A stretch of DNA of 64,000 nucleotides from Sphingomonas sp. (GTDB lineage: Bacteria > Pseudomonadota > Alphaproteobacteria > Sphingomonadales > Sphingomonadaceae): positions 1 through 64,000 of the forward strand of contig JAKFUZ010000003.1 in the NCBI GenBank assembly GCA_021732445.1, written 5' to 3'. The first letter of the stretch is position 1. Every line of letters begins with the position of its first letter. Below, in pieces: positions 1 through 64,000 of this stretch. Below the pieces are notes generated by a model. That model saw only the letters and a program-made list of their open reading frames with translations. It did not search any database and was not told the origin of the DNA. The position numbers and the translations under genes are program-made.

Positions 1-216
1 CCCCCTCCGCCGCCGCCGCCTCCGCCGCCTTCGTTCGTGCCTGAGCCATCGACCTGGATTATCATGATGACAGGATTTTTCGCGCTTGGCGGCGCGCTGC
101 GCCGGCGCCGCGCCGGGCAGCGACCGCACGGGCGCGATGCCCTGAATGACCGCCCCCGGCTGCACCAGGGCGCCACGGACCCGGCGGATGGTCTCCCGGG
201 CGACGTCAGCGCCTGA
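1..216 (+). CDS. C-terminal part of a PEP-CTERM sorted exported protein (5' end outside window)
   Basis: The frame is open from the first base, so the start lies outside the window. The visible 71 residues hold a run of about ten prolines, then PEPSTW, a hydrophobic stretch (IIMMTGFFALGGAL) and RRRR. This is the three-part PEP-CTERM signal in the PEPxxW form frequent in sphingomonads. Proteins with this signal are exported, anchored in the inner membrane and processed by an exosortase, usually in exopolysaccharide producers. The odd point is that about 33 residues follow the arginine cluster, whereas family members normally end within a few residues of it. The body is not visible, so no function can be given. 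The stop lies three bases before the next gene's ATG. Confidence 0.8.
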   Translation, partial: PPPPPPPPPPSFVPEPSTWIIMMTGFFALGGALRRRRAGQRPHGRDALNDRPRLHQGATDPADGLPGDVSA

Positions 217-219
217 CCG

Positions 220-831
220 ATGCGCACCGCCGTTGCCTTCGTGCTGGTGCTGTTGATGGGGCTGGTGTTCATGCCGCAGCGGGACCACGCGTCACCGCTT
301 GACGACGCGATGACGGTGGCGACGCTTGAGGGCCCGCGCCTGACCTATCCTGCGGGTCGCCAGCCGCAACTCCTGTTGCCGGATGGCAAACGGGTGGCGG
401 TGAAAAGCCTGTTGAATATTACCAAGCCGATGAAGTTCGGTGACTTTATGTGGAATGATGCCGGGGTGCCGCCGGGGAAAAGCTGGGTTCGCGTTGATCT
501 GGCCCGGCAGACCTTGTCGGTATTCCGCGCAGGGCATGAAGTCGGCGCGGCCGTCATTCTGTACGGCGCTGATTCGAAACAGACGCCGCGCGGCATTTTT
601 CCCATTCTGGAGAAGGCCCGGGACCATCAATCGTCGCTGTACGATGCCGAAATGCCGTTCATGCTGCGGCTGACGGGCGATGGCGTTGCCATCCATGCAA
701 GCCTGGTGCGTGGCGGTTCGGCCACACACGGCTGTATTGGAGTGCCGCTCGAATTCGCGCGCCATTTGTTCGATGAGGTACAGGTGGATGATCTTGTGGC
801 AATTATCGACGATAAAAATAAGGCCGGCTAA
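220..831 (+). CDS. L,D-transpeptidase (YkuD domain), exported
   Basis: 203 residues. An N-terminal hydrophobic segment (residues 4-18) is a signal peptide or anchor. The YkuD catalytic domain covers about residues 87-195 and carries the active-site motif SATHGCIGVP, with Cys172 as nucleophile, His170 and an upstream His159 in IHAS. Family members act in the periplasm and form 3-3 peptidoglycan cross-links or attach proteins to peptidoglycan. The length suits a single-domain enzyme with no LysM or peptidoglycan-binding domain. The gene starts three bases after the stop of the PEP-CTERM gene, so the two may be co-transcribed. The 155 bases that follow show no gene. Confidence 0.85.
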   Translation: MRTAVAFVLVLLMGLVFMPQRDHASPLDDAMTVATLEGPRLTYPAGRQPQLLLPDGKRVAVKSLLNITKPMKFGDFMWNDAGVPPGKSWVRVDLARQTLSVFRAGHEVGAAVILYGADSKQTPRGIFPILEKARDHQSSLYDAEMPFMLRLTGDGVAIHASLVRGGSATHGCIGVPLEFARHLFDEVQVDDLVAIIDDKNKAG

Positions 832-986
832 GCCCCGACAATAGTCATTTCTACATGGTGTATTTGCCGTAAACCACAATTATCACTCGTGTATTTTTGG
901 TTAATGTCTGAATAACTTCAGCATTTAACGCACCATATAGCCAATCATGACAATCTTCCCGATGTTACCCGGGAGGTATTTGGTCT

Positions 987-1511
987 ATGGCTGCCACATC
1001 AATTTGGTCTGCGCTGGCGCGGGGCGCGATGTTGCTGGTTGCGCCGCTGATACTTGGCGCAACCGGCCTCACCACGAACATGCCCGACCGGGTTCTGGCC
1101 GCGCAGAATGTGGAGCGGATGGCGCTGGGCCTGGCGCCGCTGAGCTGGAATGCGCGGCTTGCGCGGTCGGCGCAGCAATGGGCGGATCATCTTGCTGCAA
1201 CCGGGGAGTTTCGACATGCACCGGAAGATTTCCAAGACCCTGAAGGGGAAAATCTGTGGGCCGGCACCAAAGGCTATTTCCCGGTTGAAGCGCGCGTGGC
1301 GGCCTGGGCACGCGAAAAGCAATATTTCAAGCCGGGAATATTTCCCAACAACAGCGTGACCGGGCGGGTCGAGGATGTTGGCCATTACACGCAGATGATC
1401 TGGCGTGAGACCCGGCAGGTCGGCTGCGCCGTCGCGACCGGGGCGGTCGAAGACGTGCTGGTGTGTCGCTATAGCGACGCCGGCAATTACATCGGTGAGC
1501 GGCCGCTTTAA
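987..1511 (+). CDS. CAP-domain (SCP/PR-1-like) secreted protein
   Basis: 174 residues with a hydrophobic N-terminal signal (about residues 5-27), then a CAP domain from about residue 33 to the end. The CAP signatures are visible: NVERMALGLAPLSWN at the start of the domain, GENLWAG in the middle, GHYTQMIWRETRQVGCA (CAP1) and CRYSDAGNYIGERP (CAP2). The family is extracellular or periplasmic. The biochemical role of bacterial members is mostly unknown, with lipid binding and protease-like roles proposed elsewhere. The arrangement resembles eukaryotic PR-1 proteins more closely than YkwD-type bacterial members because both CAP1 and CAP2 are well kept. The upstream gap is AT-richer than its surroundings and probably holds the promoter. 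Confidence 0.85.
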   Translation: MAATSIWSALARGAMLLVAPLILGATGLTTNMPDRVLAAQNVERMALGLAPLSWNARLARSAQQWADHLAATGEFRHAPEDFQDPEGENLWAGTKGYFPVEARVAAWAREKQYFKPGIFPNNSVTGRVEDVGHYTQMIWRETRQVGCAVATGAVEDVLVCRYSDAGNYIGERPL

Positions 1512-1838
1512 CCCAAAGCGGAAAGAACTGCGCGCAAGCGGTTCCGGCGCCCGCTGGCCACCCAGTCATCGCCCGCAAAAATGCCCCGGCCCGCGCCGCG
1601 CCTCCGGTCGGCCGTGCCCCAATCAGGGTAATCACGGTGACTGCCGGTTGGCGCGCCGAATGAATGTGCGCTATCAGGGCTCGTTTCGGTCCGCTATCGT
1701 GCACGCGAGGGGAGCCGCCATCGCGTTTGCCCGGGGAGGCCCGTTTGTGAGTGTTTTGCGTATCGCTGCTCCCCCGGCCGGTGTGTCGATGACCGCGCGT
1801 CGGCGCCTGCCAGCTTCAACAGCCGAAATGCTCGTCGG
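1512..1838 (+). other. Intergenic stretch upstream of the MlaA-like gene
   Basis: No convincing independent gene. The frame that becomes the MlaA-like protein is open from about 1641 onward but contains no ATG, GTG or TTG until 1839. A second frame has an ATG at 1789 (reading MTARRRLPASTAEML) and ends at 1842, overlapping the TTG by four bases. This suggests that the true N-terminus of the following gene is disturbed or mis-called here (see findings). No tRNA or clear terminator was seen. Confidence 0.5.
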
Positions 1839-2912
1839 TTGATCGTTCTGGCCCTGGCGGCCTTGCCAATGCTGCTTTGCGATAGCGGGTCACCGGATGC
1901 GGTGGCCGGCAGGGCAGCCGCGCTTGAGGCGTGCGCGCAGGCGCTGCCGGCACCCGCATTGGCCAGCCCCCTCTCGCGCCCGGCCGTGGAGCAAGACCGC
2001 CCGGTTGCCGTTGATCCGCAGGCAGCGGGTACAGCGGCGGCGGCGGACGACAGCGCTGCACCGCGGGCACCGGCGACGGGACGCCCATCGGCCGACCCTG
2101 CGGCCAAGCGTGATGGTGACCCAAGCGACATCGTGGTGCGGGCACGGATTGGCACCACGCCGGGTGATCCGCTTGAAGCCGTTAACATCCAGTCGTTCGA
2201 GATGACGCTGGAAGTGGATAAGGCCGTGCTCCGGCCGATGTCGCTCGCCTTTGCCAAAACGGTGCCGAGCCCATTGCGCGATGGCCTGGGCAATGCCTTG
2301 GCCAATGTCCGCGAGCCGGTCGTCTTCCTCAACTTTTTGCTGCAACATAAAGTGGGCAAGGCAGTCGAGACGCTGAGCCGGTTCGTCATTAATTCCACCC
2401 TTGGCGTGGCCGGGCTGTTCGACATCGCCAAACGCAGGCCCTTCAGGCTGCCGCGCCGGCCCAACGGGCTTGCCAACACCCTTGGTTTTTATGGCGTTCA
2501 TGCCGGGCCGTTCCTGTTCGTGCCATTGGTCGGCCCGATAACGTTGCGCGATCTTGTCGGTGGTGTGGTTGACCGGCTGGTGGTGCCAGGGTTTTTCGGC
2601 CGACCGTTCAACCAGCTATATTACACCGTGCCGACGGCGATTTTTAGCGAGCTGGACCACCGCGCGGCTTTTGATGAGCAGCTTGAGATGCTCCACAACG
2701 ACCCGGCAAACCCCTATGCGGCGACGCGCGCCTTTTACTTGCAACGGCGCGAAGCGGAGATCGAGGCGCTGCACCGCAAGCGCCGTCCGTCCGCCGGTGA
2801 TGCCTTGCCGGGGGAGGCGCCGGCCAACGCGCCGGCCACGCCCAGCGGCCCGGCCGCGCCGGTGCCGGCAACGCTCAATCCGTCAGACGCGTCGGTGCCG
2901 CCGCCAAAATGA
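1839..2912 (+). CDS. mlaA: MlaA (VacJ)-like outer-membrane lipid asymmetry protein
   Basis: About 357 residues from a TTG start. The central part (about residues 110-300) matches the MlaA/VacJ family: DPLEAVN, FLNFLLQHKVGKA, RFVINSTLGVAGLFDIA and LGFYGVHAGPFLFVPLVGP. MlaA sits in the outer membrane with porins and removes mislocalised phospholipid from the outer leaflet, passing it to MlaC and MlaFEDB. The rest of an mla operon is not visible here. The N-terminus is hydrophobic (LIVLALAALPMLLC) but lacks a basic n-region if TTG is the start. The same frame just upstream reads RNARR, which would supply one. The lipobox is poor (Leu at -1). Ala/Pro-rich N- and C-terminal extensions make it longer than usual for the family. 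Confidence 0.8.
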   Translation: MIVLALAALPMLLCDSGSPDAVAGRAAALEACAQALPAPALASPLSRPAVEQDRPVAVDPQAAGTAAAADDSAAPRAPATGRPSADPAAKRDGDPSDIVVRARIGTTPGDPLEAVNIQSFEMTLEVDKAVLRPMSLAFAKTVPSPLRDGLGNALANVREPVVFLNFLLQHKVGKAVETLSRFVINSTLGVAGLFDIAKRRPFRLPRRPNGLANTLGFYGVHAGPFLFVPLVGPITLRDLVGGVVDRLVVPGFFGRPFNQLYYTVPTAIFSELDHRAAFDEQLEMLHNDPANPYAATRAFYLQRREAEIEALHRKRRPSAGDALPGEAPANAPATPSGPAAPVPATLNPSDASVPPPK

Positions 2913-3031
2913 TATCGTGCCGCCGGCGTCTTGTGCCGCGTTGCCCGCCGCCAGCAGCAGCACCTTATCATGCCGTTGGTGTGCCGTGTCTTTTCCGGTC
3001 AGCCGACGACGTCGTCCCGCCTCGATACGCG

Positions 3032-3388
3032 CTAGGCGACTTCGCCGTCGATCAACTCTGCCGCGCTGAGGCCAAGCAGGTCGATATGGTCGCGAATTTT
3101 TGGCCACATCGTGCCCAGAAAATGCGCCCGTTCCGCCGCGCGCAGTTTTTCGGCAGCACCTGCCAGCACGAACATGCCAACCCCGCGCCGCACCTCGACA
3201 TAGCCATCGTCCTGAAACCGCTGATAAGCCTTGGCAACGGTGAGCGGATTGGCGCCATGTTCGGCCGCAAGCGCACGCACCGACGGAAGCTGGTCGCCAG
3301 CGCGAAATTCGCCACGCAGCACGGCGGCCGAGATCGTCTGCCGCAGACGGATATAGACGGGACTTTCTTCGGTGTTCAGCGCTGCCAT
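3032..3388 (-). CDS. GntR-family regulator, short YtrA-like type
   Basis: 118 residues. A winged helix-turn-helix fills about residues 8-75 (PVYIRLRQTI, GDQLPSVRALAAEHG, NPLTVAKAYQ, GVGMFV), followed by only about 40 helical residues. That short C-terminal part, with no ligand-binding FCD or UTRA domain, is the layout of YtrA-subfamily GntR repressors. YtrA-type regulators usually lie beside the ABC transporter they control, but none is present; the neighbour is a nitroreductase on the same strand. Only 38 bases separate its start from the stop of that gene, so it may be co-transcribed with it. Target unknown. Confidence 0.85.
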   Translation of the reverse strand: MAALNTEESPVYIRLRQTISAAVLRGEFRAGDQLPSVRALAAEHGANPLTVAKAYQRFQDDGYVEVRRGVGMFVLAGAAEKLRAAERAHFLGTMWPKIRDHIDLLGLSAAELIDGEVA

Positions 3389-3426
3389 GGTGCCTTAATA
3401 CAGCAATTGCCGAAGGGTTCCAACCC

Positions 3427-4017
3427 CTATGGCTGCCACTCGTCGATAATGTGCCCCAGTTCGGGGCGAGTCCGGTCTTCAAGCGGGTGCGCTGGTGACC
3501 CGATAAACAGGAAGCCGGCGATATGTTCGGGCGCTGCCCCAAAGGCATCGCGCACCGCCTCTGAATAGGCGGGCCACCCCGTCAGCCACCCGCCGACAAA
3601 CCCCGTGGCGTGCACGGCATGCAGCAGGTTCATGCACGCAGCGCCGGCCGAAAGCTGTTGTTCCCAAAGCGGAATTTTGCTCTGCGTGACGGGAGACGAA
3701 AGCACCACGACCAGTGCCGGCGCCTGGTGGGCAAATTGTGCCATCGCCTCAAGTTCGAGCCGCGCGGCCTCGGGCCGTTCCGCCACATAGGCTGTAGTAA
3801 TGACCGCGGCGAGCCGGGCGCGGGCGGTGTCAGGCACAATGACGAAACGCCAGGGGGCGAGTTTGCCATGGTCAGGCGTGCGGGCGGCGATTGCCAAAAT
3901 CGCACGCAATTGCGCCGTATCAGGCCCCGGCGCGATCATGTCGCGCGGGCGGCAGGAGCGGCGCGAGGCCAGAAGCGACAGCGGCGTTGAGCGATCATTC
4001 AGCATGGCCTGCTCCAT
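3427..4017 (-). CDS. Nitroreductase family flavoprotein (YdjA-like)
   Basis: 196 residues of the nitroreductase fold. N-terminal SRRSCRPRDM is the FMN phosphate-binding region. It is followed by ARTPDHGKLAPWRFVIV, then a middle helix with SAGAACMNLLHAVHATGFVGGWLTG and the C-terminal LFIGSP. Length and the compact architecture fit the YdjA/minimal nitroreductase group, which are FMN-dependent NAD(P)H oxidoreductases of uncertain physiological substrate. Start may be at Met1 or at Met5 (MLNDRS); neither is clearly favoured. Downstream on the same strand is the GntR regulator. Confidence 0.8.
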   Translation of the reverse strand: MEQAMLNDRSTPLSLLASRRSCRPRDMIAPGPDTAQLRAILAIAARTPDHGKLAPWRFVIVPDTARARLAAVITTAYVAERPEAARLELEAMAQFAHQAPALVVVLSSPVTQSKIPLWEQQLSAGAACMNLLHAVHATGFVGGWLTGWPAYSEAVRDAFGAAPEHIAGFLFIGSPAHPLEDRTRPELGHIIDEWQP

Positions 4018-4158
4018 AGCGGCGCGCCCGCGCTCGATACAGCCAGATTATCGGCGATGGAAAGGGCCGGTTTACAGCGCCGGTTTTGGCGCTAGTCTTG
4101 CGGCAACAAGCGCTGCCGCCTGCCGAGCAGCCAATATTGTTTCAGGGAGCCTATCCAG

Positions 4159-5967
4159 ATGGAAACCCCAACCGCCGATTCCCCCCGGGAACCGGACATC
4201 AGCCATATCAACCCCGCCTCTGGCGAAACCTGGTTCGGCCACCCGCGCCAGCTCGCCCGGTTATTCTCGACCGAAGCGATGGAGCGGTTCGGCTATTATG
4301 GCATGCGCGCGCTGCTGACGCTGTATCTGGCACAGCATTTCCTGTTCAGCGACACGACGACGACGGGCATTTATGGCGGGTTTACAGCGCTTGTCTATCT
4401 GACGCCGCTGATCGGCGGGCTGATGGCGGACCGGTTCCTGGGGTCAAAACGTTCGGTGAAATTCGGCGCTATCATGATGGCGTGCGGCTATCTGACGCTG
4501 TGTTTCGGCGGCGAGGCGGCGCGGCCCTTTGCAACGATCGAGGGGCAGCGCTTCGACGTTCGCGTGCAGGGCGCCGGCGCTGCGCGCCAGCAATTCGTGC
4601 TCGATGGCGGCCGCCAGTTGCTCATCAGGGGCAATGACGACAAGTCGGTGTCGTTGCTCGACGAAAAGGGCGCCGAGGCGCGGCGCATAGCGGGCGGCGG
4701 CTTCGTGGCCGGCGGCGAGCGGTCGTCGGTTTCGGTGTTTCTGCTGCTCATCGGGCTGGCGCTGGTCACGATCGGCAATGGTTTTTTCAAGCCCAACATC
4801 TCGACGATGGTCGGCGCGCTCTATGCGCAGGGTGACCGACGACGCGATGCCGGCTTCACCATTTTTTACATGGGCATCAACCTTGGATCGCTGTTTTCGC
4901 AGATTCTGTGCCCGCTGCTGGCGGTGGGCATGGGCAGTTGGGGCGGGCTTGGCTGGTGGGCCGGTTTTGCGCTGGCGGCGGCTGGCATGATCGTCTCCTG
5001 GCTGCTGATCCAGTTCGACGGCGGCAAGCTCGACGGGATCGGCGATCGCCCGGCCGACGCGCCTGCCAACCGCGACCTGTTCATTTATGCAGGCGCGTTG
5101 CTGGCAATCCCGGTCGTCTGGTTCCTGTTCACTAACCTGATGAGCTATGTGGCGCCCGCTGAAGGGTCGGGGATTATCGGCTATTTTCTGGGCCTGCCAG
5201 TGATGGGCAAGATCATGTTTGGCACCTTTCTGGTGAGCGTGCCGGGCATTCTTGGCTGGTCATACTTCAACGGGTCGCGCCAGGAGTTTCAGATGATGCT
5301 GGCGGCGATGGTGCTCATCACCTTCAACACCGTGTTCTGGACGTTGTTCGAACAGGCCGGGTCGTCGCTGACCTTGTTTGCCGATCGCAATACCGATTTG
5401 TCGGTGTTCGGGCTGTTTTCGATTTCCGCCGGGCAGACGCAGTTCTTCAACGCCTTGTTCATCGTGCTGCTGGCGCCGCTGTTCAGCGCGATGTGGAACA
5501 TGATGGCCAAGCGCGGGGTGGAGCCCACGATTCCGATCAAGTTCGGCATTGCGCTGATGGGCGTGGGCGTTGGCTTCCTCATCCTTGTTTGGGGGTCGCG
5601 CTTTGCCGGGCCTGATTACAAGGTCGGGCTGTGGTGGCTGGCCGGGCTGTACCTGGTGCATTCCATCGCCGAATTATGCATTTCGCCGGTGGGGCTGTCG
5701 ATGATTACCAAGCTGTCGATCGCGCGGATCGTCGGCATGATGATGGGCGTGTGGTTCCTGTCGATCGCGGTTGCGCAATATGTCGCAGGCATCGTCGCGC
5801 AGTTTGCCAGCGTCGAAACGGTTGGCGGGCAGGTAACGAACCTCAAGGTCAGTCTGGACACCTATGTCGGCGTTTTCACGACGATATCGCAAATTTCAAT
5901 TGGGCTGGGCGTGCTTTTGCTGCTGCTCTCGTTTCCGCTCAGGAAGTGGATGCACGGCGTTACGTAA
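4159..5967 (+). CDS. POT/PTR2-family proton-dependent oligopeptide transporter
   Basis: 602 residues with about 12 or more membrane segments. The N-terminal EAMERFGYYGMRALLTLYL contains the POT ExxER-type signature for proton coupling. FKPNISTMVGALY followed by FTIFYMGINLGSLFS is the PTR2 signature. WTLFEQAGSSL lies in the C-terminal half. Between the third and fourth predicted segments (about residues 118-192) there is a soluble insert of about 75 residues (from FGGEAARPFATIEGQ on) that is absent from E. coli DtpA. It would face the periplasm. The gene stands alone and probably imports di- and tripeptides. Confidence 0.88.
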   Translation: METPTADSPREPDISHINPASGETWFGHPRQLARLFSTEAMERFGYYGMRALLTLYLAQHFLFSDTTTTGIYGGFTALVYLTPLIGGLMADRFLGSKRSVKFGAIMMACGYLTLCFGGEAARPFATIEGQRFDVRVQGAGAARQQFVLDGGRQLLIRGNDDKSVSLLDEKGAEARRIAGGGFVAGGERSSVSVFLLLIGLALVTIGNGFFKPNISTMVGALYAQGDRRRDAGFTIFYMGINLGSLFSQILCPLLAVGMGSWGGLGWWAGFALAAAGMIVSWLLIQFDGGKLDGIGDRPADAPANRDLFIYAGALLAIPVVWFLFTNLMSYVAPAEGSGIIGYFLGLPVMGKIMFGTFLVSVPGILGWSYFNGSRQEFQMMLAAMVLITFNTVFWTLFEQAGSSLTLFADRNTDLSVFGLFSISAGQTQFFNALFIVLLAPLFSAMWNMMAKRGVEPTIPIKFGIALMGVGVGFLILVWGSRFAGPDYKVGLWWLAGLYLVHSIAELCISPVGLSMITKLSIARIVGMMMGVWFLSIAVAQYVAGIVAQFASVETVGGQVTNLKVSLDTYVGVFTTISQISIGLGVLLLLLSFPLRKWMHGVT

Positions 5968-6009
5968 TCGCCTAATGGTGGCGTCCAACTACATGGGGGC
6001 GCGCAGGCG

Positions 6010-6696
6010 ATGGACGGCATAATGATGGTCGCAGTGGCGGCAGGCAGCTTTGTCGGCACGCATTTTCTGTTGTCGCACCCCTTGCGGGCGCCGCTGCTAA
6101 AGGCGCTGGGTAACGGCGGATTCATGGTTGTCTATTCGCTGGTTGCTGTCGCCACCATCGGCTGGATGGCGCACGCCTATAAGTCGGCCCCCGCGACCGC
6201 ACCGCTATGGGAGGTGGGTGACGGGCTGTGGGCACTGGCCACGCTTGTCATGCTGGTGGCGAGCATCTTGCTGATGGGCTCGCTTATCGGCAACCCGGCG
6301 CTGCCCGGGCCTGTGGCCGATGCGCCAGCACAAGCGCGCGGCGTCTTTGCCATTACGCGCCACCCGATGATGTGGGCCATGGCGCTGTGGGGTGTCGCGC
6401 ATATTCTGGTGTTTCCGGTGGCTGCCAATATCTGCCTTGCGCTGGCGATCATCGTCCTGGCGCTGGTTGGGGCCGCGCTTCAGGACAAGAAGAAGGAACG
6501 CCTTCAGGCCGAGCGCTGGCGGGCATGGGAATCGCGCACCGGCTTTTGGCCATTTGCCGCAATTGCTGCCGGCAAGGCGCGGTTCGGCGGTTTCCGGCCG
6601 CATGACTGGGCAGGCGGCCTGGCAATCTGGCTGCTCGCGAGCTGGGGGCATATCCCCGGCGCAGGCGTGGCCGCGGGCATCTGGCGCTGGTTCTAG
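6010..6696 (+). CDS. NnrU family integral membrane protein
   Basis: 228 residues with about six membrane segments. Family hallmarks are GTHFLLSHPLRAPLL at the N-terminus and FAITRHPMMWAMALWGVAHI in the middle, which resembles the histidine/proline pattern of isoprenylcysteine methyltransferase-like membrane proteins. NnrU was named from a locus linked to nitrite and nitric oxide reduction in Rhodobacter. In many bacteria, as here, no denitrification gene is nearby, so its role is open. The start is the ATG in GCGATGGACGG. The 3' end overlaps the convergent symporter gene by four bases, leaving no room for a terminator. Confidence 0.82.
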   Translation: MDGIMMVAVAAGSFVGTHFLLSHPLRAPLLKALGNGGFMVVYSLVAVATIGWMAHAYKSAPATAPLWEVGDGLWALATLVMLVASILLMGSLIGNPALPGPVADAPAQARGVFAITRHPMMWAMALWGVAHILVFPVAANICLALAIIVLALVGAALQDKKKERLQAERWRAWESRTGFWPFAAIAAGKARFGGFRPHDWAGGLAIWLLASWGHIPGAGVAAGIWRWF

Positions 6697-7922
6697 ACGC
6701 TGCTGCGCCCGCGTCGCGTGAGCGTGGCGGTGACCGCAATATCCATCGTCACATTGCCGACGGTGCGCATGATGTCGGGAAAGGTCTCGATGGCGACCAG
6801 CAGGCCAAGTGGCGCTATCGGCACGCCCATCGCAGCGGCAATCGGCGCGATTGAGCTGATGAAGCTGATGGAGCCGGGCAGGCTGACCGAGCCCATGGTG
6901 GTGATCGCCGCAACCGCCACGCCAGCGGCGAGCGACGTTGGCGTCAGCGGCACGCCAAACCAGGCCGCGACGTAAATCGCAACCGCCAGGTTCATCGCCG
7001 GGCTGGTCGCGCGGAACACGGCGACCGCAAGCGGCAGGATGACACCCGCCTCGCCCTCTGCCACGCCAAGCGCGGCCGAGCCCTTCAGCATGGCCGGCAG
7101 GGAGGCGAGCGAGGATTGCGTGCTGAGCGCCACCGACTGGGCCGGCAGTGCGGCGCGCACGAACCGGCCAGGCCCGACCCCGCCGCCGATGATGCCGATG
7201 GGAAACGCCGCCAGCCACACGATGCCGCCAACCGACGTCACCACCAGCACATAATGGAGCAGCGCGCCAAAGGCGGCCGTGCCGACCTGCGCGCCAACCA
7301 CCAGCGCCAGCGCGCCCACGCCAAGCGGCGCAAGCCACAAAACCCAGCCGATGACGACCAGCATCGCGTCCGCAATCGCCTGGAAAAATGCCGTGAGCAG
7401 CCGCCGCTGCGCCTCGGGCAGGCGCGTGATCGCAAACGCAAAGGCAAGCGTGAACACTATAAGCGGGAGAAACGAGTCGGTTGCCGCCGCGCTGATCGGG
7501 TTGGAGGGCACGATGGCGGCGAGGAATTCGCTGAATGCGGGCACGGCGCCCACGGGCTTTACGTCAACCAGCGCGCCCTTCATCGCTTCGGCCGCCGCTT
7601 TCGGTATCGGCCAGAGCCGCAGCAGCAGCGGCGTAACCAACGCGGCCATGATGGTCGCTGACCACAGCAGGAGGACGAACGCCGCCATCGCGCGCCCCGC
7701 CAGCCGGCCGGCGCGCGCGGCATCGGCGGTTGCGGCAACCCCGATCACCAGCAGCGACACGACGAGCGGCACAATCGTCATTTGCAGTCCGTGGAGCCAG
7801 GCGGTGCCAAGCGGCTGGGCAACGGCCAGCACGGCCGCGGCGAGCGCCGGCCTGCCGGCGAGCACAATCCCCGCGATCAGTCCAAGCACCAGGGCGGCAA
7901 AAATTCTGAGCGTTTGCGACAT
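6693..7922 (-). CDS. Dicarboxylate/amino acid:cation symporter (DAACS family)
   Basis: 409 residues, about eight membrane segments plus re-entrant loops. Recognisable family parts are PLIVFTLAFAFAITRLPE, AQSVALSTQSSLASLPAML (the serine-rich re-entrant loop) and ATSPAMNLAVAIYVAAWFGVPL, followed by the second hairpin with ITTMGSVSLPGSISFISS. DAACS proteins (GltP, DctA, SstT) import glutamate, aspartate, C4-dicarboxylates or serine with protons or sodium. The binding-site residues are too divergent to pick a substrate from reading alone. It is transcribed divergently from glmM with 75 bases between the starts. Confidence 0.82.
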   Translation of the reverse strand: MSQTLRIFAALVLGLIAGIVLAGRPALAAAVLAVAQPLGTAWLHGLQMTIVPLVVSLLVIGVAATADAARAGRLAGRAMAAFVLLLWSATIMAALVTPLLLRLWPIPKAAAEAMKGALVDVKPVGAVPAFSEFLAAIVPSNPISAAATDSFLPLIVFTLAFAFAITRLPEAQRRLLTAFFQAIADAMLVVIGWVLWLAPLGVGALALVVGAQVGTAAFGALLHYVLVVTSVGGIVWLAAFPIGIIGGGVGPGRFVRAALPAQSVALSTQSSLASLPAMLKGSAALGVAEGEAGVILPLAVAVFRATSPAMNLAVAIYVAAWFGVPLTPTSLAAGVAVAAITTMGSVSLPGSISFISSIAPIAAAMGVPIAPLGLLVAIETFPDIMRTVGNVTMDIAVTATLTRRGRSSV

Positions 7923-7997
7923 ACTCGCGCTTGTTCCTGTTCGGCGCTATCACCCGGCGTGACGCAGCAGCACCCATAGCGGCGGGGATGAGGGGCA

Positions 7998-9335
7998 ATG
8001 GCAAGAAAATATTTCGGTACCGATGGAATCAGGGGGCTGACCAACACACCGCCGATGACCGCGGCGACCGCGATGAAGGTCGGCATGGCGGCGGGCGCGC
8101 ATTTCCTGCGCGGCAGCCACAAGCACCGGGTCGTCATCGGCAAGGATACCAGACTGTCGGGCTATATGCTCGAATCGGCGATGGTTGCCGGGTTCACCGC
8201 GGTTGGCATGGATGTCGTGCTGCTCGGGCCAATGCCCACACCGGCAGTGGCGATGCTCACCCAGTCGATGCGCGCCGACATGGGCGTGATGATTTCGGCC
8301 AGCCACAACCCCTATTTCGATAATGGCATCAAGCTGTTTGGCCCTGATGGCTATAAATTGTCGGATGCCGACGAGATGGCGATTGAGGCGATGATCGACG
8401 GGGACGTGGCGCTGTCTCCGGCAACCGATATTGGCCGGGCGCGGCGGGTGGAGGATGCGCGCGGCCGCTATATCCATTTTGCGAAATCCACCTTTCCCGA
8501 AGAGTTGCGGCTCGACGGGCTGCGCGTGGTGGTCGATTGTGCCAATGGCGCCGCGTACCAGGTGGCACCTTCGGCGCTATGGGAATTGGGCGCGGATGTG
8601 GTGACAGTGGGCGTTGCGCCCAATGGTCGCAACATCAATGACGGGTGCGGCTCTACCGCGCCGCAATTGCTGTGTGAAACGGTGGTCGCAAGCGGTGCCG
8701 ACATCGGCATTGCGCTCGATGGCGATGCCGACCGGCTGATCGTCGTCGATGAAACGGGCGTTGTGGTGGACGGCGACCAGATCATGGCGACAATCGCCAC
8801 CGGCTGGGCCAAAGCGGGGCGGCTGCGCGGGGCGCTGATCGCCACCGTGATGTCGAATCTGGGGCTTGAGCGGCATCTGGCGGCGCACGGCATCGGCATG
8901 GCGCGCACCAGTGTTGGCGACCGGCACGTGCTGGAGGCGATGCGCCGGGGCGGCAACAATGTGGGTGGCGAACAATCTGGCCACATCATCCTTGCCGATT
9001 ATGGCACAACAGGGGACGGGCTGGTGGCAGCTCTTCAGATTCTGGCCGAGCTGGTGCGCGCCGGCACGTCGGCGAGCGCGCTGCTCAAGCAGTTCGAGCC
9101 CGTGCCGCAGCTTTTGAAGAATGTGCGTTTTTCGGGCGGCAAGCCGCTGGAGGCGCCGCGTGTTCGGGCGGTTATTGCCGAGGCTGAGGCGGCGCTGCAC
9201 GGCGCCGGGCGGCTCGTCATTCGCCCGTCGGGCACCGAGCCTGTCATCCGCGTCATGGCAGAGGGCGACGATTCTGACCTTGTGACGCGGGTTGTCGAGC
9301 GGATTTGCGAGGCGGTGCGCGAGGCAGCGACCTAG
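7998..9335 (+). CDS. glmM: Phosphoglucosamine mutase
   Basis: 445 residues, the usual GlmM length. It converts glucosamine-6-phosphate to glucosamine-1-phosphate for UDP-GlcNAc, and so for peptidoglycan and LPS. Visible features are the N-terminal FGTDGIRG, the phosphoserine loop [17 protein letters not shown] (active serine in SASHNP), the metal-binding ALDGDADRL, the sugar-binding GGEQSGHII and the phosphate-binding [12 protein letters not shown]. All key residues are present. In many alphaproteobacteria glmM follows ftsH or folP; here it precedes a thiD-rnhB-ccrM-folP run. Confidence 0.95.
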
Positions 9336-9408
9336 CGGTGGCGATATGGCAGCCGCGGCGCCAATCAGGCATAAGGGCGTGGCGCACAAGCAGCTCGGGA
9401 GAATTGTC

Positions 9409-9489
9409 ATGAAACCACTCGGCACCGCAGTCGCCGCTGATAAGCACGGCCGCATCGCGGTTGAGGGTGACGGAACGGGCGACGCCTGA
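9409..9489 (+). CDS. Possible small protein or leader peptide (26 codons)
   Basis: A 26-codon frame (MKPLGTAVAADKHGRIAVEG...) starts after a reasonable ribosome-binding sequence (GGGAG nine bases upstream). Its TGA overlaps the ATG of the DUF1272 gene by one base, so translation of the two could be coupled. It is too short for the usual gene callers and has no recognised family. It could equally be a chance frame in GC-rich DNA. Confidence 0.25.
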   Translation: MKPLGTAVAADKHGRIAVEGDGTGDA

Positions 9490-9713
9490 TGCTGGAGATG
9501 CGGCTCGATTGCGAACGCTGTGGCGCGGATTTGCCGGCTGACGCGCCCGGGGCGTTCATTTGCTCGTTCGAGTGCAGCTTTTGCGCAGACTGCGCCGACG
9601 CGCTTGACGAGCAATGCCCCAATTGCGGCGGAGAGTTGATGGATCGGCCCACCCGGACGGGGACTGCGCTGAAGAAATTCCCCGCCAGCACCATGCGCAT
9701 GTTCCGCCCGTGA
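9489..9713 (+). CDS. DUF1272 family zinc-ribbon-like protein
   Basis: 74 residues starting MLEMRLDCERCGADLPADA, which is the normal start of DUF1272. The protein has four CxxC-type pairs: CERC, the Cys pair around CSFECSFC, CADC and CPNC. These would bind one or two zinc ions. The family is widespread and uncharacterised; nucleic acid or protein interaction is possible but unproven. Its TGA overlaps the GTG start of the next gene (GTGA), indicating translational coupling with thiD. Confidence 0.85.
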   Translation: MLEMRLDCERCGADLPADAPGAFICSFECSFCADCADALDEQCPNCGGELMDRPTRTGTALKKFPASTMRMFRP

Positions 9714-10926
9714 CGCCGCGCATCCTTGTTATTGCCGGCTCTGATTCGGGAGGCGGCGCCGGCATTCAGGCCGACATCAAGACGGTTACGATGCTTGGTG
9801 GCCACGCGATGACCGCCGTGACCGCCATCACCGCGCAAAACACGTTGGGCGTGCAGGCGGTGATGCCGGTGCCGGCCGCGATGGTGCTGGCGCAGATTGA
9901 CGCCTGCGTTGCTGATATTGGCGTTGACGCGATCAAGATCGGCATGATCGGATCGGCGGAAACCGCGCAGGCAGTGGCTGAACGGCTGGCCGGGTTGCGC
10001 GTGCCGATCGTGTTCGACCCGGTGATGGTCGCAACCAGCGGTGACGCGCTTGCCGACGCAGACACGATTGCGGCGTTTGGGCGGCTGATGCGGCTGGCGA
10101 CCTTGGTGACGCCGAATGCGCCCGAACTTTCAGCGCTTGTCGGGCGACCGCTTGATAGCCATGCGGAACGTCAAAAGGCGGCCAAAGAAATTGCGACCCG
10201 GCATCAATGTGCCGTGCTCGCCAAGGGCGGTCATCTTGATCCGGCAGATTCCGCCCCGGCCGATACTGCTGGCGCGATGCGGCTGCGCCCCCCGGCCCCG
10301 GCCCCGGCGCTGATCGCCGACTGGCTCGTCATGCCGCCGGACGAATGGCATGGCTGGTCGGCGCCACGGATCGACTCGGCGTCGACCCACGGCACGGGGT
10401 GCACGCTCGCCTCGGCCATTGCGACAGGCATTGCGCGCGGGCAGGACGTGCCGACCGCCGTTGAGCAGGCGCGCGTGTTTGTGCGCCTTGCGATTCACGA
10501 TGCGCCCGGCTTTGGTGCCGGGCATGGGCCGATGGGGCACCAGGCAGTGCGGCTCGATCTCGGTCCGGGCGCGCGACTCAACCAGCTAACGCTGCCGATG
10601 GCGCCGGCTTCCGAAAGATTTTACCGCCTGCTGGGCCTCACCCAGATCGTCGATACGCCAGACGGCCATTATGCCCGCTTCGAAGCGGCGGGGGGTGCCA
10701 CGCTTTCGGTTGAACAGGGCGCGCGGCCCACCGCTTTTTTCGAATGCGGCGATCTGGACGCTCAGGTTGCGCGCTTGCAGGCGGCGGGGCTGGTGTTTGA
10801 CCATCTGCCCGTCGATCAGGACTGGCGCTGGCGCGAGGCGCGGCTGACGGACCCGGCGGGAAACGCTGTGTGCCTGTATCAGGCGGGCGAGCACCGCCGC
10901 TATCCGCCGTGGCGACTCCCCGCCGC

Positions 10927-10930
<4 letters not shown>
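9710..10930 (+). CDS. thiD: Hydroxymethylpyrimidine/phosphomethylpyrimidine kinase fused to a VOC (glyoxalase-like) domain
   Basis: From the GTG at 9710 the protein has 406 residues, against about 265 for normal ThiD; the track start at 9614 lies inside DUF1272 and is rejected. Residues 1-270 are ThiD: ILVIAGSDSGGGAGIQADIKT, TAITAQNT, KIGMIGS, FDPVMVATSG and the anion-hole motif STHGTGCTLASAIA. This enzyme phosphorylates HMP and HMP-P for thiamine synthesis. Residues about 300-400 (FYRLLGLTQIVDTP, YARFEAAGGATLSVEQG, TAFFECGDLDAQVARLQAAG, LTDPAGNAVCLYQAG) form a single VOC half-domain. No frameshift joins the two. The rnhB start overlaps the stop (ATGA). What the VOC part binds is unknown. Confidence 0.88.
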
Positions 10931-12791
<1,861 letters not shown>

Positions 12792-12806
12792 GCTAGCGCT
12801 GGCTCC

Positions 12807-13865
12807 ATGTATCTGCGCCCGGTCCAGTTCGTAGACAGCCCTGTTGGCCGCGATGGCGAGGTGGCGCGGCTGGCGGGCAGCATGTGCTGGTTTTCGGCCT
12901 ATGAAGTGACGGAGCACGGCGCACGGCGCACGCTTTCCATCGCCGCATTCGAGGCAGGGTTGGGCCGTGATGATGCGCGCGCGGCGTTGCTCCATGCGCG
13001 CATCACGGCGCCGCGTGCGCCGCTGGTGCTGGGCGAGCGCACGCTGCGGCTCGATCAGCCGCATGTCATGGCCATATTGAATGTAACACCCGACAGTTTT
13101 TCAGATGGCGGCACGCTCCACCAAGATCCGGTTGCGGCAGCCGGCGCCGGGTTTGACATGGGCGTCGCGGGGGCCAGCCTGATCGACGTGGGCGGCGAAT
13201 CGACGCGGCCGGGCGCAGCGGCGGTGTGGGAGGGCGACGAGATAAGCCGTGTCGTGCCGGTTATCGAGCGTCTTGCGGCATCCGGCACGCCTGTCTCCAT
13301 CGACACGCGCAAGGCCGCCGTGATGGAAGCGGCCATTGCGGCGGGGGCGCTGGTGCTGAACGATGTGTCGGCGCTGTTGTGGGATGACCGCGCGCTGGCC
13401 GTGGCCGTGCGCAGCCGGCTGCCGGTGGTGCTGATGCACTCGCCTGACCCGGCCAGCGGGCCCCATGCCGGCTCCGGCTATGGCACGGTGCTGACCGAGG
13501 TGTTCGACTGGCTTGAATCGCGCATTGAGGCGGTGGCGGCGGCGGGCGTGGACCGGGCGAGGATCATCGTTGACCCCGGCATTGGCTTTGGCAAGTCGCT
13601 GGCGGACAATCTGGCGCTGCTCAATGGGCTGGCGATGCTGCACGGGCTGGGTTGCCCGCTGCTCCTGGGCGCCAGCCGCAAGCGGATGATCGGTGCGCTG
13701 TCTGCCGAAGCGCCGGTGGGCGAGCGGCTCGGCGGGTCGCTGATGCTGGCAATGCACGGCGTCGCGATGGGCGCGCACCTGCTGCGCGTGCATGACGTGG
13801 CCGAAACGGTGCAGGCGGTGCGGGTGTGGCGAGGTTTGCGCGATGCGGCGCTGGTCGGCCGCTAG
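12807..13865 (+). CDS. folP: Dihydropteroate synthase with N-terminal extension
   Basis: 352 residues, about 70 more than most FolP. The TIM-barrel enzyme starts near residue 80: MAILNVTPDSFSDGG (pterin loop), DVGGESTRPGA (second loop, Ser/Thr for phosphate) and, near the end, LLGASRKRMIG. It joins DHPP and p-aminobenzoate to form dihydropteroate in folate synthesis. The N-terminal extension (MYLRPVQFVDSPVGRDGEVARLAGSM...) has no obvious enzyme motif but is well structured, with a FSAYEV/LSIAAFE pattern. It starts 15 bases after ccrM, so the two are probably one transcript. Its stop overlaps the convergent SDR stop. Confidence 0.93.
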   Translation: MYLRPVQFVDSPVGRDGEVARLAGSMCWFSAYEVTEHGARRTLSIAAFEAGLGRDDARAALLHARITAPRAPLVLGERTLRLDQPHVMAILNVTPDSFSDGGTLHQDPVAAAGAGFDMGVAGASLIDVGGESTRPGAAAVWEGDEISRVVPVIERLAASGTPVSIDTRKAAVMEAAIAAGALVLNDVSALLWDDRALAVAVRSRLPVVLMHSPDPASGPHAGSGYGTVLTEVFDWLESRIEAVAAAGVDRARIIVDPGIGFGKSLADNLALLNGLAMLHGLGCPLLLGASRKRMIGALSAEAPVGERLGGSLMLAMHGVAMGAHLLRVHDVAETVQAVRVWRGLRDAALVGR

Positions 13866-14614
13866 AGCGTGTAGCCGCCATCGGCGACGAGTACGGTGCC
13901 AGTAATCAGGGCCGAGGCGTCGCTTAACAAAAACGCGATCTGCCTGGCAACCTCCTCAGACGTCGCGTAGCGGCCAAGCGGCGTCGCCATGGCGGCGAGT
14001 TCGTCAAAAGCGGCATCGCGTCCGATGCTTTGGGCGCGCTCGGCAAACATCGGCACGCCATCCCACACTGGCGTTTTGACGCCTGCCGGCGCGATGGCGT
14101 TGACCCGGATGCCGGCAGGTGCGCCTTCCTTGGCGGCGACCTTCACCAGATGCATCAGCGCAGCCTTGGACGCGCCATAGGCTGCAACGCCCGCCTCCGC
14201 TCTTATCCCTGCGGCAGACGCCGTTGCGACAATCGTGCCGCCGCGCGCCTGCATTGCCCGCATCGCGGCCTGTAGGGTCAAAAAGGCGCCATCCAGATTT
14301 ACCGATAGCACCCGTCGCCATTCCGCATAGGGCAGTTCGGTGATGGTGCTGGCAGCGGCGACACCCGCATTGATAACGGCGTGGTCAAGACCAGCGAGCG
14401 ACGTCGGCAGCCGCACCCAAAGCGCGTCATCAGCCACATCGCCGATCACCCGCTCGACGGCACAGGGTAGCACCAGCGTGGCAAGGCCAGGTGCATCGCG
14501 ATCGACCAGTATCAGCCGTGTTGCACCACGTGCTGCCAAATCTTGTGCCACCGCGCGACCAATGCCTGAGGCTGCGCCCGTAACCAGCGCTGTCTTTCCA
14601 GAAAACTGCATCAC
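13862..14614 (-). CDS. Short-chain dehydrogenase/reductase
   Basis: 250 residues with the classical SDR layout: cofactor loop TGAASGIGRAVAQDL (residues 11-25), NAGVAAAS, catalytic Ser around ATASAAGIRAEAGV, YGASKAALMHLVK (YxxxK) and a C-terminal FLLSDASALITGTVLVADGGYTL. An Asp after the second strand (LILVDRD) points to NAD rather than NADP. Substrate unknown; no pathway genes adjoin it. Convergent with folP with a four-base overlap. Confidence 0.85.
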   Translation of the reverse strand: MMQFSGKTALVTGAASGIGRAVAQDLAARGATRLILVDRDAPGLATLVLPCAVERVIGDVADDALWVRLPTSLAGLDHAVINAGVAAASTITELPYAEWRRVLSVNLDGAFLTLQAAMRAMQARGGTIVATASAAGIRAEAGVAAYGASKAALMHLVKVAAKEGAPAGIRVNAIAPAGVKTPVWDGVPMFAERAQSIGRDAAFDELAAMATPLGRYATSEEVARQIAFLLSDASALITGTVLVADGGYTL

Positions 14615-14858
14615 CGCCGCCTATCACATTGGTCGCCGTCTCGCACGGCACCACAGCCCGAAGCAGCGCTTTTTGTGCCGGAGTGACCTTGCCCGGCGCG
14701 TCATGGTTCATCGGCAATAACAGCGCGCCGTCGGTGATGCCGATCGGCCTTGGGCCGGGCCGAAGTGCCATCCGGACGAGCGGATGCGGCACAAGGGCAG
14801 AGTTGCCCACCGGCGGTGCGCCGCTGTGCCCCGCAGACCGGCCAGTGCCCGCCGCCTC
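14615..14858 (-). other. Short gap upstream of the SDR with no supported gene
   Basis: A minus-strand frame (14430-14810, MGNSALVPHPLVRMALRPGP...) covers this stretch but runs about 185 bases into the SDR in another frame and resembles no family I know. Its N-terminal half looks more protein-like than its C-terminal half, so a decayed gene cannot be excluded. Otherwise nothing was seen. Confidence 0.3.
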
Positions 14859-15119
14859 CTAGCGAATGGCATTGCCCCGGCTGATCGACCAGGCGATGGC
14901 AAAGCCCGCCGCTGCAACGGCCAGGGCGCTCAGGATGGGCGCTGATTTCACGGTTGCAACGGTTGCATCCGAGGCGCGGCGCACCGCCGGCGCGGCGTCT
15001 TCAATCGCGGTCGTCACCGCCTCCATCAGCTGGCGGAACCCGACCCGGGCGGCGGTTGCGGCTTGCGCGACGGGCCGGGTAATCGAGCTGGCGGGGCGCG
15101 TGCGATGATCGTGGTTCAT
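14859..15119 (-). CDS. Small hypothetical membrane-anchored protein
   Basis: 86 residues from the ATG at 15119, preceded by a good AGGAG ribosome site, so the longer track start is rejected. The N-terminal two thirds are hydrophilic and helical, with repeated Ala/Thr/Arg (VAQAATAARVGFRQLMEAVT...). The last 25 residues are a single membrane segment (ILSALAVAAAGFAIAWSI) ending in a basic tail. The layout resembles small stress-linked tail-anchored proteins such as the ElaB/YqjD group, but I do not see their signature, so this is only a resemblance. Confidence 0.55.
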   Translation of the reverse strand: MNHDHRTRPASSITRPVAQAATAARVGFRQLMEAVTTAIEDAAPAVRRASDATVATVKSAPILSALAVAAAGFAIAWSISRGNAIR

Positions 15120-15288
15120 ACATGCTCCTGATGCTGGCATGGGCGGCCGTGCCCAGGCGAACAGGCACGCAAGCATATCGCCCAGACATCAATACCCGGT
15201 GAACGCCGGCAAGCGTTGAGCGGTTCCTCCGTTCACCGCGCAAATTTTGCCGGCAGGCACCAGGCCGGGCCACCAACGCCGCGCGCGA

Positions 15289-17583
15289 CTATTCGCGGAT
15301 CGCTTTGCCTGTCGTGCCGCCGTCCGCTGCTATCTGCGCCGGGGTGAAGGGCAGGCGGTGCCACCGCTTTGCCGAATAGAGCAGCGTCTGGTCGCCGAAA
15401 TGGGGCGAGTCCGGGTTCGTCGATTGCGAATAGCTGAGCACGGCATCTGCCACGGGTCCGGTGTCGTCAAAGCTCACGACCTGCACATAGCTGGAGCCGT
15501 GGAGCGGGGTAATGCCGCCGGGCACGCCTTGCGCAATCTGCACGTTCAGCACGCCGAGCTGCCCGTCTGCGCCGTGAATGGGGATGCGCTGGTCGCCGCG
15601 CACCGCAAATTGCACGTCGCCCCAGCGGGCATCAAGGGCGATGCCCTGTTTGGTAACCGTATCCGCTGCCTTGGCCAGCGCGGCCAGCAACTGCTCCCCC
15701 ATGGGCCCCGCCGTCACCAGGTCGCGCGGGGTGTTCACCGGATCAGCGGCGGTAAACGGCGTGCCCCAAAGGCCGGGGAGGCGCGCCGCCGCCTGCCAGA
15801 AGGTTGCGAACAGATAGGCGCCGCGACTGTCCAGGTCGAAGCGGCGATCCCAGCCGGCAAGCGCGGCGCACGCGGCGGCCAGTGCGGGCTTGTCCGCGCA
15901 CAGCCTCAGCACCGGGCCAACCGTCAGATCGGCGGCCAGGCTGTGGTTGGCAAAGATCATCGTCTCGGCGATTTGCGGGTCGATCTTGGTGCCGGGCAGC
16001 CCATCCTTGCCGCTCATGCGGTTGGCCAGCTCGACAAGGCCGGACCGGGTGCGCAGCGTGCGCGCGGTGCCCCAGTTGCCCAGCACCGGCGAGAGCTGGC
16101 GATACGGCGCCGCCGCATTGCTCAGCCAGTAGCTGTCGTTGCTGTTGGCCACATAATCCCGCCGTTCGTAAACGGCCTGCTCGCCCGGCGGCAGCAGATT
16201 GGGTGCGGCGGTGCCTGGCGTATTGCTCCAGTCACAGGCCGAGCGACGGCCGTCGAGCAACGTCAGCCGCCCGCCAACCTCGGCGCTGAGCGGCGTTGCG
16301 CAGGTCTTTGCCTTGTCGGCGGAGACATTGGGAACCGCCGTGATATCGGCATGGAGCGCGTTCCCCGCCCGGTCGGCGGCGATGGTGTTCACCCAGGGGA
16401 TGCCGAGCGTTGATGAAATGGCGGCCTTGATGTCCGCCACTGACCTGGCCTTGTCCATCGCCATCCAGGCCGCAAGGCTGCGCTGGTTGCCCTTGTTCGC
16501 GTCACGCATGGTGTAGGCGGTGGCCGTACCCCATGGCATTTTCAGGAACGGAATGGTGAGCATCGGCCCGAAGCGGCTGCTGTAGAGCGTGCGGGTGGCA
16601 GGCGCCGCCCCGCCCGGCATCGGCACGGAGAGGACGCGGCTGGTCATCGCTTCGGCCTTGCCGTCGACGATGTAGCGCGTGGGGTCGCCGGGCACCAGCG
16701 CAAGCTCGAACAGCGTAAAGTGGCGCGCCTCGGTAACGGTGTGTGTCCACGCCACATCCTTGTTGAAGCCAAGCGCGACAAGCGGCGTGCCGGCGAGCCC
16801 CACGCCCATCACATCGACCTCGCCGGGGATGGTGAGGTGCATCTGCCAGAACCGCGACGGGCCGTTCCACGGGAAATGCGGGTTGCCAACGACCAGCCCC
16901 CGGCCATTGGCCGTCACATCGCCGCCAAAGGCCCAGCCGTTGGACCCGATGCCAAACTCGTCGGCGCCGGGAAATTTGATGGAAACCGCGCCGGTTTGGG
17001 GCGCGGACGGGGGCGCTGCATTGACGATCGCGGGCGCCAGCGCGAGCGAGCCGGCCAGCAACACCTGCTTTTCAGTCAGCCGCAGCATGTCATCAAGCGT
17101 AATCGGCCGCACCCAGGCCTTGCCGCGACACGCCGCAGGAATGCCGTTCGGCCCGGCATCGCGCAGAAACTTGTTGTAGCCCGCGACATAGCCGGCGACG
17201 AGGCGGTTCACGTCGCGGCCTTGCGCCGGCAGGGATCGGCGTAGCGCGGGCAGGTCAATCGCTGCGCGAAAGAAAATGTCGGACGACAAATTGTCGATCC
17301 GTTCGAACCCGAGCACCGCATAATTTTTCGGCCCGAAATGGAGAGATCGCTCGCCGGCGACGGTGGCGAATTCCTCGGCCAGCAGGCACAGATTGTCCTC
17401 GGCATAGGCATAGGCGACGCCATAGCCAATGCCGCCCCAGTCGCGGGCGTTGATATGGGGAATGCCATAAGCGGTGCGCGTGATGCTGGCGGCATAATGT
17501 GCCGTGCGGGCAGCCGCCGGGTGGCCAGCGGTCGATACCAAAAGTGCGGTTCCAATGACCGCGCCGAAACGATAACCTCGCAT
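15289..17583 (-). CDS. Penicillin-acylase-family N-terminal nucleophile hydrolase, PvdQ/AHL-acylase-like
   Basis: 764 residues from the ATG at 17583, which follows GGGGAGA at a good distance; the longer track start lacks this. A signal peptide (residues 1-26) sends it to the periplasm. The alpha chain is about residues 27-195, then a spacer, then the beta chain starting at Ser214 in GIGSNGWAFGG, the autocatalytic nucleophile. Further blocks resemble Pseudomonas PvdQ closely: NPHFPWNGPSRFWQMHLTIPG, ALGFNKDVAWTHTV, GIPWVNTIAADRAGNALH, NSNDSYWLSN and the C-terminal QSTNPDSPHFGDQTLLYS. PvdQ-type enzymes cleave long acyl amides, including N-acylhomoserine lactones and siderophore precursors. No siderophore or luxI gene is nearby. 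Confidence 0.88.
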   Translation of the reverse strand: MRGYRFGAVIGTALLVSTAGHPAAARTAHYAASITRTAYGIPHINARDWGGIGYGVAYAYAEDNLCLLAEEFATVAGERSLHFGPKNYAVLGFERIDNLSSDIFFRAAIDLPALRRSLPAQGRDVNRLVAGYVAGYNKFLRDAGPNGIPAACRGKAWVRPITLDDMLRLTEKQVLLAGSLALAPAIVNAAPPSAPQTGAVSIKFPGADEFGIGSNGWAFGGDVTANGRGLVVGNPHFPWNGPSRFWQMHLTIPGEVDVMGVGLAGTPLVALGFNKDVAWTHTVTEARHFTLFELALVPGDPTRYIVDGKAEAMTSRVLSVPMPGGAAPATRTLYSSRFGPMLTIPFLKMPWGTATAYTMRDANKGNQRSLAAWMAMDKARSVADIKAAISSTLGIPWVNTIAADRAGNALHADITAVPNVSADKAKTCATPLSAEVGGRLTLLDGRRSACDWSNTPGTAAPNLLPPGEQAVYERRDYVANSNDSYWLSNAAAPYRQLSPVLGNWGTARTLRTRSGLVELANRMSGKDGLPGTKIDPQIAETMIFANHSLAADLTVGPVLRLCADKPALAAACAALAGWDRRFDLDSRGAYLFATFWQAAARLPGLWGTPFTAADPVNTPRDLVTAGPMGEQLLAALAKAADTVTKQGIALDARWGDVQFAVRGDQRIPIHGADGQLGVLNVQIAQGVPGGITPLHGSSYVQVVSFDDTGPVADAVLSYSQSTNPDSPHFGDQTLLYSAKRWHRLPFTPAQIAADGGTTGKAIRE

Positions 17584-17716
17584 GATATTCTCCCCCCAAT
17601 CGGATATCGTGATGCTAGGCCTATTGCCGTGGCGGCGCAAATGGCGACCCACGGGGTTGCGCGTGCGCGCGTCTTCGCGCACCGTGGCTGGCGACATCGT
17701 AAAACAGGGTCTGGCA

Positions 17717-18607
17717 ATGAACATTCGCTCGGCAGCAATCGCGACGGCTGCTGCATTGCTGGCCGCTTTCGGCGCGTTCTATTTCCTCGTGCCGCCGCCT
17801 GCACAGCTCAATATGATCGATTGGATAACCCCGGGCGAAGGGAATGTGACGCAGGTCGCCGAGGCGGTGGCTTATGGCCCGGCCGCGCGCCAGCAGCTCG
17901 ATGTCTGGGCACCCGCCAGTCGCAGCGCCGAAAAACTGCCCGTTGTGGTGTTTTTCTATGGCGGCGGCTGGCATGATGGGGATCGCGGATCCTATGCTTT
18001 TGCAGGCCGCGCCTTTGCCAATCAGGGCTTTGTCGCGGTGGTGCCAGATTATCGGCTGGTGCCGGGCGTGCGCTTCCCAACTTTTGTGCAGGATTGCGCG
18101 CTGGCCGTAAAATGGGCGCGCGATCATGCCGCTGAATTTGGCGGCGACCCCGCCCGCATCTCGCTCGCCGGGCATTCCGCAGGCGCCTATAATGCTGCAA
18201 TGCTGGCGCTTGACGCGCATTTCTTGCGCGATGTCGGGGTTGATCCAAAGGTGGTCCGGGCGGCCGCGTTGCTTGCCGGGCCTTATAATTTCGCGCCGTT
18301 TGACCCAGGCGCGGCCCAAAATGCGTTTGGAGCGTGGCCCATTGTCGCGCAGACCCAGCCAATCAGCTTTGCCCGTCGCGATGCGCCGCCGCTGCTGTTG
18401 ATGCAGGGTACGGCTGACGACACCGTCAAGCCGCACAACACGACCGACCTTGCGGCCAGGCTAAAGTCGGTGGGCGCGCAGGTTGTGCTCAGGCTCTATC
18501 CCGGCAAGTCGCATAATGATCTGGTCATGGGGCTGTCCAAGCCGTTTCGCACCAATGCGCGCACGCTGGCCGACAGCGTGGTTTTTCTAAAGCTCCACAG
18601 CCAGTGA
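17717..18607 (+). CDS. Alpha/beta hydrolase (carboxylesterase, BD-FAE/HSL-like)
   Basis: 296 residues from the ATG at 17717 (AATGAACATTCG); the track start at 17582 runs through the divergent promoter and is rejected. A signal anchor covers residues 5-25. The oxyanion-hole motif FFYGGGWHDGDRGSY (about residue 77) and nucleophile motif LAGHSAGAY (about residue 150) are clear, with Asp in QGTADDTVKPHN and His in GKSHNDLVMG completing the triad. The family contains acyl-ester hydrolases such as feruloyl and acetyl esterases. Divergent from the PvdQ-like acylase with 133 bases between the starts. Confidence 0.85.
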   Translation: MNIRSAAIATAAALLAAFGAFYFLVPPPAQLNMIDWITPGEGNVTQVAEAVAYGPAARQQLDVWAPASRSAEKLPVVVFFYGGGWHDGDRGSYAFAGRAFANQGFVAVVPDYRLVPGVRFPTFVQDCALAVKWARDHAAEFGGDPARISLAGHSAGAYNAAMLALDAHFLRDVGVDPKVVRAAALLAGPYNFAPFDPGAAQNAFGAWPIVAQTQPISFARRDAPPLLLMQGTADDTVKPHNTTDLAARLKSVGAQVVLRLYPGKSHNDLVMGLSKPFRTNARTLADSVVFLKLHSQ

Positions 18608-18613
18608 TGCCTG

Positions 18614-18630
18614 TGCCCCGGCAAGGGGCA
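18614..18630 (+). terminator. Stem-loop after the esterase gene
   Basis: TGCCCC-GGCAA-GGGGCA forms a perfect six-pair stem seven bases after the esterase stop. It lacks a T-run, so it could be a weak terminator or an mRNA 3'-end structure separating the esterase from hslV. Confidence 0.35.
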
Positions 18631-18667
18631 TATTGCAGAGCGCCAGCGCGCGCCCATATCCGGCTGC

Positions 18668-19222
18668 ATGAGCGACAAGACAACGGTGTGGCACGGCACC
18701 ACCATTCTTTCCGTGCGCAGGGGCGGCAGGGTCGTCGTTATTGGCGACGGCCAGGTTTCGATGGGGCAGACCATCATGAAGCCCAATGCCAAAAAGGTCC
18801 GCCGGCTGGGCGATGGGTCGGTGGTCGGCGGGTTTGCCGGCGTCACCGCTGATGCCTTCACCCTGTTCGAGCGGCTGGAACGCAAGCTTGAGCAGCATCA
18901 CGGGGCGCTGCTGCGCGCCGCCGTCGAACTCGCCAAGGACTGGCGCACCGACAAATATCTGCGCAATCTCGAAGCGATGATGATCGTCGCCGACAAGGAG
19001 GTTTCGCTCATCCTGACCGGCAATGGCGATGTGATGGAGCCGGTGAGCGGCATTGCCGCCATCGGCTCGGGCGGCAATTACGCACTGGCCGCTGCGCGCG
19101 CGCTCGCCGAGTATGAGCCCGATGCCGAGGTGCTGGCGCGTAAGGCAATGAAAATCGCGGCCGATGTGTGTGTTTACACCAATGAGGAATTGACCCTGGA
19201 GTCGCTCGACAGCGTTGGCTGA
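18668..19222 (+). CDS. hslV: HslV, peptidase subunit of the HslUV (ClpYQ) protease
   Basis: 184 residues. HslV forms two hexameric rings and degrades proteins unfolded by HslU in the cytoplasm. The catalytic threonine is the first of [10 protein letters not shown], so ten residues ([10 protein letters not shown]) must be removed; E. coli HslV carries only the initiator Met there. Other conserved blocks are [45 protein letters not shown] and [16 protein letters not shown]. It is followed 22 bases later by hslU in the standard order. Confidence 0.95.
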
Positions 19223-19243
19223 GCCGTCCCTTCCAACCGACCC

Positions 19244-20563
19244 ATGAACCCGGAAAACAAAGCTGAAATGAACGACGCCCTTACCCCCAAGGCCATTGTG
19301 GCCGCGCTCGATTCGCACATCATCGGGCAAACCGATGCCAAGCGCGCGGTTGCGGTTGCGCTTCGCAATCGGTGGCGGCGGCAGCGGCTGGGCGCCGATT
19401 TGCGCGATGAGGTCAGCCCCAAGAACATCTTGATGATTGGCCCCACCGGCTGCGGCAAGACCGAGATCAGCCGGCGCCTGGCAAAACTCGCCGACGCGCC
19501 CTTCATCAAGGTGGAGGCGACCAAGTTCACCGAGGTTGGCTATGTCGGGCGCGACGTGGAGCAGATTGCCCGCGACCTTGTGGAAGAAGCGGTGCGGCTG
19601 GAAAAGGAGCGCCGCCGGGTGGCCGTGAAGGACAAGGCCGAAGAAGCAGCGATGACCCGGCTGCTCGACGCGCTGACCGGCAAGGGATCAAGCGAGGCGA
19701 CCCGCGAGGCCTTTCGCCGCCATTTCCACGACGGAACGCTCAACGACAAGGAGGTCGAGCTGGAGCTTAACGCGCCGCCGCAAATGCCCTTCGAAATGCC
19801 GGGCGGCGGGCAAATGGGCATGATAAACCTTGGCGAAATGCTGGGCAAATTCGCCCAGACCCCGCAAAAGCGCCGCAAGCTCACTGTGCCCGCCGCGTGG
19901 GAAAAGCTGGTCGAGGAAGAGGCCGACAAGCGCCTCGACCAGGACGAAGTGAGCCGGGCAGCACTTGCCGATGCCGAGGCGAACGGCATCGTTTTTCTCG
20001 ACGAGATCGACAAGATCGCGGTCAGCGACGTGCGCGGCGGCTCGGTCAGCCGCGAAGGTGTGCAGCGCGATTTGCTGCCGCTGATCGAGGGCACCACCGT
20101 TTCCACCAAATATGGTCCGATGAAGACGGACCATATCCTGTTCATCGCTTCAGGCGCATTTCATGTGGCCAAACCGAGCGATCTGCTGCCCGAATTGCAG
20201 GGTCGCCTGCCGATTCGCGTTGAGTTGAAGGCGCTGACGGAGGGTGATTTCGTCGCGATCCTGTCTGACACCAAAGCCTCGCTGCCAGTGCAGTACAAGG
20301 CGCTTATCGGCACCGAGGGTGTGACAATCGACTTTACCGATGACGGCATTCGTGCGGTGGCGCGCATTGCGGCCGAAGTAAACGCCGAGATTGAGAATAT
20401 CGGCGCGCGCCGGTTGCAGACGGTGATGGAAAAGCTGCTCGAACAGGTCAGCTTCGAGGCCGAGGACCGGCAGGGCGAAACGCTCGTCATCGACAAGGCC
20501 TATGTGGAGCTGCAACTGGCAGACATTGCCCGCAACACCGACCTCAGCCGGTTTGTGCTCTAG
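19244..20563 (+). CDS. hslU: HslU, ATPase subunit of the HslUV protease
   Basis: 439 residues, normal for the AAA+ unfoldase ClpY. Walker A is [18 protein letters not shown] (about residue 65). The pore and sensor region follows [14 protein letters not shown]. The intermediate (I) domain spans about residues 110-240 with its charged helices. Walker B is [12 protein letters not shown], and [25 protein letters not shown] and [15 protein letters not shown] are typical. It unfolds substrates with ATP and feeds them to HslV. The C-terminus ends RFVL, resembling the conserved tail that activates HslV. The stop overlaps the convergent gene by four bases. Confidence 0.96.
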
Positions 20564-20976
20564 CCGGACGTTTTGGCCCTGGGCGGTTTGTCATAAGGCA
20601 CGAACTGGCCAAAACGGCATATCCCCGACGGGATAGACGTGTAGCGGGTTATCGTGCGAAAGCGGTTGCTGCTGCATAATTGCGTGCCATAAACTTCAGC
20701 GACGACGATGACGTTGTCATTGAGGAAGGGGCAGGCGTCGGGCAGCGTGGTCACCCAGACCCGCCACCCGCTTTGCCGGTAAAGTAAGGTCCGGTCGCCG
20801 ATGATCTGGGGCCCGTTTACATTTTGCGAATCGATGCAGCTTCGCGGAGCGCCGGCAACACGCCCGGCGAGCGCGCGGCCAAGCTCTGCCCGGGCCTGGT
20901 CATCGCGCGCGCCGGACGCAGCCGGTCCCGCGGCCAGCCCGGCGGCCATCAGGGCCAGTATGGCGCGCCCGATCAT
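20560..20976 (-). CDS. Hypothetical exported protein, paralogue of its upstream neighbour
   Basis: 138 residues from the ATG at 20976, which follows the TGA of the upstream gene by one base (TGAGATG). The N-terminus [22 protein letters not shown] is a signal peptide. The mature part has Cys in [26 protein letters not shown] and SGICRFGQF. It shares with the upstream protein a pattern of first Cys, then IGDRTLLY, Cys, Cys, and G-x-C-x-F/L-G-x-F-V-P-Y near the end. I do not recognise a named family. Four cysteines suggest two disulfides in the periplasm. Confidence 0.65.
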
Positions 20977-20977
20977 C

Positions 20978-21388
20978 TCACTTTTTGCGGGCATAGGGCA
21001 CGAAATCACCCAGCCCGCAGCTTCCCGTCTGGGTGAAGATTGTTGGCTGCACGGTGCGCACAATGTCGCCCCGGCACAGGCCCGGTTGCGGGGTTGAGGT
21101 AATCAGGATGTCGTCGGGGCGCGACAACGAGCAGCCGCCATTCGTATCGTTTCGATAGATCAGGTTGCGGCTGGCGATATACAGAATCGTGTCGCCAATG
21201 CGCCGGGTGCTGAAATTGCGACGCGTCTGGTTGAGACAGGCCTCGGGTTTGCCCGGCGTCAGCCCCGCGAGCGCTATGTCCAGTTGTTGCTGATCGCTTG
21301 CCGCGCGCTCGGCGAGCTGGGCCTTGTCGCGCGGTGACAATGTGCAGCCGGCGGTGGCGAGGAGAGCGGCGAGCAGAAGGACGCGCAT
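20978..21388 (-). CDS. Hypothetical lipoprotein, paralogue of its downstream neighbour
   Basis: 136 residues behind a strong AAGGAG site. MRVLLLAALLATAGC is a lipoprotein signal with lipobox ATAGC (Cys15). The mature protein has four more cysteines (EACLNQ, GGCSLS, GLCRGD, GSCGLG) and the pattern RRIGDTILYIASRNLIYR and GLGDFVPY that also appears in the following gene. The two look like products of a tandem duplication in which one copy kept a lipobox and the other a plain signal peptide. Function unknown. Confidence 0.68.
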   Translation of the reverse strand: MRVLLLAALLATAGCTLSPRDKAQLAERAASDQQQLDIALAGLTPGKPEACLNQTRRNFSTRRIGDTILYIASRNLIYRNDTNGGCSLSRPDDILITSTPQPGLCRGDIVRTVQPTIFTQTGSCGLGDFVPYARKK

Positions 21389-21438
21389 GACATACTCCTT
21401 ACAGTCTGACCCCCCCCTAAGGAATCAATATATCACCC

Positions 21439-22173
21439 TCAGCCAGTAAAGCCATCCTTGGCGGTGCGGCGCGCGCGGAGCACCTCGGCCGAGCTTGCGC
21501 GCAGGAACGGGTTGGTCGCGCGCTCAAGCCCGATCGTGGTTGGCACGGTTGCCTCGCCTGCGGCCCGCGCGCGCGTAACAGCCGCCATGCGGTCGATGAT
21601 GGCGCCATTGTCGGGCTCGGCGACTAGTGCGTAACGGCCGTTCGACGCGGTATATTCATGCGTGCAATAAACGAGCGTATCGTCGGGCAGGGCGGCAAAG
21701 CGCTGCATATTGGCGAACATCTGCTCAGCCGTCCCCTCGAACAGGCGGCCGCAGCCCATGGCGAACAGCGTGTCACCGCAAAACAGCGCCCCGGCTTGCG
21801 CGAAATGAAAGCTGATATGGCCCGATGTGTGCGCCGGTGTTTCCAGCACCGCGGCGCTGTGCCGGCCGAGATGGACGACATCTCCCTCGCGCAGCAGCAC
21901 GTCGAGCGTTGGAATCCGGTCTGCCTCGGCGGCGGGGCCGATTACGGTCGCGCCGGTCGCGGCCACAATGCCGGCATTGCCGCCGGTATGATCGGGGTGC
22001 CAGTGCGTGTTCCAGACGGCGCCGATCTTCCAGCCCCGGCCATCGGCTTCCGCGAGCACCGGGTCGGCGAGCGCTGGGTCCACCACCATTGTTTCGCCTG
22101 ACCCGGCATCGTGGACGAGCCAGATGTAATTGTCGGCAAGCACGGGAATGCGCACGATTTCAAGGTCAGCCAT
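21439..22173 (-). CDS. gloB: Hydroxyacylglutathione hydrolase (glyoxalase II)
   Basis: 244 residues of the metallo-beta-lactamase fold. The dinuclear metal motif THWHPDHTGG lies at about residue 56. Later metal ligands are His in LETPAHTSGH and Asp in LFCGDTLFAMGCGRLFEGT. The C-terminal CTHEYTASNGRYA is the glutathione-side signature. It hydrolyses S-lactoylglutathione to lactate and glutathione. Six bases separate it from the gloA-like gene upstream, so both glyoxalase steps are encoded together. Confidence 0.92.
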   Translation of the reverse strand: MADLEIVRIPVLADNYIWLVHDAGSGETMVVDPALADPVLAEADGRGWKIGAVWNTHWHPDHTGGNAGIVAATGATVIGPAAEADRIPTLDVLLREGDVVHLGRHSAAVLETPAHTSGHISFHFAQAGALFCGDTLFAMGCGRLFEGTAEQMFANMQRFAALPDDTLVYCTHEYTASNGRYALVAEPDNGAIIDRMAAVTRARAAGEATVPTTIGLERATNPFLRASSAEVLRARRTAKDGFTG

Positions 22174-22179
22174 GGGCGC

Positions 22180-22593
22180 TCACCAATGCCCGGTGTTGGG
22201 CATGGACGCCCAGGGCTCGGCAGGCTCCAGATACCCGTCCTGCAACAGCTCCACAGAAATATTGTCGGGCGACCGGACAAACGCCATGTGGCCATCGCGT
22301 GGCGGCCGGTTGATCGTCACGCCGCCTTCCATCAGCCGCTGGCACGTTTCATAAATATTGTCGACCCGGTAGGCTAAGTGCCCGAAATTGCGGCCCTCGC
22401 CATAATTTTCGGGGTCCCAATTATGGGTCAGCTCGATCTGCGCCTGCTCGTCGCCGGGCGCTGCCATGAAGATGAGGGTGAAGCGCCCCTGCTCGCTGTC
22501 AAAACGCTGTTGTTCCTCAAGGCCGATAAGGTTGAAGAAGCGGATCGTTGCCTCTGGGTCAGTGACGCGGATCATGGTGTGGAGATACTTCAT
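22180..22593 (-). CDS. gloA: Lactoylglutathione lyase (glyoxalase I)
   Basis: 137 residues with two VOC beta-alpha-beta-beta-beta modules. The four metal ligands are visible: His in YLHTMIRV (about residue 5), Glu in AQIELTHNWDP, His in FGHLAYRV and Glu in ISVELLQ. It isomerises the methylglyoxal-glutathione hemithioacetal to S-lactoylglutathione in the cytoplasm. Without an alignment I cannot say whether it is the nickel- or zinc-type, but its short form fits the nickel class. It lies directly upstream of gloB. Confidence 0.9.
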   Translation of the reverse strand: MKYLHTMIRVTDPEATIRFFNLIGLEEQQRFDSEQGRFTLIFMAAPGDEQAQIELTHNWDPENYGEGRNFGHLAYRVDNIYETCQRLMEGGVTINRPPRDGHMAFVRSPDNISVELLQDGYLEPAEPWASMPNTGHW

Positions 22594-22659
22594 CGCGGCG
22601 GCGTGCTCCGTTGGGCGAACGGTTGCCAGAATAGGGCAGCGGCGGCCGCGACGCTACCG

Positions 22660-22704
22660 CTGATTACTCGCGGGGCGCTGATTACTCGCGGGGCGCTGAT
22701 TACT
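22660..22704. repeat. Short tandem repeat, two full 18-bp units and a partial third
   Basis: CTGATTACTCGCGGGGCG occurs at 22660-22677 and 22678-22695, and a third unit begins CTGATTACT at 22696. The last unit contains the stop codon of the TPR gene (minus strand). The array lies between gloA and that stop and looks like slipped-strand duplication of the 3' end of the coding region. Confidence 0.8.
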
Positions 22705-23518
22705 TGTCGGGTGCGGGTTTTTCGGGTGTAGCGAATTGCTGCAATGCGTCGCGGGCCCTGGCCGCTGCCGGGCTTTTCGGGGCAATGCGCACCGCGTCGT
22801 TCCAGGCTGCCCGGGCGCCAGGCGCATCGCCTGAGGCAGCAGCAATATTGCCGATTTCGAGATAGACTGACGGGTCGTCAGGTGCACGGTCATAGGCCTG
22901 GGCGATGTCGCGCCGCGCTGCCGGCAGGTCGCCCATGCGCCGGGCCAGCGCGGCCGAGGCCAGCCAGATCAGCGGATCCTTGTCGGCAAAGCGCAGGGCA
23001 AGGTCCATGTCGATGCGCGCCGCCGCCGGCTGGTTGAGTGCAACGAGCGCGCGCGCGCGGTCGAACTGCGCTTCGCCCAACTCCTGCCCGGCGAGCGTGC
23101 CGGCGGCAAGCGCTGCATCCAGCGCAGCGCGCGCCGGCGCCGGTTGCCCGGCCGCGAGCCAGGCATTGCCGGCCTGCGCCCAGTAGCGCGCGGCGCGCCC
23201 ATCATGCGCGGTTTCGGCCTGGTTGGCCGCGGTTTCGAACTGGCTGGCGGCTGGCACCCAGCGTTCCTGATTGGCATAAGCCATGCCAAGGCACTGGCGC
23301 GCGAGGAAGCCGCCGCCGGCAACCCGCCATTCTTCCGCAAAGCTCGCGCCTTGCGCAGGGTCGCCGGTTGCCAGATCAACGCAGCGCTCATAGGTGGCGG
23401 CGGGCAGTGGCGCGTCGGTGGATTGCGTTGCGGCTGGTGGGGGCGAACCGGGCAGGTTGGCCGTAATCTGCGCCGCGGCCGCCCAGAATGATGCGGTTGC
23501 CAAGATGAGTGTCAGCAC
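22700..23518 (-). CDS. Exported TPR-repeat protein
   Basis: 272 residues from a GTG start. An N-terminal hydrophobic segment (MLTLILATASFWAAAAQ) is probably a signal peptide. From about residue 75 onward the sequence is helical, Ala-rich and repetitive. At least four tetratricopeptide-like units are visible (for example RWVPAASQFETAANQAE, PAPARAALDAALAAG, AARIDMDLALRFADKDP, DLPAARRDIAQAYDRAPDDPSVYLEIG). TPR proteins act as scaffolds. The gene overlaps the 3' end of the upstream hydrolase by seven bases. Its stop falls inside a short tandem repeat, so its C-terminus may vary between strains. Confidence 0.75.
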   Translation of the reverse strand: MLTLILATASFWAAAAQITANLPGSPPPAATQSTDAPLPAATYERCVDLATGDPAQGASFAEEWRVAGGGFLARQCLGMAYANQERWVPAASQFETAANQAETAHDGRAARYWAQAGNAWLAAGQPAPARAALDAALAAGTLAGQELGEAQFDRARALVALNQPAAARIDMDLALRFADKDPLIWLASAALARRMGDLPAARRDIAQAYDRAPDDPSVYLEIGNIAAASGDAPGARAAWNDAVRIAPKSPAAARARDALQQFATPEKPAPDK

Positions 23519-24246
23519 GCGAGCACATCCTCCACTGCCCGGATGATGAGGGCGATATCGGCATCGCGCGACAGGCGGTGGTCACCATCTTTGACCAGCC
23601 ATGTCTGCACATTGGCTGAACGCAGCAACTCGGCCAGCCGGGCGGCGCGCATCCACGGCACGTCGGCGTCGGCCTGGCCCTGCACGATGCGCACCGGCAC
23701 GTCGATGGCGATCGGCCCGTGCATCAGCCGGAGCGCTTCGGCCGACGACCAGAAGCGGCGGGTATAGATGGTGGGTGCCGGGCCATAGGCGTTGGCGCGC
23801 TCAAGCCGGCCGGCGCTCAGCATCGCCATTTTCTCGTCGGTCGAAAATCCCCAGTCGCTGAAGTCAGGTGCCGGGGCGATGCCAACCAGCCCCATCACGC
23901 GCTCGGGTCGCGCCAGGCTTGCGAGCAGCATCAGCCAGCCACCCATCGATGAACCGACCAGCAGCACCGGCCCTTGTGCGACCCCGTCGATCATCGCGAG
24001 TGTGTCGTCGCGCCAGTCCGCCAGACTTTGTTCCTCAAACGCGCCGTCGCTTGCGCCGCACCCGCCATAGTCGAAGCGGATGAAGGGGCGTCCCTCACGC
24101 CTTGCCCATGCGTCGAGCGCCAGCGCCTTGGCGCCGGTCATGTCGCTGGCATAGCCCGGCAGGAACAGGATTGTCGGCCCGGTGCCGCCGGTGGCGTGAT
24201 ATGCCAGGCTGGGGCGCGGTGGAGCCGATCGGAGTGTCGTTGTCAT
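23512..24246 (-). CDS. Alpha/beta hydrolase (ABHD10-like)
   Basis: 244 residues from the ATG at 24246 (MTTTLRSAPPRP). Motifs are LFLPGYASDMTGAKALALDAWA (oxyanion region), FDYGGCGASDG, nucleophile LLVGSSMGGWLML (GxSxG) and the C-terminal His in KDGDHRLSR. The GYxSDM and FDYxGxGxSxG pattern resembles mammalian ABHD10 and its bacterial relatives, which act as thioesterases or depalmitoylases. No signal peptide, so cytoplasmic. Substrate unknown. Part of a minus-strand run with the TPR gene and a second hydrolase. Confidence 0.8.
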   Translation of the reverse strand: MTTTLRSAPPRPSLAYHATGGTGPTILFLPGYASDMTGAKALALDAWARREGRPFIRFDYGGCGASDGAFEEQSLADWRDDTLAMIDGVAQGPVLLVGSSMGGWLMLLASLARPERVMGLVGIAPAPDFSDWGFSTDEKMAMLSAGRLERANAYGPAPTIYTRRFWSSAEALRLMHGPIAIDVPVRIVQGQADADVPWMRAARLAELLRSANVQTWLVKDGDHRLSRDADIALIIRAVEDVLAC

Positions 24247-24303
24247 AGGCTCATGCCAATAGGCACCGCCTTGGCGCTTGAAAAGTACGGGCAACGGCCC
24301 GGG

Positions 24304-25254
24304 TCATTGCCCCAGAAACGCCGTTACCGCGGCCGCAAATGCCGCAGGCTGATCAAGCATCACAAAATGCGCAGCGTCTTCGATCGGCGCAAACCGCACA
24401 TCGGGCGTGCCGGCATATTGCCCGGCATAAAAGGCGCCGGTCTGCTCCTTGGTATAGCGGCCGCCAGCCGCCCAAGGGTAGACGACTGTGATCGGCAGCG
24501 TCAGGGCCGGCAGGCTTGCGCGCATGTCGGTCGTCAGGTCGTCGTATATTCCTTGCGCGGAAACGCGCGGATCGGCCTTGGCCGCCCAGGCTTCCATTTT
24601 GGCAATGCTCGCCGGTTTGAGCGCAAGGCCACGGGTCTGCGCGGCAATGACGGCCGGATCCGCGGGCTTGCCGTAATTGGCGGCGGTGCGGTCGCGCAGC
24701 GCGGCGGCTTGCGGCGCAACCGTGGCGGGCGTCACCGCTGTGCCGGGCGGGGCAAATAACACTGCGAAAAAGGGCAGCGAATCGACGATCATCAGCTTCG
24801 CGGCGTCGCCCGGATGCGCCTTTGCCAGCATCATGCCGAGCAGCCCGCCCATCGAATGCCCAATGACCGCAGCACCGCTTAGCTTGTGGTCGGTGATATA
24901 GCGGTGCAGGTCTTCAAGCACCCCGGCAAGCAGCGGCCCTTCCAGATTTTTACCCGGATCATCGCCGCCAAAACCATTCACCTGCACCAGAAACACGCGG
25001 TGCTCCTGCGCGAGCGCCGGTGCGATCTCGTCCCACACCGCGCGCGGCGAGGCAAGGCCGGGGATGAGGATGACGGCTGGTCCCTTGCTGCCCATGGTGG
25101 TGACGGAGATATGATCCAGCCGCTCCTCGGCGCCGGTTACAGGAGCAGCAGCCGGTGCGGCGGCCGCTGGCGCGGTGGCCGCGCGCCCGGGCAGCGGGTG
25201 GAGGATGACGAACGGGGCGAGCGCCGACAGCGCGATACGATGGGCAATCTTCAT
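24304..25254 (-). CDS. Exported alpha/beta hydrolase
   Basis: 316 residues. Signal peptide MKIAHRIALSALAPFVILHPLPGRAA, then an Ala/Pro linker, then an alpha/beta hydrolase core: LIPGLASPRAVWDEIA, VNGFGGDDPG, nucleophile VIGHSMGGLLGMMLA and His in EDAAHFVMLDQP. The family is broad (esterases, lactonases, haloperoxidase-like enzymes), and no residue pattern fixes the substrate. The start overlaps the XRE gene stop, so it is translationally coupled to the regulator and may belong to its regulon. Confidence 0.8.
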   Translation of the reverse strand: MKIAHRIALSALAPFVILHPLPGRAATAPAAAAPAAAPVTGAEERLDHISVTTMGSKGPAVILIPGLASPRAVWDEIAPALAQEHRVFLVQVNGFGGDDPGKNLEGPLLAGVLEDLHRYITDHKLSGAAVIGHSMGGLLGMMLAKAHPGDAAKLMIVDSLPFFAVLFAPPGTAVTPATVAPQAAALRDRTAANYGKPADPAVIAAQTRGLALKPASIAKMEAWAAKADPRVSAQGIYDDLTTDMRASLPALTLPITVVYPWAAGGRYTKEQTGAFYAGQYAGTPDVRFAPIEDAAHFVMLDQPAAFAAAVTAFLGQ

Positions 25255-25460
25255 TGGTCTTGCTCCTTTGATGGACTGGCGAACACCGCCTCGATGCTGG
25301 TTTCAAACAATTCGGCAATGCGAAACGCGAGCGGGAGCGATGGATCATAGCGCCCGGTCTCAATCGCGTTCACGCTCTGGCGCGATACCTCAAGTTGATC
25401 GGCCAGGTCGCCCTGGCTCCAACCCCGCTCGGCGCGCAGCACGCGCAGCCGGTTCTTCAT
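25251..25460 (-). CDS. Small XRE-family HTH regulator
   Basis: 69 residues from the ATG at 25460 (MKNRLRVLRAERGWSQGDLA), overlapping the stop of the membrane-protein gene; the longer track start is rejected. Nearly the whole protein is one helix-turn-helix: WSQGDLADQLEVSRQSVNAIETGRYDPSLPLAFRIA. Such minimal XRE proteins often pair with a small integral membrane protein that probably modulates their DNA binding, as here. An inverted-repeat array just upstream of the operon is the likely operator (see 25864-25923). Confidence 0.88.
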   Translation of the reverse strand: MKNRLRVLRAERGWSQGDLADQLEVSRQSVNAIETGRYDPSLPLAFRIAELFETSIEAVFASPSKEQDQ

Positions 25461-25861
25461 GCCCGACGCCCGTCGATCAGGCGATTGGCGCACGAGCCGA
25501 CGCCAAGCCCGCCGAACCACAAAATCGCGACATAATAGGATTCCACGTGCCCGACGACCTCGAAACTCTCCATAAACCCCCAGACGGTTGCGATGCTGAG
25601 CGCGAACGCGGTCGCTATCAGCGTCTGGCGAACGAGCAGCATTCGCAGATATTCGTCGCGCTCATTGGCCAGCAGCCGGCCAATCGCGGCGAACATGCCG
25701 ATGATGGGGAGCGCGGGCAGCACCGCGACGACATAGGAAGTCGGGCCGCTCACCAGATGGTGCTTGAAGGCCAACACCGCGCCGATGAGCAACACCGCAT
25801 AGGCAATGCTCAGCGCAACGATGTCCCGGTTGTAGCGGCGCATCGCCGGGCTTCTGGCCAT
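25457..25861 (-). CDS. Small integral membrane protein, partner of the XRE regulator
   Basis: 134 residues with four predicted membrane segments (IVALSIAYAVLLIGAVL, SYVVAVLPALPIIGMFAAIG, LIATAFALSIATVWGF, YYVAILWFGGLGVG). Between the second and third segments lies a charged loop (LLANERDEYLRMLLVRQ). It has no catalytic motif. The start is three bases from a 13-bp inverted repeat that contains its ribosome-binding site. Membrane/XRE pairs of this shape are common in proteobacteria and few have been studied. I infer that this protein senses a membrane condition and restrains or releases the regulator. Confidence 0.75.
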   Translation of the reverse strand: MARSPAMRRYNRDIVALSIAYAVLLIGAVLAFKHHLVSGPTSYVVAVLPALPIIGMFAAIGRLLANERDEYLRMLLVRQTLIATAFALSIATVWGFMESFEVVGHVESYYVAILWFGGLGVGSCANRLIDGRRA

Positions 25862-25863
25862 GT

Positions 25864-25923
25864 GTAAAGCTCCCTTTCGAATCAGACAAGGGAGCTTTAC
25901 TGTAAAGCGGGCTTGTCTGTCAA
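25864..25923 (-). promoter_or_regulatory. Promoter and operator array of the membrane protein-XRE-hydrolase operon
   Basis: On the minus strand a consensus -35 TTGACA lies at 25923-25918. Downstream come three copies of the 7-mer GTAAAGC/GCTTTAC: a near-perfect palindrome GCTTTAC-A-GTAAAGC (25894-25908) overlapping the -10 position, and a distal copy forming a perfect 13-bp inverted repeat (25864-25876 with 25888-25900, 11-base spacer). The gene-proximal arm includes AAGGGAG, the probable Shine-Dalgarno sequence of the first gene. The array could bind the XRE protein, and the transcript could also hide its ribosome site in a hairpin. Confidence 0.7.
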
Positions 25924-25958
25924 GCGTGCTTTCCTATCGGCGACTCTGGCCGGCCCGT

Positions 25959-26216
25959 TCAGATGATATACTCCACGGTCTTGGCCTGTGTCGTGGCGGC
26001 GCGCTTGGCGGCGCGCATCGTCACGAGCCGGGTGTGGAGGCGAGTGATTGTCGCGCTGCCGGTCGATTGGCACAGCGCCGGCACCAGCGCGTGCAGCAAG
26101 GCGCCGCACCCGCCCAAAATCATCGCGACGCCAAAGCTGGAGGCGACGCCGAAATGCTCGGCATAGCTCTCGCCCACCGATTGCGGGTGATCGAGGAACA
26201 GGCGGCGGATCATCAT
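25959..26216 (-). CDS. DUF6356 family protein
   Basis: 85 residues from the ATG at 26216, five bases after GGGAG. The N-terminus MMIRRLFLDHPQSVGESYAEHFGVASSFG is the family signature, followed by one hydrophobic segment (VAMILGGCGALLHALVPALC) and a basic tail (HTRLVTMRAAKRA). The family occurs mostly in alphaproteobacteria, especially sphingomonads, and has no assigned function. It probably sits in the inner membrane with the His/Glu-containing N-terminus in the cytoplasm. Confidence 0.75.
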   Translation of the reverse strand: MMIRRLFLDHPQSVGESYAEHFGVASSFGVAMILGGCGALLHALVPALCQSTGSATITRLHTRLVTMRAAKRAATTQAKTVEYII

Positions 26217-26264
26217 CGGGTCTCCCGGCACGCGAACAAGGGCAGCAACGCCGACCCTATCAGG

Positions 26265-27665
26265 TCAGCCGCGCGCCGCCAACCGGGCGAGCATGTCGGC
26301 GGCAAGCTGGCTCAGCGTGTCGTCGCGCGCGCCCATGATGACGATGCGGTCCCCCGGCCGCGCAGCGTCGACAAGCGCCGCGGCGGCTGCGTCGCGGGCG
26401 GGAATGTGGCGCGCATCGGCGCCGGCGGCGACCAGATCGGCAACAATATCGGCACTGGTCACCTCGCGGCTTACCGTGCCGCCCTGATAGACGGGATCAG
26501 GCAGGACCAGCACGTCGCCGGGGTGCAGCCGTGCTGAAACGCTCGCCACCAGGTCGCGCCGCATCACCTTTAGCGGGCCATAGCCGTGCGGCTGGAACAG
26601 CAGCAGCAGCCGGCCGGGAAAAGCATGAAGCGTGTCGAGGGTCGCGGCGATCTTGTCGGGGTTGTGACCGAAATCGTCGATGACCGACACGCCGGCTGCC
26701 GTGCCGACATGATCGAACCGGCGCTTCAGGCCTGTGAAGCCCGAAATCGCAGCAATGGCCATGTCCCGGTCAACGCCTGCGGCCATCGCGGCGCCAACTG
26801 CGGCGAGCGCATTGGCGACATTGTGCCGCCCGGGGACGGCAAGGCGCACCCGCGCCCGCGCGCTGCCCATCACGAGATCAAAGCTGATCGCAAAAGGCTC
26901 CGGCACCAGATTTTCCGCAACGATGTCGGCGGGCGCCTCAACCGCGAAGGTGATGCTTTTGTCACGGGGCAGCGTCGCGGCAAGGGCGGCGGCCTCATCG
27001 TCGCCGACATTGATGACGGTCGCCGCCGCCTTGCCCGCGAAATCGCCGAACAGGGCGCGCAGTTCGGCAAGTGACTTGTGGTCGAGGCTGATGTTGTTGA
27101 GCACCGCAATGGTCGGCGAAAAAAGCGCGATCGACCCGTCGCTCTCGTCCACTTCGCTCACGAACACATCGCCCCGGCCAACAAGCGCGCTTGCAAATGG
27201 CGCATCGTCGCGCGCGAAATTTTTCATGACCGCGCCGTTCATCACGGTCGGGTCGCGCCCCACGGCGTGCAGCACCCAGCCGATCATGCCGGTGACGGTC
27301 GATTTGCCGCTGGTGCCAGCCACGCCGATCGACAAGGGGCTGGCGTTGAACAACCGGCTGAGCAGGTCGGCGCGGCTCATCCGTTGTGCGCCCACGCGCC
27401 CGGCGGCGATCATGTCGGGCACGGTCGGCTCAATCGCGGCTGATGCAACCACTATCTGGCCGGCCGCGGTGATGCCGCTGCCATCCTGCGGAAAAAGCGC
27501 CACGCCCAGCTTTTCGAGCGCGGCGAATTTGGCGGGAAGCCGCGCCTGGTCGAGGCTGCGGTCAGACCCGGCAACGCGCGCGCCCTGCCCGGCCAGGATC
27601 ATCGCCAGCGGCATCATCCCCGATCCGCCGATGCCAACAAAGAAGTAGGAATTGCCGTGCGCCAT
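26265..27665 (-). CDS. Mur ligase family protein, Mpl/MurC-like
   Basis: 466 residues with the three Mur ligase domains. The N-terminal Rossmann-like part is YFFVGIGGSGMMPLAMILAGQG. The ATP loop is GVAGTSGKSTVTGMIGWVLH, with FVSEVDESDGSI and VLNNISLDHKSLAELRALF following. The C-terminal domain has VIDDFGHNPDKIAATLDTL, where MurC and Mpl usually have DDYAHHP. MurC adds L-Ala to UDP-MurNAc; Mpl adds a recycled tripeptide. The motif variants and the divergent LD-carboxypeptidase neighbour favour an Mpl-like or other recycling ligase over the essential MurC, which would be expected in the mur-fts cluster. Confidence 0.75.
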   Translation of the reverse strand: MAHGNSYFFVGIGGSGMMPLAMILAGQGARVAGSDRSLDQARLPAKFAALEKLGVALFPQDGSGITAAGQIVVASAAIEPTVPDMIAAGRVGAQRMSRADLLSRLFNASPLSIGVAGTSGKSTVTGMIGWVLHAVGRDPTVMNGAVMKNFARDDAPFASALVGRGDVFVSEVDESDGSIALFSPTIAVLNNISLDHKSLAELRALFGDFAGKAAATVINVGDDEAAALAATLPRDKSITFAVEAPADIVAENLVPEPFAISFDLVMGSARARVRLAVPGRHNVANALAAVGAAMAAGVDRDMAIAAISGFTGLKRRFDHVGTAAGVSVIDDFGHNPDKIAATLDTLHAFPGRLLLLFQPHGYGPLKVMRRDLVASVSARLHPGDVLVLPDPVYQGGTVSREVTSADIVADLVAAGADARHIPARDAAAAALVDAARPGDRIVIMGARDDTLSQLAADMLARLAARG

Positions 27666-27719
27666 GGAGGCGCGCTATCGCGGTTTTTGAAAGTCGGGGC
27701 AAGGCAGGGAGCGCGCACC

Positions 27720-28529
27720 ATGCGGATCGGGATAGTGGCGCCATCTCGCGGGCTGACGCGCGACATTGCCGACCGCGCGCTGGCGCTTGCCGCGCGCGAT
27801 TTCCCGGAGGCAAGCCTTGTCATCCACCCGCAATGTTTTTTGCAGGACGGGCATTTTGCGGGGCCGGACACGGCGCGCGGCGCGGCGTTTGTCGAGATGG
27901 CGAACGATCCGTCGATCGACGCGCTGTGGTTTGCACGCGGCGGCTATGGCGCCAACCGGCTGCTAGATGCGGTGATGCCGCAGCTTGGCCCGGCGGCTGG
28001 CGCGAAAACCTATCTTGGCTATTCGGATGGCGGCTTTCTGCTCGCGGCGCTCTATCAGGCGCGTGTCGGCCGGCCGGTGCACGGCCCGATGGTGGCCGAC
28101 ATTGCGCGCGAAGGCGGCGACGCGGCGGCCGCGCGCGCGCTTGAGTTTCTGCTGCGCGGCAACCGGGCTGCGGTGCCTGTAGCGCCGGCGACGGCCCCGA
28201 CAATCGCGCTGAATCTCACGATTCTGGCGACGCTTATCGGCACGCGCTGGCTGCCTGACCTGACCGGCCATATGCTGATGATCGAGGACGTTGCCGAGCC
28301 GATGTATCGCATCGACCGGATGCTGTTTCAGCTCGCGGCCGCGCCTGCCCTGCGGGGCCTTGCCGGGATATGCCTTGGGCGCATTGCCGATGTCGTCGCC
28401 AATGAGCCGCCCTGGGGCGACGAGATCGATCAGATGATTGCCCGCTGCTGCACCCTGCTTGGCGTGCCTTATCTTGGCCGATGCGACATCGGGCATGATG
28501 CGGACAACAAGATCGTCCCGTTCGGCTAG
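27720..28529 (+). CDS. LD-carboxypeptidase (peptidase family S66)
   Basis: 269 residues from the ATG at 27720; the track start at 27657 overlaps the divergent ligase gene. The S66 catalytic triad is visible: Ser in YLGYSDGGFLL, Glu in MIEDVAEPMYRIDRML and His in GRCDIGHDADNKIVPFG, with DALWFARGGYGANRLL upstream forming the active-site loop. LdcA removes the terminal D-Ala from tetrapeptide recovered from peptidoglycan in the cytoplasm. The resulting tripeptide is the substrate of Mpl. Divergent from the Mpl-like ligase with 54 bases between the starts, so the pair can share a control region. Confidence 0.88.
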   Translation: MRIGIVAPSRGLTRDIADRALALAARDFPEASLVIHPQCFLQDGHFAGPDTARGAAFVEMANDPSIDALWFARGGYGANRLLDAVMPQLGPAAGAKTYLGYSDGGFLLAALYQARVGRPVHGPMVADIAREGGDAAAARALEFLLRGNRAAVPVAPATAPTIALNLTILATLIGTRWLPDLTGHMLMIEDVAEPMYRIDRMLFQLAAAPALRGLAGICLGRIADVVANEPPWGDEIDQMIARCCTLLGVPYLGRCDIGHDADNKIVPFG

Positions 28530-28544
28530 CGGCCGGGTCAGGCG

Positions 28545-29351
28545 CTACAGGAAGAACTGACCTTCGATAACCGTTATGCAAGTGCCCGTCAGCACCACGG
28601 TGTCGCCGGCCAGCCGGCAAAGCAGCCTGCCGCCGCGCTTGCTGGCCTGAAACGCGGAGAATTCGTCGCGGCCGAGCACCTGCGCCCAATAGGGCACGCA
28701 AACCGCATGCGCCGATCCGGTAACCGGATCTTCGTCGATATTATAGGCCGGCGTGAACACGCGGCTGACGATGTCGGTTTCCTCCCCGCGCGCCGAGACG
28801 ACCGCGACGACCTGCCCTTCCCGTGCCAGCGCGCGCAGGTCTGGCGCCAGCGCGCGCACTTCCGCCTCGGTTCGGACGATGACGAGGGCATAGCCGCGTT
28901 CATGCCACAGCGTTGCCACCGGCGATGCGACGCCCAGTGCGGCGACGATGCCGGGCAGCGCTTTGGGTTGCGGTGCCCAGGCCGGCAGCGCGAGCGCATA
29001 CCCATCGCCCGCGCGCGCGACCTCAAGGATGCCCGCCTGCCGCGTCCGGAAGCGCACCCCGTCGCGCGCCGGGTCGTGGCGCAGTACATAATGGCCAGAG
29101 GCAAGCGTTGCGTGCCCGCACAGCGCGACTTCGGCGCCCGGTGTGAACCAGCGCAGCTCATAGTCAGCAGCTGCATCCTCGTCGGCACAGCGTACCAGAA
29201 ACGCAGTTTCGCTCAGGTTGTTTTCCTCAGCAATCGCCTGCAGGACGTCGTCGGCCAGCCACGTATCAAGCGGCATTACAGCGGCCGGATTGCCAGTGAA
29301 ATGCCGGTCGGCAAAGGCGTCGATCTGGGCAAAGGGGATTCTGGTCGTCAC
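28545..29351 (-). CDS. PhzF-family isomerase/epimerase
   Basis: 268 residues of the two-lobed PhzF fold. Typical blocks are FAQIDAFADRHFTGNPAAVMPL, AEENNLSETAFLV with the catalytic Glu, RWFTPGAEVALCGHATLASGHYV and the C-terminal DEDPVTGSAHAVCVPYWAQVL. PhzF itself isomerises a phenazine precursor, but most bacterial homologues are orphan isomerases and no phenazine genes are present. Its start overlaps the stop of the CDF gene by four bases, so pdxH, CDF and phzF-like form one operon. Confidence 0.85.
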   Translation of the reverse strand: MTTRIPFAQIDAFADRHFTGNPAAVMPLDTWLADDVLQAIAEENNLSETAFLVRCADEDAAADYELRWFTPGAEVALCGHATLASGHYVLRHDPARDGVRFRTRQAGILEVARAGDGYALALPAWAPQPKALPGIVAALGVASPVATLWHERGYALVIVRTEAEVRALAPDLRALAREGQVVAVVSARGEETDIVSRVFTPAYNIDEDPVTGSAHAVCVPYWAQVLGRDEFSAFQASKRGGRLLCRLAGDTVVLTGTCITVIEGQFFL

Positions 29352-30322
29352 CGTGCTTCCTTCAATTTGGCAATTTCATCGGCCTCGACCAGCGCGTTGC
29401 CGGGGTGGTCGATCTGCCCCTCGGGATCGATATGGATGAGTATTTCGGTGCCCGGAAATTCCTGTGCCAGCCGGCGCTCCAGCGCCTCGGTTACGTCATG
29501 CGCCTCGGCGACGGTCATCTGCGGGTCCATCCAGATGTGGAACTGCACAAAGTCAGTCGCGCCGCTTGTGCGGGTGCGCAAATCATGCAGCCCTTTCAGT
29601 TCCGGGTGGCGCGACGCGATTTCGACAAAGCGCTGGCGCTTTTCGGCTGGCCATTCGCGGTCCATCAACTGGTCGATCGCAGCCGTTGATGCGCGCCACG
29701 CGCCCCATAGCAGCCAGCCGGCGATGGCCATGCCGAACACCGGGTCCGCGCCCGCCAGCCCCAGATATTGGTCCAGCACCAGCGCCACGATGACCGCGGC
29801 GTTCAGCAGCACATCCGACTGATAATGCACATGGTCGGCGTGGATCGCGACTGACCGGGTGCGGCGGATGACAAAGCGCTGATAGGCCAGCAGGCCGATG
29901 GTGAGGACAATCGCGATGACCGAGGCGGCAATGCCAAGCTCGGCATGGGCGGTTGCTTCGCGCGTCATCAGCCGCTGCACCGCGCGGAAAAAAATGGCGA
30001 CGGCAGAGGCGGCGATGATCCCCACCTGAAACAGCGCGACCAGCGCTTCGGCCTTGCCATGGCCAAAGCGATGCTCCTGATCGGCAGGCTGTGCCGCAAA
30101 CCGCACGCCGAACAGCGTGACGAGCGAGGCAGCCAGATCAAGCCCGGTGTCAGCAAGCGAGCCAAGCATCGCCACCGAGCCGGTTGCCCAGGCGCCATAG
30201 CCCTTGATGAGCACCAGCAAGGCTGCCATCGTCACGCTCGCCATGGCCGCGCGTGCGGTTAGTACGCCATGCGTCTGGTGGTGCGCGGCACGGGCCTGGT
30301 GGTGGCTATGGGCCTCGCTCAC
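29348..30322 (-). CDS. Cation diffusion facilitator (FieF/CDF family) metal exporter
   Basis: 324 residues. The N-terminus SEAHSHHQARAAHHQTHG is rich in His and could bind metal. Six membrane segments follow (about residues 25-225), with the transport-site residues in LGSLADTGLDLAAS and AIHADHVHYQSDVLLN (Asp/His pairs). The cytoplasmic C-terminal domain (LKGLHDLRTRTSGATDFVQFHIWMDP) is the CDF dimerisation domain. It exports zinc, iron or cobalt using protons. Overlaps pdxH upstream and the phzF-like gene downstream. Confidence 0.9.
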   Translation of the reverse strand: MSEAHSHHQARAAHHQTHGVLTARAAMASVTMAALLVLIKGYGAWATGSVAMLGSLADTGLDLAASLVTLFGVRFAAQPADQEHRFGHGKAEALVALFQVGIIAASAVAIFFRAVQRLMTREATAHAELGIAASVIAIVLTIGLLAYQRFVIRRTRSVAIHADHVHYQSDVLLNAAVIVALVLDQYLGLAGADPVFGMAIAGWLLWGAWRASTAAIDQLMDREWPAEKRQRFVEIASRHPELKGLHDLRTRTSGATDFVQFHIWMDPQMTVAEAHDVTEALERRLAQEFPGTEILIHIDPEGQIDHPGNALVEADEIAKLKEAR

Positions 30323-30897
30323 GGGTATAACAGCCCCTCGACCCAGCCATCGCGGCTGCGGGTGAAGAGGCGGCGTTCGTGCAGGCGGTGCGCGCGGTCT
30401 TGCCAGAATTCCATGCGCTCGGCGAACACCATATAGCCCGACCAGTGCGGCGGGCGCGGCACGTCACCGCCTGCAAACCGCGCTCTCATCGCCTCGAACC
30501 GCGCCTCGAACTCGGCGCGCGCGCTGAGCGGGCGCGACTGGTCGGATGCCCACGCCCCAAGCTGCGAATCGCGGCTGCGGGTAGCGAAATAGGCGTCGGC
30601 CTGTGCTTCTCCGACCGTCGATACCGGCCCTTCGATGCGAATCTGGCGCCGCAGCGACTTCCAGTGGAACAACAGTGCGGCGTGCGCATTGTCGCGCAGG
30701 TCGGCGGCCTTGCGGCCCTGATGGTTGGTGTAGAACACAAAACCGTCGGCGCCGTGCCCCTTCAGCAGCACCATGCGCACGCTCGGCTGGCCGCGCGCAT
30801 CGGCCGTTGCGAGCGCCATCGCATTGGCATCATTAGGCTCGCTGGCGCGGGCCTCGTCATACCACGCATCGAACAGGAGGAGCGGATCGGTCGTCAT
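30319..30897 (-). CDS. pdxH: Pyridoxamine/pyridoxine 5'-phosphate oxidase
   Basis: 192 residues from MTTDPLLLF (30897); an upstream ATG at 30924 would add nine residues. FMN- and substrate-binding blocks are AMALATADARGQPSVRMVLLKG, FVFYTNHQGRKAADLRDN, ALLFHWKSLRRQIRIEG and the C-terminal WQDRAHRLHERRLFTR, which carries the conserved Arg and His. It makes pyridoxal phosphate with oxygen as acceptor. First gene of a three-gene overlapping operon, divergent from the ATP-grasp gene. Confidence 0.93.
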   Translation of the reverse strand: MTTDPLLLFDAWYDEARASEPNDANAMALATADARGQPSVRMVLLKGHGADGFVFYTNHQGRKAADLRDNAHAALLFHWKSLRRQIRIEGPVSTVGEAQADAYFATRSRDSQLGAWASDQSRPLSARAEFEARFEAMRARFAGGDVPRPPHWSGYMVFAERMEFWQDRAHRLHERRLFTRSRDGWVEGLLYP

Positions 30898-31033
30898 GCC
30901 CGTCGCTGTAGCCGAGCTTTGCACAAAGCGGAACCGCGCGCGGCGCTGATCTTTGCGGAGATTTTCGGTGGCGCCGGCGCGAGGCGATGTTGCCGGTTGC
31001 GCGCCGTGCCCGATTGTGGTTGCGTACCCGCCG

Positions 31034-33514
31034 ATGGCAACCGCCCCAGCCCCCGGCCCGATTGACGTCTCGCGCCTCGCCCGGCAGTGGGTGAGTGATT
31101 ATTGCCGCCAGACGCAATCGGGCGATGTCCTGTGCAGCGGCGACGCGCCCTGGTCCGAAATGCTGGAAGAGATTGCCAGTGCGGTTGGCGACGACCTGGC
31201 GTTTGCCCGCGAGCGGGTGCAGCGGCACGCCGAAGACATTGGCATGGGGTTTCGCATCATCGGTGAAAGCGAGGAGCGGCCCTGGCCGGTCTCGCCGGTG
31301 CCGCTGCTGATTGGCGAGGCTGAATGGGCCGGCATCGCGCAGGGCGTGGTGCAGCGCGCTACCCTGTTGGAGATGATCTGCGCCGACATATACGGGGAGG
31401 CGCGGCTGATCGCCGATGGGCTGTTGCCCGCCGCGCTGGTGAGCGGCAGCCCGTTTTTTCTGCGCCCGCTGGTGGGGCTGGTGCCGGCGGGCGGGCATCA
31501 TTTGCATTTCATCGCGATTGATCTGGGGCGCGGGCCGGATGGCGAGTGGCGGGTGCTGGCAGATCATCTGCGCGCGCCGGCCGGCGCAGGCTATGCGCTG
31601 GAGAACCGGCTGGCGATGACGCGCACCTTTGGCGTGTTGCAGCAGCGGCTGAACATCCAGCGGCAGGCCCCGTTTTTTGCGGCATTTCGCGCAGGGCTTG
31701 CGGCCGCGTGCAAGCGCACGGAACCGCGTATCGGGTTGATGACGCCGGGGCGCTACAATCCGAGCTATCCCGAACAGGCGCATCTTGCGCGCTATCTTGG
31801 CCTGTTGCTGGTGGAGGGCGCTGACCTGGCGGTGCTCGACGACAAGCTCTATGTGCGCACCATTGCCGGGCAAAAGCGCGTTGATGCGTTGTGGCGGCGC
31901 GTCGACCCGCGCCTGATTGATCCGCTTGCCTTTGACAGCAAATCGACGATCGGCGTTGCGGGGCTAGTTGAGGCGATGGCCGCGGACAATGTGGTGGTGG
32001 CCAATGCGCCGGGTGCTGCGGTGCTCGAATCGGCAGCGTTTTCGGCCTTTCTCCCCAGGCTGTCGCGCGCGTTGCTTGGTGCGCCACTGGCCATACCCAA
32101 TATCGCGACCTGGTGGTGCGGCCAGGAAAAGGCGCTGGGGCACGTCACCGACAATCTTGATGCGATGCTCATTGGCCCGGCCTTCCCCGCGCCGACTTTA
32201 GGGCTTGATGGCAGTGAGCCGGTCGCCTGGGCCGACATGGACCAAAGCGCGCAGGCACGGGTGCGCGCCGACATGGAACGCCGGCCGCAGGATTATGTCG
32301 GGCAGGAGATTGTGCGGATTTCCACGATGCCCGTGGTGGCTGACGACAGGCTGGTCCCGCGCCCGTTCACCTTGCGGGTCTTCGCTGCCCGCAGCGGCGA
32401 TGGAAGCTGGACGGTAATGCCCGGCGGTTTTGCACGCATCGGCGAACACCCGGACCCGCGCGCCAGCGTGATTGGCGAGGGGATGTGGTCGGCCGATGTC
32501 GCGGTGCTTGGCGGTCAGCAGGCTGCGCCGGCGTCGCTGCTGGCGCCGTCCGACACGGTTTCCATCCGGCGCAACCCCGGCACGCTGCCCAGCCGCGTTG
32601 CCGACAATTTCTTCTGGCTGGGTCGTTATCTGGAGCGCGGTGAGGCGTTGCTCGGCGCCATTCGCGTGATGCTGGGCAACACCATCGATGCCGATGGCGG
32701 CGCGGCGCTCGCCCGGGAAACGGTTGGCAAGCTTGTCGGCATCATCACCGATGACGGCGCCGCCCCTGCTCCCGAAAGCTTCCGCCGGGCCGATCTCATC
32801 GCTTTTGCCGGCGCAGCGCTTGAGGCGGAAGGAGGAGGCTGGCGCAGCGTCCGCTCGATCAGCCAGACGGCGCGCTCGATTGGCGCTGGCTCGCGCGACC
32901 GCTTGTCGGCGGACATGCTGCGTTTGCTCGATGCGCCTTTTCCGCGTGGCGGGGGCCTGCTCGACCGGGCGGGCACGCTCCAGCGCCGCTATGTTGCCAT
33001 CGCCGGGCTGGCCGCGGAACATATGAGCCGCACCGATGCGTGGCGGTTCCTCGATATTGGCCGGCGGATCGAGCGGGCCGCGTCGGTCGCGCGCGCGGTG
33101 CGGCTGTTTGGCAGGGCCGATGCCACCGCCGACGATCTGTCGACGCTGCTCGATATCGCCGACAGCCAGATCAGCTACCGCCAGCGCTACTTGTCAGGCA
33201 TTGCGCGCCTGCCGGTTGTTGATCTCGTGGCGCTTGATCCGGGCAACCCGCGCGCGCTCGCCTTCCAGATCAACGTCATCAACGAGCATTTGCGAGCGCT
33301 TCCGGTGCTCAGCGACGATGGCATGGCCGAGCCCCAGCAGGCCGAGGCAATCGGGCTGGCCGCGCTGGTCGCGACGGCGACCGCCGCGACGTTCTCGGCC
33401 GAACGGCTGGGCGACATCGAGCGCCGGCTGGGCAAGCTGTCTGACGCGATTGGCCGGCGCTATTTTCTGCAGGGTGCAGAACATGTCCGGCAGGGCGGGC
33501 TGACGCTGGCGTGA
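31034..33514 (+). CDS. Circularly permuted ATP-grasp domain fused to an alpha-E domain
   Basis: 826 residues from the ATG at 31034. Residues about 60-480 are the circularly permuted type 2 ATP-grasp (RVQRHAEDIGMGFR, EWAGIAQGVVQRATLLEMICADIYGEARL, RIGLMTPGRYNPSYPEQAHLARYLGLLLVEGADL, VGQEIVRISTMPV, PRPFTLRVFAA). Residues about 520-820 are the all-helical alpha-E domain (RVADNFFWLGRYLERGEALLGAIRVML). In many bacteria the two are separate genes beside a transglutaminase and sometimes the proteasome-like Anbu. The ATP-grasp part is predicted to be a peptide-bond-forming amidoligase. Substrate unknown. Translationally coupled to the transglutaminase. Confidence 0.87.
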   Translation: MATAPAPGPIDVSRLARQWVSDYCRQTQSGDVLCSGDAPWSEMLEEIASAVGDDLAFARERVQRHAEDIGMGFRIIGESEERPWPVSPVPLLIGEAEWAGIAQGVVQRATLLEMICADIYGEARLIADGLLPAALVSGSPFFLRPLVGLVPAGGHHLHFIAIDLGRGPDGEWRVLADHLRAPAGAGYALENRLAMTRTFGVLQQRLNIQRQAPFFAAFRAGLAAACKRTEPRIGLMTPGRYNPSYPEQAHLARYLGLLLVEGADLAVLDDKLYVRTIAGQKRVDALWRRVDPRLIDPLAFDSKSTIGVAGLVEAMAADNVVVANAPGAAVLESAAFSAFLPRLSRALLGAPLAIPNIATWWCGQEKALGHVTDNLDAMLIGPAFPAPTLGLDGSEPVAWADMDQSAQARVRADMERRPQDYVGQEIVRISTMPVVADDRLVPRPFTLRVFAARSGDGSWTVMPGGFARIGEHPDPRASVIGEGMWSADVAVLGGQQAAPASLLAPSDTVSIRRNPGTLPSRVADNFFWLGRYLERGEALLGAIRVMLGNTIDADGGAALARETVGKLVGIITDDGAAPAPESFRRADLIAFAGAALEAEGGGWRSVRSISQTARSIGAGSRDRLSADMLRLLDAPFPRGGGLLDRAGTLQRRYVAIAGLAAEHMSRTDAWRFLDIGRRIERAASVARAVRLFGRADATADDLSTLLDIADSQISYRQRYLSGIARLPVVDLVALDPGNPRALAFQINVINEHLRALPVLSDDGMAEPQQAEAIGLAALVATATAATFSAERLGDIERRLGKLSDAIGRRYFLQGAEHVRQGGLTLA

Positions 33515-34389
33515 TGTACGATGTCCGCCATGTCACGCGGTTTGACTATGGCGCCTCGGTAAGGTTTGCGCGGTGCAACCTGCGGCTGCGGCCGATCATC
33601 TGGTCGGGCCAGCAGCTGGAGAGCTATCAGCTATCCATCATGCCCTTTGGTCGCACGGCGCCGGTGCGCGCCGAAGGCGGGCTGGCCAATGTGCTGCGCC
33701 TCGTCATTGAAGAGCCGGTGCGGCACCTGACCATCGAAAGCGCGTTCCGCGTCCTGGTGGACCGGGCCGTGCCTGTACCGCTTGATACCGATCCCACGCT
33801 TGCCGACATTGCGCGCGCGGCCCGCCTGAACCGCGATTCGAGCGCGGCCGGGCCAAGCGCCTATCTGTTTGCCTCGCCGCACATCCCGCTTGACCGCGAC
33901 ATTGCGGCGTGGTGCGCGCAGGACCTCCACGCTGATCGCCCTGTGCGCGAGGCGGCGATTGCGCTTGCCCGCCGCATCCAGCGCGAGTTCGCGTTCGATC
34001 CGGCAGCCACGCTGGTGGATACGCCGCCAGCCGAGGCCTTTGCCAAGCGCGGCGGGGTGTGCCAGGATTTCGCCCAGATCATGATTTCAGGGCTGCGCTC
34101 GGCCGGGCTGCCGGCGGCCTATGTGTCGGGCTATATCCGCACCATACCGCCGCCGGGGCAAGAGCGGCTGGTCGGCGCCGATGCCACCCATGCCTGGGTG
34201 CTGTTGTGGTGCGGCGAGGCGCTTGGCTGGGTCGGCGTTGACCCCACTAACGGCATCTGGATGGCGGGCGACCACATCATCATGGCGATTGGCCGGGATT
34301 ATGCCGAAATTGCGCCGATTGACGGCATCATGCTCGGCTCGGGCGCGCAACGGCTTTCGGTCAGCGTCGATGTTGCGCCAGTGGCCTAG
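33511..34389 (+). CDS. Transglutaminase-like cysteine peptidase, partner of the ATP-grasp/alpha-E protein
   Basis: 292 residues from a GTG that overlaps the upstream stop, or 291 from the ATG one codon later. The N-terminal beta domain (YDVRHVTRFDYGASVRFARCNLRLRP) is typical of this group. The papain-like triad is Cys in AKRGGVCQDFAQIMISGLRS, His in ATHAWVLLWCGEALGWVGVD and Asp in VDPTNGIW. These proteins are predicted to act as peptidases or amide-transfer enzymes on the product of the ATP-grasp ligase. No signal peptide, so cytoplasmic. Confidence 0.87.
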   Translation: MMYDVRHVTRFDYGASVRFARCNLRLRPIIWSGQQLESYQLSIMPFGRTAPVRAEGGLANVLRLVIEEPVRHLTIESAFRVLVDRAVPVPLDTDPTLADIARAARLNRDSSAAGPSAYLFASPHIPLDRDIAAWCAQDLHADRPVREAAIALARRIQREFAFDPAATLVDTPPAEAFAKRGGVCQDFAQIMISGLRSAGLPAAYVSGYIRTIPPPGQERLVGADATHAWVLLWCGEALGWVGVDPTNGIWMAGDHIIMAIGRDYAEIAPIDGIMLGSGAQRLSVSVDVAPVA

Positions 34390-34690
34390 GCGGCGCGGCC
34401 AGGAATGAAATTTCTGTCTGGTGTCAGTGGCAATCCATTGTACCGACAATGGGGACAGGGCCTGGCCTGACCTGGGGCATGATGGCTGATTGGCCGTCGC
34501 GCTGCATTTGCCAGCAGCGAATGGGGCATCGGTGCCGCCGCGGATCGCACTACAACTACGGGGTAAATCGGTGCCAGGCCGCAGGCGAGATGCTCGCCCC
34601 CCGTGCACGCTTTGCGTCATCAGTGATCCCGGCGACGCGTGTGCGCAGGTCGCCGGGATTTCGGTGGCCGCGCCGCGCCGGCCCGGCCCG
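34390..34690. other. Convergent intergenic stretch without a gene
   Basis: No supported gene. It contains a small stem CCATTG-TACCGA-CAATGG (34435-34452) and the strong stem-loop listed separately at 34626-34659. The remaining frames are short and unlike proteins. Confidence 0.6.
34626..34659. terminator. Bidirectional terminator-like stem-loop between convergent operons
   Basis: ATCCCGGCGAC and GTCGCCGGGAT form a perfect 11-bp GC-rich stem with a 12-base loop. On the plus strand the last stem base and the next two give TTT; on the minus strand the hairpin lies about 32 bases after the MFS stop. It is placed to end both the ATP-grasp/transglutaminase transcript and the opposing sugar-transporter transcript. 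Confidence 0.6.
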
Positions 34691-36097
34691 CTAGCCGACC
34701 ATGTCCTCCAGCTCGGTGCCGCGCGTCTCGCTCACGGCAGCCAGTACGAACAGGATCGAAACCGCAGCACACAGCGTGTAAAAACCATAAGTTGCCGCGA
34801 GGCCGATATTCTTGGCAAGCCATGGGAAACTTAGGCTGATCGCATAATTGGCGAGCCACTGCGCCGCGCCTGCAACCGCAAGCGCCGACCCGCGGATCTG
34901 ATTGGGGAACATTTCGCCCAGCATCACCCACATTACCGGCCCCCAACTGAAGTTGAAGAAGATGACATAGATGTTGGCGGCATAGAGCGCGATCACACCA
35001 TTGCCCGGCGCCAGCTCCAGCTTGCCGTCGGTGAACGACCCGGTTGCGAAGCAATAAGTGAGGATGCCAAGTGTCACGGCCATGCCGACCGAGCCGATCA
35101 GCAACAACGGCTTGCGGCCGATGATGTCGATGGTGAAAATCGCCGCCAGACAGGCGATGATCGACAAGGAGCCTGACAAGATGTTTATCTTGAGCGAATC
35201 AGCTTCGCTAAAGCCAACCGCCTGCCATAGGACCGCGCCGTAATAGAACACGACATTGATGCCCACGAGCTGCTGAAAGGTGGCAAGGCCAATGCCGACC
35301 CACACGATTCTGCGCCACTTGCCCGTTGCCGGATCGTTGAGGTCAGACAATTTGGGCTCGTGATCGGTCGTCAGTGAGTTGCGGATCTCGGCCGCCTTGG
35401 CAATTGCGGCGGTACGCCCGAACAGCCGGGTCAGCACGCCTTCGGCTTCCGCATTGCGGCCCTTGGCGACCAGAAAACGCGGGCTTTCTGGAATGAACAG
35501 CAGCGTCACCATAAAAAGCAGCGCGGGCACTACCTGCACCCAGAACATCCAGCGCCACGCAGGATAACCTAGCCAGAACGGCGCGGTTGAGGCGCCTGCG
35601 GCACCCGCCAGCCAATAATTGGCGAGAAACGCGCCGGTCAGCCCGGCGATGATCATGATCTGTTGCATGCTTGACAGGCGGCCGCGGATATTGGCCGGCG
35701 TCACCTCGGAAATATAAGCCGGCGACAGCACGCTTGCCGCGCCCACCGCGGCGCCGGCAAAAAAACGCGCCAGGCCGAGGATCAGCGCAGAAGGCGCCGC
35801 GCCCGATGCCAGTGCCGACACGATGAACAACAGCGCCGCCACCATCATCACCCGCCGCCGCCCCATCGAATCGGCCAGCCGGCCGGCCATGAAAGCGCCC
35901 AGCGCACAGCCAGGGAGCAGCGCGGAAACGGTCAGCCCCAGCCACAATTCGCTCAGACTGAACGTTGTTTTCAGCCCCTCCTGCGTGCCGTTGATGGCGC
36001 CACTGTCATAGCCGAACATGAACCCGCCAATCGTCGCGACACCGACAATGGCCGCAATCAGCGGCAGGTTGGTCTGCCCCTTGTCTTCACCCGTCAT
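34691..36097 (-). CDS. Sugar-porter family MFS transporter
   Basis: 468 residues from the ATG at 36097, chosen over the GTG at 36109 because GGAG lies seven bases upstream. Twelve membrane segments. Sugar-porter signatures are GYDSGAINGTQEGL in segment 1, GRLADSMGRRRVM after segment 2, RFFAGAAVGAASVLSPAYISEVTP in segments 4-5, PESPRFLV after segment 6, FQQLVGINVVFYYG in segment 7 and ETRGTELE near the end. Relatives import galactose, arabinose, xylose or glucose with protons. The divergent galactonate-type pathway genes suggest galactose. A LacI-type palindrome directly overlaps its promoter. Confidence 0.88.
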   Translation of the reverse strand: MTGEDKGQTNLPLIAAIVGVATIGGFMFGYDSGAINGTQEGLKTTFSLSELWLGLTVSALLPGCALGAFMAGRLADSMGRRRVMMVAALLFIVSALASGAAPSALILGLARFFAGAAVGAASVLSPAYISEVTPANIRGRLSSMQQIMIIAGLTGAFLANYWLAGAAGASTAPFWLGYPAWRWMFWVQVVPALLFMVTLLFIPESPRFLVAKGRNAEAEGVLTRLFGRTAAIAKAAEIRNSLTTDHEPKLSDLNDPATGKWRRIVWVGIGLATFQQLVGINVVFYYGAVLWQAVGFSEADSLKINILSGSLSIIACLAAIFTIDIIGRKPLLLIGSVGMAVTLGILTYCFATGSFTDGKLELAPGNGVIALYAANIYVIFFNFSWGPVMWVMLGEMFPNQIRGSALAVAGAAQWLANYAISLSFPWLAKNIGLAATYGFYTLCAAVSILFVLAAVSETRGTELEDMVG

Positions 36098-36149
36098 GCC
36101 CATCTCCACGCTGTGCCGATGCTATCCCGCGCCATGTTTGGCCAATTAT

Positions 36150-36168
36150 GATAGCGCTATCCTGTCAA
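36150..36168 (-). promoter_or_regulatory. Promoter with LacI-type operator for the sugar transporter
   Basis: The perfect 12-bp palindrome GATAGCGCTATC (36150-36161) with central CG has the form of LacI/GalR-family operators. On the minus strand it begins one base after a consensus -35 box TTGACA (36168-36163), so a bound repressor would cover the promoter. It lies about 50 bases upstream of the transporter start. No LacI-type regulator gene is in the window. Confidence 0.6.
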
Positions 36169-36300
36169 GAGCTTGAAGCCTAGCCATGGCACTGTCAACG
36201 ACCGACACCCCAGCGCCTGCATCAAATCACCGCGACGTTAGCCGGGCACTGTCGCCCTGATGCAGCCAGCGGTCTGGCAAGCGTTGCGACTAGCGCGGCC

Positions 36301-36330
36301 TTGACTTTCATATGATAATATAGGGTGTAG
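36301..36330 (+). promoter_or_regulatory. AT-rich promoter or operator element upstream of the sugar-acid dehydratase
   Basis: TTGACT at 36301-36306 is followed by CATATGATAATATAG, an AT-rich island in GC-rich DNA about 50-70 bases before the GTG start. The spacing to a standard -10 is not ideal. The 9-mer GATAATATA (36314-36322) also occurs in the promoter of the GH2-GH53 operon, so a shared element is possible. Confidence 0.4.
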
Positions 36331-36370
36331 CGCATGTGCGGCGCTGCCGGGCAACAGGGGATTTGCAAGC

Positions 36371-38095
36371 GTGGCCAAGGAGCCGAGAATCTATCGCAGC
36401 GCGCATAGCTATGCCAAGGATGACAAGGACGGGTTCATCCATCGCAGCTGGATGAAGGCGCAGGGGCTGCCCGAAGACGTGTTCGACGGCCGGCCGGTGA
36501 TTGGCATCTGCAACACCTGGTCAGAACTCACGCCGTGCAACAGCCATTTGCGCGAAGTTGCCGATTATGTGAAGCGCGGAGTGTGGGAACGCGGCGGCCT
36601 GCCGCTTGAATTTCCCGCAATGAGCCTTGGCGAAACGCAGATGCGCCCCACCGCCATGCTGTTTCGCAACCTGCTGGCGATGGAGGTTGAGGAATCGATC
36701 CGCGGCAACCCGATCGACGGCGTCGTGCTGCTTGGCGGGTGTGATAAGACGACCCCGGGGCAGATGATGGGCGCCGCGTCGGTTGATTTGCCCACCATCG
36801 TGATATCCTCCGGCCCGATGCTTACCGGCAAGTTTCAGGGCCGCGACATTGGCTCGGGCACCGACGTCTGGCGCTTTTCGGAAGAGGTGCGCGCGGGCGC
36901 CATGTCGATGGCCGACTTCCGGGCGGCGGAAGTGGGCATGAGCCGGTCGCGCGGCGTGTGCATGACGATGGGCTCGGCCTCGTCCTTTGCCGCCGTCGCC
37001 GAAGCAATGGGGCTGGCGCTGCCGATGAATGCGACCACGCCGGGTGTGGAAGCGGGCCGGTTCCGCATGGGCCATCTGGCCGGCCGGGCGATTGTTGATC
37101 TCGTGCGTGCCGACCAGCCGATGTCGGCCTTTCTCACCCGTCAGCACTTTGAAAACGGCATCCGGGTGCATGCCGCAATGGGCGGCTCGACCAACTCGAT
37201 CCTGCACCTTATCGCGCTGGCCGGACGGTGCGGGCTGGACCTCACCCTGGCCGATTTTGATAGGCTCACCCGCGACGTGCCGCTGCTCGCCAATATCGCT
37301 CCGTCGGGCAGTTTCCACATGGAAGACCTGCATTATGCAGGCGGCGTGCCGGCGCTGATGGCCGAGCTTGGTGACATGCTGCACCTCGATGTGCCAACCG
37401 TTGGCGGCACCACGCTTGGCGCAGTGATTGCGGGCGCCAAGGTGTGGAACCGCCAGGTCATCGCCACGCTTGCCGAGCCGGTCAAGGAGATTGCCGGCAC
37501 CTGGGTGCTGACCGGCAATCTGGCACCCAAGGGCGCCATCATGAAGCCGTCTGCCGCAAGCCCCCACCTGCTGGTGCATGAAGGCCGGGCGGTCGTGTTC
37601 GAAACGATCGAGGATTATAAGGCGCGCGTCGATGATCCGCAGCTCGACATTGACGAGACATGCATCATGGTATTGCGCAACTGCGGAATGCGCGGCTATC
37701 CCGGCATGCCCGAAGTAGGCAACATGGCGCTGCCCAAAAAGCTGCTGGAGCGCGGTATTCGCGATATCGTCCGCCTGTCCGACGCGCGCATGTCGGGCAC
37801 CGCCTTTGGCACGATCGTGCTGCACGTGTCGCCCGAAGCCGATATTGGCGGCCCGCTGGCGCTGGTTGAAAACGGCGATATGATCCGCCTTGATGGCCCG
37901 GCGCGCACGCTTGATCTGCTCGTTAGCGAGGCGGTGCTGGCGCAGCGGCGCGCGCGCTGGCAGGCGCCAGTCCGGCCGGCACTCCGCGGCTATCTGAAGC
38001 TGAACGACGCGCACGCGACCCAGCCGGAAGACGGCTGCGACCTCGATTTCATGAAAGGCGGCTCGGGCCACGAAGTCCTGCGCGAAAGTCATTGA
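36371..38095 (+). CDS. IlvD/Edd-family sugar-acid dehydratase (galactonate/arabonate type)
   Basis: 574 residues from a GTG start preceded by AGGGG. The family iron-sulfur and substrate motifs are visible: ICNTWSELTPCNSHLREVADYVKRG, the cluster cysteine in LLGGCDKTTPGQMMGA, GVCMTMGSASSFAAVAEAMG, NGIRVHAAMGGSTNSILHL and RNCGMRGYPGMPEVGNM, with RLSDARMSGTAFGTIVLHVSPEA near the end. The sequence style is that of L-arabonate and related pentonate/hexonate dehydratases rather than IlvD itself. With galactose dehydrogenase, a lactonase and DgoK adjacent, D-galactonate to 2-keto-3-deoxygalactonate is the likely reaction; L-arabonate or D-fuconate are alternatives. Overlaps dgoK (TTGA). Confidence 0.87.
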   Translation: MAKEPRIYRSAHSYAKDDKDGFIHRSWMKAQGLPEDVFDGRPVIGICNTWSELTPCNSHLREVADYVKRGVWERGGLPLEFPAMSLGETQMRPTAMLFRNLLAMEVEESIRGNPIDGVVLLGGCDKTTPGQMMGAASVDLPTIVISSGPMLTGKFQGRDIGSGTDVWRFSEEVRAGAMSMADFRAAEVGMSRSRGVCMTMGSASSFAAVAEAMGLALPMNATTPGVEAGRFRMGHLAGRAIVDLVRADQPMSAFLTRQHFENGIRVHAAMGGSTNSILHLIALAGRCGLDLTLADFDRLTRDVPLLANIAPSGSFHMEDLHYAGGVPALMAELGDMLHLDVPTVGGTTLGAVIAGAKVWNRQVIATLAEPVKEIAGTWVLTGNLAPKGAIMKPSAASPHLLVHEGRAVVFETIEDYKARVDDPQLDIDETCIMVLRNCGMRGYPGMPEVGNMALPKKLLERGIRDIVRLSDARMSGTAFGTIVLHVSPEADIGGPLALVENGDMIRLDGPARTLDLLVSEAVLAQRRARWQAPVRPALRGYLKLNDAHATQPEDGCDLDFMKGGSGHEVLRESH

Positions 38096-39012
38096 GCGCG
38101 GCCAATGCCTTTATCGCCGGTGACTGGGGCACGACCCATGGCCGTTTCTGGCTGATCGACCATGGTGTGGTGGTCGGCGACGCGCGCCCGGCACCCGGCA
38201 TTGCGGCGCTTGCCGGCGACCGGGCGGCAATCGCTGCCGCGTTCGATGTCGTGACGGCGGGCTGGCCGATCCACATCCCGGCGCTGATGTGCGGCATGGT
38301 GGGCGCGTCAGTGGGCTGGTGCGACGCCGGCTATCGTGCCTGCCCGGCCCCCGCCACGGGCTTTGGCGATGGCGCCACGCGCTTTGCCCATAACGGCCGC
38401 GCCATTGCCATCTTGCCGGGACTGAAATGTCGCAATCCGGCCGGCTTTGTCGATGTGATGCGCGGCGAGGAAACGCAAATAGCAGGTCTTGTTGCGCTGT
38501 GCGGGGTGGGCGACGCGGTCGTGGGGTTGCCTGGCACGCATAACAAATGGGCGGTGATCGCCGGCGGCACGGTGCAGCATTTCCACACCGCGATGACGGG
38601 TGAGCTGTTTGCGCTCATCGCCGATCACAGCATATTGATGCGCGGTGCGCCGCGCGACGTGACGCCCGGCGACGTGTTTGTCGCCGCCGTTCGCCGCGTC
38701 CGCGAAAATCCCCTAATCGGTATCGACTCGATGCTGTTTGCCACCCGGGCGGAGCAGCTCGTGGGTGGCATGTCCGCCAGCGACGCGGCGAGCTTTGTCA
38801 GCGGGCTGCTGATCGGCGCCGATGTCCGCAGTGCGCTGGCGATGATCGACCCGCCGGGCGAGCGGCCCGTGCATCTGGTGTGCAACGACGCGCTGACCGC
38901 GCTCTATGGCGCAGCGTTGGCCGTGTTCGGGCAGGCGTCGCGCCAGGTCGATGGGGCAGCCGCGGTTCGCGCCGGGCTCGTTGCCGCGGCGCCACGGGTG
39001 TTCGCTGGATGA
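38092..39012 (+). CDS. dgoK: 2-dehydro-3-deoxygalactonokinase
   Basis: 306 residues from a TTG that overlaps the dehydratase stop. The nucleotide-binding start FIAGDWGTTHGRFWLID and the middle VVGLPGTHNKWAVIAGG are hallmarks of DgoK within the ASKHA fold. It phosphorylates 2-keto-3-deoxy-D-galactonate at C6 for cleavage by DgoA. The coupling to the dehydratase supports the De Ley-Doudoroff assignment. The cleaving aldolase (dgoA) is not next to it and is absent from the window. Confidence 0.9.
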   Translation: MSAANAFIAGDWGTTHGRFWLIDHGVVVGDARPAPGIAALAGDRAAIAAAFDVVTAGWPIHIPALMCGMVGASVGWCDAGYRACPAPATGFGDGATRFAHNGRAIAILPGLKCRNPAGFVDVMRGEETQIAGLVALCGVGDAVVGLPGTHNKWAVIAGGTVQHFHTAMTGELFALIADHSILMRGAPRDVTPGDVFVAAVRRVRENPLIGIDSMLFATRAEQLVGGMSASDAASFVSGLLIGADVRSALAMIDPPGERPVHLVCNDALTALYGAALAVFGQASRQVDGAAAVRAGLVAAAPRVFAG

Positions 39013-39025
39013 CGCGCGACCGCGC

Positions 39026-39958
39026 CTAATCGTCGAACGGCGCGACCAACTCGCGCGTGCCAAGCAGAAAGGCGTCGGCAACCAGCCGCAGCGGGTCGAA
39101 ATGGGCATCGCTTTCGCCGGATGCCACCAAGGCTGCGAACCGGGCATAGAGCAGCGGATATTCGCCATCGTCATGTGCGGCCACCACCGCGCCGTTTATG
39201 GTCAGGTGCCGCCCGCCGCCGGCCAGCAGCAGCGTGCCCGCATCGCACTCAACTGCGATTTGCCAGCGCTCTCCCACCGTCTCGCGCCAGTCAAAATGCG
39301 CTTCGAAGCTGCCGGAAAAATCCGCCCCGCCCATCGTCAGTTCGGCCGCAATCGGCATGGCGCGGTTAGCGGGCACCGCCAGTCGCGATGCGCGGACATA
39401 GGGCGCAAATGGAAGTATCCGCGTGAGAATCGACAGGCCGTTGATGCCGGGGTCGAACACGCCAAAGCCGCCCGGCGCCCAGATCCAGTCCTGGCCCGGG
39501 TGCCATTTGCGAACATCCTCGCGCCAGTCGCCGCGGATGGCGGTCAGGCGCTTGTCGGCGAGCCAGGCGCGCGCCTGTTCAACCGCCGGGTTGGCCTGGC
39601 TGTGCCAGGTCGTCATCAGCGTAACGCCGGCGCGTGCCGCAGCCCGTTCAATCTGCGCACAGTGCGCAAGCGTTGCCGCCGGGGGTTTTTCGAGCATGGT
39701 GTGCTTGCCCGCCGCCAGCGTTTCAAGCGCCGTTTCGAACCGGGCGGCGGGCGTATTGCAATGCACGCAGGCGTCGATCGCGATGCCCGAAGCGAGCAGA
39801 TCAGCAACCGAGCGGAACACAGGCACCCCGGCCGGCCCGGCCCCGCGCGCGCTGACCACGGCCGCCAGCACAAGCCCCGGTGTCGTGCGGATTGCCGGCA
39901 CGTGCTGATCTTCGGCAATCTTGCCATAACCGATGATCGCGGTGGAGAGCGCCGTCAT
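39026..39958 (-). CDS. D-galactose 1-dehydrogenase (Gfo/Idh/MocA family)
   Basis: 310 residues. The N-terminal Rossmann start IIGYGKIAEDQHVPAI and MLEKPPAATL (EKP motif) are typical. The block DWREDVRKWHPGQDWIWAPG with GVFDPGINGLS closely matches the known Pseudomonas D-galactose dehydrogenase and azospirillum-type L-arabinose dehydrogenase. It oxidises the sugar at C1 to the lactone with NAD(P). It lies convergent to dgoK and divergent from the lactonase, so the pathway genes are split between strands. Confidence 0.88.
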   Translation of the reverse strand: MTALSTAIIGYGKIAEDQHVPAIRTTPGLVLAAVVSARGAGPAGVPVFRSVADLLASGIAIDACVHCNTPAARFETALETLAAGKHTMLEKPPAATLAHCAQIERAAARAGVTLMTTWHSQANPAVEQARAWLADKRLTAIRGDWREDVRKWHPGQDWIWAPGGFGVFDPGINGLSILTRILPFAPYVRASRLAVPANRAMPIAAELTMGGADFSGSFEAHFDWRETVGERWQIAVECDAGTLLLAGGGRHLTINGAVVAAHDDGEYPLLYARFAALVASGESDAHFDPLRLVADAFLLGTRELVAPFDD

Positions 39959-40026
39959 GAAAATCGCCTTGGTGGCCGGGCGTGCCCGTTCGGCGCTTGT
40001 CTAAACGCCGTGCCGGTGGAATAAAA

Positions 40027-40050
40027 CATATATATGCGCTGATCCAGCGC
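40027..40050. promoter_or_regulatory. Palindromic promoter region between galactose dehydrogenase and lactonase genes
   Basis: CATATATATG (40027-40036) is a 10-bp palindrome and supplies -10-like sequence in both directions. It runs directly into GCGCTG-ATC-CAGCGC (40036-40050), a six-pair inverted repeat. Both sit 20-45 bases before the lactonase ATG and are the only AT-rich island in this divergent gap. Confidence 0.4.
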
Positions 40051-40070
40051 CGCTGCCCGGAGCATCCCCC

Positions 40071-40964
40071 ATGTCGCAGACAGCCCCCATTGCGCGCCTC
40101 ATCGCGACCATCCCGGTGGGCGATCATCTGGGAGAAGGCGTAGCGTGGGATGATCGCGCCGGCGCGTTTCGCTGGACGGATATCGAGGGCAAGCGGCTCC
40201 ACCGGCTGGACTGGCCAAGCCAGACGCTGACGACCGTGGCGCTGCCGCACCGGCTCGGGTCGTTCGCGCTGACCGACGCCGATGACACCATCATTGCCGC
40301 ATTTGAGCAGGGCTTTGCGCGCTACAATCTGGTGTCGGGGGCCGTTGACTGGATCAACCGGCCGCTCCGGCCAGCCGGTGTGCGGCTGAACGATGGCGAC
40401 ACTGACCGCGCCGGGCGGTTCGTGGCGGGCGAGATGGTCGAAGATGCGGCAGCGGCTGGCGGTGCCCATGCCGGCAACCTCTGCCGGCTGGAGGCAGATG
40501 GCCAGCTCACGATCTTGCTCAACGGCATCGGCATATCGAACGCGCTGTGCTGGTCGCCTGATGGCGCCACAATGTACCACACCGACTCGCGCCGCGCCAT
40601 TGTTCACGCCTATGATTATGGCCCACAAGGTGCAAGCGGCGCTCGGCCGATCCTCACCTGCCCGCCCGATTCCGTGGCCGACGGGGCAACGGTTGATGCC
40701 GCCGGGCGCCTGTGGATCGCGCGCTGGGGCGGGTCGGCAGTCTCGGTGCACAAGCCCGACGGCACGTTGCTGGCCACGGTGCCGGTGCCCGCAGCGCAAG
40801 TGACGTGCCCGGCATTTGGCGGGGCAGCGCTCGATATGCTCGCGGTCACCACCGCATGGCTGGGCAAGGACGCCGCCGCCCGTAGCGCCGATCCGCAGGC
40901 CGGGCATCTTTTCTTGTACCAGACCGACGCCACCGGCATGGCACCGGCGCGCGTCGCACTCTAG
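40071..40964 (+). CDS. SMP-30/gluconolactonase-family sugar lactonase
   Basis: 297 residues of a six-bladed propeller. The metal-binding residues are visible in [12 protein letters not shown] (Glu), [19 protein letters not shown] (Asn/Asp), [18 protein letters not shown] and the final Asp in [19 protein letters not shown]. It opens galactono-1,4-lactone (or a related aldonolactone) to the acid, the step between the adjacent dehydrogenase and the dehydratase. Its end overlaps the convergent racemase-like gene by four bases. Confidence 0.88.
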
Positions 40965-42046
40965 CCGGCCGGATTGCCGAGCAGCGCGGCATTGTCGGCG
41001 CCGGGCTCGGGTGCCGGGCGGGGTACTGGCGCAGGCGTTCCAGAAAAGCGCGGTGCAGGCGCCGGCTGGAGCGCGCCGCCGACTGTGATGAATGTTTCGC
41101 GTGCGGCGTTGTGGGGATGGGCCGGCGCTTCGTGCATCGACAGCACCGGGGCAAAGCAGATGTCGGTCCCCTCCATCACGGCGCACCATGCCTCGCGCGA
41201 CTTTTGCCCAAAAATTGCGGCGAGTTTTGCCTTCAGCGCTGGCCATTGGGCGCGGTCATGCTGGGCGTCGAAATCGGCATCGTCGGTGACGCCGGCGGCA
41301 GCGCGCAACCGCGCGTAAAATTGCGGCTCGATGGCCCCAACCGAAATCCATTTGCCGTCGGCGCATTCATAAGTGTCGTAAAAGGGCGCCGCGCCGTCGA
41401 GCAGGTTCTGCCCGTGCGCATCGCGGTTGATGCCCGCCGCCAGCATATGCCAGCTCATGCCCGCGAGCAGCGCCGACCCGTCGGTCATCGCCGCGTCTAT
41501 TACCTGCCCGCCCGCGCCGCTTTTTACCGCGAGCAGCCCGGCGAGCAGCCCAAAGGCAAGCATCATCGCGCCGCCGCCGAAATCGCCGACATAGTTGACC
41601 GGGGGCACGGGCCGCTCGCCCGCGCGGCCGATGGTGTGCAGCACGCCCGACAGCGCGATGTAGTTGATGTCGTGCCCGGCCGCCTGTGCCAGCGGGCCAT
41701 ATTGGCCCCAGCCCGTCATGCGGCCATAAACGAGCCTGGGGTTGGCCGCGAGCAGCACGTCAGGCCCAAGCCCCAGCCGCTCCATCACGCCCGGCCGGAA
41801 GCCCTCGATCAACGCGTCGGCCTGCGCACAGAGCGCGCGCGCGGCCGCCACGCCGCCTGGCGTTTTCATGTCGAGCACCACCGAGCGGCGGTTGCGCGAC
41901 AGGGCGTCGCGCGGATCAAGCCGGGCGCCGGGGCGGTCGACGCGGATCACCTCGGCGCCGTGATCCGCCAGCATCATTGCGCAAAACGGCCCCGGCCCGA
42001 TGCCGGCAAATTCAATGATGCGGATTCCCGATAACGCGCCGGCCAT
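40961..42046 (-). CDS. CaiB/BaiF CoA-transferase family protein, alpha-methylacyl-CoA racemase-like
   Basis: 361 residues from the ATG at 42046 ([20 protein letters not shown]); the track's 101 extra residues are spurious. The family start [30 protein letters not shown] is clear. [23 protein letters not shown] and [21 protein letters not shown] carry the His and Asp that act as the two bases in AMACR-type racemases. The product would interconvert (2R)- and (2S)-methylacyl-CoA in branched-chain or sterol side-chain degradation. No dedicated acyl-CoA partners adjoin it. Confidence 0.85.
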
Positions 42047-42206
42047 GCTCGTTCCTTTGCTCCCCTGCGCGCGGCGTTGGCGCGGCTTTGCAGCGAATAG
42101 GCCATTGTGGCGCCATATCTCCAGCCCCTGAATTTTTTGCGCCCGGGCTTGGTTCCGCGGCCGCTGCCCCGTACACTCGTGCCTCATCCCTTGCCGGAGA
42201 CGCTGC

Positions 42207-42668
42207 GTGGCCACCGAATTTCTTCTGAACGGCGCGAAAACGCGCTTTGACGGCGATGCTGAAACCCCGCTGCTATGGGTGCTGCGCGACCATCTGCACC
42301 TCACCGGTACCAAATATGGCTGCGGCATTGCGCAGTGCGGTGCCTGCACGGTTCATCTCGATGGCAAGAACCGCCGCTCCTGCGTGACGCCCGTGGCAAT
42401 GGTCGCCGGCCGATCGGTCACGACGATTGAGGGGAGCAGGGGCAAGGTCGCCGATGCGGTCAAAGCGGCATGGGTGGCAATCGACGTGCCGCAATGCGGG
42501 TTTTGCCAGTCGGGCCAGGTGATGTCGGCAATCGGCCTGCTCGCTGCCAAACCCCGGCCGAGCGACGACGATATCGACCAGGCGATGGCCGGCAATATCT
42601 GCCGCTGCGCAAGCTATGTCCGCATTCGGCAGGCGATCAAGGACGCGGCCGGGAAGATCTCGGCATGA
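42207..42668 (+). CDS. [2Fe-2S] subunit of a molybdenum hydroxylase (IorA-like)
   Basis: 153 residues from a GTG. The plant-type [2Fe-2S] site is [18 protein letters not shown] with a fourth Cys in RRSCVTP. The second cluster is held by QCGFCQSGQ and [15 protein letters not shown]. This is the small subunit of xanthine dehydrogenase-family enzymes of the two-subunit type (isoquinoline 1-oxidoreductase, periplasmic aldehyde and nicotinate oxidases). It passes electrons from the molybdenum site to an acceptor, here probably the cytochrome c encoded two genes on. Stop overlaps the large-subunit start (ATGA). Confidence 0.92.
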
Positions 42669-44806
42669 GCGCGCCTGGAACCGCGCCCAATGCCCCGCGC
42701 GCCACCCGGCGCGAGGCAATCGCCGGGTCGGGCCTCGTCATCGGCCTGGCGCTGCCCTTTGGGAGAGCGGCGGCCGGGCTTCCCGCCGGTCCGCTACAGC
42801 CCAATGCGTTTGTGCGCATCACGCCTGACAATCTCGTTACCGTGCTCATCAAGCATGTCGAGTTCGGGCAGGGACCGGCAACGGGCCTCACCACCATTGT
42901 CGCCGATGAACTCGATGCCGACTGGGCGCAGATGCGGATGGAATTTTCCCCCGCCAACGACGCGCTCTACAAGAACCTGTTTTTCGGCACCATGGGCACC
43001 GGCGGCTCAACCGCCATGGCCAATAGCTGGATGCAGTTGCGCCATGCCGGGGCGGCGGCGCGCGCGATGCTGGTTGCGGCTGCCGCCAAGCGCTGGGGCG
43101 TAGCTGCGGCCGAGATCAAGGTGTCGAAAGGCGTGGTCAGTCATGGCCGTCGCCGGGCCAGCTTCGGCGCGCTCGTGGCCGATGCCCGGTCGATGCCGGT
43201 GCCTGACAAACCCGCGCTTAAATCACCTGACCAGTTCACGCTGATCGGCACCGACGTTCCGCGCGTTGACAGCGTTGCCAAATCCAGCGGCACAGCAATG
43301 TTCGCGATGGACGTGGCGCGCCCCGGCATGGTCACCGCTGTCATCGCCCACCCGCCAGCTTTCGGCGCAACGCTTGGCGCCGTGGACGACAGCGCTGCGA
43401 TGGCGGTGCCCGGCGTGCTTGCGGTAAAGACCGTGCCGCAGGGTGTGGCGGTCTATGCCCGCGACACCTTTGCCGCGATGAAGGGCCGCGCCGCGCTCAG
43501 GCCGGTGTGGGACATGGCCAAGGCCGAAACCCGGTCCAGCGACGCGTTCTTCAAAAGCTATGCCGAGGCGACAAAAGCACCTGGTGTCGAGACCAAAAAG
43601 GTGGGCGACGTTGGCGCAGCATTGGCCGGGGCCGCAAAAACGCTGGAGGCCGTCTATTATTTCCCCTTCCTTGCCCATGCGCCGATGGAGCCGCTCGATG
43701 CGGTGATCGAGCCGGTTGAAGGCGGCGGGTATGATATCTGGATGGGCAGCCAGTTCCAGGTCGGTGAAGTCACCGCCATGGCCAAGGTGCTGGGCGTGCC
43801 GATGGGCAAGATGCGGCTACGCCAGCTTTATGCCGGCGGCAGCTTTGGCCGCCGTGCGCAGCCCGATTCGGGCTTTGCCACCGAAGCCGCCGCCGTCGCC
43901 AAAGCCTATGGCGCCGCCGTCCCCGTCAAGCATATGTGGACGCGCGAGAACGACATTCGTGGCGGGCGCTACCGGCCCATCACCGTGCACCGGCTCGCCG
44001 GCGGGCTCGATGCGGCGGGCAATATTGTGGCGTGGGACCAGCGCGTCGCCTGCCAGCCCTTTTCGCCCGGCAAGTCCGGCCAGATCGACGAGAGCATGCA
44101 TGAAGGCACCGGCCCGGATGATTACAGCTTCGCCAATGCGCGGGTTGGCGTGTCACCAATGGCCAATGGCGTGCCGACGCTGTGGTGGCGCTCGGTCGGC
44201 CATACCCACACAGCGTACGCCACCGAGGCGTTTCTAGACGAGTTGCTGGCCGCCGGCGGCAAGGATGCCGTGGCGGGCCGGCTCGCGCTGATGAAGGACG
44301 CGCGCTCCCGCGCCGTGGTGATGCGGGTCGCCGAGCTGGCCAAATGGGGGCGCACATTGCCGGGTGACCGGGCGCTGGGCATGGCGTTCCACAAGAGTTT
44401 TGGCACCCGTGTGGCGCAAATTGCCGAGCTTTCGAAAGGGCCAGACGGCCTGCCAAAGGTGCACAAGGTTTGGGTCGCGGTGGATTGTGGCACGCCCATC
44501 AACCCCAACATCATCCGCGCGCAGATGGAAGGCGGCATTGGCTATGGGCTTGGCCATGCGCTTTATGCCGAGCTGGTGCTGGGAGAGGGGGGGCATGTCG
44601 CGCAAGGCAATTTTGATACCTATCGGTCGCTGCGCATCCATGAAATGCCCGATGTGGAAGTGAGCATCATCGCCTCCACCGCCAGCCCTTCGGGCGTTGG
44701 CGAGCCGGGGTTGCCGCCGATTGCCCCCGCGGTTGCCAATGCCTGGCGGACGCTCACCGGAAAATCAGTCAGGCGGCTGCCCTTTGTGCATGGTGACAAC
44801 GCATGA
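42665..44806 (+). CDS. Molybdopterin-binding large subunit of a periplasmic molybdenum hydroxylase (IorB-like)
   Basis: 713 residues from the ATG overlapping the small-subunit stop. A twin-arginine signal is visible ([21 protein letters not shown]), so the folded complex is exported. Domains: about residues 40-200 ([19 protein letters not shown] and [20 protein letters not shown]), a hammerhead-like domain around 205-300, then two molybdopterin-binding domains ([82 protein letters not shown] with the catalytic Glu). Substrates in the family range from isoquinoline to aldehydes and nicotinate; this one cannot be fixed by reading. Confidence 0.9.
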
Positions 44807-45423
44807 GGACGGCGATGTGGAGCGCGCTTGCGCTGGGCACCGCAGTAGTTCTGCTGCCAATTGCGGTGGTCGGGCGCGGCGCGGATCGTCAAGCCGATAG
44901 CGGCGCCGGGGCCATTGCCGCGACCGCTGGTCCCGAAGCGCGGTCAGTCGCGCTTTTCGTGGAACTGGGCAAGGTCATCCAGCACCCGCGCTGCCTCAAC
45001 TGCCACCCGCGCGCCGACCGGCCGCTCCAGGGCGAAGCAGGCGCGCCGCACCTGCCGCCGGTGGTGCGTGGCGCCACCGGGCACGGGGCGGCAGGTCTGG
45101 AATGCGCGACCTGCCACAGCGACGCCAATGTCGCATTTGCCAATGGTGAAGGCAGCATTCCCGGCGCGCCCGACTGGCACCTGGCGCCCGCCAGCATGGC
45201 GTGGGAGGGCAAGTCGCTTGGCGACATTTGCCGGCAGATCAGGGACCCGGCACGCAATGGCGGCAAAAGCCTTGCCGCGCTTGTCGACCATAACAGCCAT
45301 GACGCGCTGATCGCCTGGGGCTGGGCGCCCGGCAAGGGCCGCGCGGCCGTTCCGGGCTCGCAGGCTGCCTTTGGCGCGCTCACCCGAGCGTGGGTCGAAA
45401 GCGGCGCGCACTGCCCGGCATGA
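44803..45423 (+). CDS. Di-haem cytochrome c, electron acceptor of the molybdenum hydroxylase
   Basis: 206 residues overlapping the large-subunit stop (ATGA). A signal peptide (residues 1-28) is followed by two haem-attachment motifs, CLNCH (64-68) and CATCH (101-105). Distal Met ligands are not obvious; several His are candidates, for example in [17 protein letters not shown] c-type cytochrome in the same operon as an exported IorAB-type enzyme is the usual way these enzymes pass electrons to the respiratory chain. Confidence 0.82.
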
Positions 45424-46328
45424 CCCGCTCTTTTGAAACCATTACGCTTGGCGTTGACGGCAACGGCATCGCGACCGTCACGCTCAACCGGCCCGATCGG
45501 ATGAACGCGTTTACCGGGCAAATGATGGCCGAGCTGGTCGCGGCTTTCGACCTCACCGACACTGACGATGCGGTTCGCGCCGTCATCGTTACGGGGGCGG
45601 GTCGCGCGTTTTGCGCTGGCGCTGATCTGGCGGCGGGCGGCGCCACCTTTGATTATGCCAAACGTGGCGACAAGCCCGGAGGCTCGCCTGTCCGCCCCGA
45701 TGGCAGCGTGGACCTGAGCCATGAGGGCGTGCGCGATACCGGCGGCCGGCTGACCTTGCGGATATTCCAGTCGCTGAAACCCGTGATCGGCGCCATCAGC
45801 GGCGCCGCCGTCGGTATCGGCGCGACCATGCAACTCGCAATGGACGCCCGGCTGGCCAGTGACACTGCCCGGTTCGGCTTTGTGTTTGCCCGGCGCGGCA
45901 TTGTGCCCGAGGCCGCCTCAAGCTGGTTCCTTCCGCGCCTCGTTGGCATTTCGACCGCGCTTGAATGGTGCTATTCCGGCCGGGTGTTCGGCGCCGACGA
46001 AGCGCTTGCCGCAGGACTTGTGCGCAGTGTGCACGCAGGCGATGATCTGCTCCCCGCCGCCCATGCGCTCGCGCAGCAGATGACAGCGGAAAGCGCGCCC
46101 GTTTCGGTGGCGCTCACCCGGCAAATGCTGTGGACGATGCTGGGTGCGGCCCACCCGATGGACGCCCACCGCATCGACAGCCGCGGTGTGTGGGTGCGCG
46201 GGGCAAGCGACGATGCGCGCGAGGGCGTTGCCTCGTTCCTCGAAAAGCGCCCCGCCCGTTTCACCGACAGCGTGTCAGCGGCCTGGCCTGGCCTGGCCGA
46301 CTGGTTCGACGCCCCCGATTACCGTTGA
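45420..46328 (+). CDS. Enoyl-CoA hydratase/isomerase family protein
   Basis: 302 residues from the ATG overlapping the cytochrome stop. Crotonase-fold motifs are [18 protein letters not shown], the oxyanion-hole segment [16 protein letters not shown] and [24 protein letters not shown], then [25 protein letters not shown], where Glu of PEAAS is the likely catalytic acid. The insert after residue 75 ([20 protein letters not shown]) and the C-terminal tail make it longer than classic hydratases. It forms the last gene of the molybdenum hydroxylase run and is convergent with an SDR. Confidence 0.85.
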
Positions 46329-47086
46329 ACAGGCGCTTGCGCGCGCGCGACCTGAAACCCGGCGAACGACTGGCTTACCGGCATCAGCTCCAGCCGATTG
46401 ATGTTGAGGTGCGGCGGGAGCGAGGCTACCCACAGCATCGTCGCGGCAATGTCTTCCGCCGTCATCGGGTGCGCGCCGCCATATAGCGCGTCGGATGCCT
46501 GCTGGTTGCCGCCGGTGCGCACCAGCGTGAATTCCGTCTCGACCATGCCCGGCTCAATCGACGTAACGCGCACGCCCTTGCCGTGCAGATCGGCGCGCAG
46601 CCCAAGCGAGAATTGCTCGACAAAGGCCTTGGTGCCGCCATAGACATTGCCGCCGGGATAGGGGTAGGTCGCGGCCACGGACGACAGGTTGATGATAGCC
46701 CCCGTGCGCGCGATGAGGCCCGGCAGCAGCCTTGCGGTCAGCGAGACCAGCGCGGTCACGTTGGTGTCGATCATCACCTTCCACTGCGCGACATCTGCCT
46801 GGTCGGCCGGCGCCGTGCCCAGTGCCAGCCCGGCATTGTTGATGAGCAGATCAATATCGGCGAATGCAGGCGGAAGGGCTGCGAGTGCGGCCTCGCGCGC
46901 GGGCTCGTCCCGCACGTCGAAGCAGGCGCCGTGCACCTTGCCGGCACCCAGCGATGCGACCAGCGCTGCCAGCCGCTCCTGCCGCCGGCCAGTTGCGATC
47001 ACGCGCCAGCCCGCGCCGGCAAACGCCTGTGCGGCGGCTGCACCGATGCCGGCGGTTGCGCCGGTGATGAGAACCGTCTTTGCCAT
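46319..47086 (-). CDS. Short-chain dehydrogenase/reductase (YdfG-like)
   Basis: 255 residues. Cofactor loop ITGATAGIGAAAAQAF, ATGRRQERL (Arg pair, pointing to NADP), NNAGLALGT, catalytic Ser in IINLSSVAATYPYPGGNVYGGTKAFVEQFSLGL, which also contains YxxxK, and SIEPGMVETEF. The sequence is close in style to YdfG, which oxidises serine, 3-hydroxy acids and related compounds with NADP. Its 3' end overlaps the convergent hydratase by ten bases. Confidence 0.85.
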   Translation of the reverse strand: MAKTVLITGATAGIGAAAAQAFAGAGWRVIATGRRQERLAALVASLGAGKVHGACFDVRDEPAREAALAALPPAFADIDLLINNAGLALGTAPADQADVAQWKVMIDTNVTALVSLTARLLPGLIARTGAIINLSSVAATYPYPGGNVYGGTKAFVEQFSLGLRADLHGKGVRVTSIEPGMVETEFTLVRTGGNQQASDALYGGAHPMTAEDIAATMLWVASLPPHLNINRLELMPVSQSFAGFQVARAQAPVQR

Positions 47087-47226
47087 GTGCCAATGTCCCC
47101 TTATTTTGCGAGGCGCGATCTATAGCCGGCCGGCGCCCGGAAGAAACTGCGTTGATCGGCAGCGACGTTCATCGCATGACGCGCGAGGCGGCGCATTGCC
47201 TGCCCCCGCCGCTGGAGCAACCACGT

Positions 47227-47859
47227 ATGAAACTCCATGGTTATTTCCGCAGCGCTGCCTCGTGGCGGGTGCGGATTGCGTTCAATCTCAAGGGCTTGGC
47301 CGCGAACCACGTGCCGCATAACCTGCGCGATGGCGAGCAGCACGATGCCGCTTTTCGGGCGCTGAACCCGCAAGGCTATGTACCCGCGCTTGAGCTGGAG
47401 GATGGCACGATCCTCACCCAGTCGCTTGCGATCATCGAATGGCTTGACGAGACGGTGCCCGCCCCGCCTTTGCTGCCCGCCGATCCGCTGGCGCGCGCCA
47501 GGGCACGGGGTTTTGCGCAGGTGCTGGCCGCCGATACTCATCCCCTGCAGAATCTGAAGGTGCTGAACGCGTGGCGCAGCGCCGGGCAAAGTGAAGCGCA
47601 GGTTATGGCCTGGGCCGCGCAGGTCAATGCAAGCGGCCTCGCGGCGTGCGAGGCGTTGCTCGCCGGGCGCGCCGACCGCTTCTGCTTTGGCGCCGCACCG
47701 GGCCTTGCTGATATCTGCCTGGTGCCGCAACTGGGCAATGCCCGCCGGTTCGGCGTCGATGTAAGCGCCTTTCCCAGGCTGCTTGCCGTTGAGGCGGCGT
47801 GCAACGCGCTTGCCGCTTTTGCGGCGGCCGTGCCCGGCGAGCAGGCAGACGCGGTGTGA
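47227..47859 (+). CDS. Maleylacetoacetate isomerase / zeta-class glutathione S-transferase
   Basis: 210 residues from MKLHGYFRSAASWRVRIAF; the track start 49 codons upstream is rejected. The zeta-class active-site motif is normally SSCSWRVRIAL; here it reads SAASWRVRIAF, so the catalytic Ser is kept but the Cys is replaced by Ala. NPQGYVPALELEDGTILTQSLAIIEWLDE is the glutathione-binding cis-Pro and gamma-Glu site, and ADTHPLQNLKVL is the zeta helix motif. The enzyme isomerises maleylacetoacetate in tyrosine degradation, but no homogentisate gene adjoins it. Confidence 0.87.
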   Translation: MKLHGYFRSAASWRVRIAFNLKGLAANHVPHNLRDGEQHDAAFRALNPQGYVPALELEDGTILTQSLAIIEWLDETVPAPPLLPADPLARARARGFAQVLAADTHPLQNLKVLNAWRSAGQSEAQVMAWAAQVNASGLAACEALLAGRADRFCFGAAPGLADICLVPQLGNARRFGVDVSAFPRLLAVEAACNALAAFAAAVPGEQADAV

Positions 47860-47878
47860 TATCGCCGGCGAGCGCCGC

Positions 47879-49021
47879 TTATCGCCTGGGGGTGTAAGAC
47901 CTGCCCAGAAAGGAGAACGCTGGCAATGCCTCATGCCGCTTCAGGTCGAACCAGGCGGCATTCTCCCAGTTGGACCCAGTGCCCCACCGCGTCTTGCACC
48001 CGGTCGATACCCAGGCCGGCTCCCAATAAACGATGCCGATGCCGCCATTGTCCGCGGTCGTCTGCGTAAGGTCGGTCAGATAGGCAAGCTGGCCCTGAGG
48101 CGTTGCTGGATAACCGGGGACAAGCGTGTCGGCGCCCAGCAGATTGGGGGAGGCGTCTGCGCCGTCGGTGGTGAAGGGATAGGCCGTCTCGACCACCACG
48201 ATATCGGCGCCAAAGCGGCGCCTGGCCACGCGGATTGTCTCACCAAGCTCGGCGATGCTGCGCGTTGACCATTTGCGGTAATAGCTGATGCCGATCAGGT
48301 CAAAATCGGTGACGCCCGCAGAGCGCGCGGCCGCAAACCACCCGAGTACATTTTCGGGCTGCGCAATGTGGAGCATCACCCGCGGCGCACGGCCCTTTTG
48401 CCGCCCGGCCTCGCGCACCGCCGCAATTCCTGCGTTGAACAGCGCGGCATTGCGTGTCCAGTTGATCGGCCTGTCGGATTTACCGGCCATCAGCTCGCCA
48501 TTGGTTTCGTTGCCGACCTGCACCCAGTCGGGCATCAGCCCTTGGGCGTCGAGCGCCATCAGCGTGTCGCGGGTGAAATCGTGCAGCGCCCTGGCCTGCG
48601 CATCCGGCGCAAGCCCAGCCCAGGCGGCGGGCACGATCTGTTTGTCGCCATCTGCCCAATCGTCGGAATAATGAAAGTCGAGCAACGTCTTGAAGCCGGC
48701 CGCCTTGGCGCGCCGCAGCGTTTTGGTGACATCGGCCAGGCCGCTATAGCGTGTCCAGTCGGGGTTGTTCCACAACCTCACCCGCACGATGTTGCCGCCT
48801 TGAGCGCGCATATACGCAAACGGATCGACGCGCTTGCCGCGCGCGCGGAACACGGCGCCGCAATCTTCCATCTCGTTCACATAAGAAAGGTCAGCCCCCA
48901 GAAACAGGCCATTGGCCGTGCTGAGCGAAGCAGGATCGCGCGTCGGCGCCGCAGCGCCGAGCAGCAGCGGTGCGAGGATCAGCCACGCAGCGCGGCGCGG
49001 GGTGTTGCTGCGGGTGATCAT
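47879..49021 (-). CDS. GH53 endo-beta-1,4-galactanase
   Basis: 380 residues from the ATG at 49021, which follows GGAGGA; the track start five codons earlier overlaps that site. A signal peptide precedes the barrel. The GH53 core is clear: FLGADLSYVNEMEDCG, VRVRLWNNP, LLDFHYSDDWADGDKQIVP, the acid/base Glu in DWVQVGNETNGELM, ISYYRKWS and the nucleophile Glu in IVVVETAYPF. The C-terminal GIGIVYWEPAWVSTGCKTRWGTGSNWEN is typical. It cuts beta-1,4-galactan side chains of pectin. It is the second gene of an operon behind the GH2 gene. Confidence 0.92.
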   Translation of the reverse strand: MITRSNTPRRAAWLILAPLLLGAAAPTRDPASLSTANGLFLGADLSYVNEMEDCGAVFRARGKRVDPFAYMRAQGGNIVRVRLWNNPDWTRYSGLADVTKTLRRAKAAGFKTLLDFHYSDDWADGDKQIVPAAWAGLAPDAQARALHDFTRDTLMALDAQGLMPDWVQVGNETNGELMAGKSDRPINWTRNAALFNAGIAAVREAGRQKGRAPRVMLHIAQPENVLGWFAAARSAGVTDFDLIGISYYRKWSTRSIAELGETIRVARRRFGADIVVVETAYPFTTDGADASPNLLGADTLVPGYPATPQGQLAYLTDLTQTTADNGGIGIVYWEPAWVSTGCKTRWGTGSNWENAAWFDLKRHEALPAFSFLGRSYTPRR

Positions 49022-49039
49022 TTGGCCATCCTCCATGAC

Positions 49040-51529
49040 TCAGGTAGCGGTGAGCAGCAGCCGCGCCGGGCGGGACGCGGCACCGCGAACCGCCACACCG
49101 ATCGCGCCGGGCCCGCTTGCCTGCACCAGCAACTGCGCCAGGCCGTTGAACAATTGCCCGTGATCGCGCGCAAGATTGCGGCTCAGCGGGTCGCCATTGC
49201 CGATGCCGATGACGCGGCCTGGCCCGGTGAGCACCACCTCGAACGCGGTATCGGCCACGGGCACTGCGCGCGCGCCAGCATCCAGCGCGGACACGGTCAC
49301 CACGGCCACGTCCCGACCGTCGCCGGCAAAACGCGGCCGATCTGCCGCAAGCGCCAGCGCCACTGGCGCGCCCGTCGTCTCGCGCACGTCACGCGCAATT
49401 ACCCGGCCACCGCGATACCCGCGCGCCTCGATTCGCCCCGGCGCATAGGGAACCATCCAGGCGACATGGCGGTTGGGCGCGACCGCCTTTCGCCCGGCCG
49501 AGCGGCCATTGACGATAAGCTCCACCGCATCGGCATTGCTGTGCGCCCAAATTTCGATTGGCTGGCCTTCGCGGCCCGCCCAGTTCCAGTGCGGGAACAG
49601 ATGGACCAGCGGCTCATCGCGCCGCCACCACGCCTGATAATAATAGAAATTATCCTTGGGAAAGCCGCACAGATCGGCCACACCAAAATAGGATGAGACG
49701 CTTGGCCACTTGCCATAAGGCGTCGGCTCGCCGCGATAATCAAAGCCGGTCCAGATGAAGCCACCGGCGACATAGGGCGCGTCGGCGACGATCGACCACC
49801 ACGCCTCGGCCGTTGTCGCCCACCACGGGTGTTCGGTATCATAAGCGCGGACGATGTGGCGGGCGGCATCATTGGCATATTCGCCGCGGGTCGAAACGGT
49901 GGAGCCGGTTTCGGTGCCCATAATCGGCCGATCGGGAAATTTCTCGTGGAAGGCCGCCATTTTGCCGGTGCGATAATTGAAACCCACGACATCGACGACA
50001 AGGCTTGCGCCCAGCCCGAACCCGTTGTCAAAAGCCTGGGTGGTCGGCCGCGTGGCGTCCAGACGCTTTAACTCGCGGATCATTTCGGCAGAAATGCGCG
50101 CGCCCCGTGCGGTGCCCTGATGTGGCTCCTCATTGCCAACCGACCAGGCGATGATTGACGGGTGGTTGCGGTCGCGCCTCACGATCCGGCGGAGCTGGTC
50201 AATCGCCTGCGCCGATGTGGTGTTCAACCGCATCTCGTTGACCATCAGCATGCCGCGCGCATCGCACTCATCAAGCAGCGCAGCAGAGGGCGGGTTGTGC
50301 GCGCTACGCCAGGCATTAGCCCCCATCGCCTGCATCCGCCCGACGCGCCAGGCATCCAGCGCGGGTGGAATGGCCGCGCCCACGCCTGCATGGTCCTGAT
50401 GGTTGCACACGCCCTTCAGCTTGACCGGCTTGCCGTTGAGCAGGAAGCCGCGTTCGGCATCGAACATGACGGTACGAATACCGAAGGGCGTTTCGTGATG
50501 GTCGACCACGGCGCCATCGACCACCAGCTCGGCGACATGGGTGTAGAGCGCCGGCGCCTCGACCGACCACAGCGCCGCGCTGGCCAGCGTGAACGAAACG
50601 TCAATGCTGGCGCCTTCCTCTGCGGCAAGCCGCAGGGGGTGCTCGTCGGCCCGCGCGACGACATCGCCCGCCGGGCCGACCAGCCATTGCCGCAAAACGG
50701 GTGCGCGCGGTGCGAGCGCCGTGTTTACGACCTCGCACCGCGCGGTCACCGTCGCACCGGCCGCCTTGGGCGCGGCAATGATCTGGATACCCCAGGCGGG
50801 CACATGCACGGCATCGGCGACAATCAGGTGGACGTCGCGGTAGATGCCGGCGCCCTCATAGAACCAGCCTTCCCCAAGGCTTGCATCGACGCGAAGCGCC
50901 AGCAGATTGGGCTTGGCGTCGTCGTTCAGAAAATCGGTGATGTCGACGACAAAGGGCGCATAGCCCGATTCCTCGTGCGCCGCGATATAGCCGTTGACGA
51001 ACACCAGCGAATCGCGAAACACCCCGTCAAATTCCAGCCACGCGCGCTTGCCCGGCAGCGCGACCTCCGCTGGCAGAACGCGCCGATACCAGCCCACGCT
51101 GTTGTGCGGGAAATTGCGGCCAATTGCTTTGAAGCCGTGCGCGGCGGCCGCGTCATTCAGACCCTCGGGCAGGGTTTTGGAAGGTTCGGCAAAGGGCAGG
51201 TCAACCGCCCAGTCATGCGGCACGCGCACCGCCTGCCAGTCGCCTGTATCCAGATCAGCGCCCGCCGCTGTGGCGGTAAACGCGCCCTGCTTGGCAAAAG
51301 TGCGCTGGAACCGGCCAAAGCCAAAATCGCGTGCTTCGTCACTTGCATGGCCCAGATGGAACAGCCAGCCCTCGTCAAGCCGCAGTCGCCGGCGGGCAGA
51401 CCGTTCCAGGGGGAGCGACGCGGCGGCGGCCGGCGCCGCCATCCCGGCTGGCGCCAGCAGCGCGCCTGATGCCGCAACGCCAGCGGCAAGCGCGCCGCGC
51501 CGGGTAATATCCGCCCTGTCGCTTCCCAT
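49040..51529 (-). CDS. GH2 beta-galactosidase, twin-arginine exported
   Basis: 829 residues. The N-terminus ADITRRGALAAGVAASGALL is a twin-arginine signal. A sugar-binding domain (about residues 50-220, WQAVRVPHDWAVDLPF), an immunoglobulin-like domain and the TIM barrel (from about 340, FGIRTVMFDAERGFLLNGKPVKLKGVCNHQD) follow. Acid/base Glu is in AWSVGNEEPHQGTA and the nucleophile is in RPIMGTETGSTVSTRGEY. Two further beta domains end the protein. With GH53 it would trim galacto-oligosaccharides to galactose in the periplasm. The promoter has a perfect TATAAT. Confidence 0.9.
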   Translation of the reverse strand: MGSDRADITRRGALAAGVAASGALLAPAGMAAPAAAASLPLERSARRRLRLDEGWLFHLGHASDEARDFGFGRFQRTFAKQGAFTATAAGADLDTGDWQAVRVPHDWAVDLPFAEPSKTLPEGLNDAAAAHGFKAIGRNFPHNSVGWYRRVLPAEVALPGKRAWLEFDGVFRDSLVFVNGYIAAHEESGYAPFVVDITDFLNDDAKPNLLALRVDASLGEGWFYEGAGIYRDVHLIVADAVHVPAWGIQIIAAPKAAGATVTARCEVVNTALAPRAPVLRQWLVGPAGDVVARADEHPLRLAAEEGASIDVSFTLASAALWSVEAPALYTHVAELVVDGAVVDHHETPFGIRTVMFDAERGFLLNGKPVKLKGVCNHQDHAGVGAAIPPALDAWRVGRMQAMGANAWRSAHNPPSAALLDECDARGMLMVNEMRLNTTSAQAIDQLRRIVRRDRNHPSIIAWSVGNEEPHQGTARGARISAEMIRELKRLDATRPTTQAFDNGFGLGASLVVDVVGFNYRTGKMAAFHEKFPDRPIMGTETGSTVSTRGEYANDAARHIVRAYDTEHPWWATTAEAWWSIVADAPYVAGGFIWTGFDYRGEPTPYGKWPSVSSYFGVADLCGFPKDNFYYYQAWWRRDEPLVHLFPHWNWAGREGQPIEIWAHSNADAVELIVNGRSAGRKAVAPNRHVAWMVPYAPGRIEARGYRGGRVIARDVRETTGAPVALALAADRPRFAGDGRDVAVVTVSALDAGARAVPVADTAFEVVLTGPGRVIGIGNGDPLSRNLARDHGQLFNGLAQLLVQASGPGAIGVAVRGAASRPARLLLTAT

Positions 51530-51549
51530 CGCCGCCCACTCCCAATGCT

Positions 51550-51569
51550 CTAATTATATTATCTATTAG
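51550..51569 (-). promoter_or_regulatory. Promoter and inverted repeat of the GH2-GH53 operon
   Basis: On the minus strand CTAATAGATAATATAATTAG contains a consensus -10 TATAAT (51558-51553). The same 20 bases form an inverted repeat CTAAT-N10-ATTAG. The 9-mer GATAATATA (51563-51555) recurs upstream of the sugar-acid dehydratase at 36314. It lies about 25 bases before the GH2 start and is the only AT-rich segment on this side of the gap. Confidence 0.5.
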
Positions 51570-51646
51570 CGGGTCGGTCGCACAGGGCAACCCGCCGCCG
51601 GCAGTCGGGCAGGGGCCAAAAGTGCATCATGCCCGCAGCGGCCGGC

Positions 51647-51662
51647 ATTTTAACGTTAAAAT
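51647..51662. promoter_or_regulatory. 16-bp perfect palindrome, LacI-type operator
   Basis: ATTTTAACGTTAAAAT is a perfect 16-bp palindrome with central CG, the hallmark of LacI-family operators. It sits 63 bases upstream of the permease ATG and about 118 bases from the GH2 start. Its right half includes a -10-like TAAAAT (51657-51662) for the permease, so binding would block that promoter. It may act on either or both divergent genes. Confidence 0.6.
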
Positions 51663-51724
51663 ACTTGTCCCGCGGCCTTGGCGACAGAGCCATAGCGATG
51701 CAGACTGAGCGCAAGGGGAGACCA

Positions 51725-53104
51725 ATGACAGGCGCACCAATCGGCACCGGGGAACACGGCCTCCACAAATCGCTCAGCAAAGCGCAGATAACCATGATGG
51801 GCCTTGGTGGCGCAATTGGCACCGGGCTGTTTCTGGGGAGTGGCATCGCAATTGGCTATGCTGGTCCCGCCGTCATCCTCAGCTATCTCATCGCCGGGTT
51901 CATTGCGGTCGTCATGGTGTTCAGCCTGTCGGAAATGGCGGTCGCACACCCAGCCGCCGGATCCTTTGGCATTTATGCCGAGACCTATATCAACCCCTGG
52001 GCCGGTTTCATGGTGCGGCTTACCTATTGGATGTCGCAGGTCATCGCCGTTGGCGGAGAGGCGGTCGCGGCGGGCGTATACATGACCTATTGGTTCCCCG
52101 ACGTGCCGGTGTGGCTATGGTCGCTCAGTTTTGCGCTGCTGTTGCTCTACATCAATTCGCGCTCAGTGGGTAATTTCGGCACGGTGGAATATTGGTTCGC
52201 GCTCATCAAGGTGGTGGCGATTCTAGTGTTCATCGTGCTTGGCGCGTCGACGATATTGGGTATCGGCCAACCGGCAACCGGCACCGCGAACCTGACCGGC
52301 CTGCCCGGCGGCTTCATGCCGCATGGCTGGTGGGGTGTGTGGATGGGCGTCATCATCGGCATTTTCTCGTTCACCGGCATTGAGCTTATCGCGGTAACAT
52401 CGGGCGAGACGGCGGACCCCAAAACCGCGATTCCGGCCGCGCTGCGGACAATGGCTGTCCGCCTCATCCTGTTCTACGTACTCGCGCTGGCGATTGTCGT
52501 CAGCTATGTGCCGTGGACGGAGACCGGCGCCAAGGTCATCACGCAAAGCCCTTTTGTAAAGATTTTTGCGCATAGCGGCATTCGCCAGGCGGCGGGCATC
52601 ATGAATTTCGTGGTCGTGAGCGCAGCGTTGTCGAGCATGAACACCAATATCTATCTGTCGTCGCGAATGTTGTTCTCGCTGTCACGCGGCGGCTATGCGC
52701 CGGCTTTTCTCGGGCGACTGAGCAGCAACGGCACGCCGGTTGGCGCGATCTTGCTGTCGGGCGCGAGCATTTTGCTGGCGGCGAGCGTTTCGGCGCTCAC
52801 GCCGCTTGCGTATAATTACCTGTTCGGCATTGCGCTGTTTGGCAGCATTTCGGTGTGGATCACGATTTTGGTGAGCCATATCGGGTTCCGCCGGCACCAT
52901 GATGGGGCGCCGCTGCCCGTGAAGATGCCGCTATTCCCCTATCTTCAGCTAAGCGGGCTGGCGCTGCTCATCGCCATTCTCGTCACCATGGGGCTCGACA
53001 CCGATTTCTGGAACATCGCGTGGATCGTTGGCGTGCCGTGGATGCTGCTGGTGACGCTTGCCTATTTTCTATGGGCCCGAAAGCCGCAGGTGGCGGCGGC
53101 GTAG
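51725..53104 (+). CDS. Amino acid permease (AAT/APC superfamily)
   Basis: 459 residues from MTGAPIGTGEHGLHKSLSK, chosen because AAGGGGAGACCA directly precedes the ATG. Twelve membrane segments. The first carries the APC substrate loop GLGGAIGTGLFLGSGIAI, and the segment FSFTGIELIAVTSGETADPKTAIPAA is the AAT signature. SSMNTNIYLSSRMLFSLSRGGYAP lies in segment 8. Relatives (CycA, GabP, AroP, ProY) import amino acids with protons. Specificity is not readable. It is divergent from the galactanase operon and shares its control region. Confidence 0.88.
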   Translation: MTGAPIGTGEHGLHKSLSKAQITMMGLGGAIGTGLFLGSGIAIGYAGPAVILSYLIAGFIAVVMVFSLSEMAVAHPAAGSFGIYAETYINPWAGFMVRLTYWMSQVIAVGGEAVAAGVYMTYWFPDVPVWLWSLSFALLLLYINSRSVGNFGTVEYWFALIKVVAILVFIVLGASTILGIGQPATGTANLTGLPGGFMPHGWWGVWMGVIIGIFSFTGIELIAVTSGETADPKTAIPAALRTMAVRLILFYVLALAIVVSYVPWTETGAKVITQSPFVKIFAHSGIRQAAGIMNFVVVSAALSSMNTNIYLSSRMLFSLSRGGYAPAFLGRLSSNGTPVGAILLSGASILLAASVSALTPLAYNYLFGIALFGSISVWITILVSHIGFRRHHDGAPLPVKMPLFPYLQLSGLALLIAILVTMGLDTDFWNIAWIVGVPWMLLVTLAYFLWARKPQVAAA

Positions 53105-53107
53105 CGC

Positions 53108-53539
53108 TCAGCCGGCAACCGACTGCACGGTCTGCACCACGCACCCTTCCAGCCGGGCGCGCCAGTCTTGCGGCCAGGCGCAGGCCAGCGTCGTCCGCGT
53201 GTCGATGGGTACTTGTACCAGCACCGCCGTAAATCGCACTTCGAGCCCCACAGACGCTGCGACGCGCAGCGTAACCGACCGCGCCGACACCGCCTGCACC
53301 GCAACTGCAATGTCGAGATGCTCGCCAAGCCGGCACGCGCGCGCAAAATCGGTGGATAGCGAGCGCGTCGGCAACCCGCAGTGGTGAAGCCGGTGCATCG
53401 TTTGCCGGTCCACGCCCAGCGCCGCCAGCGTCCAGTCCTCAATCGCTGCATCGACCAGCGCGAGCAGCCGCGGATAATAGGCGATGCCTGCAAAATCGCA
53501 GTCGCCAAAGCGAACGGGCAGGGTGGCGGAGAAAATCAT
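53108..53539 (-). CDS. Acyl-CoA thioesterase (4-hydroxybenzoyl-CoA thioesterase-like hotdog fold)
   Basis: 143 residues from the ATG at 53539 (MIFSATLPVRFGDCDFAGIAYYP). RFGDCDFAGIAYYPRLL is the hotdog active-site helix of the 4-hydroxybenzoyl-CoA thioesterase family, with Asp in GDCD as the catalytic acid. The later part (HLDIAVAVQAVSARSVTLRVAAS) completes the sheet. It hydrolyses aromatic or acyl thioesters. It closes a four-gene minus-strand operon with an enoyl-CoA hydratase, a MarR regulator and an SDR, so it may release CoA from dead-end intermediates of that pathway. Confidence 0.82.
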   Translation of the reverse strand: MIFSATLPVRFGDCDFAGIAYYPRLLALVDAAIEDWTLAALGVDRQTMHRLHHCGLPTRSLSTDFARACRLGEHLDIAVAVQAVSARSVTLRVAASVGLEVRFTAVLVQVPIDTRTTLACAWPQDWRARLEGCVVQTVQSVAG

Positions 53540-53600
53540 CGCGCGGCGATAGAGGAGGCCGGGCCGATCATCAACCGTGCAAGCGGCGGCCGATGCCCTG

Positions 53601-54419
53601 TCAGTCGCCCTTGAACACCGGCGAGCGCTTTTCCGCAAAAGCCTGATAGGCGCGGGCAAAATCCTGCGTCTGCATGCATATCGCCTGTGCCTGCGCTTCC
53701 ATCTCGATGGCAACGTCCAGGCTGACCGCCCACTCGGTGTTGAGCTGCGTCTTGGTAATGCCGTGCGCAAAGGTCGGCCCGGCCGCCAGGCTCAGCGCCA
53801 GATTCTGTGCCTCGGCGAGCAGCAGGTCCGCGGCCACCAACCGGTTGTGAAACCCCCAGCGCTCGCCCTCGTCAGCGCTCATCATCCGGCCAGTGAACAA
53901 CAGTTCGCTGGCGCGCCCCTGCCCGATGATTCGCGGCAGCATGGCGCAGGCCCCCATATCGCAGCCCGCAAGACCCACCCGCGCAAACAAAAACGCCGTC
54001 CGCGTGGCCGGCGTTGCAAAGCGGATGTCGGATGCCATGGCGAGAATGGCCCCGGCGCCTACGCAAACACCGTCCAGCGCCGCCACAATCGGCTGCGGAC
54101 AACCCCGCATGGCCTTGACGAGATCGCCGGTCATTCGGGTGAAAGCGAGCAATTCTGGCATGGCCATTTTGGTGAGCGGGCCGATAATCTCGAACACATC
54201 GCCGCCCGAACTGAAATTGCCACCCGCCCCCGCCAGCACCACGGCCTTCACGTCGGGCGCATAGGCCAGCGCGCGGAACAGATCGCGCAACTCGGCATAG
54301 CTTGCAAAGGTCAGCGGGTTTTTCATCGCCGGGCGGTCCAGCGTGATCGTCGCGACGCCATCGGCAAAGGCCCAGCGGCAATGAGCAGGGGCATAAGTGG
54401 CGGGGTCGATCATCATCAT
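53601..54419 (-). CDS. Enoyl-CoA hydratase/isomerase family protein
   Basis: 272 residues. Crotonase motifs are [18 protein letters not shown], the oxyanion segment [16 protein letters not shown] and [27 protein letters not shown], then [24 protein letters not shown], where Cys-Asp replaces the usual Glu pair, so it may not be a simple hydratase. The C-terminal [34 protein letters not shown] is typical. Close homologues are found in aromatic degradation clusters. Overlaps the MarR gene upstream by four bases. Confidence 0.87.
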
Positions 54420-54910
54420 TGCGGATCCTTGGGCATTGCATGCGCCAGCGAGACCTTGAGGCCGCCGAGCAGCTCAAACAACGCCTTGCGCTCGCTGGGT
54501 GAAAGGCCGCAGAGCATGTCGTCGATCCAGCCGTGATGCGCATCGGCCAGCGCCTCAAAATAGGCAATGCCCGCCTCGTTGAGGCGGGCAACGCTCGCGC
54601 GCCGGTCCTCAGGAGATGTCACCAGCGTTGCATAGCCGTCGTGCACGAGCTTTTGCACCAGCCCGGTCACATTGCCGTTTGACACCAGCAGCGAGCGCGA
54701 CAGCGCGCTCATCGTCATCCCCTCAGGATGGCGGGCTAGCGCCGCCAGTACATCAAAACGCGGCAGGGTGGTGTCGAACTGGTCGGCAAACCCGCGGCGC
54801 ACCTGCTTTTCGATGACCATCGTGCAACTCAGCAGCCGCAACCAGAGCCGCACGCTGGCGGACCGCCCGAGCTTGCCGTCATGCTTTTCGCGTATCGCCA
54901 CTGTCGCCAT
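54416..54910 (-). CDS. MarR-family transcriptional regulator
   Basis: 164 residues from the ATG at 54910, which overlaps the stop of the SDR gene by one base. The winged helix is at about residues 48-120: [60 protein letters not shown]- and C-terminal helices form the dimer. MarR proteins in catabolic operons are usually repressors released by a pathway aromatic acid or its CoA ester. This one lies inside the SDR-hydratase-thioesterase operon, so it probably controls its own transcript. Confidence 0.9.
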
Positions 54911-55689
54911 CAACCTGCCTCTCCGCCCGCCACCATGATCGCCTGCCCGGTTATCGACCGGCTTGAGGCGAGGCAAAGCCAATACACGGTTTCGGCGACT
55001 TCGGTGGGTTCAATCAAGCGCTGCTGCGGATTGAACGCGGCAAGCCGTGCCCGCGCGGATTCCGGCGTGCGGCCAGTCATGGCGACGATCCGCGCGACGG
55101 CTGCGTCGACAAGCGGTGTATCGGTAAAGCCCGGGCAGACGGCGTTGACGGTCACCTCGGTCGCCGCCAGTTCGGCCGCTAGCGCGCGGGTAAACCCGAT
55201 TGCCCCGTGTTTGGCGGCGCAATAGGGCACGGTATAGGCATAACCCTTCACCCCGGCCGTGCTGGCAATGGTGATGACGCGGCCCTGCACGGCCGCCCGC
55301 AAATCAGGCAGCACGGCCTGTGTCATGACGAACAGCGCATCGAGATTGACCGCCATCATCCGCCGCCAGCCGGCCATGTCGAGCGCGTCGAACGGCCCGC
55401 TTTCGGCGGTGCCGGCACAGTTGACGAGGATGTGGACCGGCCCTGCGGCGGCGCGCGCGGCGGCCAGCATCCGCTGTACCTGCGCGGCATCGCAAACGTC
55501 GCCGGCAAGCGGGATTGCCCCGTCGAGCAGCGCGGCGACCTGCTCCAGTGCAGCTGCACGCCGGCCGATCAGCGTAACGCGCGCGCCGGCCGCGTTCAGC
55601 CGCTGCGCAATCGCGGCGCCAATTCCGCTGCCCGCGCCTGTGACCACGGCATGGCGGCCGGAAAAAGGCGCCGGGTTCAGCCCATCCAT
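54910..55689 (-). CDS. Short-chain dehydrogenase/reductase, 3-hydroxyacyl-CoA dehydrogenase type
   Basis: 259 residues from MDGLNPAPFSGRHAVVTG; the track start 16 codons earlier is rejected. Motifs are VVTGAGSGIGAAIAQRL, LIGRRAAAL, VNCAGTAESG, VITIASTAGVKGYAYTVPYCAAKHGAIGFTRALAAEL (YxxxK) and VNAVCPGFTDTPLV, ending with GQAIMVAGGEAG. The form resembles FabG-like and 3-hydroxyacyl-CoA dehydrogenase SDRs found in aromatic ring-cleavage-by-CoA pathways. First gene of the minus-strand operon, divergent from the fused monooxygenase with 118 bases between the starts. Confidence 0.87.
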   Translation of the reverse strand: MDGLNPAPFSGRHAVVTGAGSGIGAAIAQRLNAAGARVTLIGRRAAALEQVAALLDGAIPLAGDVCDAAQVQRMLAAARAAAGPVHILVNCAGTAESGPFDALDMAGWRRMMAVNLDALFVMTQAVLPDLRAAVQGRVITIASTAGVKGYAYTVPYCAAKHGAIGFTRALAAELAATEVTVNAVCPGFTDTPLVDAAVARIVAMTGRTPESARARLAAFNPQQRLIEPTEVAETVYWLCLASSRSITGQAIMVAGGEAG

Positions 55690-55748
55690 CCTGTTACCCC
55701 GATAATCGCGCAGGCCCTGCCCGCAAGCCCGGGGCAAACGCTTTAAGT

Positions 55749-55777
55749 TTGAAACAATACGGCCGATACGCTAGGTT
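55749..55777 (+). promoter_or_regulatory. Candidate promoter of the fused monooxygenase gene
   Basis: TTGAAA (55749-55754), a 17-base spacer and TAGGTT (55772-55777) form a weak sigma-70-type promoter about 30 bases before the ATG. No strong palindrome for MarR binding was seen here apart from AGTTTGAAACAA-like sequence around the -35. Confidence 0.35.
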
Positions 55778-55807
55778 GCAAGGCGATTCAGCAACGCGGG
55801 GCGGGGC

Positions 55808-58156
55808 ATGCGCATCACCATCATAGGCGGCGGACCCGGCGGTTTCTACCTCGCCATTCTGGCCAAAAAGGCGCGGCCCGACTGGGATATCGAGATTTTC
55901 GAGCAGAACCAGCCCGACGACACTTTTGGTTTTGGTGTCGTCTTCTCCGACGAAACGCTCGGCGAATTTTTGAGCCGCGACCCTCAGTCCTATGACGCCA
56001 TCGCCAGCGCCTTTGCCTATTGGGACGATGTTCGTGTGCGGTACAAGGGCAACGACATCCGTTGCGGCGGCAACGGCTTTGCCGGCTGCGCGCGGCTGAC
56101 GCTGCTGCACATCCTGCAGGCGCGCGCCGCAGCGCTTGGCGTTGTGACGCATTTTGGCGCAGCGATTGAGCCGTCCAGCCTCGACACGCGGTTTGCCGGT
56201 TCCGATGTGATTGTCGCAGCGGACGGGGTGAACAGCCGCATCCGCGACCATTTTGCCGACAAGTTCGAGCCGACCATAACCGCCACGCGCAACAAATTCA
56301 CCTGGATGGGATCGACCCGGCCGCTTGGCGATTTCACCTATTTCTTCCGCGAAACACCGCATGGCATCATCACCGCCCATGCCTATCAATATCAGGCGGA
56401 CCGCTCGACCTGGGTGATCGAGACGACGCCTGAATGCTGGGCGTGGCACGGCTTCGACACGATGGACGAGGCAGATACCGCGCGCACGCTCGAACGCATT
56501 TTTGCACAAGAGCTTGAGGGGCATCGGCTGCTCACCAACCGCTCAGTGTGGCGCAACTTTCCCAAGGTTTCCTGCGCGCGCTGGTCGCACGGCAAGATCG
56601 TGCTGCTGGGAGACGCGATGGCGACCGCGCATTTCTCGATCGGATCGGGCACAAAGCTTGCGATGGAAAGCGCGATTTCGCTTGCCGATGCGCTGATCGC
56701 GCATGGGGAGCGCGACCTGTCCGCCGCCTTTGCCGCCTATCGCGCCGACCGTGCCACCGCCATCGAGATAACCCAGCACAATGCCGAGGTGTCGCTCGCC
56801 TGGTTTGAGCATGTCGCGCGCGCCTGGGACATGCCGCCGGTGCAGTTTGCGATGCTGGTGATGTCGCGCGCAAAATCCATCACCTGGGATAATCTAGAGC
56901 TGCGCGATGAGCATTTTCTGCGCGCGGTCGAGGATGATTTCTACCGCAATTATGCGGGCGAAACCGGGCATGATGTGGCGGCTGCCCGGCCCACGCCCAT
57001 GTTCACGCCGCTGCACCTGCGCGCGCTCGCCATTCCCAACCGCGTGGTGGTCGCCCCGATGGCGCAATATCTCGCGCAAGACGGGATTCCGGGCGACTGG
57101 CATTTCATGCATTACGGCACCCGCGCGGTTGGCGGCGCCGGGCTTGTTTATGTGGAGATGACCTGCGTTTCGCCCGAGGCGCGCATTACGCTTGGCTGCC
57201 CCGGCCTGTGGAACGACGCGCAGGAGGCGGCCTGGGCACGGATCGTCGATTTCGCGCACCACAATAGTGAGGCAAAAATGGCGGTGCAGCTCGGCCATGC
57301 CGGGCGCAAGGCCTCCACTCAATTGGGCTGGGAACTGGCTGACCACCCGATTGCCGACAGCCATCGCAACTGGCCGCTGGTGTCCGCCTCGGCACTGCCG
57401 TGGCTGCCTGGCGTCAGCGCCGTGCCCGCAGCGCTCGACCCGGCGGACATGGAGGCGGTGATCGCTCAATTCACGACAGCGACGCTGCGCGCGCACCGGG
57501 CGGGGTTCGACCTGCTGGAGCTGCACTGCGCGCACGGATATCTGCTCGCAAGCTTCCTGTCGCCGCTCACCAACCGGCGCACCGATGGCTATGGCGGCGG
57601 CATTGATAACCGGCTGCGCTTTCCGCTTGCGGTGTTTGCCGCGATGCGCGCGGTGTGGCCTGCGGACAAACCGATGTCGGTGCGCCTGTCCGGCACCGAC
57701 TGGCACGAGGGCGGACTGAGCGAGGCGGACCTGCTGGCCACGGTGCGCGCCTTCAAGGCCGCGGGCTGCGATCTCATCAGCATGTCGAGCGGCCAGACCG
57801 TGCCCGATCAAACCCCGGTTTACGGCCGCATGTATCAGGTGCCATTCTGCGAGACCGTGAAAAACATCGTAGGCATCAAAACCATGTGCGCAGGGGCAAT
57901 AACCGAGCCGGGCCAGGTGAACACCATCATCGCATGCCGCCGGGCCGATCTGGTGGCGCTGGGGCGGCCGCATTTGACCGATCCGTTCTTCGCGATGCGG
58001 GCCGCCGCGCATTATGGCACGCGCGCCGTCGCGGTCCCCAAGCCCTATCTGCCGGGCGCGGCACAATTGGCGCGCGAGAGCGAAAAGGCGCGCGACAAGC
58101 AGCGCGACCTGCTGCGTCAGGCCAATGCTGCGCGCCGCGCAGGGCCGCGCCGATGA
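55808..58156 (+). CDS. Fused flavin monooxygenase / old-yellow-enzyme reductase: 2-aminobenzoyl-CoA (anthraniloyl-CoA) or salicylyl-CoA hydroxylase type
   Basis: 782 residues. Residues 1-385 are an aromatic flavin hydroxylase: MRITIIGGGPGGFYLAILAK (FAD loop), FGFGVVFSDETLGEF, DVIVAADGVNSRIRDHF, and VLLGDAMATAHFSIGSGTKLAMES. Residues 395-760 are an old-yellow-enzyme barrel: MFTPLHLRALAIPNRVVVAPMAQY, AVQLGHAGRKAS, ELHCAHGYLLASFLSPLTNRRTDGYGG and RRADLVALGRPHLTDPFFA. This fusion is the architecture of 2-aminobenzoyl-CoA monooxygenase/reductase of aerobic anthranilate degradation, and of enzymes annotated as salicylyl-CoA 5-hydroxylase. It hydroxylates and then dearomatises the ring of the CoA ester. 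The last codon overlaps the RidA gene. Confidence 0.88.
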   Translation: MRITIIGGGPGGFYLAILAKKARPDWDIEIFEQNQPDDTFGFGVVFSDETLGEFLSRDPQSYDAIASAFAYWDDVRVRYKGNDIRCGGNGFAGCARLTLLHILQARAAALGVVTHFGAAIEPSSLDTRFAGSDVIVAADGVNSRIRDHFADKFEPTITATRNKFTWMGSTRPLGDFTYFFRETPHGIITAHAYQYQADRSTWVIETTPECWAWHGFDTMDEADTARTLERIFAQELEGHRLLTNRSVWRNFPKVSCARWSHGKIVLLGDAMATAHFSIGSGTKLAMESAISLADALIAHGERDLSAAFAAYRADRATAIEITQHNAEVSLAWFEHVARAWDMPPVQFAMLVMSRAKSITWDNLELRDEHFLRAVEDDFYRNYAGETGHDVAAARPTPMFTPLHLRALAIPNRVVVAPMAQYLAQDGIPGDWHFMHYGTRAVGGAGLVYVEMTCVSPEARITLGCPGLWNDAQEAAWARIVDFAHHNSEAKMAVQLGHAGRKASTQLGWELADHPIADSHRNWPLVSASALPWLPGVSAVPAALDPADMEAVIAQFTTATLRAHRAGFDLLELHCAHGYLLASFLSPLTNRRTDGYGGGIDNRLRFPLAVFAAMRAVWPADKPMSVRLSGTDWHEGGLSEADLLATVRAFKAAGCDLISMSSGQTVPDQTPVYGRMYQVPFCETVKNIVGIKTMCAGAITEPGQVNTIIACRRADLVALGRPHLTDPFFAMRAAAHYGTRAVAVPKPYLPGAAQLARESEKARDKQRDLLRQANAARRAGPRR

Positions 58157-58551
58157 GCGCGCGCGTGCTGCTTCCACCCGGCTGGCCACAGCCGCGGGGC
58201 TATGCCAATGGCATGGCTGCGCGCGGGCGGCTGGTCGTGACGGCCGGTGTCGTTGGCTGGGATGAACATGGGCAGTTCGCCTATGGCATGACCGCACAAT
58301 GCGCGCGGATTTTCGCCAATATCGCTGCCATTCTGGCAGAAGCCGGCGCGGCACCGGCCGATGTTGTCCGCATGACATGGTATGTGACTGACCGCGCCGC
58401 CTATCTTGCCGAGGGAAAGGCCATTGGCGCGGCTTATCGCGCGGTGTTCGGTGCGCATTACCCCGCGATGGCGGTGATTGAGGTGTCGGCGCTGATCGAG
58501 GACGCGGCCGTGGTCGAAATCGAGGCGATGGCGGTGGTTGCCGAAACCTGA
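58153..58551 (+). CDS. RidA (YjgF/YER057c) family imine/enamine deaminase-like protein
   Basis: 132 residues from the ATG that overlaps the monooxygenase stop (ATGA); the long track ORF upstream is a shadow. RidA-fold features are PQPRGYANGMAARGRLVVTAGVVGWDEHG, CARIFANIAAILAEAGAAPADVVRMTWYVTDRAAY and YRAVFGAHYPAMAVIEVSALIEDAAVVEIEAMAV. The classical RidA Arg in the R-N-P-x-R region is not at the usual place; YPAMAVIEVSAL replaces RPARSxVEV, so activity may differ from housekeeping RidA. The tight coupling suggests it works on the product of the monooxygenase. Confidence 0.85.
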   Translation: MSARVLLPPGWPQPRGYANGMAARGRLVVTAGVVGWDEHGQFAYGMTAQCARIFANIAAILAEAGAAPADVVRMTWYVTDRAAYLAEGKAIGAAYRAVFGAHYPAMAVIEVSALIEDAAVVEIEAMAVVAET

Positions 58552-58603
58552 GGCGCTTTTGGGGCAGGTGAGCAGCGTTGCCGCCGGAAAAAAGGGCGCC
58601 TGG

Positions 58604-59089
58604 TCAGCCAGGTGTTTCGCCGAAATTGTCAAACAGGCGCCTGAGCAACGCGTTGAGAGCGACGACTTCGTCGGCGGAGAAATCGCTGAACCCCTGGTTG
58701 AAGATCCGGCTCGCCTGCCGGTGGACGCTGACGGCCGCGCGGCGCCCTGCCGCCGTCAGCGACACTTCGGTCACGCGCCCATCGGCTTCGCGCGGGCGGG
58801 TGGTCACAAGCCCGCTATCCGCCAGGCGCCGCACGATCCGCGTCATCGTTGACAGGCGAATAACGGCATGGTCGCACAATTCGGTGATGCTTGCCGGCTC
58901 ATGCTCCGACAATATGGCCAGCACCCGCCACCGCGGCACATCCATGCCGATGGGCTTGAGCACGCGGTCCATATCGAGCCGGTAGCGACCCGACACCCGC
59001 GCGAGCCAATATAGCGGCGATCGCGCGAGCAGAAAATCGCGGTGAGCAGGGTCGGCGAGCGCGAGCGCGTCAGTTTTGTGAACAGCCAT
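58604..59089 (-). CDS. MarR-family transcriptional regulator (second of the cluster)
   Basis: 161 residues. The winged helix lies at about residues 55-125: WRVLAILSEHEPASITELCDHAVIRLSTMTRIVRRLADSGLVTTRPREADGRVTEVSL. The N-terminal SPLYWLARVSGRYRLDMDRVLKPIGMDVPRW is the first dimer helix. It is divergent from the cyclase-oxidoreductase operon with 98 bases between the starts, and that gap contains inverted repeats. It is convergent with the RidA gene. It most likely represses the cyclase operon and itself. Confidence 0.9.
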   Translation of the reverse strand: MAVHKTDALALADPAHRDFLLARSPLYWLARVSGRYRLDMDRVLKPIGMDVPRWRVLAILSEHEPASITELCDHAVIRLSTMTRIVRRLADSGLVTTRPREADGRVTEVSLTAAGRRAAVSVHRQASRIFNQGFSDFSADEVVALNALLRRLFDNFGETPG

Positions 59090-59114
59090 TGCCGGCTGTT
59101 TATACCCAGCAAGC

Positions 59115-59155
59115 GACAGAGTGTCATCACTTGACTATTCACGTATCTCTGTCAA
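59115..59155. promoter_or_regulatory. Inverted repeats in the MarR/cyclase divergent promoter
   Basis: GACAGAG (59115-59121) and CTCTGTC (59147-59153) form a seven-pair inverted repeat. Within it, TTGAC (59131-59135) and GTCAA (59151-59155) form another with a 15-base spacer. TTGACT on the plus strand and TTGACA on the minus strand (59155-59150) are good -35 candidates for the two divergent genes, so a protein bound here could control both. Binding by the adjacent MarR protein is inferred. Confidence 0.5.
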
Positions 59156-59187
59156 CTTTTCGCGCGTCACAATCGAGGAGCGGCGCG

Positions 59188-59979
59188 ATGATTCCGGGAG
59201 CGCAGACCATATTGGGCGATCTGGCGATGGCGCTGGCGACAGGCGCCGTTCGGGTCGTTGACCTGACTCAGCCGCTCGAGCCGAAGACCCCGGTGCTGCA
59301 ACTGCCGCCCCAATTTGTGCAAAACCCGCCCTTCGAGATCGAAACATTGTCGGAATATGACGAACGCGGCCCGGCATGGTACTGGAACTGGTTCAAATGC
59401 GGCGAGCATACCGGCACGCATTTTGATGCGCCGATCCACTTCATCACCGGCAAGGATTTCGACAATAACGCAACCGACACCATTCCGGTTGAGCGGTTCA
59501 TTGGCCCGGCCTGTGTGCTCGATGCGTCGGTTGAGGCGGCCGCCGACCCCGATTTTCTGGTCACGATCGAGTTTGTCGAGCGCTGGGAAGCGCAGCATGG
59601 CCGCATTCCGCCGGGCGCCTGGGTGCTGTTCCGCACTGACTGGTCGAAGCGCACCGACCCGGCCGAGTTCCTGAATTTTCACGATGATGGGGCCCATACA
59701 CCCGGCTGGCACGCCTCGACCATTCCGTTTCTCGCCGAACAACGTGATGTGCGCGGGGTTGGCGTTGAGACGGTTGGCACCGATGCCGGGCAAGCATTTG
59801 CGTTTGACCCCGCATTCCCCTGCCATGTGCTGATGCACGGCGCCAACAAATTTGGGCTCGCCAGCCTTGTAAACCTCGATCAGTTGCCACCGACGGGCGC
59901 CATTGTGATTGCGCCGCCACTCAAGATCGTGCGCGGCTCGGGCAGCCCGTTGCGCGTGCTGGCGCTGGTCCCTGCATGA
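59188..59979 (+). CDS. Cyclase-family metal hydrolase, isatin hydrolase/arylformamidase-like
   Basis: 263 residues from the ATG at 59188, eight bases after GAGGAG. The metal-binding motif HTGTHFDAPIHF (residues 74-85) is the HxGTHxDxPxH signature of the cyclase family (kynurenine formamidase, isatin hydrolase). LDASVEAAADPDFLVTIEFVERWEAQHG, WVLFRTDWSKR and GVETVGTDAGQA complete the fold. It is longer than KynB (about 210) and near the size of isatin hydrolase. It would hydrolyse a cyclic or N-formyl amide such as isatin, oxindole-type lactam or formylkynurenine. It opens an operon with the 2-oxoacid oxidoreductase. Confidence 0.85.
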   Translation: MIPGAQTILGDLAMALATGAVRVVDLTQPLEPKTPVLQLPPQFVQNPPFEIETLSEYDERGPAWYWNWFKCGEHTGTHFDAPIHFITGKDFDNNATDTIPVERFIGPACVLDASVEAAADPDFLVTIEFVERWEAQHGRIPPGAWVLFRTDWSKRTDPAEFLNFHDDGAHTPGWHASTIPFLAEQRDVRGVGVETVGTDAGQAFAFDPAFPCHVLMHGANKFGLASLVNLDQLPPTGAIVIAPPLKIVRGSGSPLRVLALVPA

Positions 59980-59994
59980 CGGTAGCGTCCGCTC

Positions 59995-62118
59995 ATGGCT
60001 GAGCGATCCTTCGCCAAAGAGGTCGAGCGCCTGCGCCTGGGTGAAGGTGACATCTTCCACGGCGAGGGCATTCTGGCCGTCACCAAGGCCCTGCTCCAAT
60101 CGGGCGTGGCCTATGTCGGTGGCTATCAGGGCGCGCCGATCAGCCATTTGATGGATGTGTTTGCCGACGCCAACCCGCTGCTGATGGAACTTGGCGTCCA
60201 TTTCGAACAATCCGCGTCTGAAGCATCGGCGGCGGCGATGCTTGCGGCGTCCGTCAATTATCCGCTGCGCGGCGCGGTAACGTGGAAATCGACGGTTGGC
60301 ACCAATGTTGCGTCAGACGCGCTCGCCAATGTCGCGAGCGGCGGGGTGACAGGGGGAGCGCTCATCATCGTCGGTGAAGATTATGGTGAGGGTTCCTCGA
60401 TCATGCAGGAGCGCAGCCACGCCTTTGCGATGAAATCACAGATCTGGCTGCTCGATCCCCGCCCGCATCTGCCGACCATCGTCGCGATGGTGGAGCACGG
60501 TTTTGCGCTGTCTGAAGCGTCGAACACCCCGGTCATGCTTGAGTTGCGCATCCGCGCCTGCCACCTGCACGGCGCTTTTGCCGCGCGCGACAATCGCCGC
60601 TCGCCGATGTCGCTGCGCGAGGCAATGGAAGCGCCGGTGCGCGACCCCGACCGGATCGTGCTGCCGCCCGCCAATTTCCTGCACGAGCGTGAAAAGGTGG
60701 AACAGCGCTTGCCCGCCGCGATTGCCTATATCGCAAACGCGCGCCTAAACGAGACGCTGCCGGGAGCGAAATACGCGGACATGGGCATCATCGTGCAGGG
60801 TGGGCTGTTCAACAGCCTGGCGCGCGCGCTGGAGCTGGCCGGGCTGGCAGACGGCTATGGCGCCTTCGACATCCCGCTTCATGTGCTGAACGTTACCTAC
60901 CCGCTGGTGGATGCCGAGATTGCGGCATTCTGCTCGGGCAAACATGCGGTGCTGGTGGTCGAGGAAGGCCAGCCGGAATATCTTGAGCAGGCAATTGCGC
61001 TGCTTCTTCGCCAGGCCGGGCTCGACACCGCGCTGGTGGGAAAAGCGGTGCTGCCGCGCGCCGGCGAATATACCGGGCAGCTAATTGGCGAAGGGGTCGC
61101 CGCCTTCCTCGCCCGGCATGCCGGCTTCGCTCTGCCCGTCAGGCCCGCGCCGCCGCCGCTGGCGATGGCCGATGTGCCGCAGCGGCCGGCGGGTTTTTGC
61201 ACCGGCTGCCCGGAGCGCCCGGTGTTCACCGCGATGAAGTTATTGCAGCGGGAAATGGGGCCTTTCCATGTTTCGTGCGACATTGGCTGCCACCTGTTTT
61301 CCATCTTGCCGCCCTTTGACATTGGCAACACCACCATGGGCTATGGCCTTGGCTGGGCCGGTGCGTCGGCTTTCAACATTGAAGGCGCCACGCGCCGCAC
61401 GATCAGCGTGATGGGTGACGGCGGCTTCTGGCATAACGGCCTTACGAGCGGCGTCGGCAACGCGGTGTTCAACAAAAGCGACAATGTGCTGCTCATCGTC
61501 GACAATGATTATTCGGCCGCGACCGGCGGGCAGGATCTGCTCTCGTCACGCGCCGGCAATGCCGTGCGCAGTACCGGTCACGAGATTGAGCGCGCGGTGC
61601 GCGGCGTGGGCGTCAATTGGGTGCAAACGGTGCGCACCTATGACCTGAAACGCATGATGGCGACGCTGAAAGAGGCGATGACCACCCCCCACCGGGGCCC
61701 AAAGGTAATCATCGCGCAGGGCGAGTGCATGCTGAACCGCCAGCGCCGTGAAAAGCCGCTGTTCGCAAAGGCAGTGAAGGACGGCCGACGGATGGTCCGC
61801 CAGCGCTTTGGCGTGGATGAAGATGTGTGTACCGGCGACCATAGCTGCATCCGCCTGTCCGGCTGCCCGTCGCTCACCGTAAAGCCCAATCCCGATCCGC
61901 TGCGCCAAGACCCGGTTGCCGCTGTCAACAATGATTGCGTGGGCTGCGGTGTGTGCGGTGAAATCGCCCATGCCGCGGTGCTGTGCCCCAGTTTTTTCCG
62001 GGTGGACATCCTCCACAATGCCGGCGCCGTCGAACGCTGGTGGCACCGCGTGTCGCTGTGGCTGATCGGCCGGTTGCAGACGAGTGCTGAACGCCGGCGG
62101 CTTACCCGCGCGGCATGA
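59995..62118 (+). CDS. Indolepyruvate-type 2-oxoacid oxidoreductase, TPP and ferredoxin-like subunit
   Basis: 707 residues. The N-terminal half (YVGGYQGAPISHLMDVF, VHFEQSASEASAAAMLAASV, GALIIVGEDYGEGSSIMQERSHAFAMKS) is the pyrimidine-binding part. The C-terminal half has FCTGCPERPVFTAM, CDIGCHLFSILPPF and the TPP site VMGDGGFWHNGLTSGVGNAVFN with NDYSAATGG. The last 100 residues carry a two-cluster [4Fe-4S] ferredoxin-like domain (CTGDHSCIRLSGCPS and NDCVGCGVCGEIAHAA). The family oxidatively decarboxylates aryl pyruvates to arylacetyl-CoA. A two-gene form in an aerobic host is known in proteobacteria. Overlaps the partner subunit gene (ATGA). Confidence 0.87.
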   Translation: MAERSFAKEVERLRLGEGDIFHGEGILAVTKALLQSGVAYVGGYQGAPISHLMDVFADANPLLMELGVHFEQSASEASAAAMLAASVNYPLRGAVTWKSTVGTNVASDALANVASGGVTGGALIIVGEDYGEGSSIMQERSHAFAMKSQIWLLDPRPHLPTIVAMVEHGFALSEASNTPVMLELRIRACHLHGAFAARDNRRSPMSLREAMEAPVRDPDRIVLPPANFLHEREKVEQRLPAAIAYIANARLNETLPGAKYADMGIIVQGGLFNSLARALELAGLADGYGAFDIPLHVLNVTYPLVDAEIAAFCSGKHAVLVVEEGQPEYLEQAIALLLRQAGLDTALVGKAVLPRAGEYTGQLIGEGVAAFLARHAGFALPVRPAPPPLAMADVPQRPAGFCTGCPERPVFTAMKLLQREMGPFHVSCDIGCHLFSILPPFDIGNTTMGYGLGWAGASAFNIEGATRRTISVMGDGGFWHNGLTSGVGNAVFNKSDNVLLIVDNDYSAATGGQDLLSSRAGNAVRSTGHEIERAVRGVGVNWVQTVRTYDLKRMMATLKEAMTTPHRGPKVIIAQGECMLNRQRREKPLFAKAVKDGRRMVRQRFGVDEDVCTGDHSCIRLSGCPSLTVKPNPDPLRQDPVAAVNNDCVGCGVCGEIAHAAVLCPSFFRVDILHNAGAVERWWHRVSLWLIGRLQTSAERRRLTRAA

Positions 62119-63632
62119 TCCGGCCGATCCGCCTGTCGATCAACGCGCTGGGCGGGCAGGGCGGCGGCGTGCTGGCCGACTGGATTGTCGCGCTCGGCGA
62201 GGGGGCGGGCTGGACTGTGCAGGCAACCTCGGTGCCAGGCGTTGCGCAGCGCACCGGCGCCACCGTTTATTATCTCGAACTGGCGCCGCCCGCCCCAGCG
62301 GCGCGCACCCCGATTCTGGCGCTGATGCCAGTGCCGGGCGATGTCGATGTGGTGATTGCGGCTGAACTGATGGAGGCTGGCCGTGCCATCGCGCGCGGGC
62401 TGGTCACGCCCGACCGGACCACGCTGATTGCGTCAAGCCACCGCATTTTCGCCATTTCGGAAAAGTCGGCGATGGGCAATGGCATTACCAGCTCGGCAGC
62501 CGTGCTGGAGGCGTGCCGGACCAGTGCCCGAAAGCTCGTGCTCGCCGATTTGCAGCACCTGGCAGACGCGCATGGCAGCGTCATCAGCGCAGCGTTGTTC
62601 GGCGCCCTGGCAGGCTCGGCCGCGCTTCCCTTCGGCCGGGCGGCGTTTGAAGCGGCGATTGCCGGTGGCGGGGTTGGCGTTGCTCCAAGCCTGCGCGCCT
62701 TTGCGGCCGCCTTTGATGTGGCGGACCGGCCAAGCGCCCAGGCGCCCGAGCCCGGGATGACATCGCCGGCGACCGTGCGCGCGCCGCCCGCCACGCTGCC
62801 GGCGTTGCGCGCCCGCGTTGCCCGGCTGCCGGCGGCCGTTCAGGCAACGGCGATGCTCGGCATCGAGCGGCTCACCGACTATCAGGATGCCGCTTATGCC
62901 AGCGCCTATCTTGACCGGCTGGCCGCAATCGCCAGCGCAGAGGGGCAACTCGGGGCGGACGCGCAATCACCGCTCGCCCATGCCGCCGCGCGGCACCTGG
63001 CCTTGTGGATGGCGTATGAAGATGTCATCCGCGTGGCTGATCTCAAGACGCGCGGCGCGCGCCATGCACGCGTCCGTCAGGAGGTGCAGGCAGGCGCAGC
63101 ACCACTGCTCTCCGTGCGGGAATTCATGCACCCCCGCTTTGAGGAATTGTGCGACCTGCTGCCCGCAGCGCTCGGCCGGCGACTGATCGGCTCGGCCCGC
63201 GCGCGCCGCTGGGCGGCGCCTGTGCTTGAGCGCGACCGGATTATCACGACAACGCGGCTCGGCGGCTTTTTGCTGCTGTTCGGTCTTGCCCGGCTGCGGC
63301 GCTTCCGGCGCGGCACCTATCGGTTCGCCGTGGAGCAGGCGCGGATCGATGCCTGGCTGGAAACCGCCATCAACGCCGCGCGGCGCGATGGCATGCTGGG
63401 CGTTGAAGTCATCGCCTGCCAGCGCCTCGTCAAAGGCTATGGCGACACGCACGCGCGTGGCTGGCGCAGCTTTGCGGCCATCATGAACTGGCTGGCGGCC
63501 AATGAGCAGCGGGCGGATGCGGGACATGCGGTGGCCATGTTGCGCGCGGCCGCGCTCAGCGACGATGATGGCCGGGCGCTGGCCAAGGCGTTCGCGGTGC
63601 TGGACGGTGTCACGCACGACAAGGCCGCCTGA
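62115..63632 (+). CDS. Indolepyruvate-type oxidoreductase, second subunit with C-terminal DUF6537-like domain
   Basis: 505 residues overlapping the first subunit gene by four bases. Residues 1-200 are the gamma-type domain of 2-oxoacid oxidoreductases (LSINALGGQGGGVLADWIVALGE, TSVPGVAQRTGATVYYLEL, DVVIAAELMEAGRAIARGLV). Residues about 235-500 form a helical domain that accompanies this subunit in aerobic proteobacteria (LTDYQDAAYASAYLDRLAAI, YEDVIRVADLKTRGARHARVR, ARGWRSFAAIMNWLA). Together the two genes encode a complete indolepyruvate or phenylpyruvate:acceptor oxidoreductase. It ends the plus-strand operon. Confidence 0.85.
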   Translation: MIRPIRLSINALGGQGGGVLADWIVALGEGAGWTVQATSVPGVAQRTGATVYYLELAPPAPAARTPILALMPVPGDVDVVIAAELMEAGRAIARGLVTPDRTTLIASSHRIFAISEKSAMGNGITSSAAVLEACRTSARKLVLADLQHLADAHGSVISAALFGALAGSAALPFGRAAFEAAIAGGGVGVAPSLRAFAAAFDVADRPSAQAPEPGMTSPATVRAPPATLPALRARVARLPAAVQATAMLGIERLTDYQDAAYASAYLDRLAAIASAEGQLGADAQSPLAHAAARHLALWMAYEDVIRVADLKTRGARHARVRQEVQAGAAPLLSVREFMHPRFEELCDLLPAALGRRLIGSARARRWAAPVLERDRIITTTRLGGFLLLFGLARLRRFRRGTYRFAVEQARIDAWLETAINAARRDGMLGVEVIACQRLVKGYGDTHARGWRSFAAIMNWLAANEQRADAGHAVAMLRAAALSDDDGRALAKAFAVLDGVTHDKAA

Positions 63633-63659
63633 ACAGGTCGCCAGCGCGCTGCCGCGCGC

Positions 63660-64000
63660 TCAATAGTTGATGGCGGGCGACATTGCTGGGTAGAAAACGC
63701 CGATCAGCATCATCCCGTCGGCGCTCGTGCACTCGACCGAATGCGATTGCTTGCGCGGCAGGAATATCGTGTCGCCGGGCCCGATCAGCGCCTTGGTGGT
63801 GTCTGTCCACATGACGCCCTCGCCTGACAGGACGGTCAGCGTTTCCTCATAGAGGTGGCGGTGATGCGCGGCGCGCGACCTTGGGATGTGGCCGATGAAC
63901 TGCGTGACTTCTGTCCCTTGTGTCTCGCCATCGACCAGCACCTGATAATAGCGGTCCGCCATTGCCGCGCGCTTGTCAGGATCAACCGGCACGACGCGGG
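63660..64000 (-). CDS. Cupin-domain protein (N-terminal part outside window)
   Basis: At least 113 codons are visible and the frame stays open to the window edge (RVVPVDPDKRAAMADRYYQVL), so the GTG at 63992 is probably not the true start. The visible part is one complete cupin: GHIPRSRAAHHRHLYEETLTVLSGEGVMW (metal-binding His/Glu motif) and GPGDTIFLPRKQSHSVECTSADG (second motif with His). The phrasing suggests the second half of a bicupin. Cupins in aromatic clusters are often dioxygenases or isomerases; here only a metal site is certain. Convergent with the oxidoreductase operon. Confidence 0.75.
   Translation of the reverse strand, partial: RVVPVDPDKRAAMADRYYQVLVDGETQGTEVTQFIGHIPRSRAAHHRHLYEETLTVLSGEGVMWTDTTKALIGPGDTIFLPRKQSHSVECTSADGMMLIGVFYPAMSPAINY

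Follow-up and report, generated by a model that had tools for sequence, protein, structure and literature searches.

The window analysed here is a stretch of 64,000 nucleotides from Sphingomonas sp., and a catabolic gene cluster lies at its end. Profile searches found all of the cluster genes at 53108-64000, and every gene named in an earlier, sequence-only reading of this DNA was present and correctly placed. The four transcription units of that reading are five when divided by strand, three on the minus and two on the plus strand (Table 1). The cupin gene it listed does encode a cupin domain, but the window end cuts a longer gene with two CDGSH motifs; homologues of the CDGSH-CDGSH-cupin protein (39-46%) are found in several other isatin clusters. 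The amino acid permease adjoining the cluster is possibly the uptake system of the pathway. The host of the cluster is a soil-type bacterium.

Table 1. Features of the cluster and its surroundings. Unit 1 has the order SDR-MarR-crotonase-thioesterase; the last two features lie downstream of the cluster and are given by contig position.
Feature	Position	Strand	Unit	Match or remark
Amino acid permease, cluster membership uncertain	51629..53104	+		PF00324 330 bits; assigned by adjacency alone
4HBT acyl-CoA thioesterase, lower pathway	53108..53539	-	1	PF13279 39.7 bits; ATG start at 53539
Crotonase / enoyl-CoA hydratase family protein	53601..54419	-	1	NF006107 463.8 bits, cut-off 330
MarR regulator a, lower-pathway unit	54416..54910	-	1	PF12802 51.8 bits; ATG start at 54910 or 54820
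SDR dehydrogenase, probable 3-hydroxyacyl-CoA or ring-alcohol dehydrogenase	54910..55689	-	1	PF00106 189.5 bits; ATG start at 55689
ABMR, fused FAD monooxygenase / FMN reductase, 2-aminobenzoyl-CoA monooxygenase/reductase type	55808..58156	+	2	PF01494 + PF00724
RidA family enamine/imine deaminase	58153..58551	+	2	PF01042 72.9 bits; ATGA overlap with ABMR at 58153-58156
MarR regulator b, divergent from isatin hydrolase operon	58604..59089	-	3	PF01047 49.2 bits
Isatin hydrolase, IadI homologue, PF04199 cyclase	59188..59979	+	4	phmmer 356.6 bits to 5nmp
IorA, TPP/Fe-S alpha subunit of 2-oxoacid oxidoreductase, IadA homologue, proposed isatinate oxidoreductase	59995..62118	+	4	PF02775; 15-bp gap to hydrolase gene
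IorB, beta subunit, POR domain + DUF6537, IadB homologue	62115..63632	+	4	PF01558, PF20169; PRK08312 659 bits, cut-off 348; 4-bp ATGA overlap with iorA
CDGSH-CDGSH-cupin protein, C-terminal part inside window	63660..64000; full gene 63660-64715	-	5	PF09360 + PF07883
Kynureninase-like PLP enzyme (AT5)	67339-68511			
PrnB-family haem oxygenase	about 69463-70632			

The PF04199 cyclase is a member of the isatin hydrolase family. It matches the isatin hydrolases of Labrenzia aggregata and Ralstonia solanacearum (4j0n, 5nna, 5nnb, 5nmp) at 302-357 bits, with 302-318 bits for the first three (phmmer), and shares their catalytic residues. The alignment, with residues taken from PMC6117287, shows that the motifs HTGTHFDAPIH and TDAGQ...PCH are kept, and that the His/His/Asp ligands of Mn (HxxxHxD) and the catalytic His79, His207 and Asp193 (LaIHA numbering) are conserved. 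Trp59 and Trp61 are retained; Trp80 and Tyr204 are each replaced by Phe, and Gln219 by Ala, the residue of the B-type enzyme. The score against kynurenine formamidase (KynB, TIGR03035) is far under the cut-off (38 vs 223 bits). Unlike the named PDB enzymes, the hydrolase of the window shares an operon with a 2-oxoacid oxidoreductase. The absorbance of isatinate is read at 368 nm (PMC6117287).

The two subunits of this oxidoreductase carry the marks of a TPP-dependent 2-oxoacid oxidoreductase: a TPP motif and Fe-S cysteines in alpha and a POR domain in beta. The GDG at 474-476 and the cysteines 612, 618, 624, 648, 651, 654 and 664 of IorA are invariant in 10 homologues. The AlphaFold model of IorA is poor (pLDDT 60), and its matches to TPP enzymes, just TM 0.23-0.27, were given no weight for the substrate.

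The distribution of IorA follows that of the isatin hydrolase. Among 401 genomes of the window's order the two are found together in 62, IorA alone in 4 and the hydrolase alone in 1 (Fisher p 8e-67, not corrected for phylogeny). In 52 of these genomes with both, the gene immediately upstream of iorA is that of the hydrolase, with a gap of 9-290 bp. With wider sampling the hydrolase is present at 67 of 89 IorA loci with flanks of at least 7.5 kb, and all 24 rows of the group that contains the window's IorA have it (support 91). Because IorA tracks the isatin hydrolase, isatinate is the proposed substrate of IorAB. Some IorA loci are without the hydrolase, for example the Ruegeria plasmid L142 and the clade L200-L205, and the wider IorA family therefore probably acts on further 2-oxoacids.

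The sequence-only reading identified IorAB as an indolepyruvate oxidoreductase. This is the nearest-family annotation, and the TIGR03336 alignment (indolepyruvate ferredoxin oxidoreductase alpha) spans most of IorA, but the 287 bits obtained are less than half of the equivalog cut-off of 651. A true indolepyruvate (arylpyruvate) oxidoreductase would turn indolepyruvate, formed from tryptophan by transamination, into indoleacetyl-CoA, with the isatin hydrolase acting further down the same route, and the neighbouring permease would fit such a scheme. From indoleacetyl-CoA the route would still require a ring oxygenase and removal of the side chain, and a search of the window's genome did not find the iad types. 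Together with the near one-to-one, adjacent occurrence of IorA and isatin hydrolase, this makes the scheme highly improbable. The indolepyruvate route was set aside on the TIGR03336 score and the co-occurrence.

ABMR combines a FAD monooxygenase domain and an old-yellow-enzyme/FMN reductase domain in one protein. Its residues 1-766 score 1008 bits against PRK08255, named salicylyl-CoA 5-hydroxylase, with a cut-off of 1078. The overlap of the RidA gene with that of ABMR fits an amino substrate. RidA and the SDR recur alongside ABMR in relatives, whose lower-pathway clusters also hold crotonase homologues of 62-84% identity, counterparts of MarR regulator a and, in many cases, the 4HBT thioesterase. 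MarR regulator b recurs beside the isatin hydrolase in sphingomonads. An acyl-CoA dehydrogenase is absent from the window's cluster, though common in the lower clusters of relatives. The units recur in Alpha-, Beta- and Gammaproteobacteria, an actinomycete and an acidobacterial MAG, so their grouping is more than chance.

The neighbourhood search suggested by the sequence-only reading was made in the same order and found homologous clusters that do hold the units together. ABMR is present in 60 of the 66 IorA genomes, and in 24 genomes the two are at most 20 kb apart. These counts, the RidA overlap and a loss of the CoA ligase that tracks linkage to IorAB make it very unlikely that the ABMR unit is a separate pathway, acting on salicylyl-CoA or a similar aryl-CoA and placed beside the isatin operon by chance. 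The NCBIfam name of ABMR would agree with a separate pathway, as would the absence of IorA from 49 of 109 ABMR genomes and the presence, in several relatives, of an FAA hydrolase and a gentisate-dioxygenase-like cupin paired with ABMR.

It had also been expected that the cluster continues past 64000 with a CoA ligase. The cluster does extend, but no CoA ligase is found at 64000-80000 of the contig. The nine AMP-binding proteins of the window's genome that were scanned all stay under half of the cut-off for benzoate-CoA ligase (TIGR02262; best 170 vs 375 bits), and the best identity in the genome to the benzoate-type ligases of such clusters is below 33%. By these searches the genome is without a ligase of the benzoate/anthranilate-CoA type, and a ligase past 64000 was rejected after the reading of 64000-80000 and the scan of the AMP-binding proteins. 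Across relatives the ligase and IorAB alternate. In complete ABMR loci of at least 13 kb an AMP-binding ligase is present in 22 of 24 from genomes without IorA, against 6 of 20 clusters linked to IorAB (p 3e-5), and these six all belong to the single genus g71 (G021, G088, G049, G032, G061, G052). Six ligases from ABMR clusters were scanned, and three of them score 356-430 bits against the benzoate-CoA ligase family. If IorAB forms the CoA ester itself, the absence of a CoA ligase is explained.

The cluster is best read, with a probability of roughly 0.7, as the half of an indole-type degradation pathway that leads from isatin to central metabolism, with IorAB making anthraniloyl-CoA from isatinate. 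From the observed gene content, hydrolase family and catalytic residues, operon order, IorA/hydrolase co-occurrence, ligase absence and ligase/IorAB alternation we infer the substrate and CoA-ester product of IorAB, the substrate of ABMR, the order of the lower steps and the regulation. Isatin would be opened by the hydrolase to isatinate (2-aminophenylglyoxylate), which the TPP- and Fe-S-dependent IorAB would decarboxylate oxidatively, passing the acyl group to CoA to give anthraniloyl-CoA and CO2 and using neither ATP nor a CoA ligase. ABMR would hydroxylate and reduce anthraniloyl-CoA to the dearomatised 2-amino-5-oxocyclohexene-carbonyl-CoA, and RidA would aid enamine/imine hydrolysis. Crotonase, SDR and thioesterase may then take the alicyclic CoA ester through beta-oxidation. 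MarR regulator b would control the isatinate operon and MarR regulator a the lower unit. The aerobic, CoA-dependent route of the sequence-only reading is supported: an indole-type compound would pass into beta-oxidation by way of an anthranilate-level thioester, an isatin hydrolase and a 2-aminobenzoyl-CoA-type monooxygenase/reductase are present, and the units co-occur in homologous clusters.

IorAB could also decarboxylate isatinate without capture by CoA; the resulting 2-aminobenzaldehyde or free anthranilate would then need activation, ahead of ABMR, by a ligase that escaped recognition. Both C7H7NO and free anthranilic acid do occur in iad strains (PMC12633357), and IorAB and a ligase are found together in some genomes. 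The strains with C7H7NO and anthranilic acid are, as the construct is read, without iadAB; the POR-domain beta subunit and conserved Fe-S cysteines mark CoA-dependent oxidative enzymes; and the genome scan found no ligase of the benzoate/anthranilate type. A decarboxylation of this kind is therefore unlikely.

If IorAB does make the CoA ester, no ATP is spent on a ligase when isatin-type intermediates enter the 2-aminobenzoyl-CoA pathway, and the branch point into the route is isatin, not free anthranilate. IadA and IadB, hallmark genes of auxin-degrading bacteria, would gain a testable function, and many bacterial 'indolepyruvate ferredoxin oxidoreductase' annotations would be misnamed.

The window's genome yielded no identifiable source of isatin. 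AT5, a cyclase and PrnB adjoin the cluster in an operon-like order, and a speculative chemistry would let them supply isatin from tryptophan. The PrnB-family haem oxygenase would oxidise tryptophan or a derivative to dioxindolyl-alanine, from which AT5 may release isatin and alanine by retro-aldol cleavage, followed by isatin hydrolase, IorAB and ABMR. In other taxa, homologues of AT5 (44-49%) accompany clusters of isatin hydrolase/IorA or of ABMR, and tryptophan dioxygenase (TDO) was not found in the window's genome. PrnB is found in 7 genomes of the order. IorA is present in 4 of them (p 0.016), and the window's genome is the one in which the two share a contig; PrnB also adjoins IorA in L063 and L066 and is near it in L088. 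There is thus weak support for PrnB as a constant member of the isatin cluster, and this route from tryptophan through PrnB and AT5 is, as a whole, unlikely. If true, it would make up a full route for tryptophan alongside the kynurenine pathway, without tryptophan dioxygenase, formamidase or CoA ligase.

Among known systems, the aerobic 2-aminobenzoate route of Aromatoleum evansii and Arthrobacter Rue61a shares the fused monooxygenase/reductase on anthraniloyl-CoA and the beta-oxidation-type enzymes that follow. In its described form that route opens with an anthranilate-CoA ligase (PMC3534580), whereas none was found for the window's cluster and IorAB is proposed in its place. The step from isatinate to anthraniloyl-CoA has no description that we found in the openly readable literature.

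In the iad locus of Variovorax, Achromobacter and Bradyrhizobium, IadA and IadB, which are named as iad markers (PMC9613470), are the counterparts of IorA and IorB, and IadI is that of the hydrolase. IorA is 63-66% and the hydrolase 60-62% identical to those of the Variovorax / Achromobacter loci, and MarR control would be common to both systems. The loci L103, L105, L106, L108, L110, L122 and L138-L140 have the order IorA-IorB-Rieske alpha-beta-ligase-thiolase-SDR-isatin hydrolase. The window's cluster is without IadCDE, IadF, IadG and IadH and has the ABM lower pathway attached instead. The window's genome has no clear homologue of IadD of the IadDE Rieske oxygenase (best 31% over 107 residues) and no match to the IadG thiolase; the locus is therefore not classed as iad, and indoleacetate, considered in the sequence-only reading, lacks support as a local substrate. 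The iad intermediates include isatin, isatinate and anthranilate (PMC9613470, PMC12633357), and the openly readable iad literature yielded no assigned step for IadAB. In the iad preprint (PMC12633357), a metabolite with the formula of isatinate, C8H7NO3, builds up in one strain only, the deletion mutant complemented with iadC-K2; judging by its name, this construct should be without iadA and iadB. Strains without iadAB still make anthranilic acid (PMC12633357), so isatinate has another way to anthranilate.

The chemistry proposed for IorAB, arylglyoxylate and CoA to aroyl-CoA and CO2, is that of the CoA-benzoylating phenylglyoxylate oxidoreductase PadEFGHI, likened here by chemistry alone. PadEFGHI is a multi-subunit enzyme of anaerobic phenylalanine metabolism (cited in PMC5109826), whereas IorAB has two fused-type subunits and is found in aerobes. 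EdcC from oestrogen degradation in Novosphingobium tardaugens, likened by description, belongs to the IOR family; in this aerobic ring catabolism it both decarboxylates a 2-oxoacid and activates it with CoA (PMC7793797). Its substrate is a meta-cleavage product of oestrone, unlike the isatinate proposed for IorAB.

The window covers bases 1-64000 of a contig (C7) of 133,631 bases, and its source genome is listed as 100% complete. All genes named in the sequence-only reading were found within 53108-64000. The arrangement of the cluster and its flank is listed in the table. Beyond the PrnB-family gene the genes on C7 are apparently unrelated to the cluster. The CDGSH-CDGSH-cupin type of protein recurs in isatin/ABMR clusters (L076, L087, L088, L251-L257), ABMR being the fused monooxygenase/reductase of the 2-aminobenzoyl-CoA type.

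Genes of the cluster and of the flank past the window, in order
Feature	Position	Strand	Remark
Thioesterase, crotonase, MarR, SDR		-	one unit
ABMR, RidA		+	next unit; genes overlap by ATGA
Second MarR		-	between RidA and isatin hydrolase
Isatin hydrolase, IorA, IorB		+	
CDGSH-cupin protein	63660-64715	-	two CDGSH motifs and a cupin; continues beyond window end
TonB receptor	64735-67119	-	past window
Class V PLP enzyme	67339-68511	+	kynureninase-like C-terminus; past window
Second PF04199 cyclase	68447-69463	+	signal-like N-terminus; past window
PrnB-family protein	ends 70632	+	past window

The window cyclase scored 302-357 bits, over near full length, against four isatin hydrolases of solved structure, and below 30 bits against kynurenine formamidases. 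It keeps all three Mn ligands, the Asp-His-His catalytic residues and two aromatic pocket residues (PMC6117287); Gln219 is replaced by Ala, as in the B-type enzyme. The expected product is isatinate. Isatinate (C8H7NO3) is 2-aminophenylglyoxylate, a 2-oxoacid. Since the TPP motif and C-terminal cysteine clusters of IorA (alpha subunit) are invariant in ten homologues and IorB (beta subunit) has a POR domain, IorAB can reasonably be classed as a TPP-dependent oxidative 2-oxoacid decarboxylase. The label indolepyruvate oxidoreductase is unsupported, IorA scoring less than half of the curated cut-off.

Genomic context points to isatinate as the IorAB substrate. In a single set of 401 genomes of the same order, 66 have IorA, 63 have a strong isatin hydrolase and 62 have both; these tests ignore phylogeny, but IorA spans 23 genera of the order. 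The hydrolase gene lies directly upstream of iorA, on the same strand and with a gap of 9-290 bp, in 52 of the 62 genomes with both. Of 114 IorA loci drawn from several phyla, 89 have long flanks, and the hydrolase is present in 67 of these; the window IorA belongs to a group of 24 sequences that are all linked to the hydrolase. The link is seen again in Betaproteobacteria, Rhizobiales, a Nocardioides and an acidobacterial MAG. Some IorA homologues occur without isatin hydrolase, and the wider family is therefore not confined to isatinate. An IorA homologue on a Hydrogenophaga plasmid (L144, NZ_CP044974.1) matches in two pieces, an insertion relative to the window IorA, and has no IorB annotated beside it; on conjugative plasmids, its neighbourhood includes a glutamine-synthetase-like gene, an IS66 element and genes for a Rieske dioxygenase.

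Alongside the observed family identities and co-occurrence, we infer a pathway in which isatin hydrolase would convert isatin to isatinate and IorAB would convert isatinate to anthraniloyl-CoA and CO2. The IorAB step has precedents in phenylglyoxylate oxidoreductase (CoA-benzoylating), as cited in PMC5109826, and in EdcC (PMC7793797). ABMR would then give 2-amino-5-oxocyclohexenecarbonyl-CoA, followed by deamination with RidA, and the SDR, crotonase, thioesterase and an acyl-CoA dehydrogenase would carry out ring opening and beta-oxidation. The dehydrogenase is cluster-encoded in relatives; the window's genome must supply it from elsewhere.

A CoA ester is the expected ABMR substrate, and in published systems it comes from an anthranilate-CoA ligase (PMC3534580). 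A CoA ligase had been predicted downstream, but neither this nor a ring-hydroxylating dioxygenase is among the genes read past 64000 on C7. The best benzoate-CoA ligase family score among nine AMP-binding proteins scanned from the window's genome is 170; three of six ABMR-cluster ligases scanned match that family at 356-430 bits. Most ABMR-cluster ligases form one group with 50-75% mutual identity, to which no protein of the window's genome is more than 33% identical; the odd ligase of locus L229 is 38% like one of its proteins. In ABMR clusters of relatives (loci of at least 13 kb), an AMP-binding ligase was found in 22 of 24 from IorA-less genomes and in 6 of 20 in which ABMR and IorAB lie no more than 20 kb apart; these six belong to a single genus. 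The minimum number of neighbouring core genes was three for the IorA-less group and one for the linked group. The ligase is kept in 12 of the 16 IorA genomes whose ABMR cluster is not linked to IorAB. The simplest reading is that IorAB takes the place of the ligase as the CoA-forming step. Genus g71 (L189, L190, L251-L257) keeps AMP-binding ligase, IorAB and ABMR, with a kynureninase-like enzyme in most loci, as if anthranilate and isatinate both enter the same lower pathway.

Variant clusters (L070, L076, L078, L085, L099, L101, L186, L242, L275) have a gentisate-dioxygenase-like cupin and an FAA-hydrolase-like protein, often with a nitrilase-like protein, beside ABMR and/or IorAB, which suggests a 5-hydroxyanthranilate or gentisate-type branch off anthraniloyl-CoA. 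In the g13 genomes, ABMR homologues of 46-49% (L209, L218-L224, L279-L284) stand alone without most lower-pathway genes, and part of the family therefore probably has another role.

No tryptophan 2,3-dioxygenase was found in the window's genome. The kynureninase-like PLP enzyme, the apparently exported PF04199 cyclase and the PrnB-family haem protein form an operon-like group at 67339-70632 (L002:7339-10632), and PrnB adjoins a class V PLP gene in genomes G204 (L167) and G218 (L171) too. A tryptophan-to-isatin route is possible, if speculative, because the PLP subfamily recurs with isatin or ABMR clusters at 44-49% identity (L076, L093, L127, L251-L253, L255-L257) and the PrnB family is part of the haem tryptophan dioxygenase superfamily, in which some proteins are reported to form oxindoles (PMC11904535). 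It is equally possible that the cell takes up isatin or related indoles from its surroundings. Two phytoene-desaturase-like FAD oxidoreductases, possibly an alternative way of making isatin, flank isatin hydrolase in mostly rhizobial isatin hydrolase-IorAB loci (L100, L116, L123, L124, L125, L128, L130, L132, L134, L202).

Variovorax and Achromobacter loci have, in order, IorA, IorB, Rieske alpha, Rieske beta, AMP ligase, thiolase, OB-fold/SDR and isatin hydrolase, which is the order iadA, B, D, E, F, G, H, I of the auxin degradation (iad) locus (PMC9613470; PMC12633357). IadA and IadB are markers of this locus, named without a reaction (PMC9613470, PMC12633357); IadD and IadG have no clear homologue in the window's genome. 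C8H7NO3 and C7H7NO build up only in locus-deletion strains expressing iadC-K2 (2025 preprint, PMC12633357). The name, gene order and numbering of this construct suggest that it lacks iadA and iadB, on which the preprint text is silent, and build-up of C8H7NO3 should be the pattern on losing an isatinate-consuming enzyme. These strains still form anthranilic acid (PMC12633357), and a second fate of isatinate therefore exists. The sequence-only reading holds in its observation and, apart from the indolepyruvate label and the downstream ligase, in part in its interpretation as an indole-type, CoA-dependent route. The window cluster joins two known modules in a new, ligase-free arrangement and offers a testable function for IadA/IadB.
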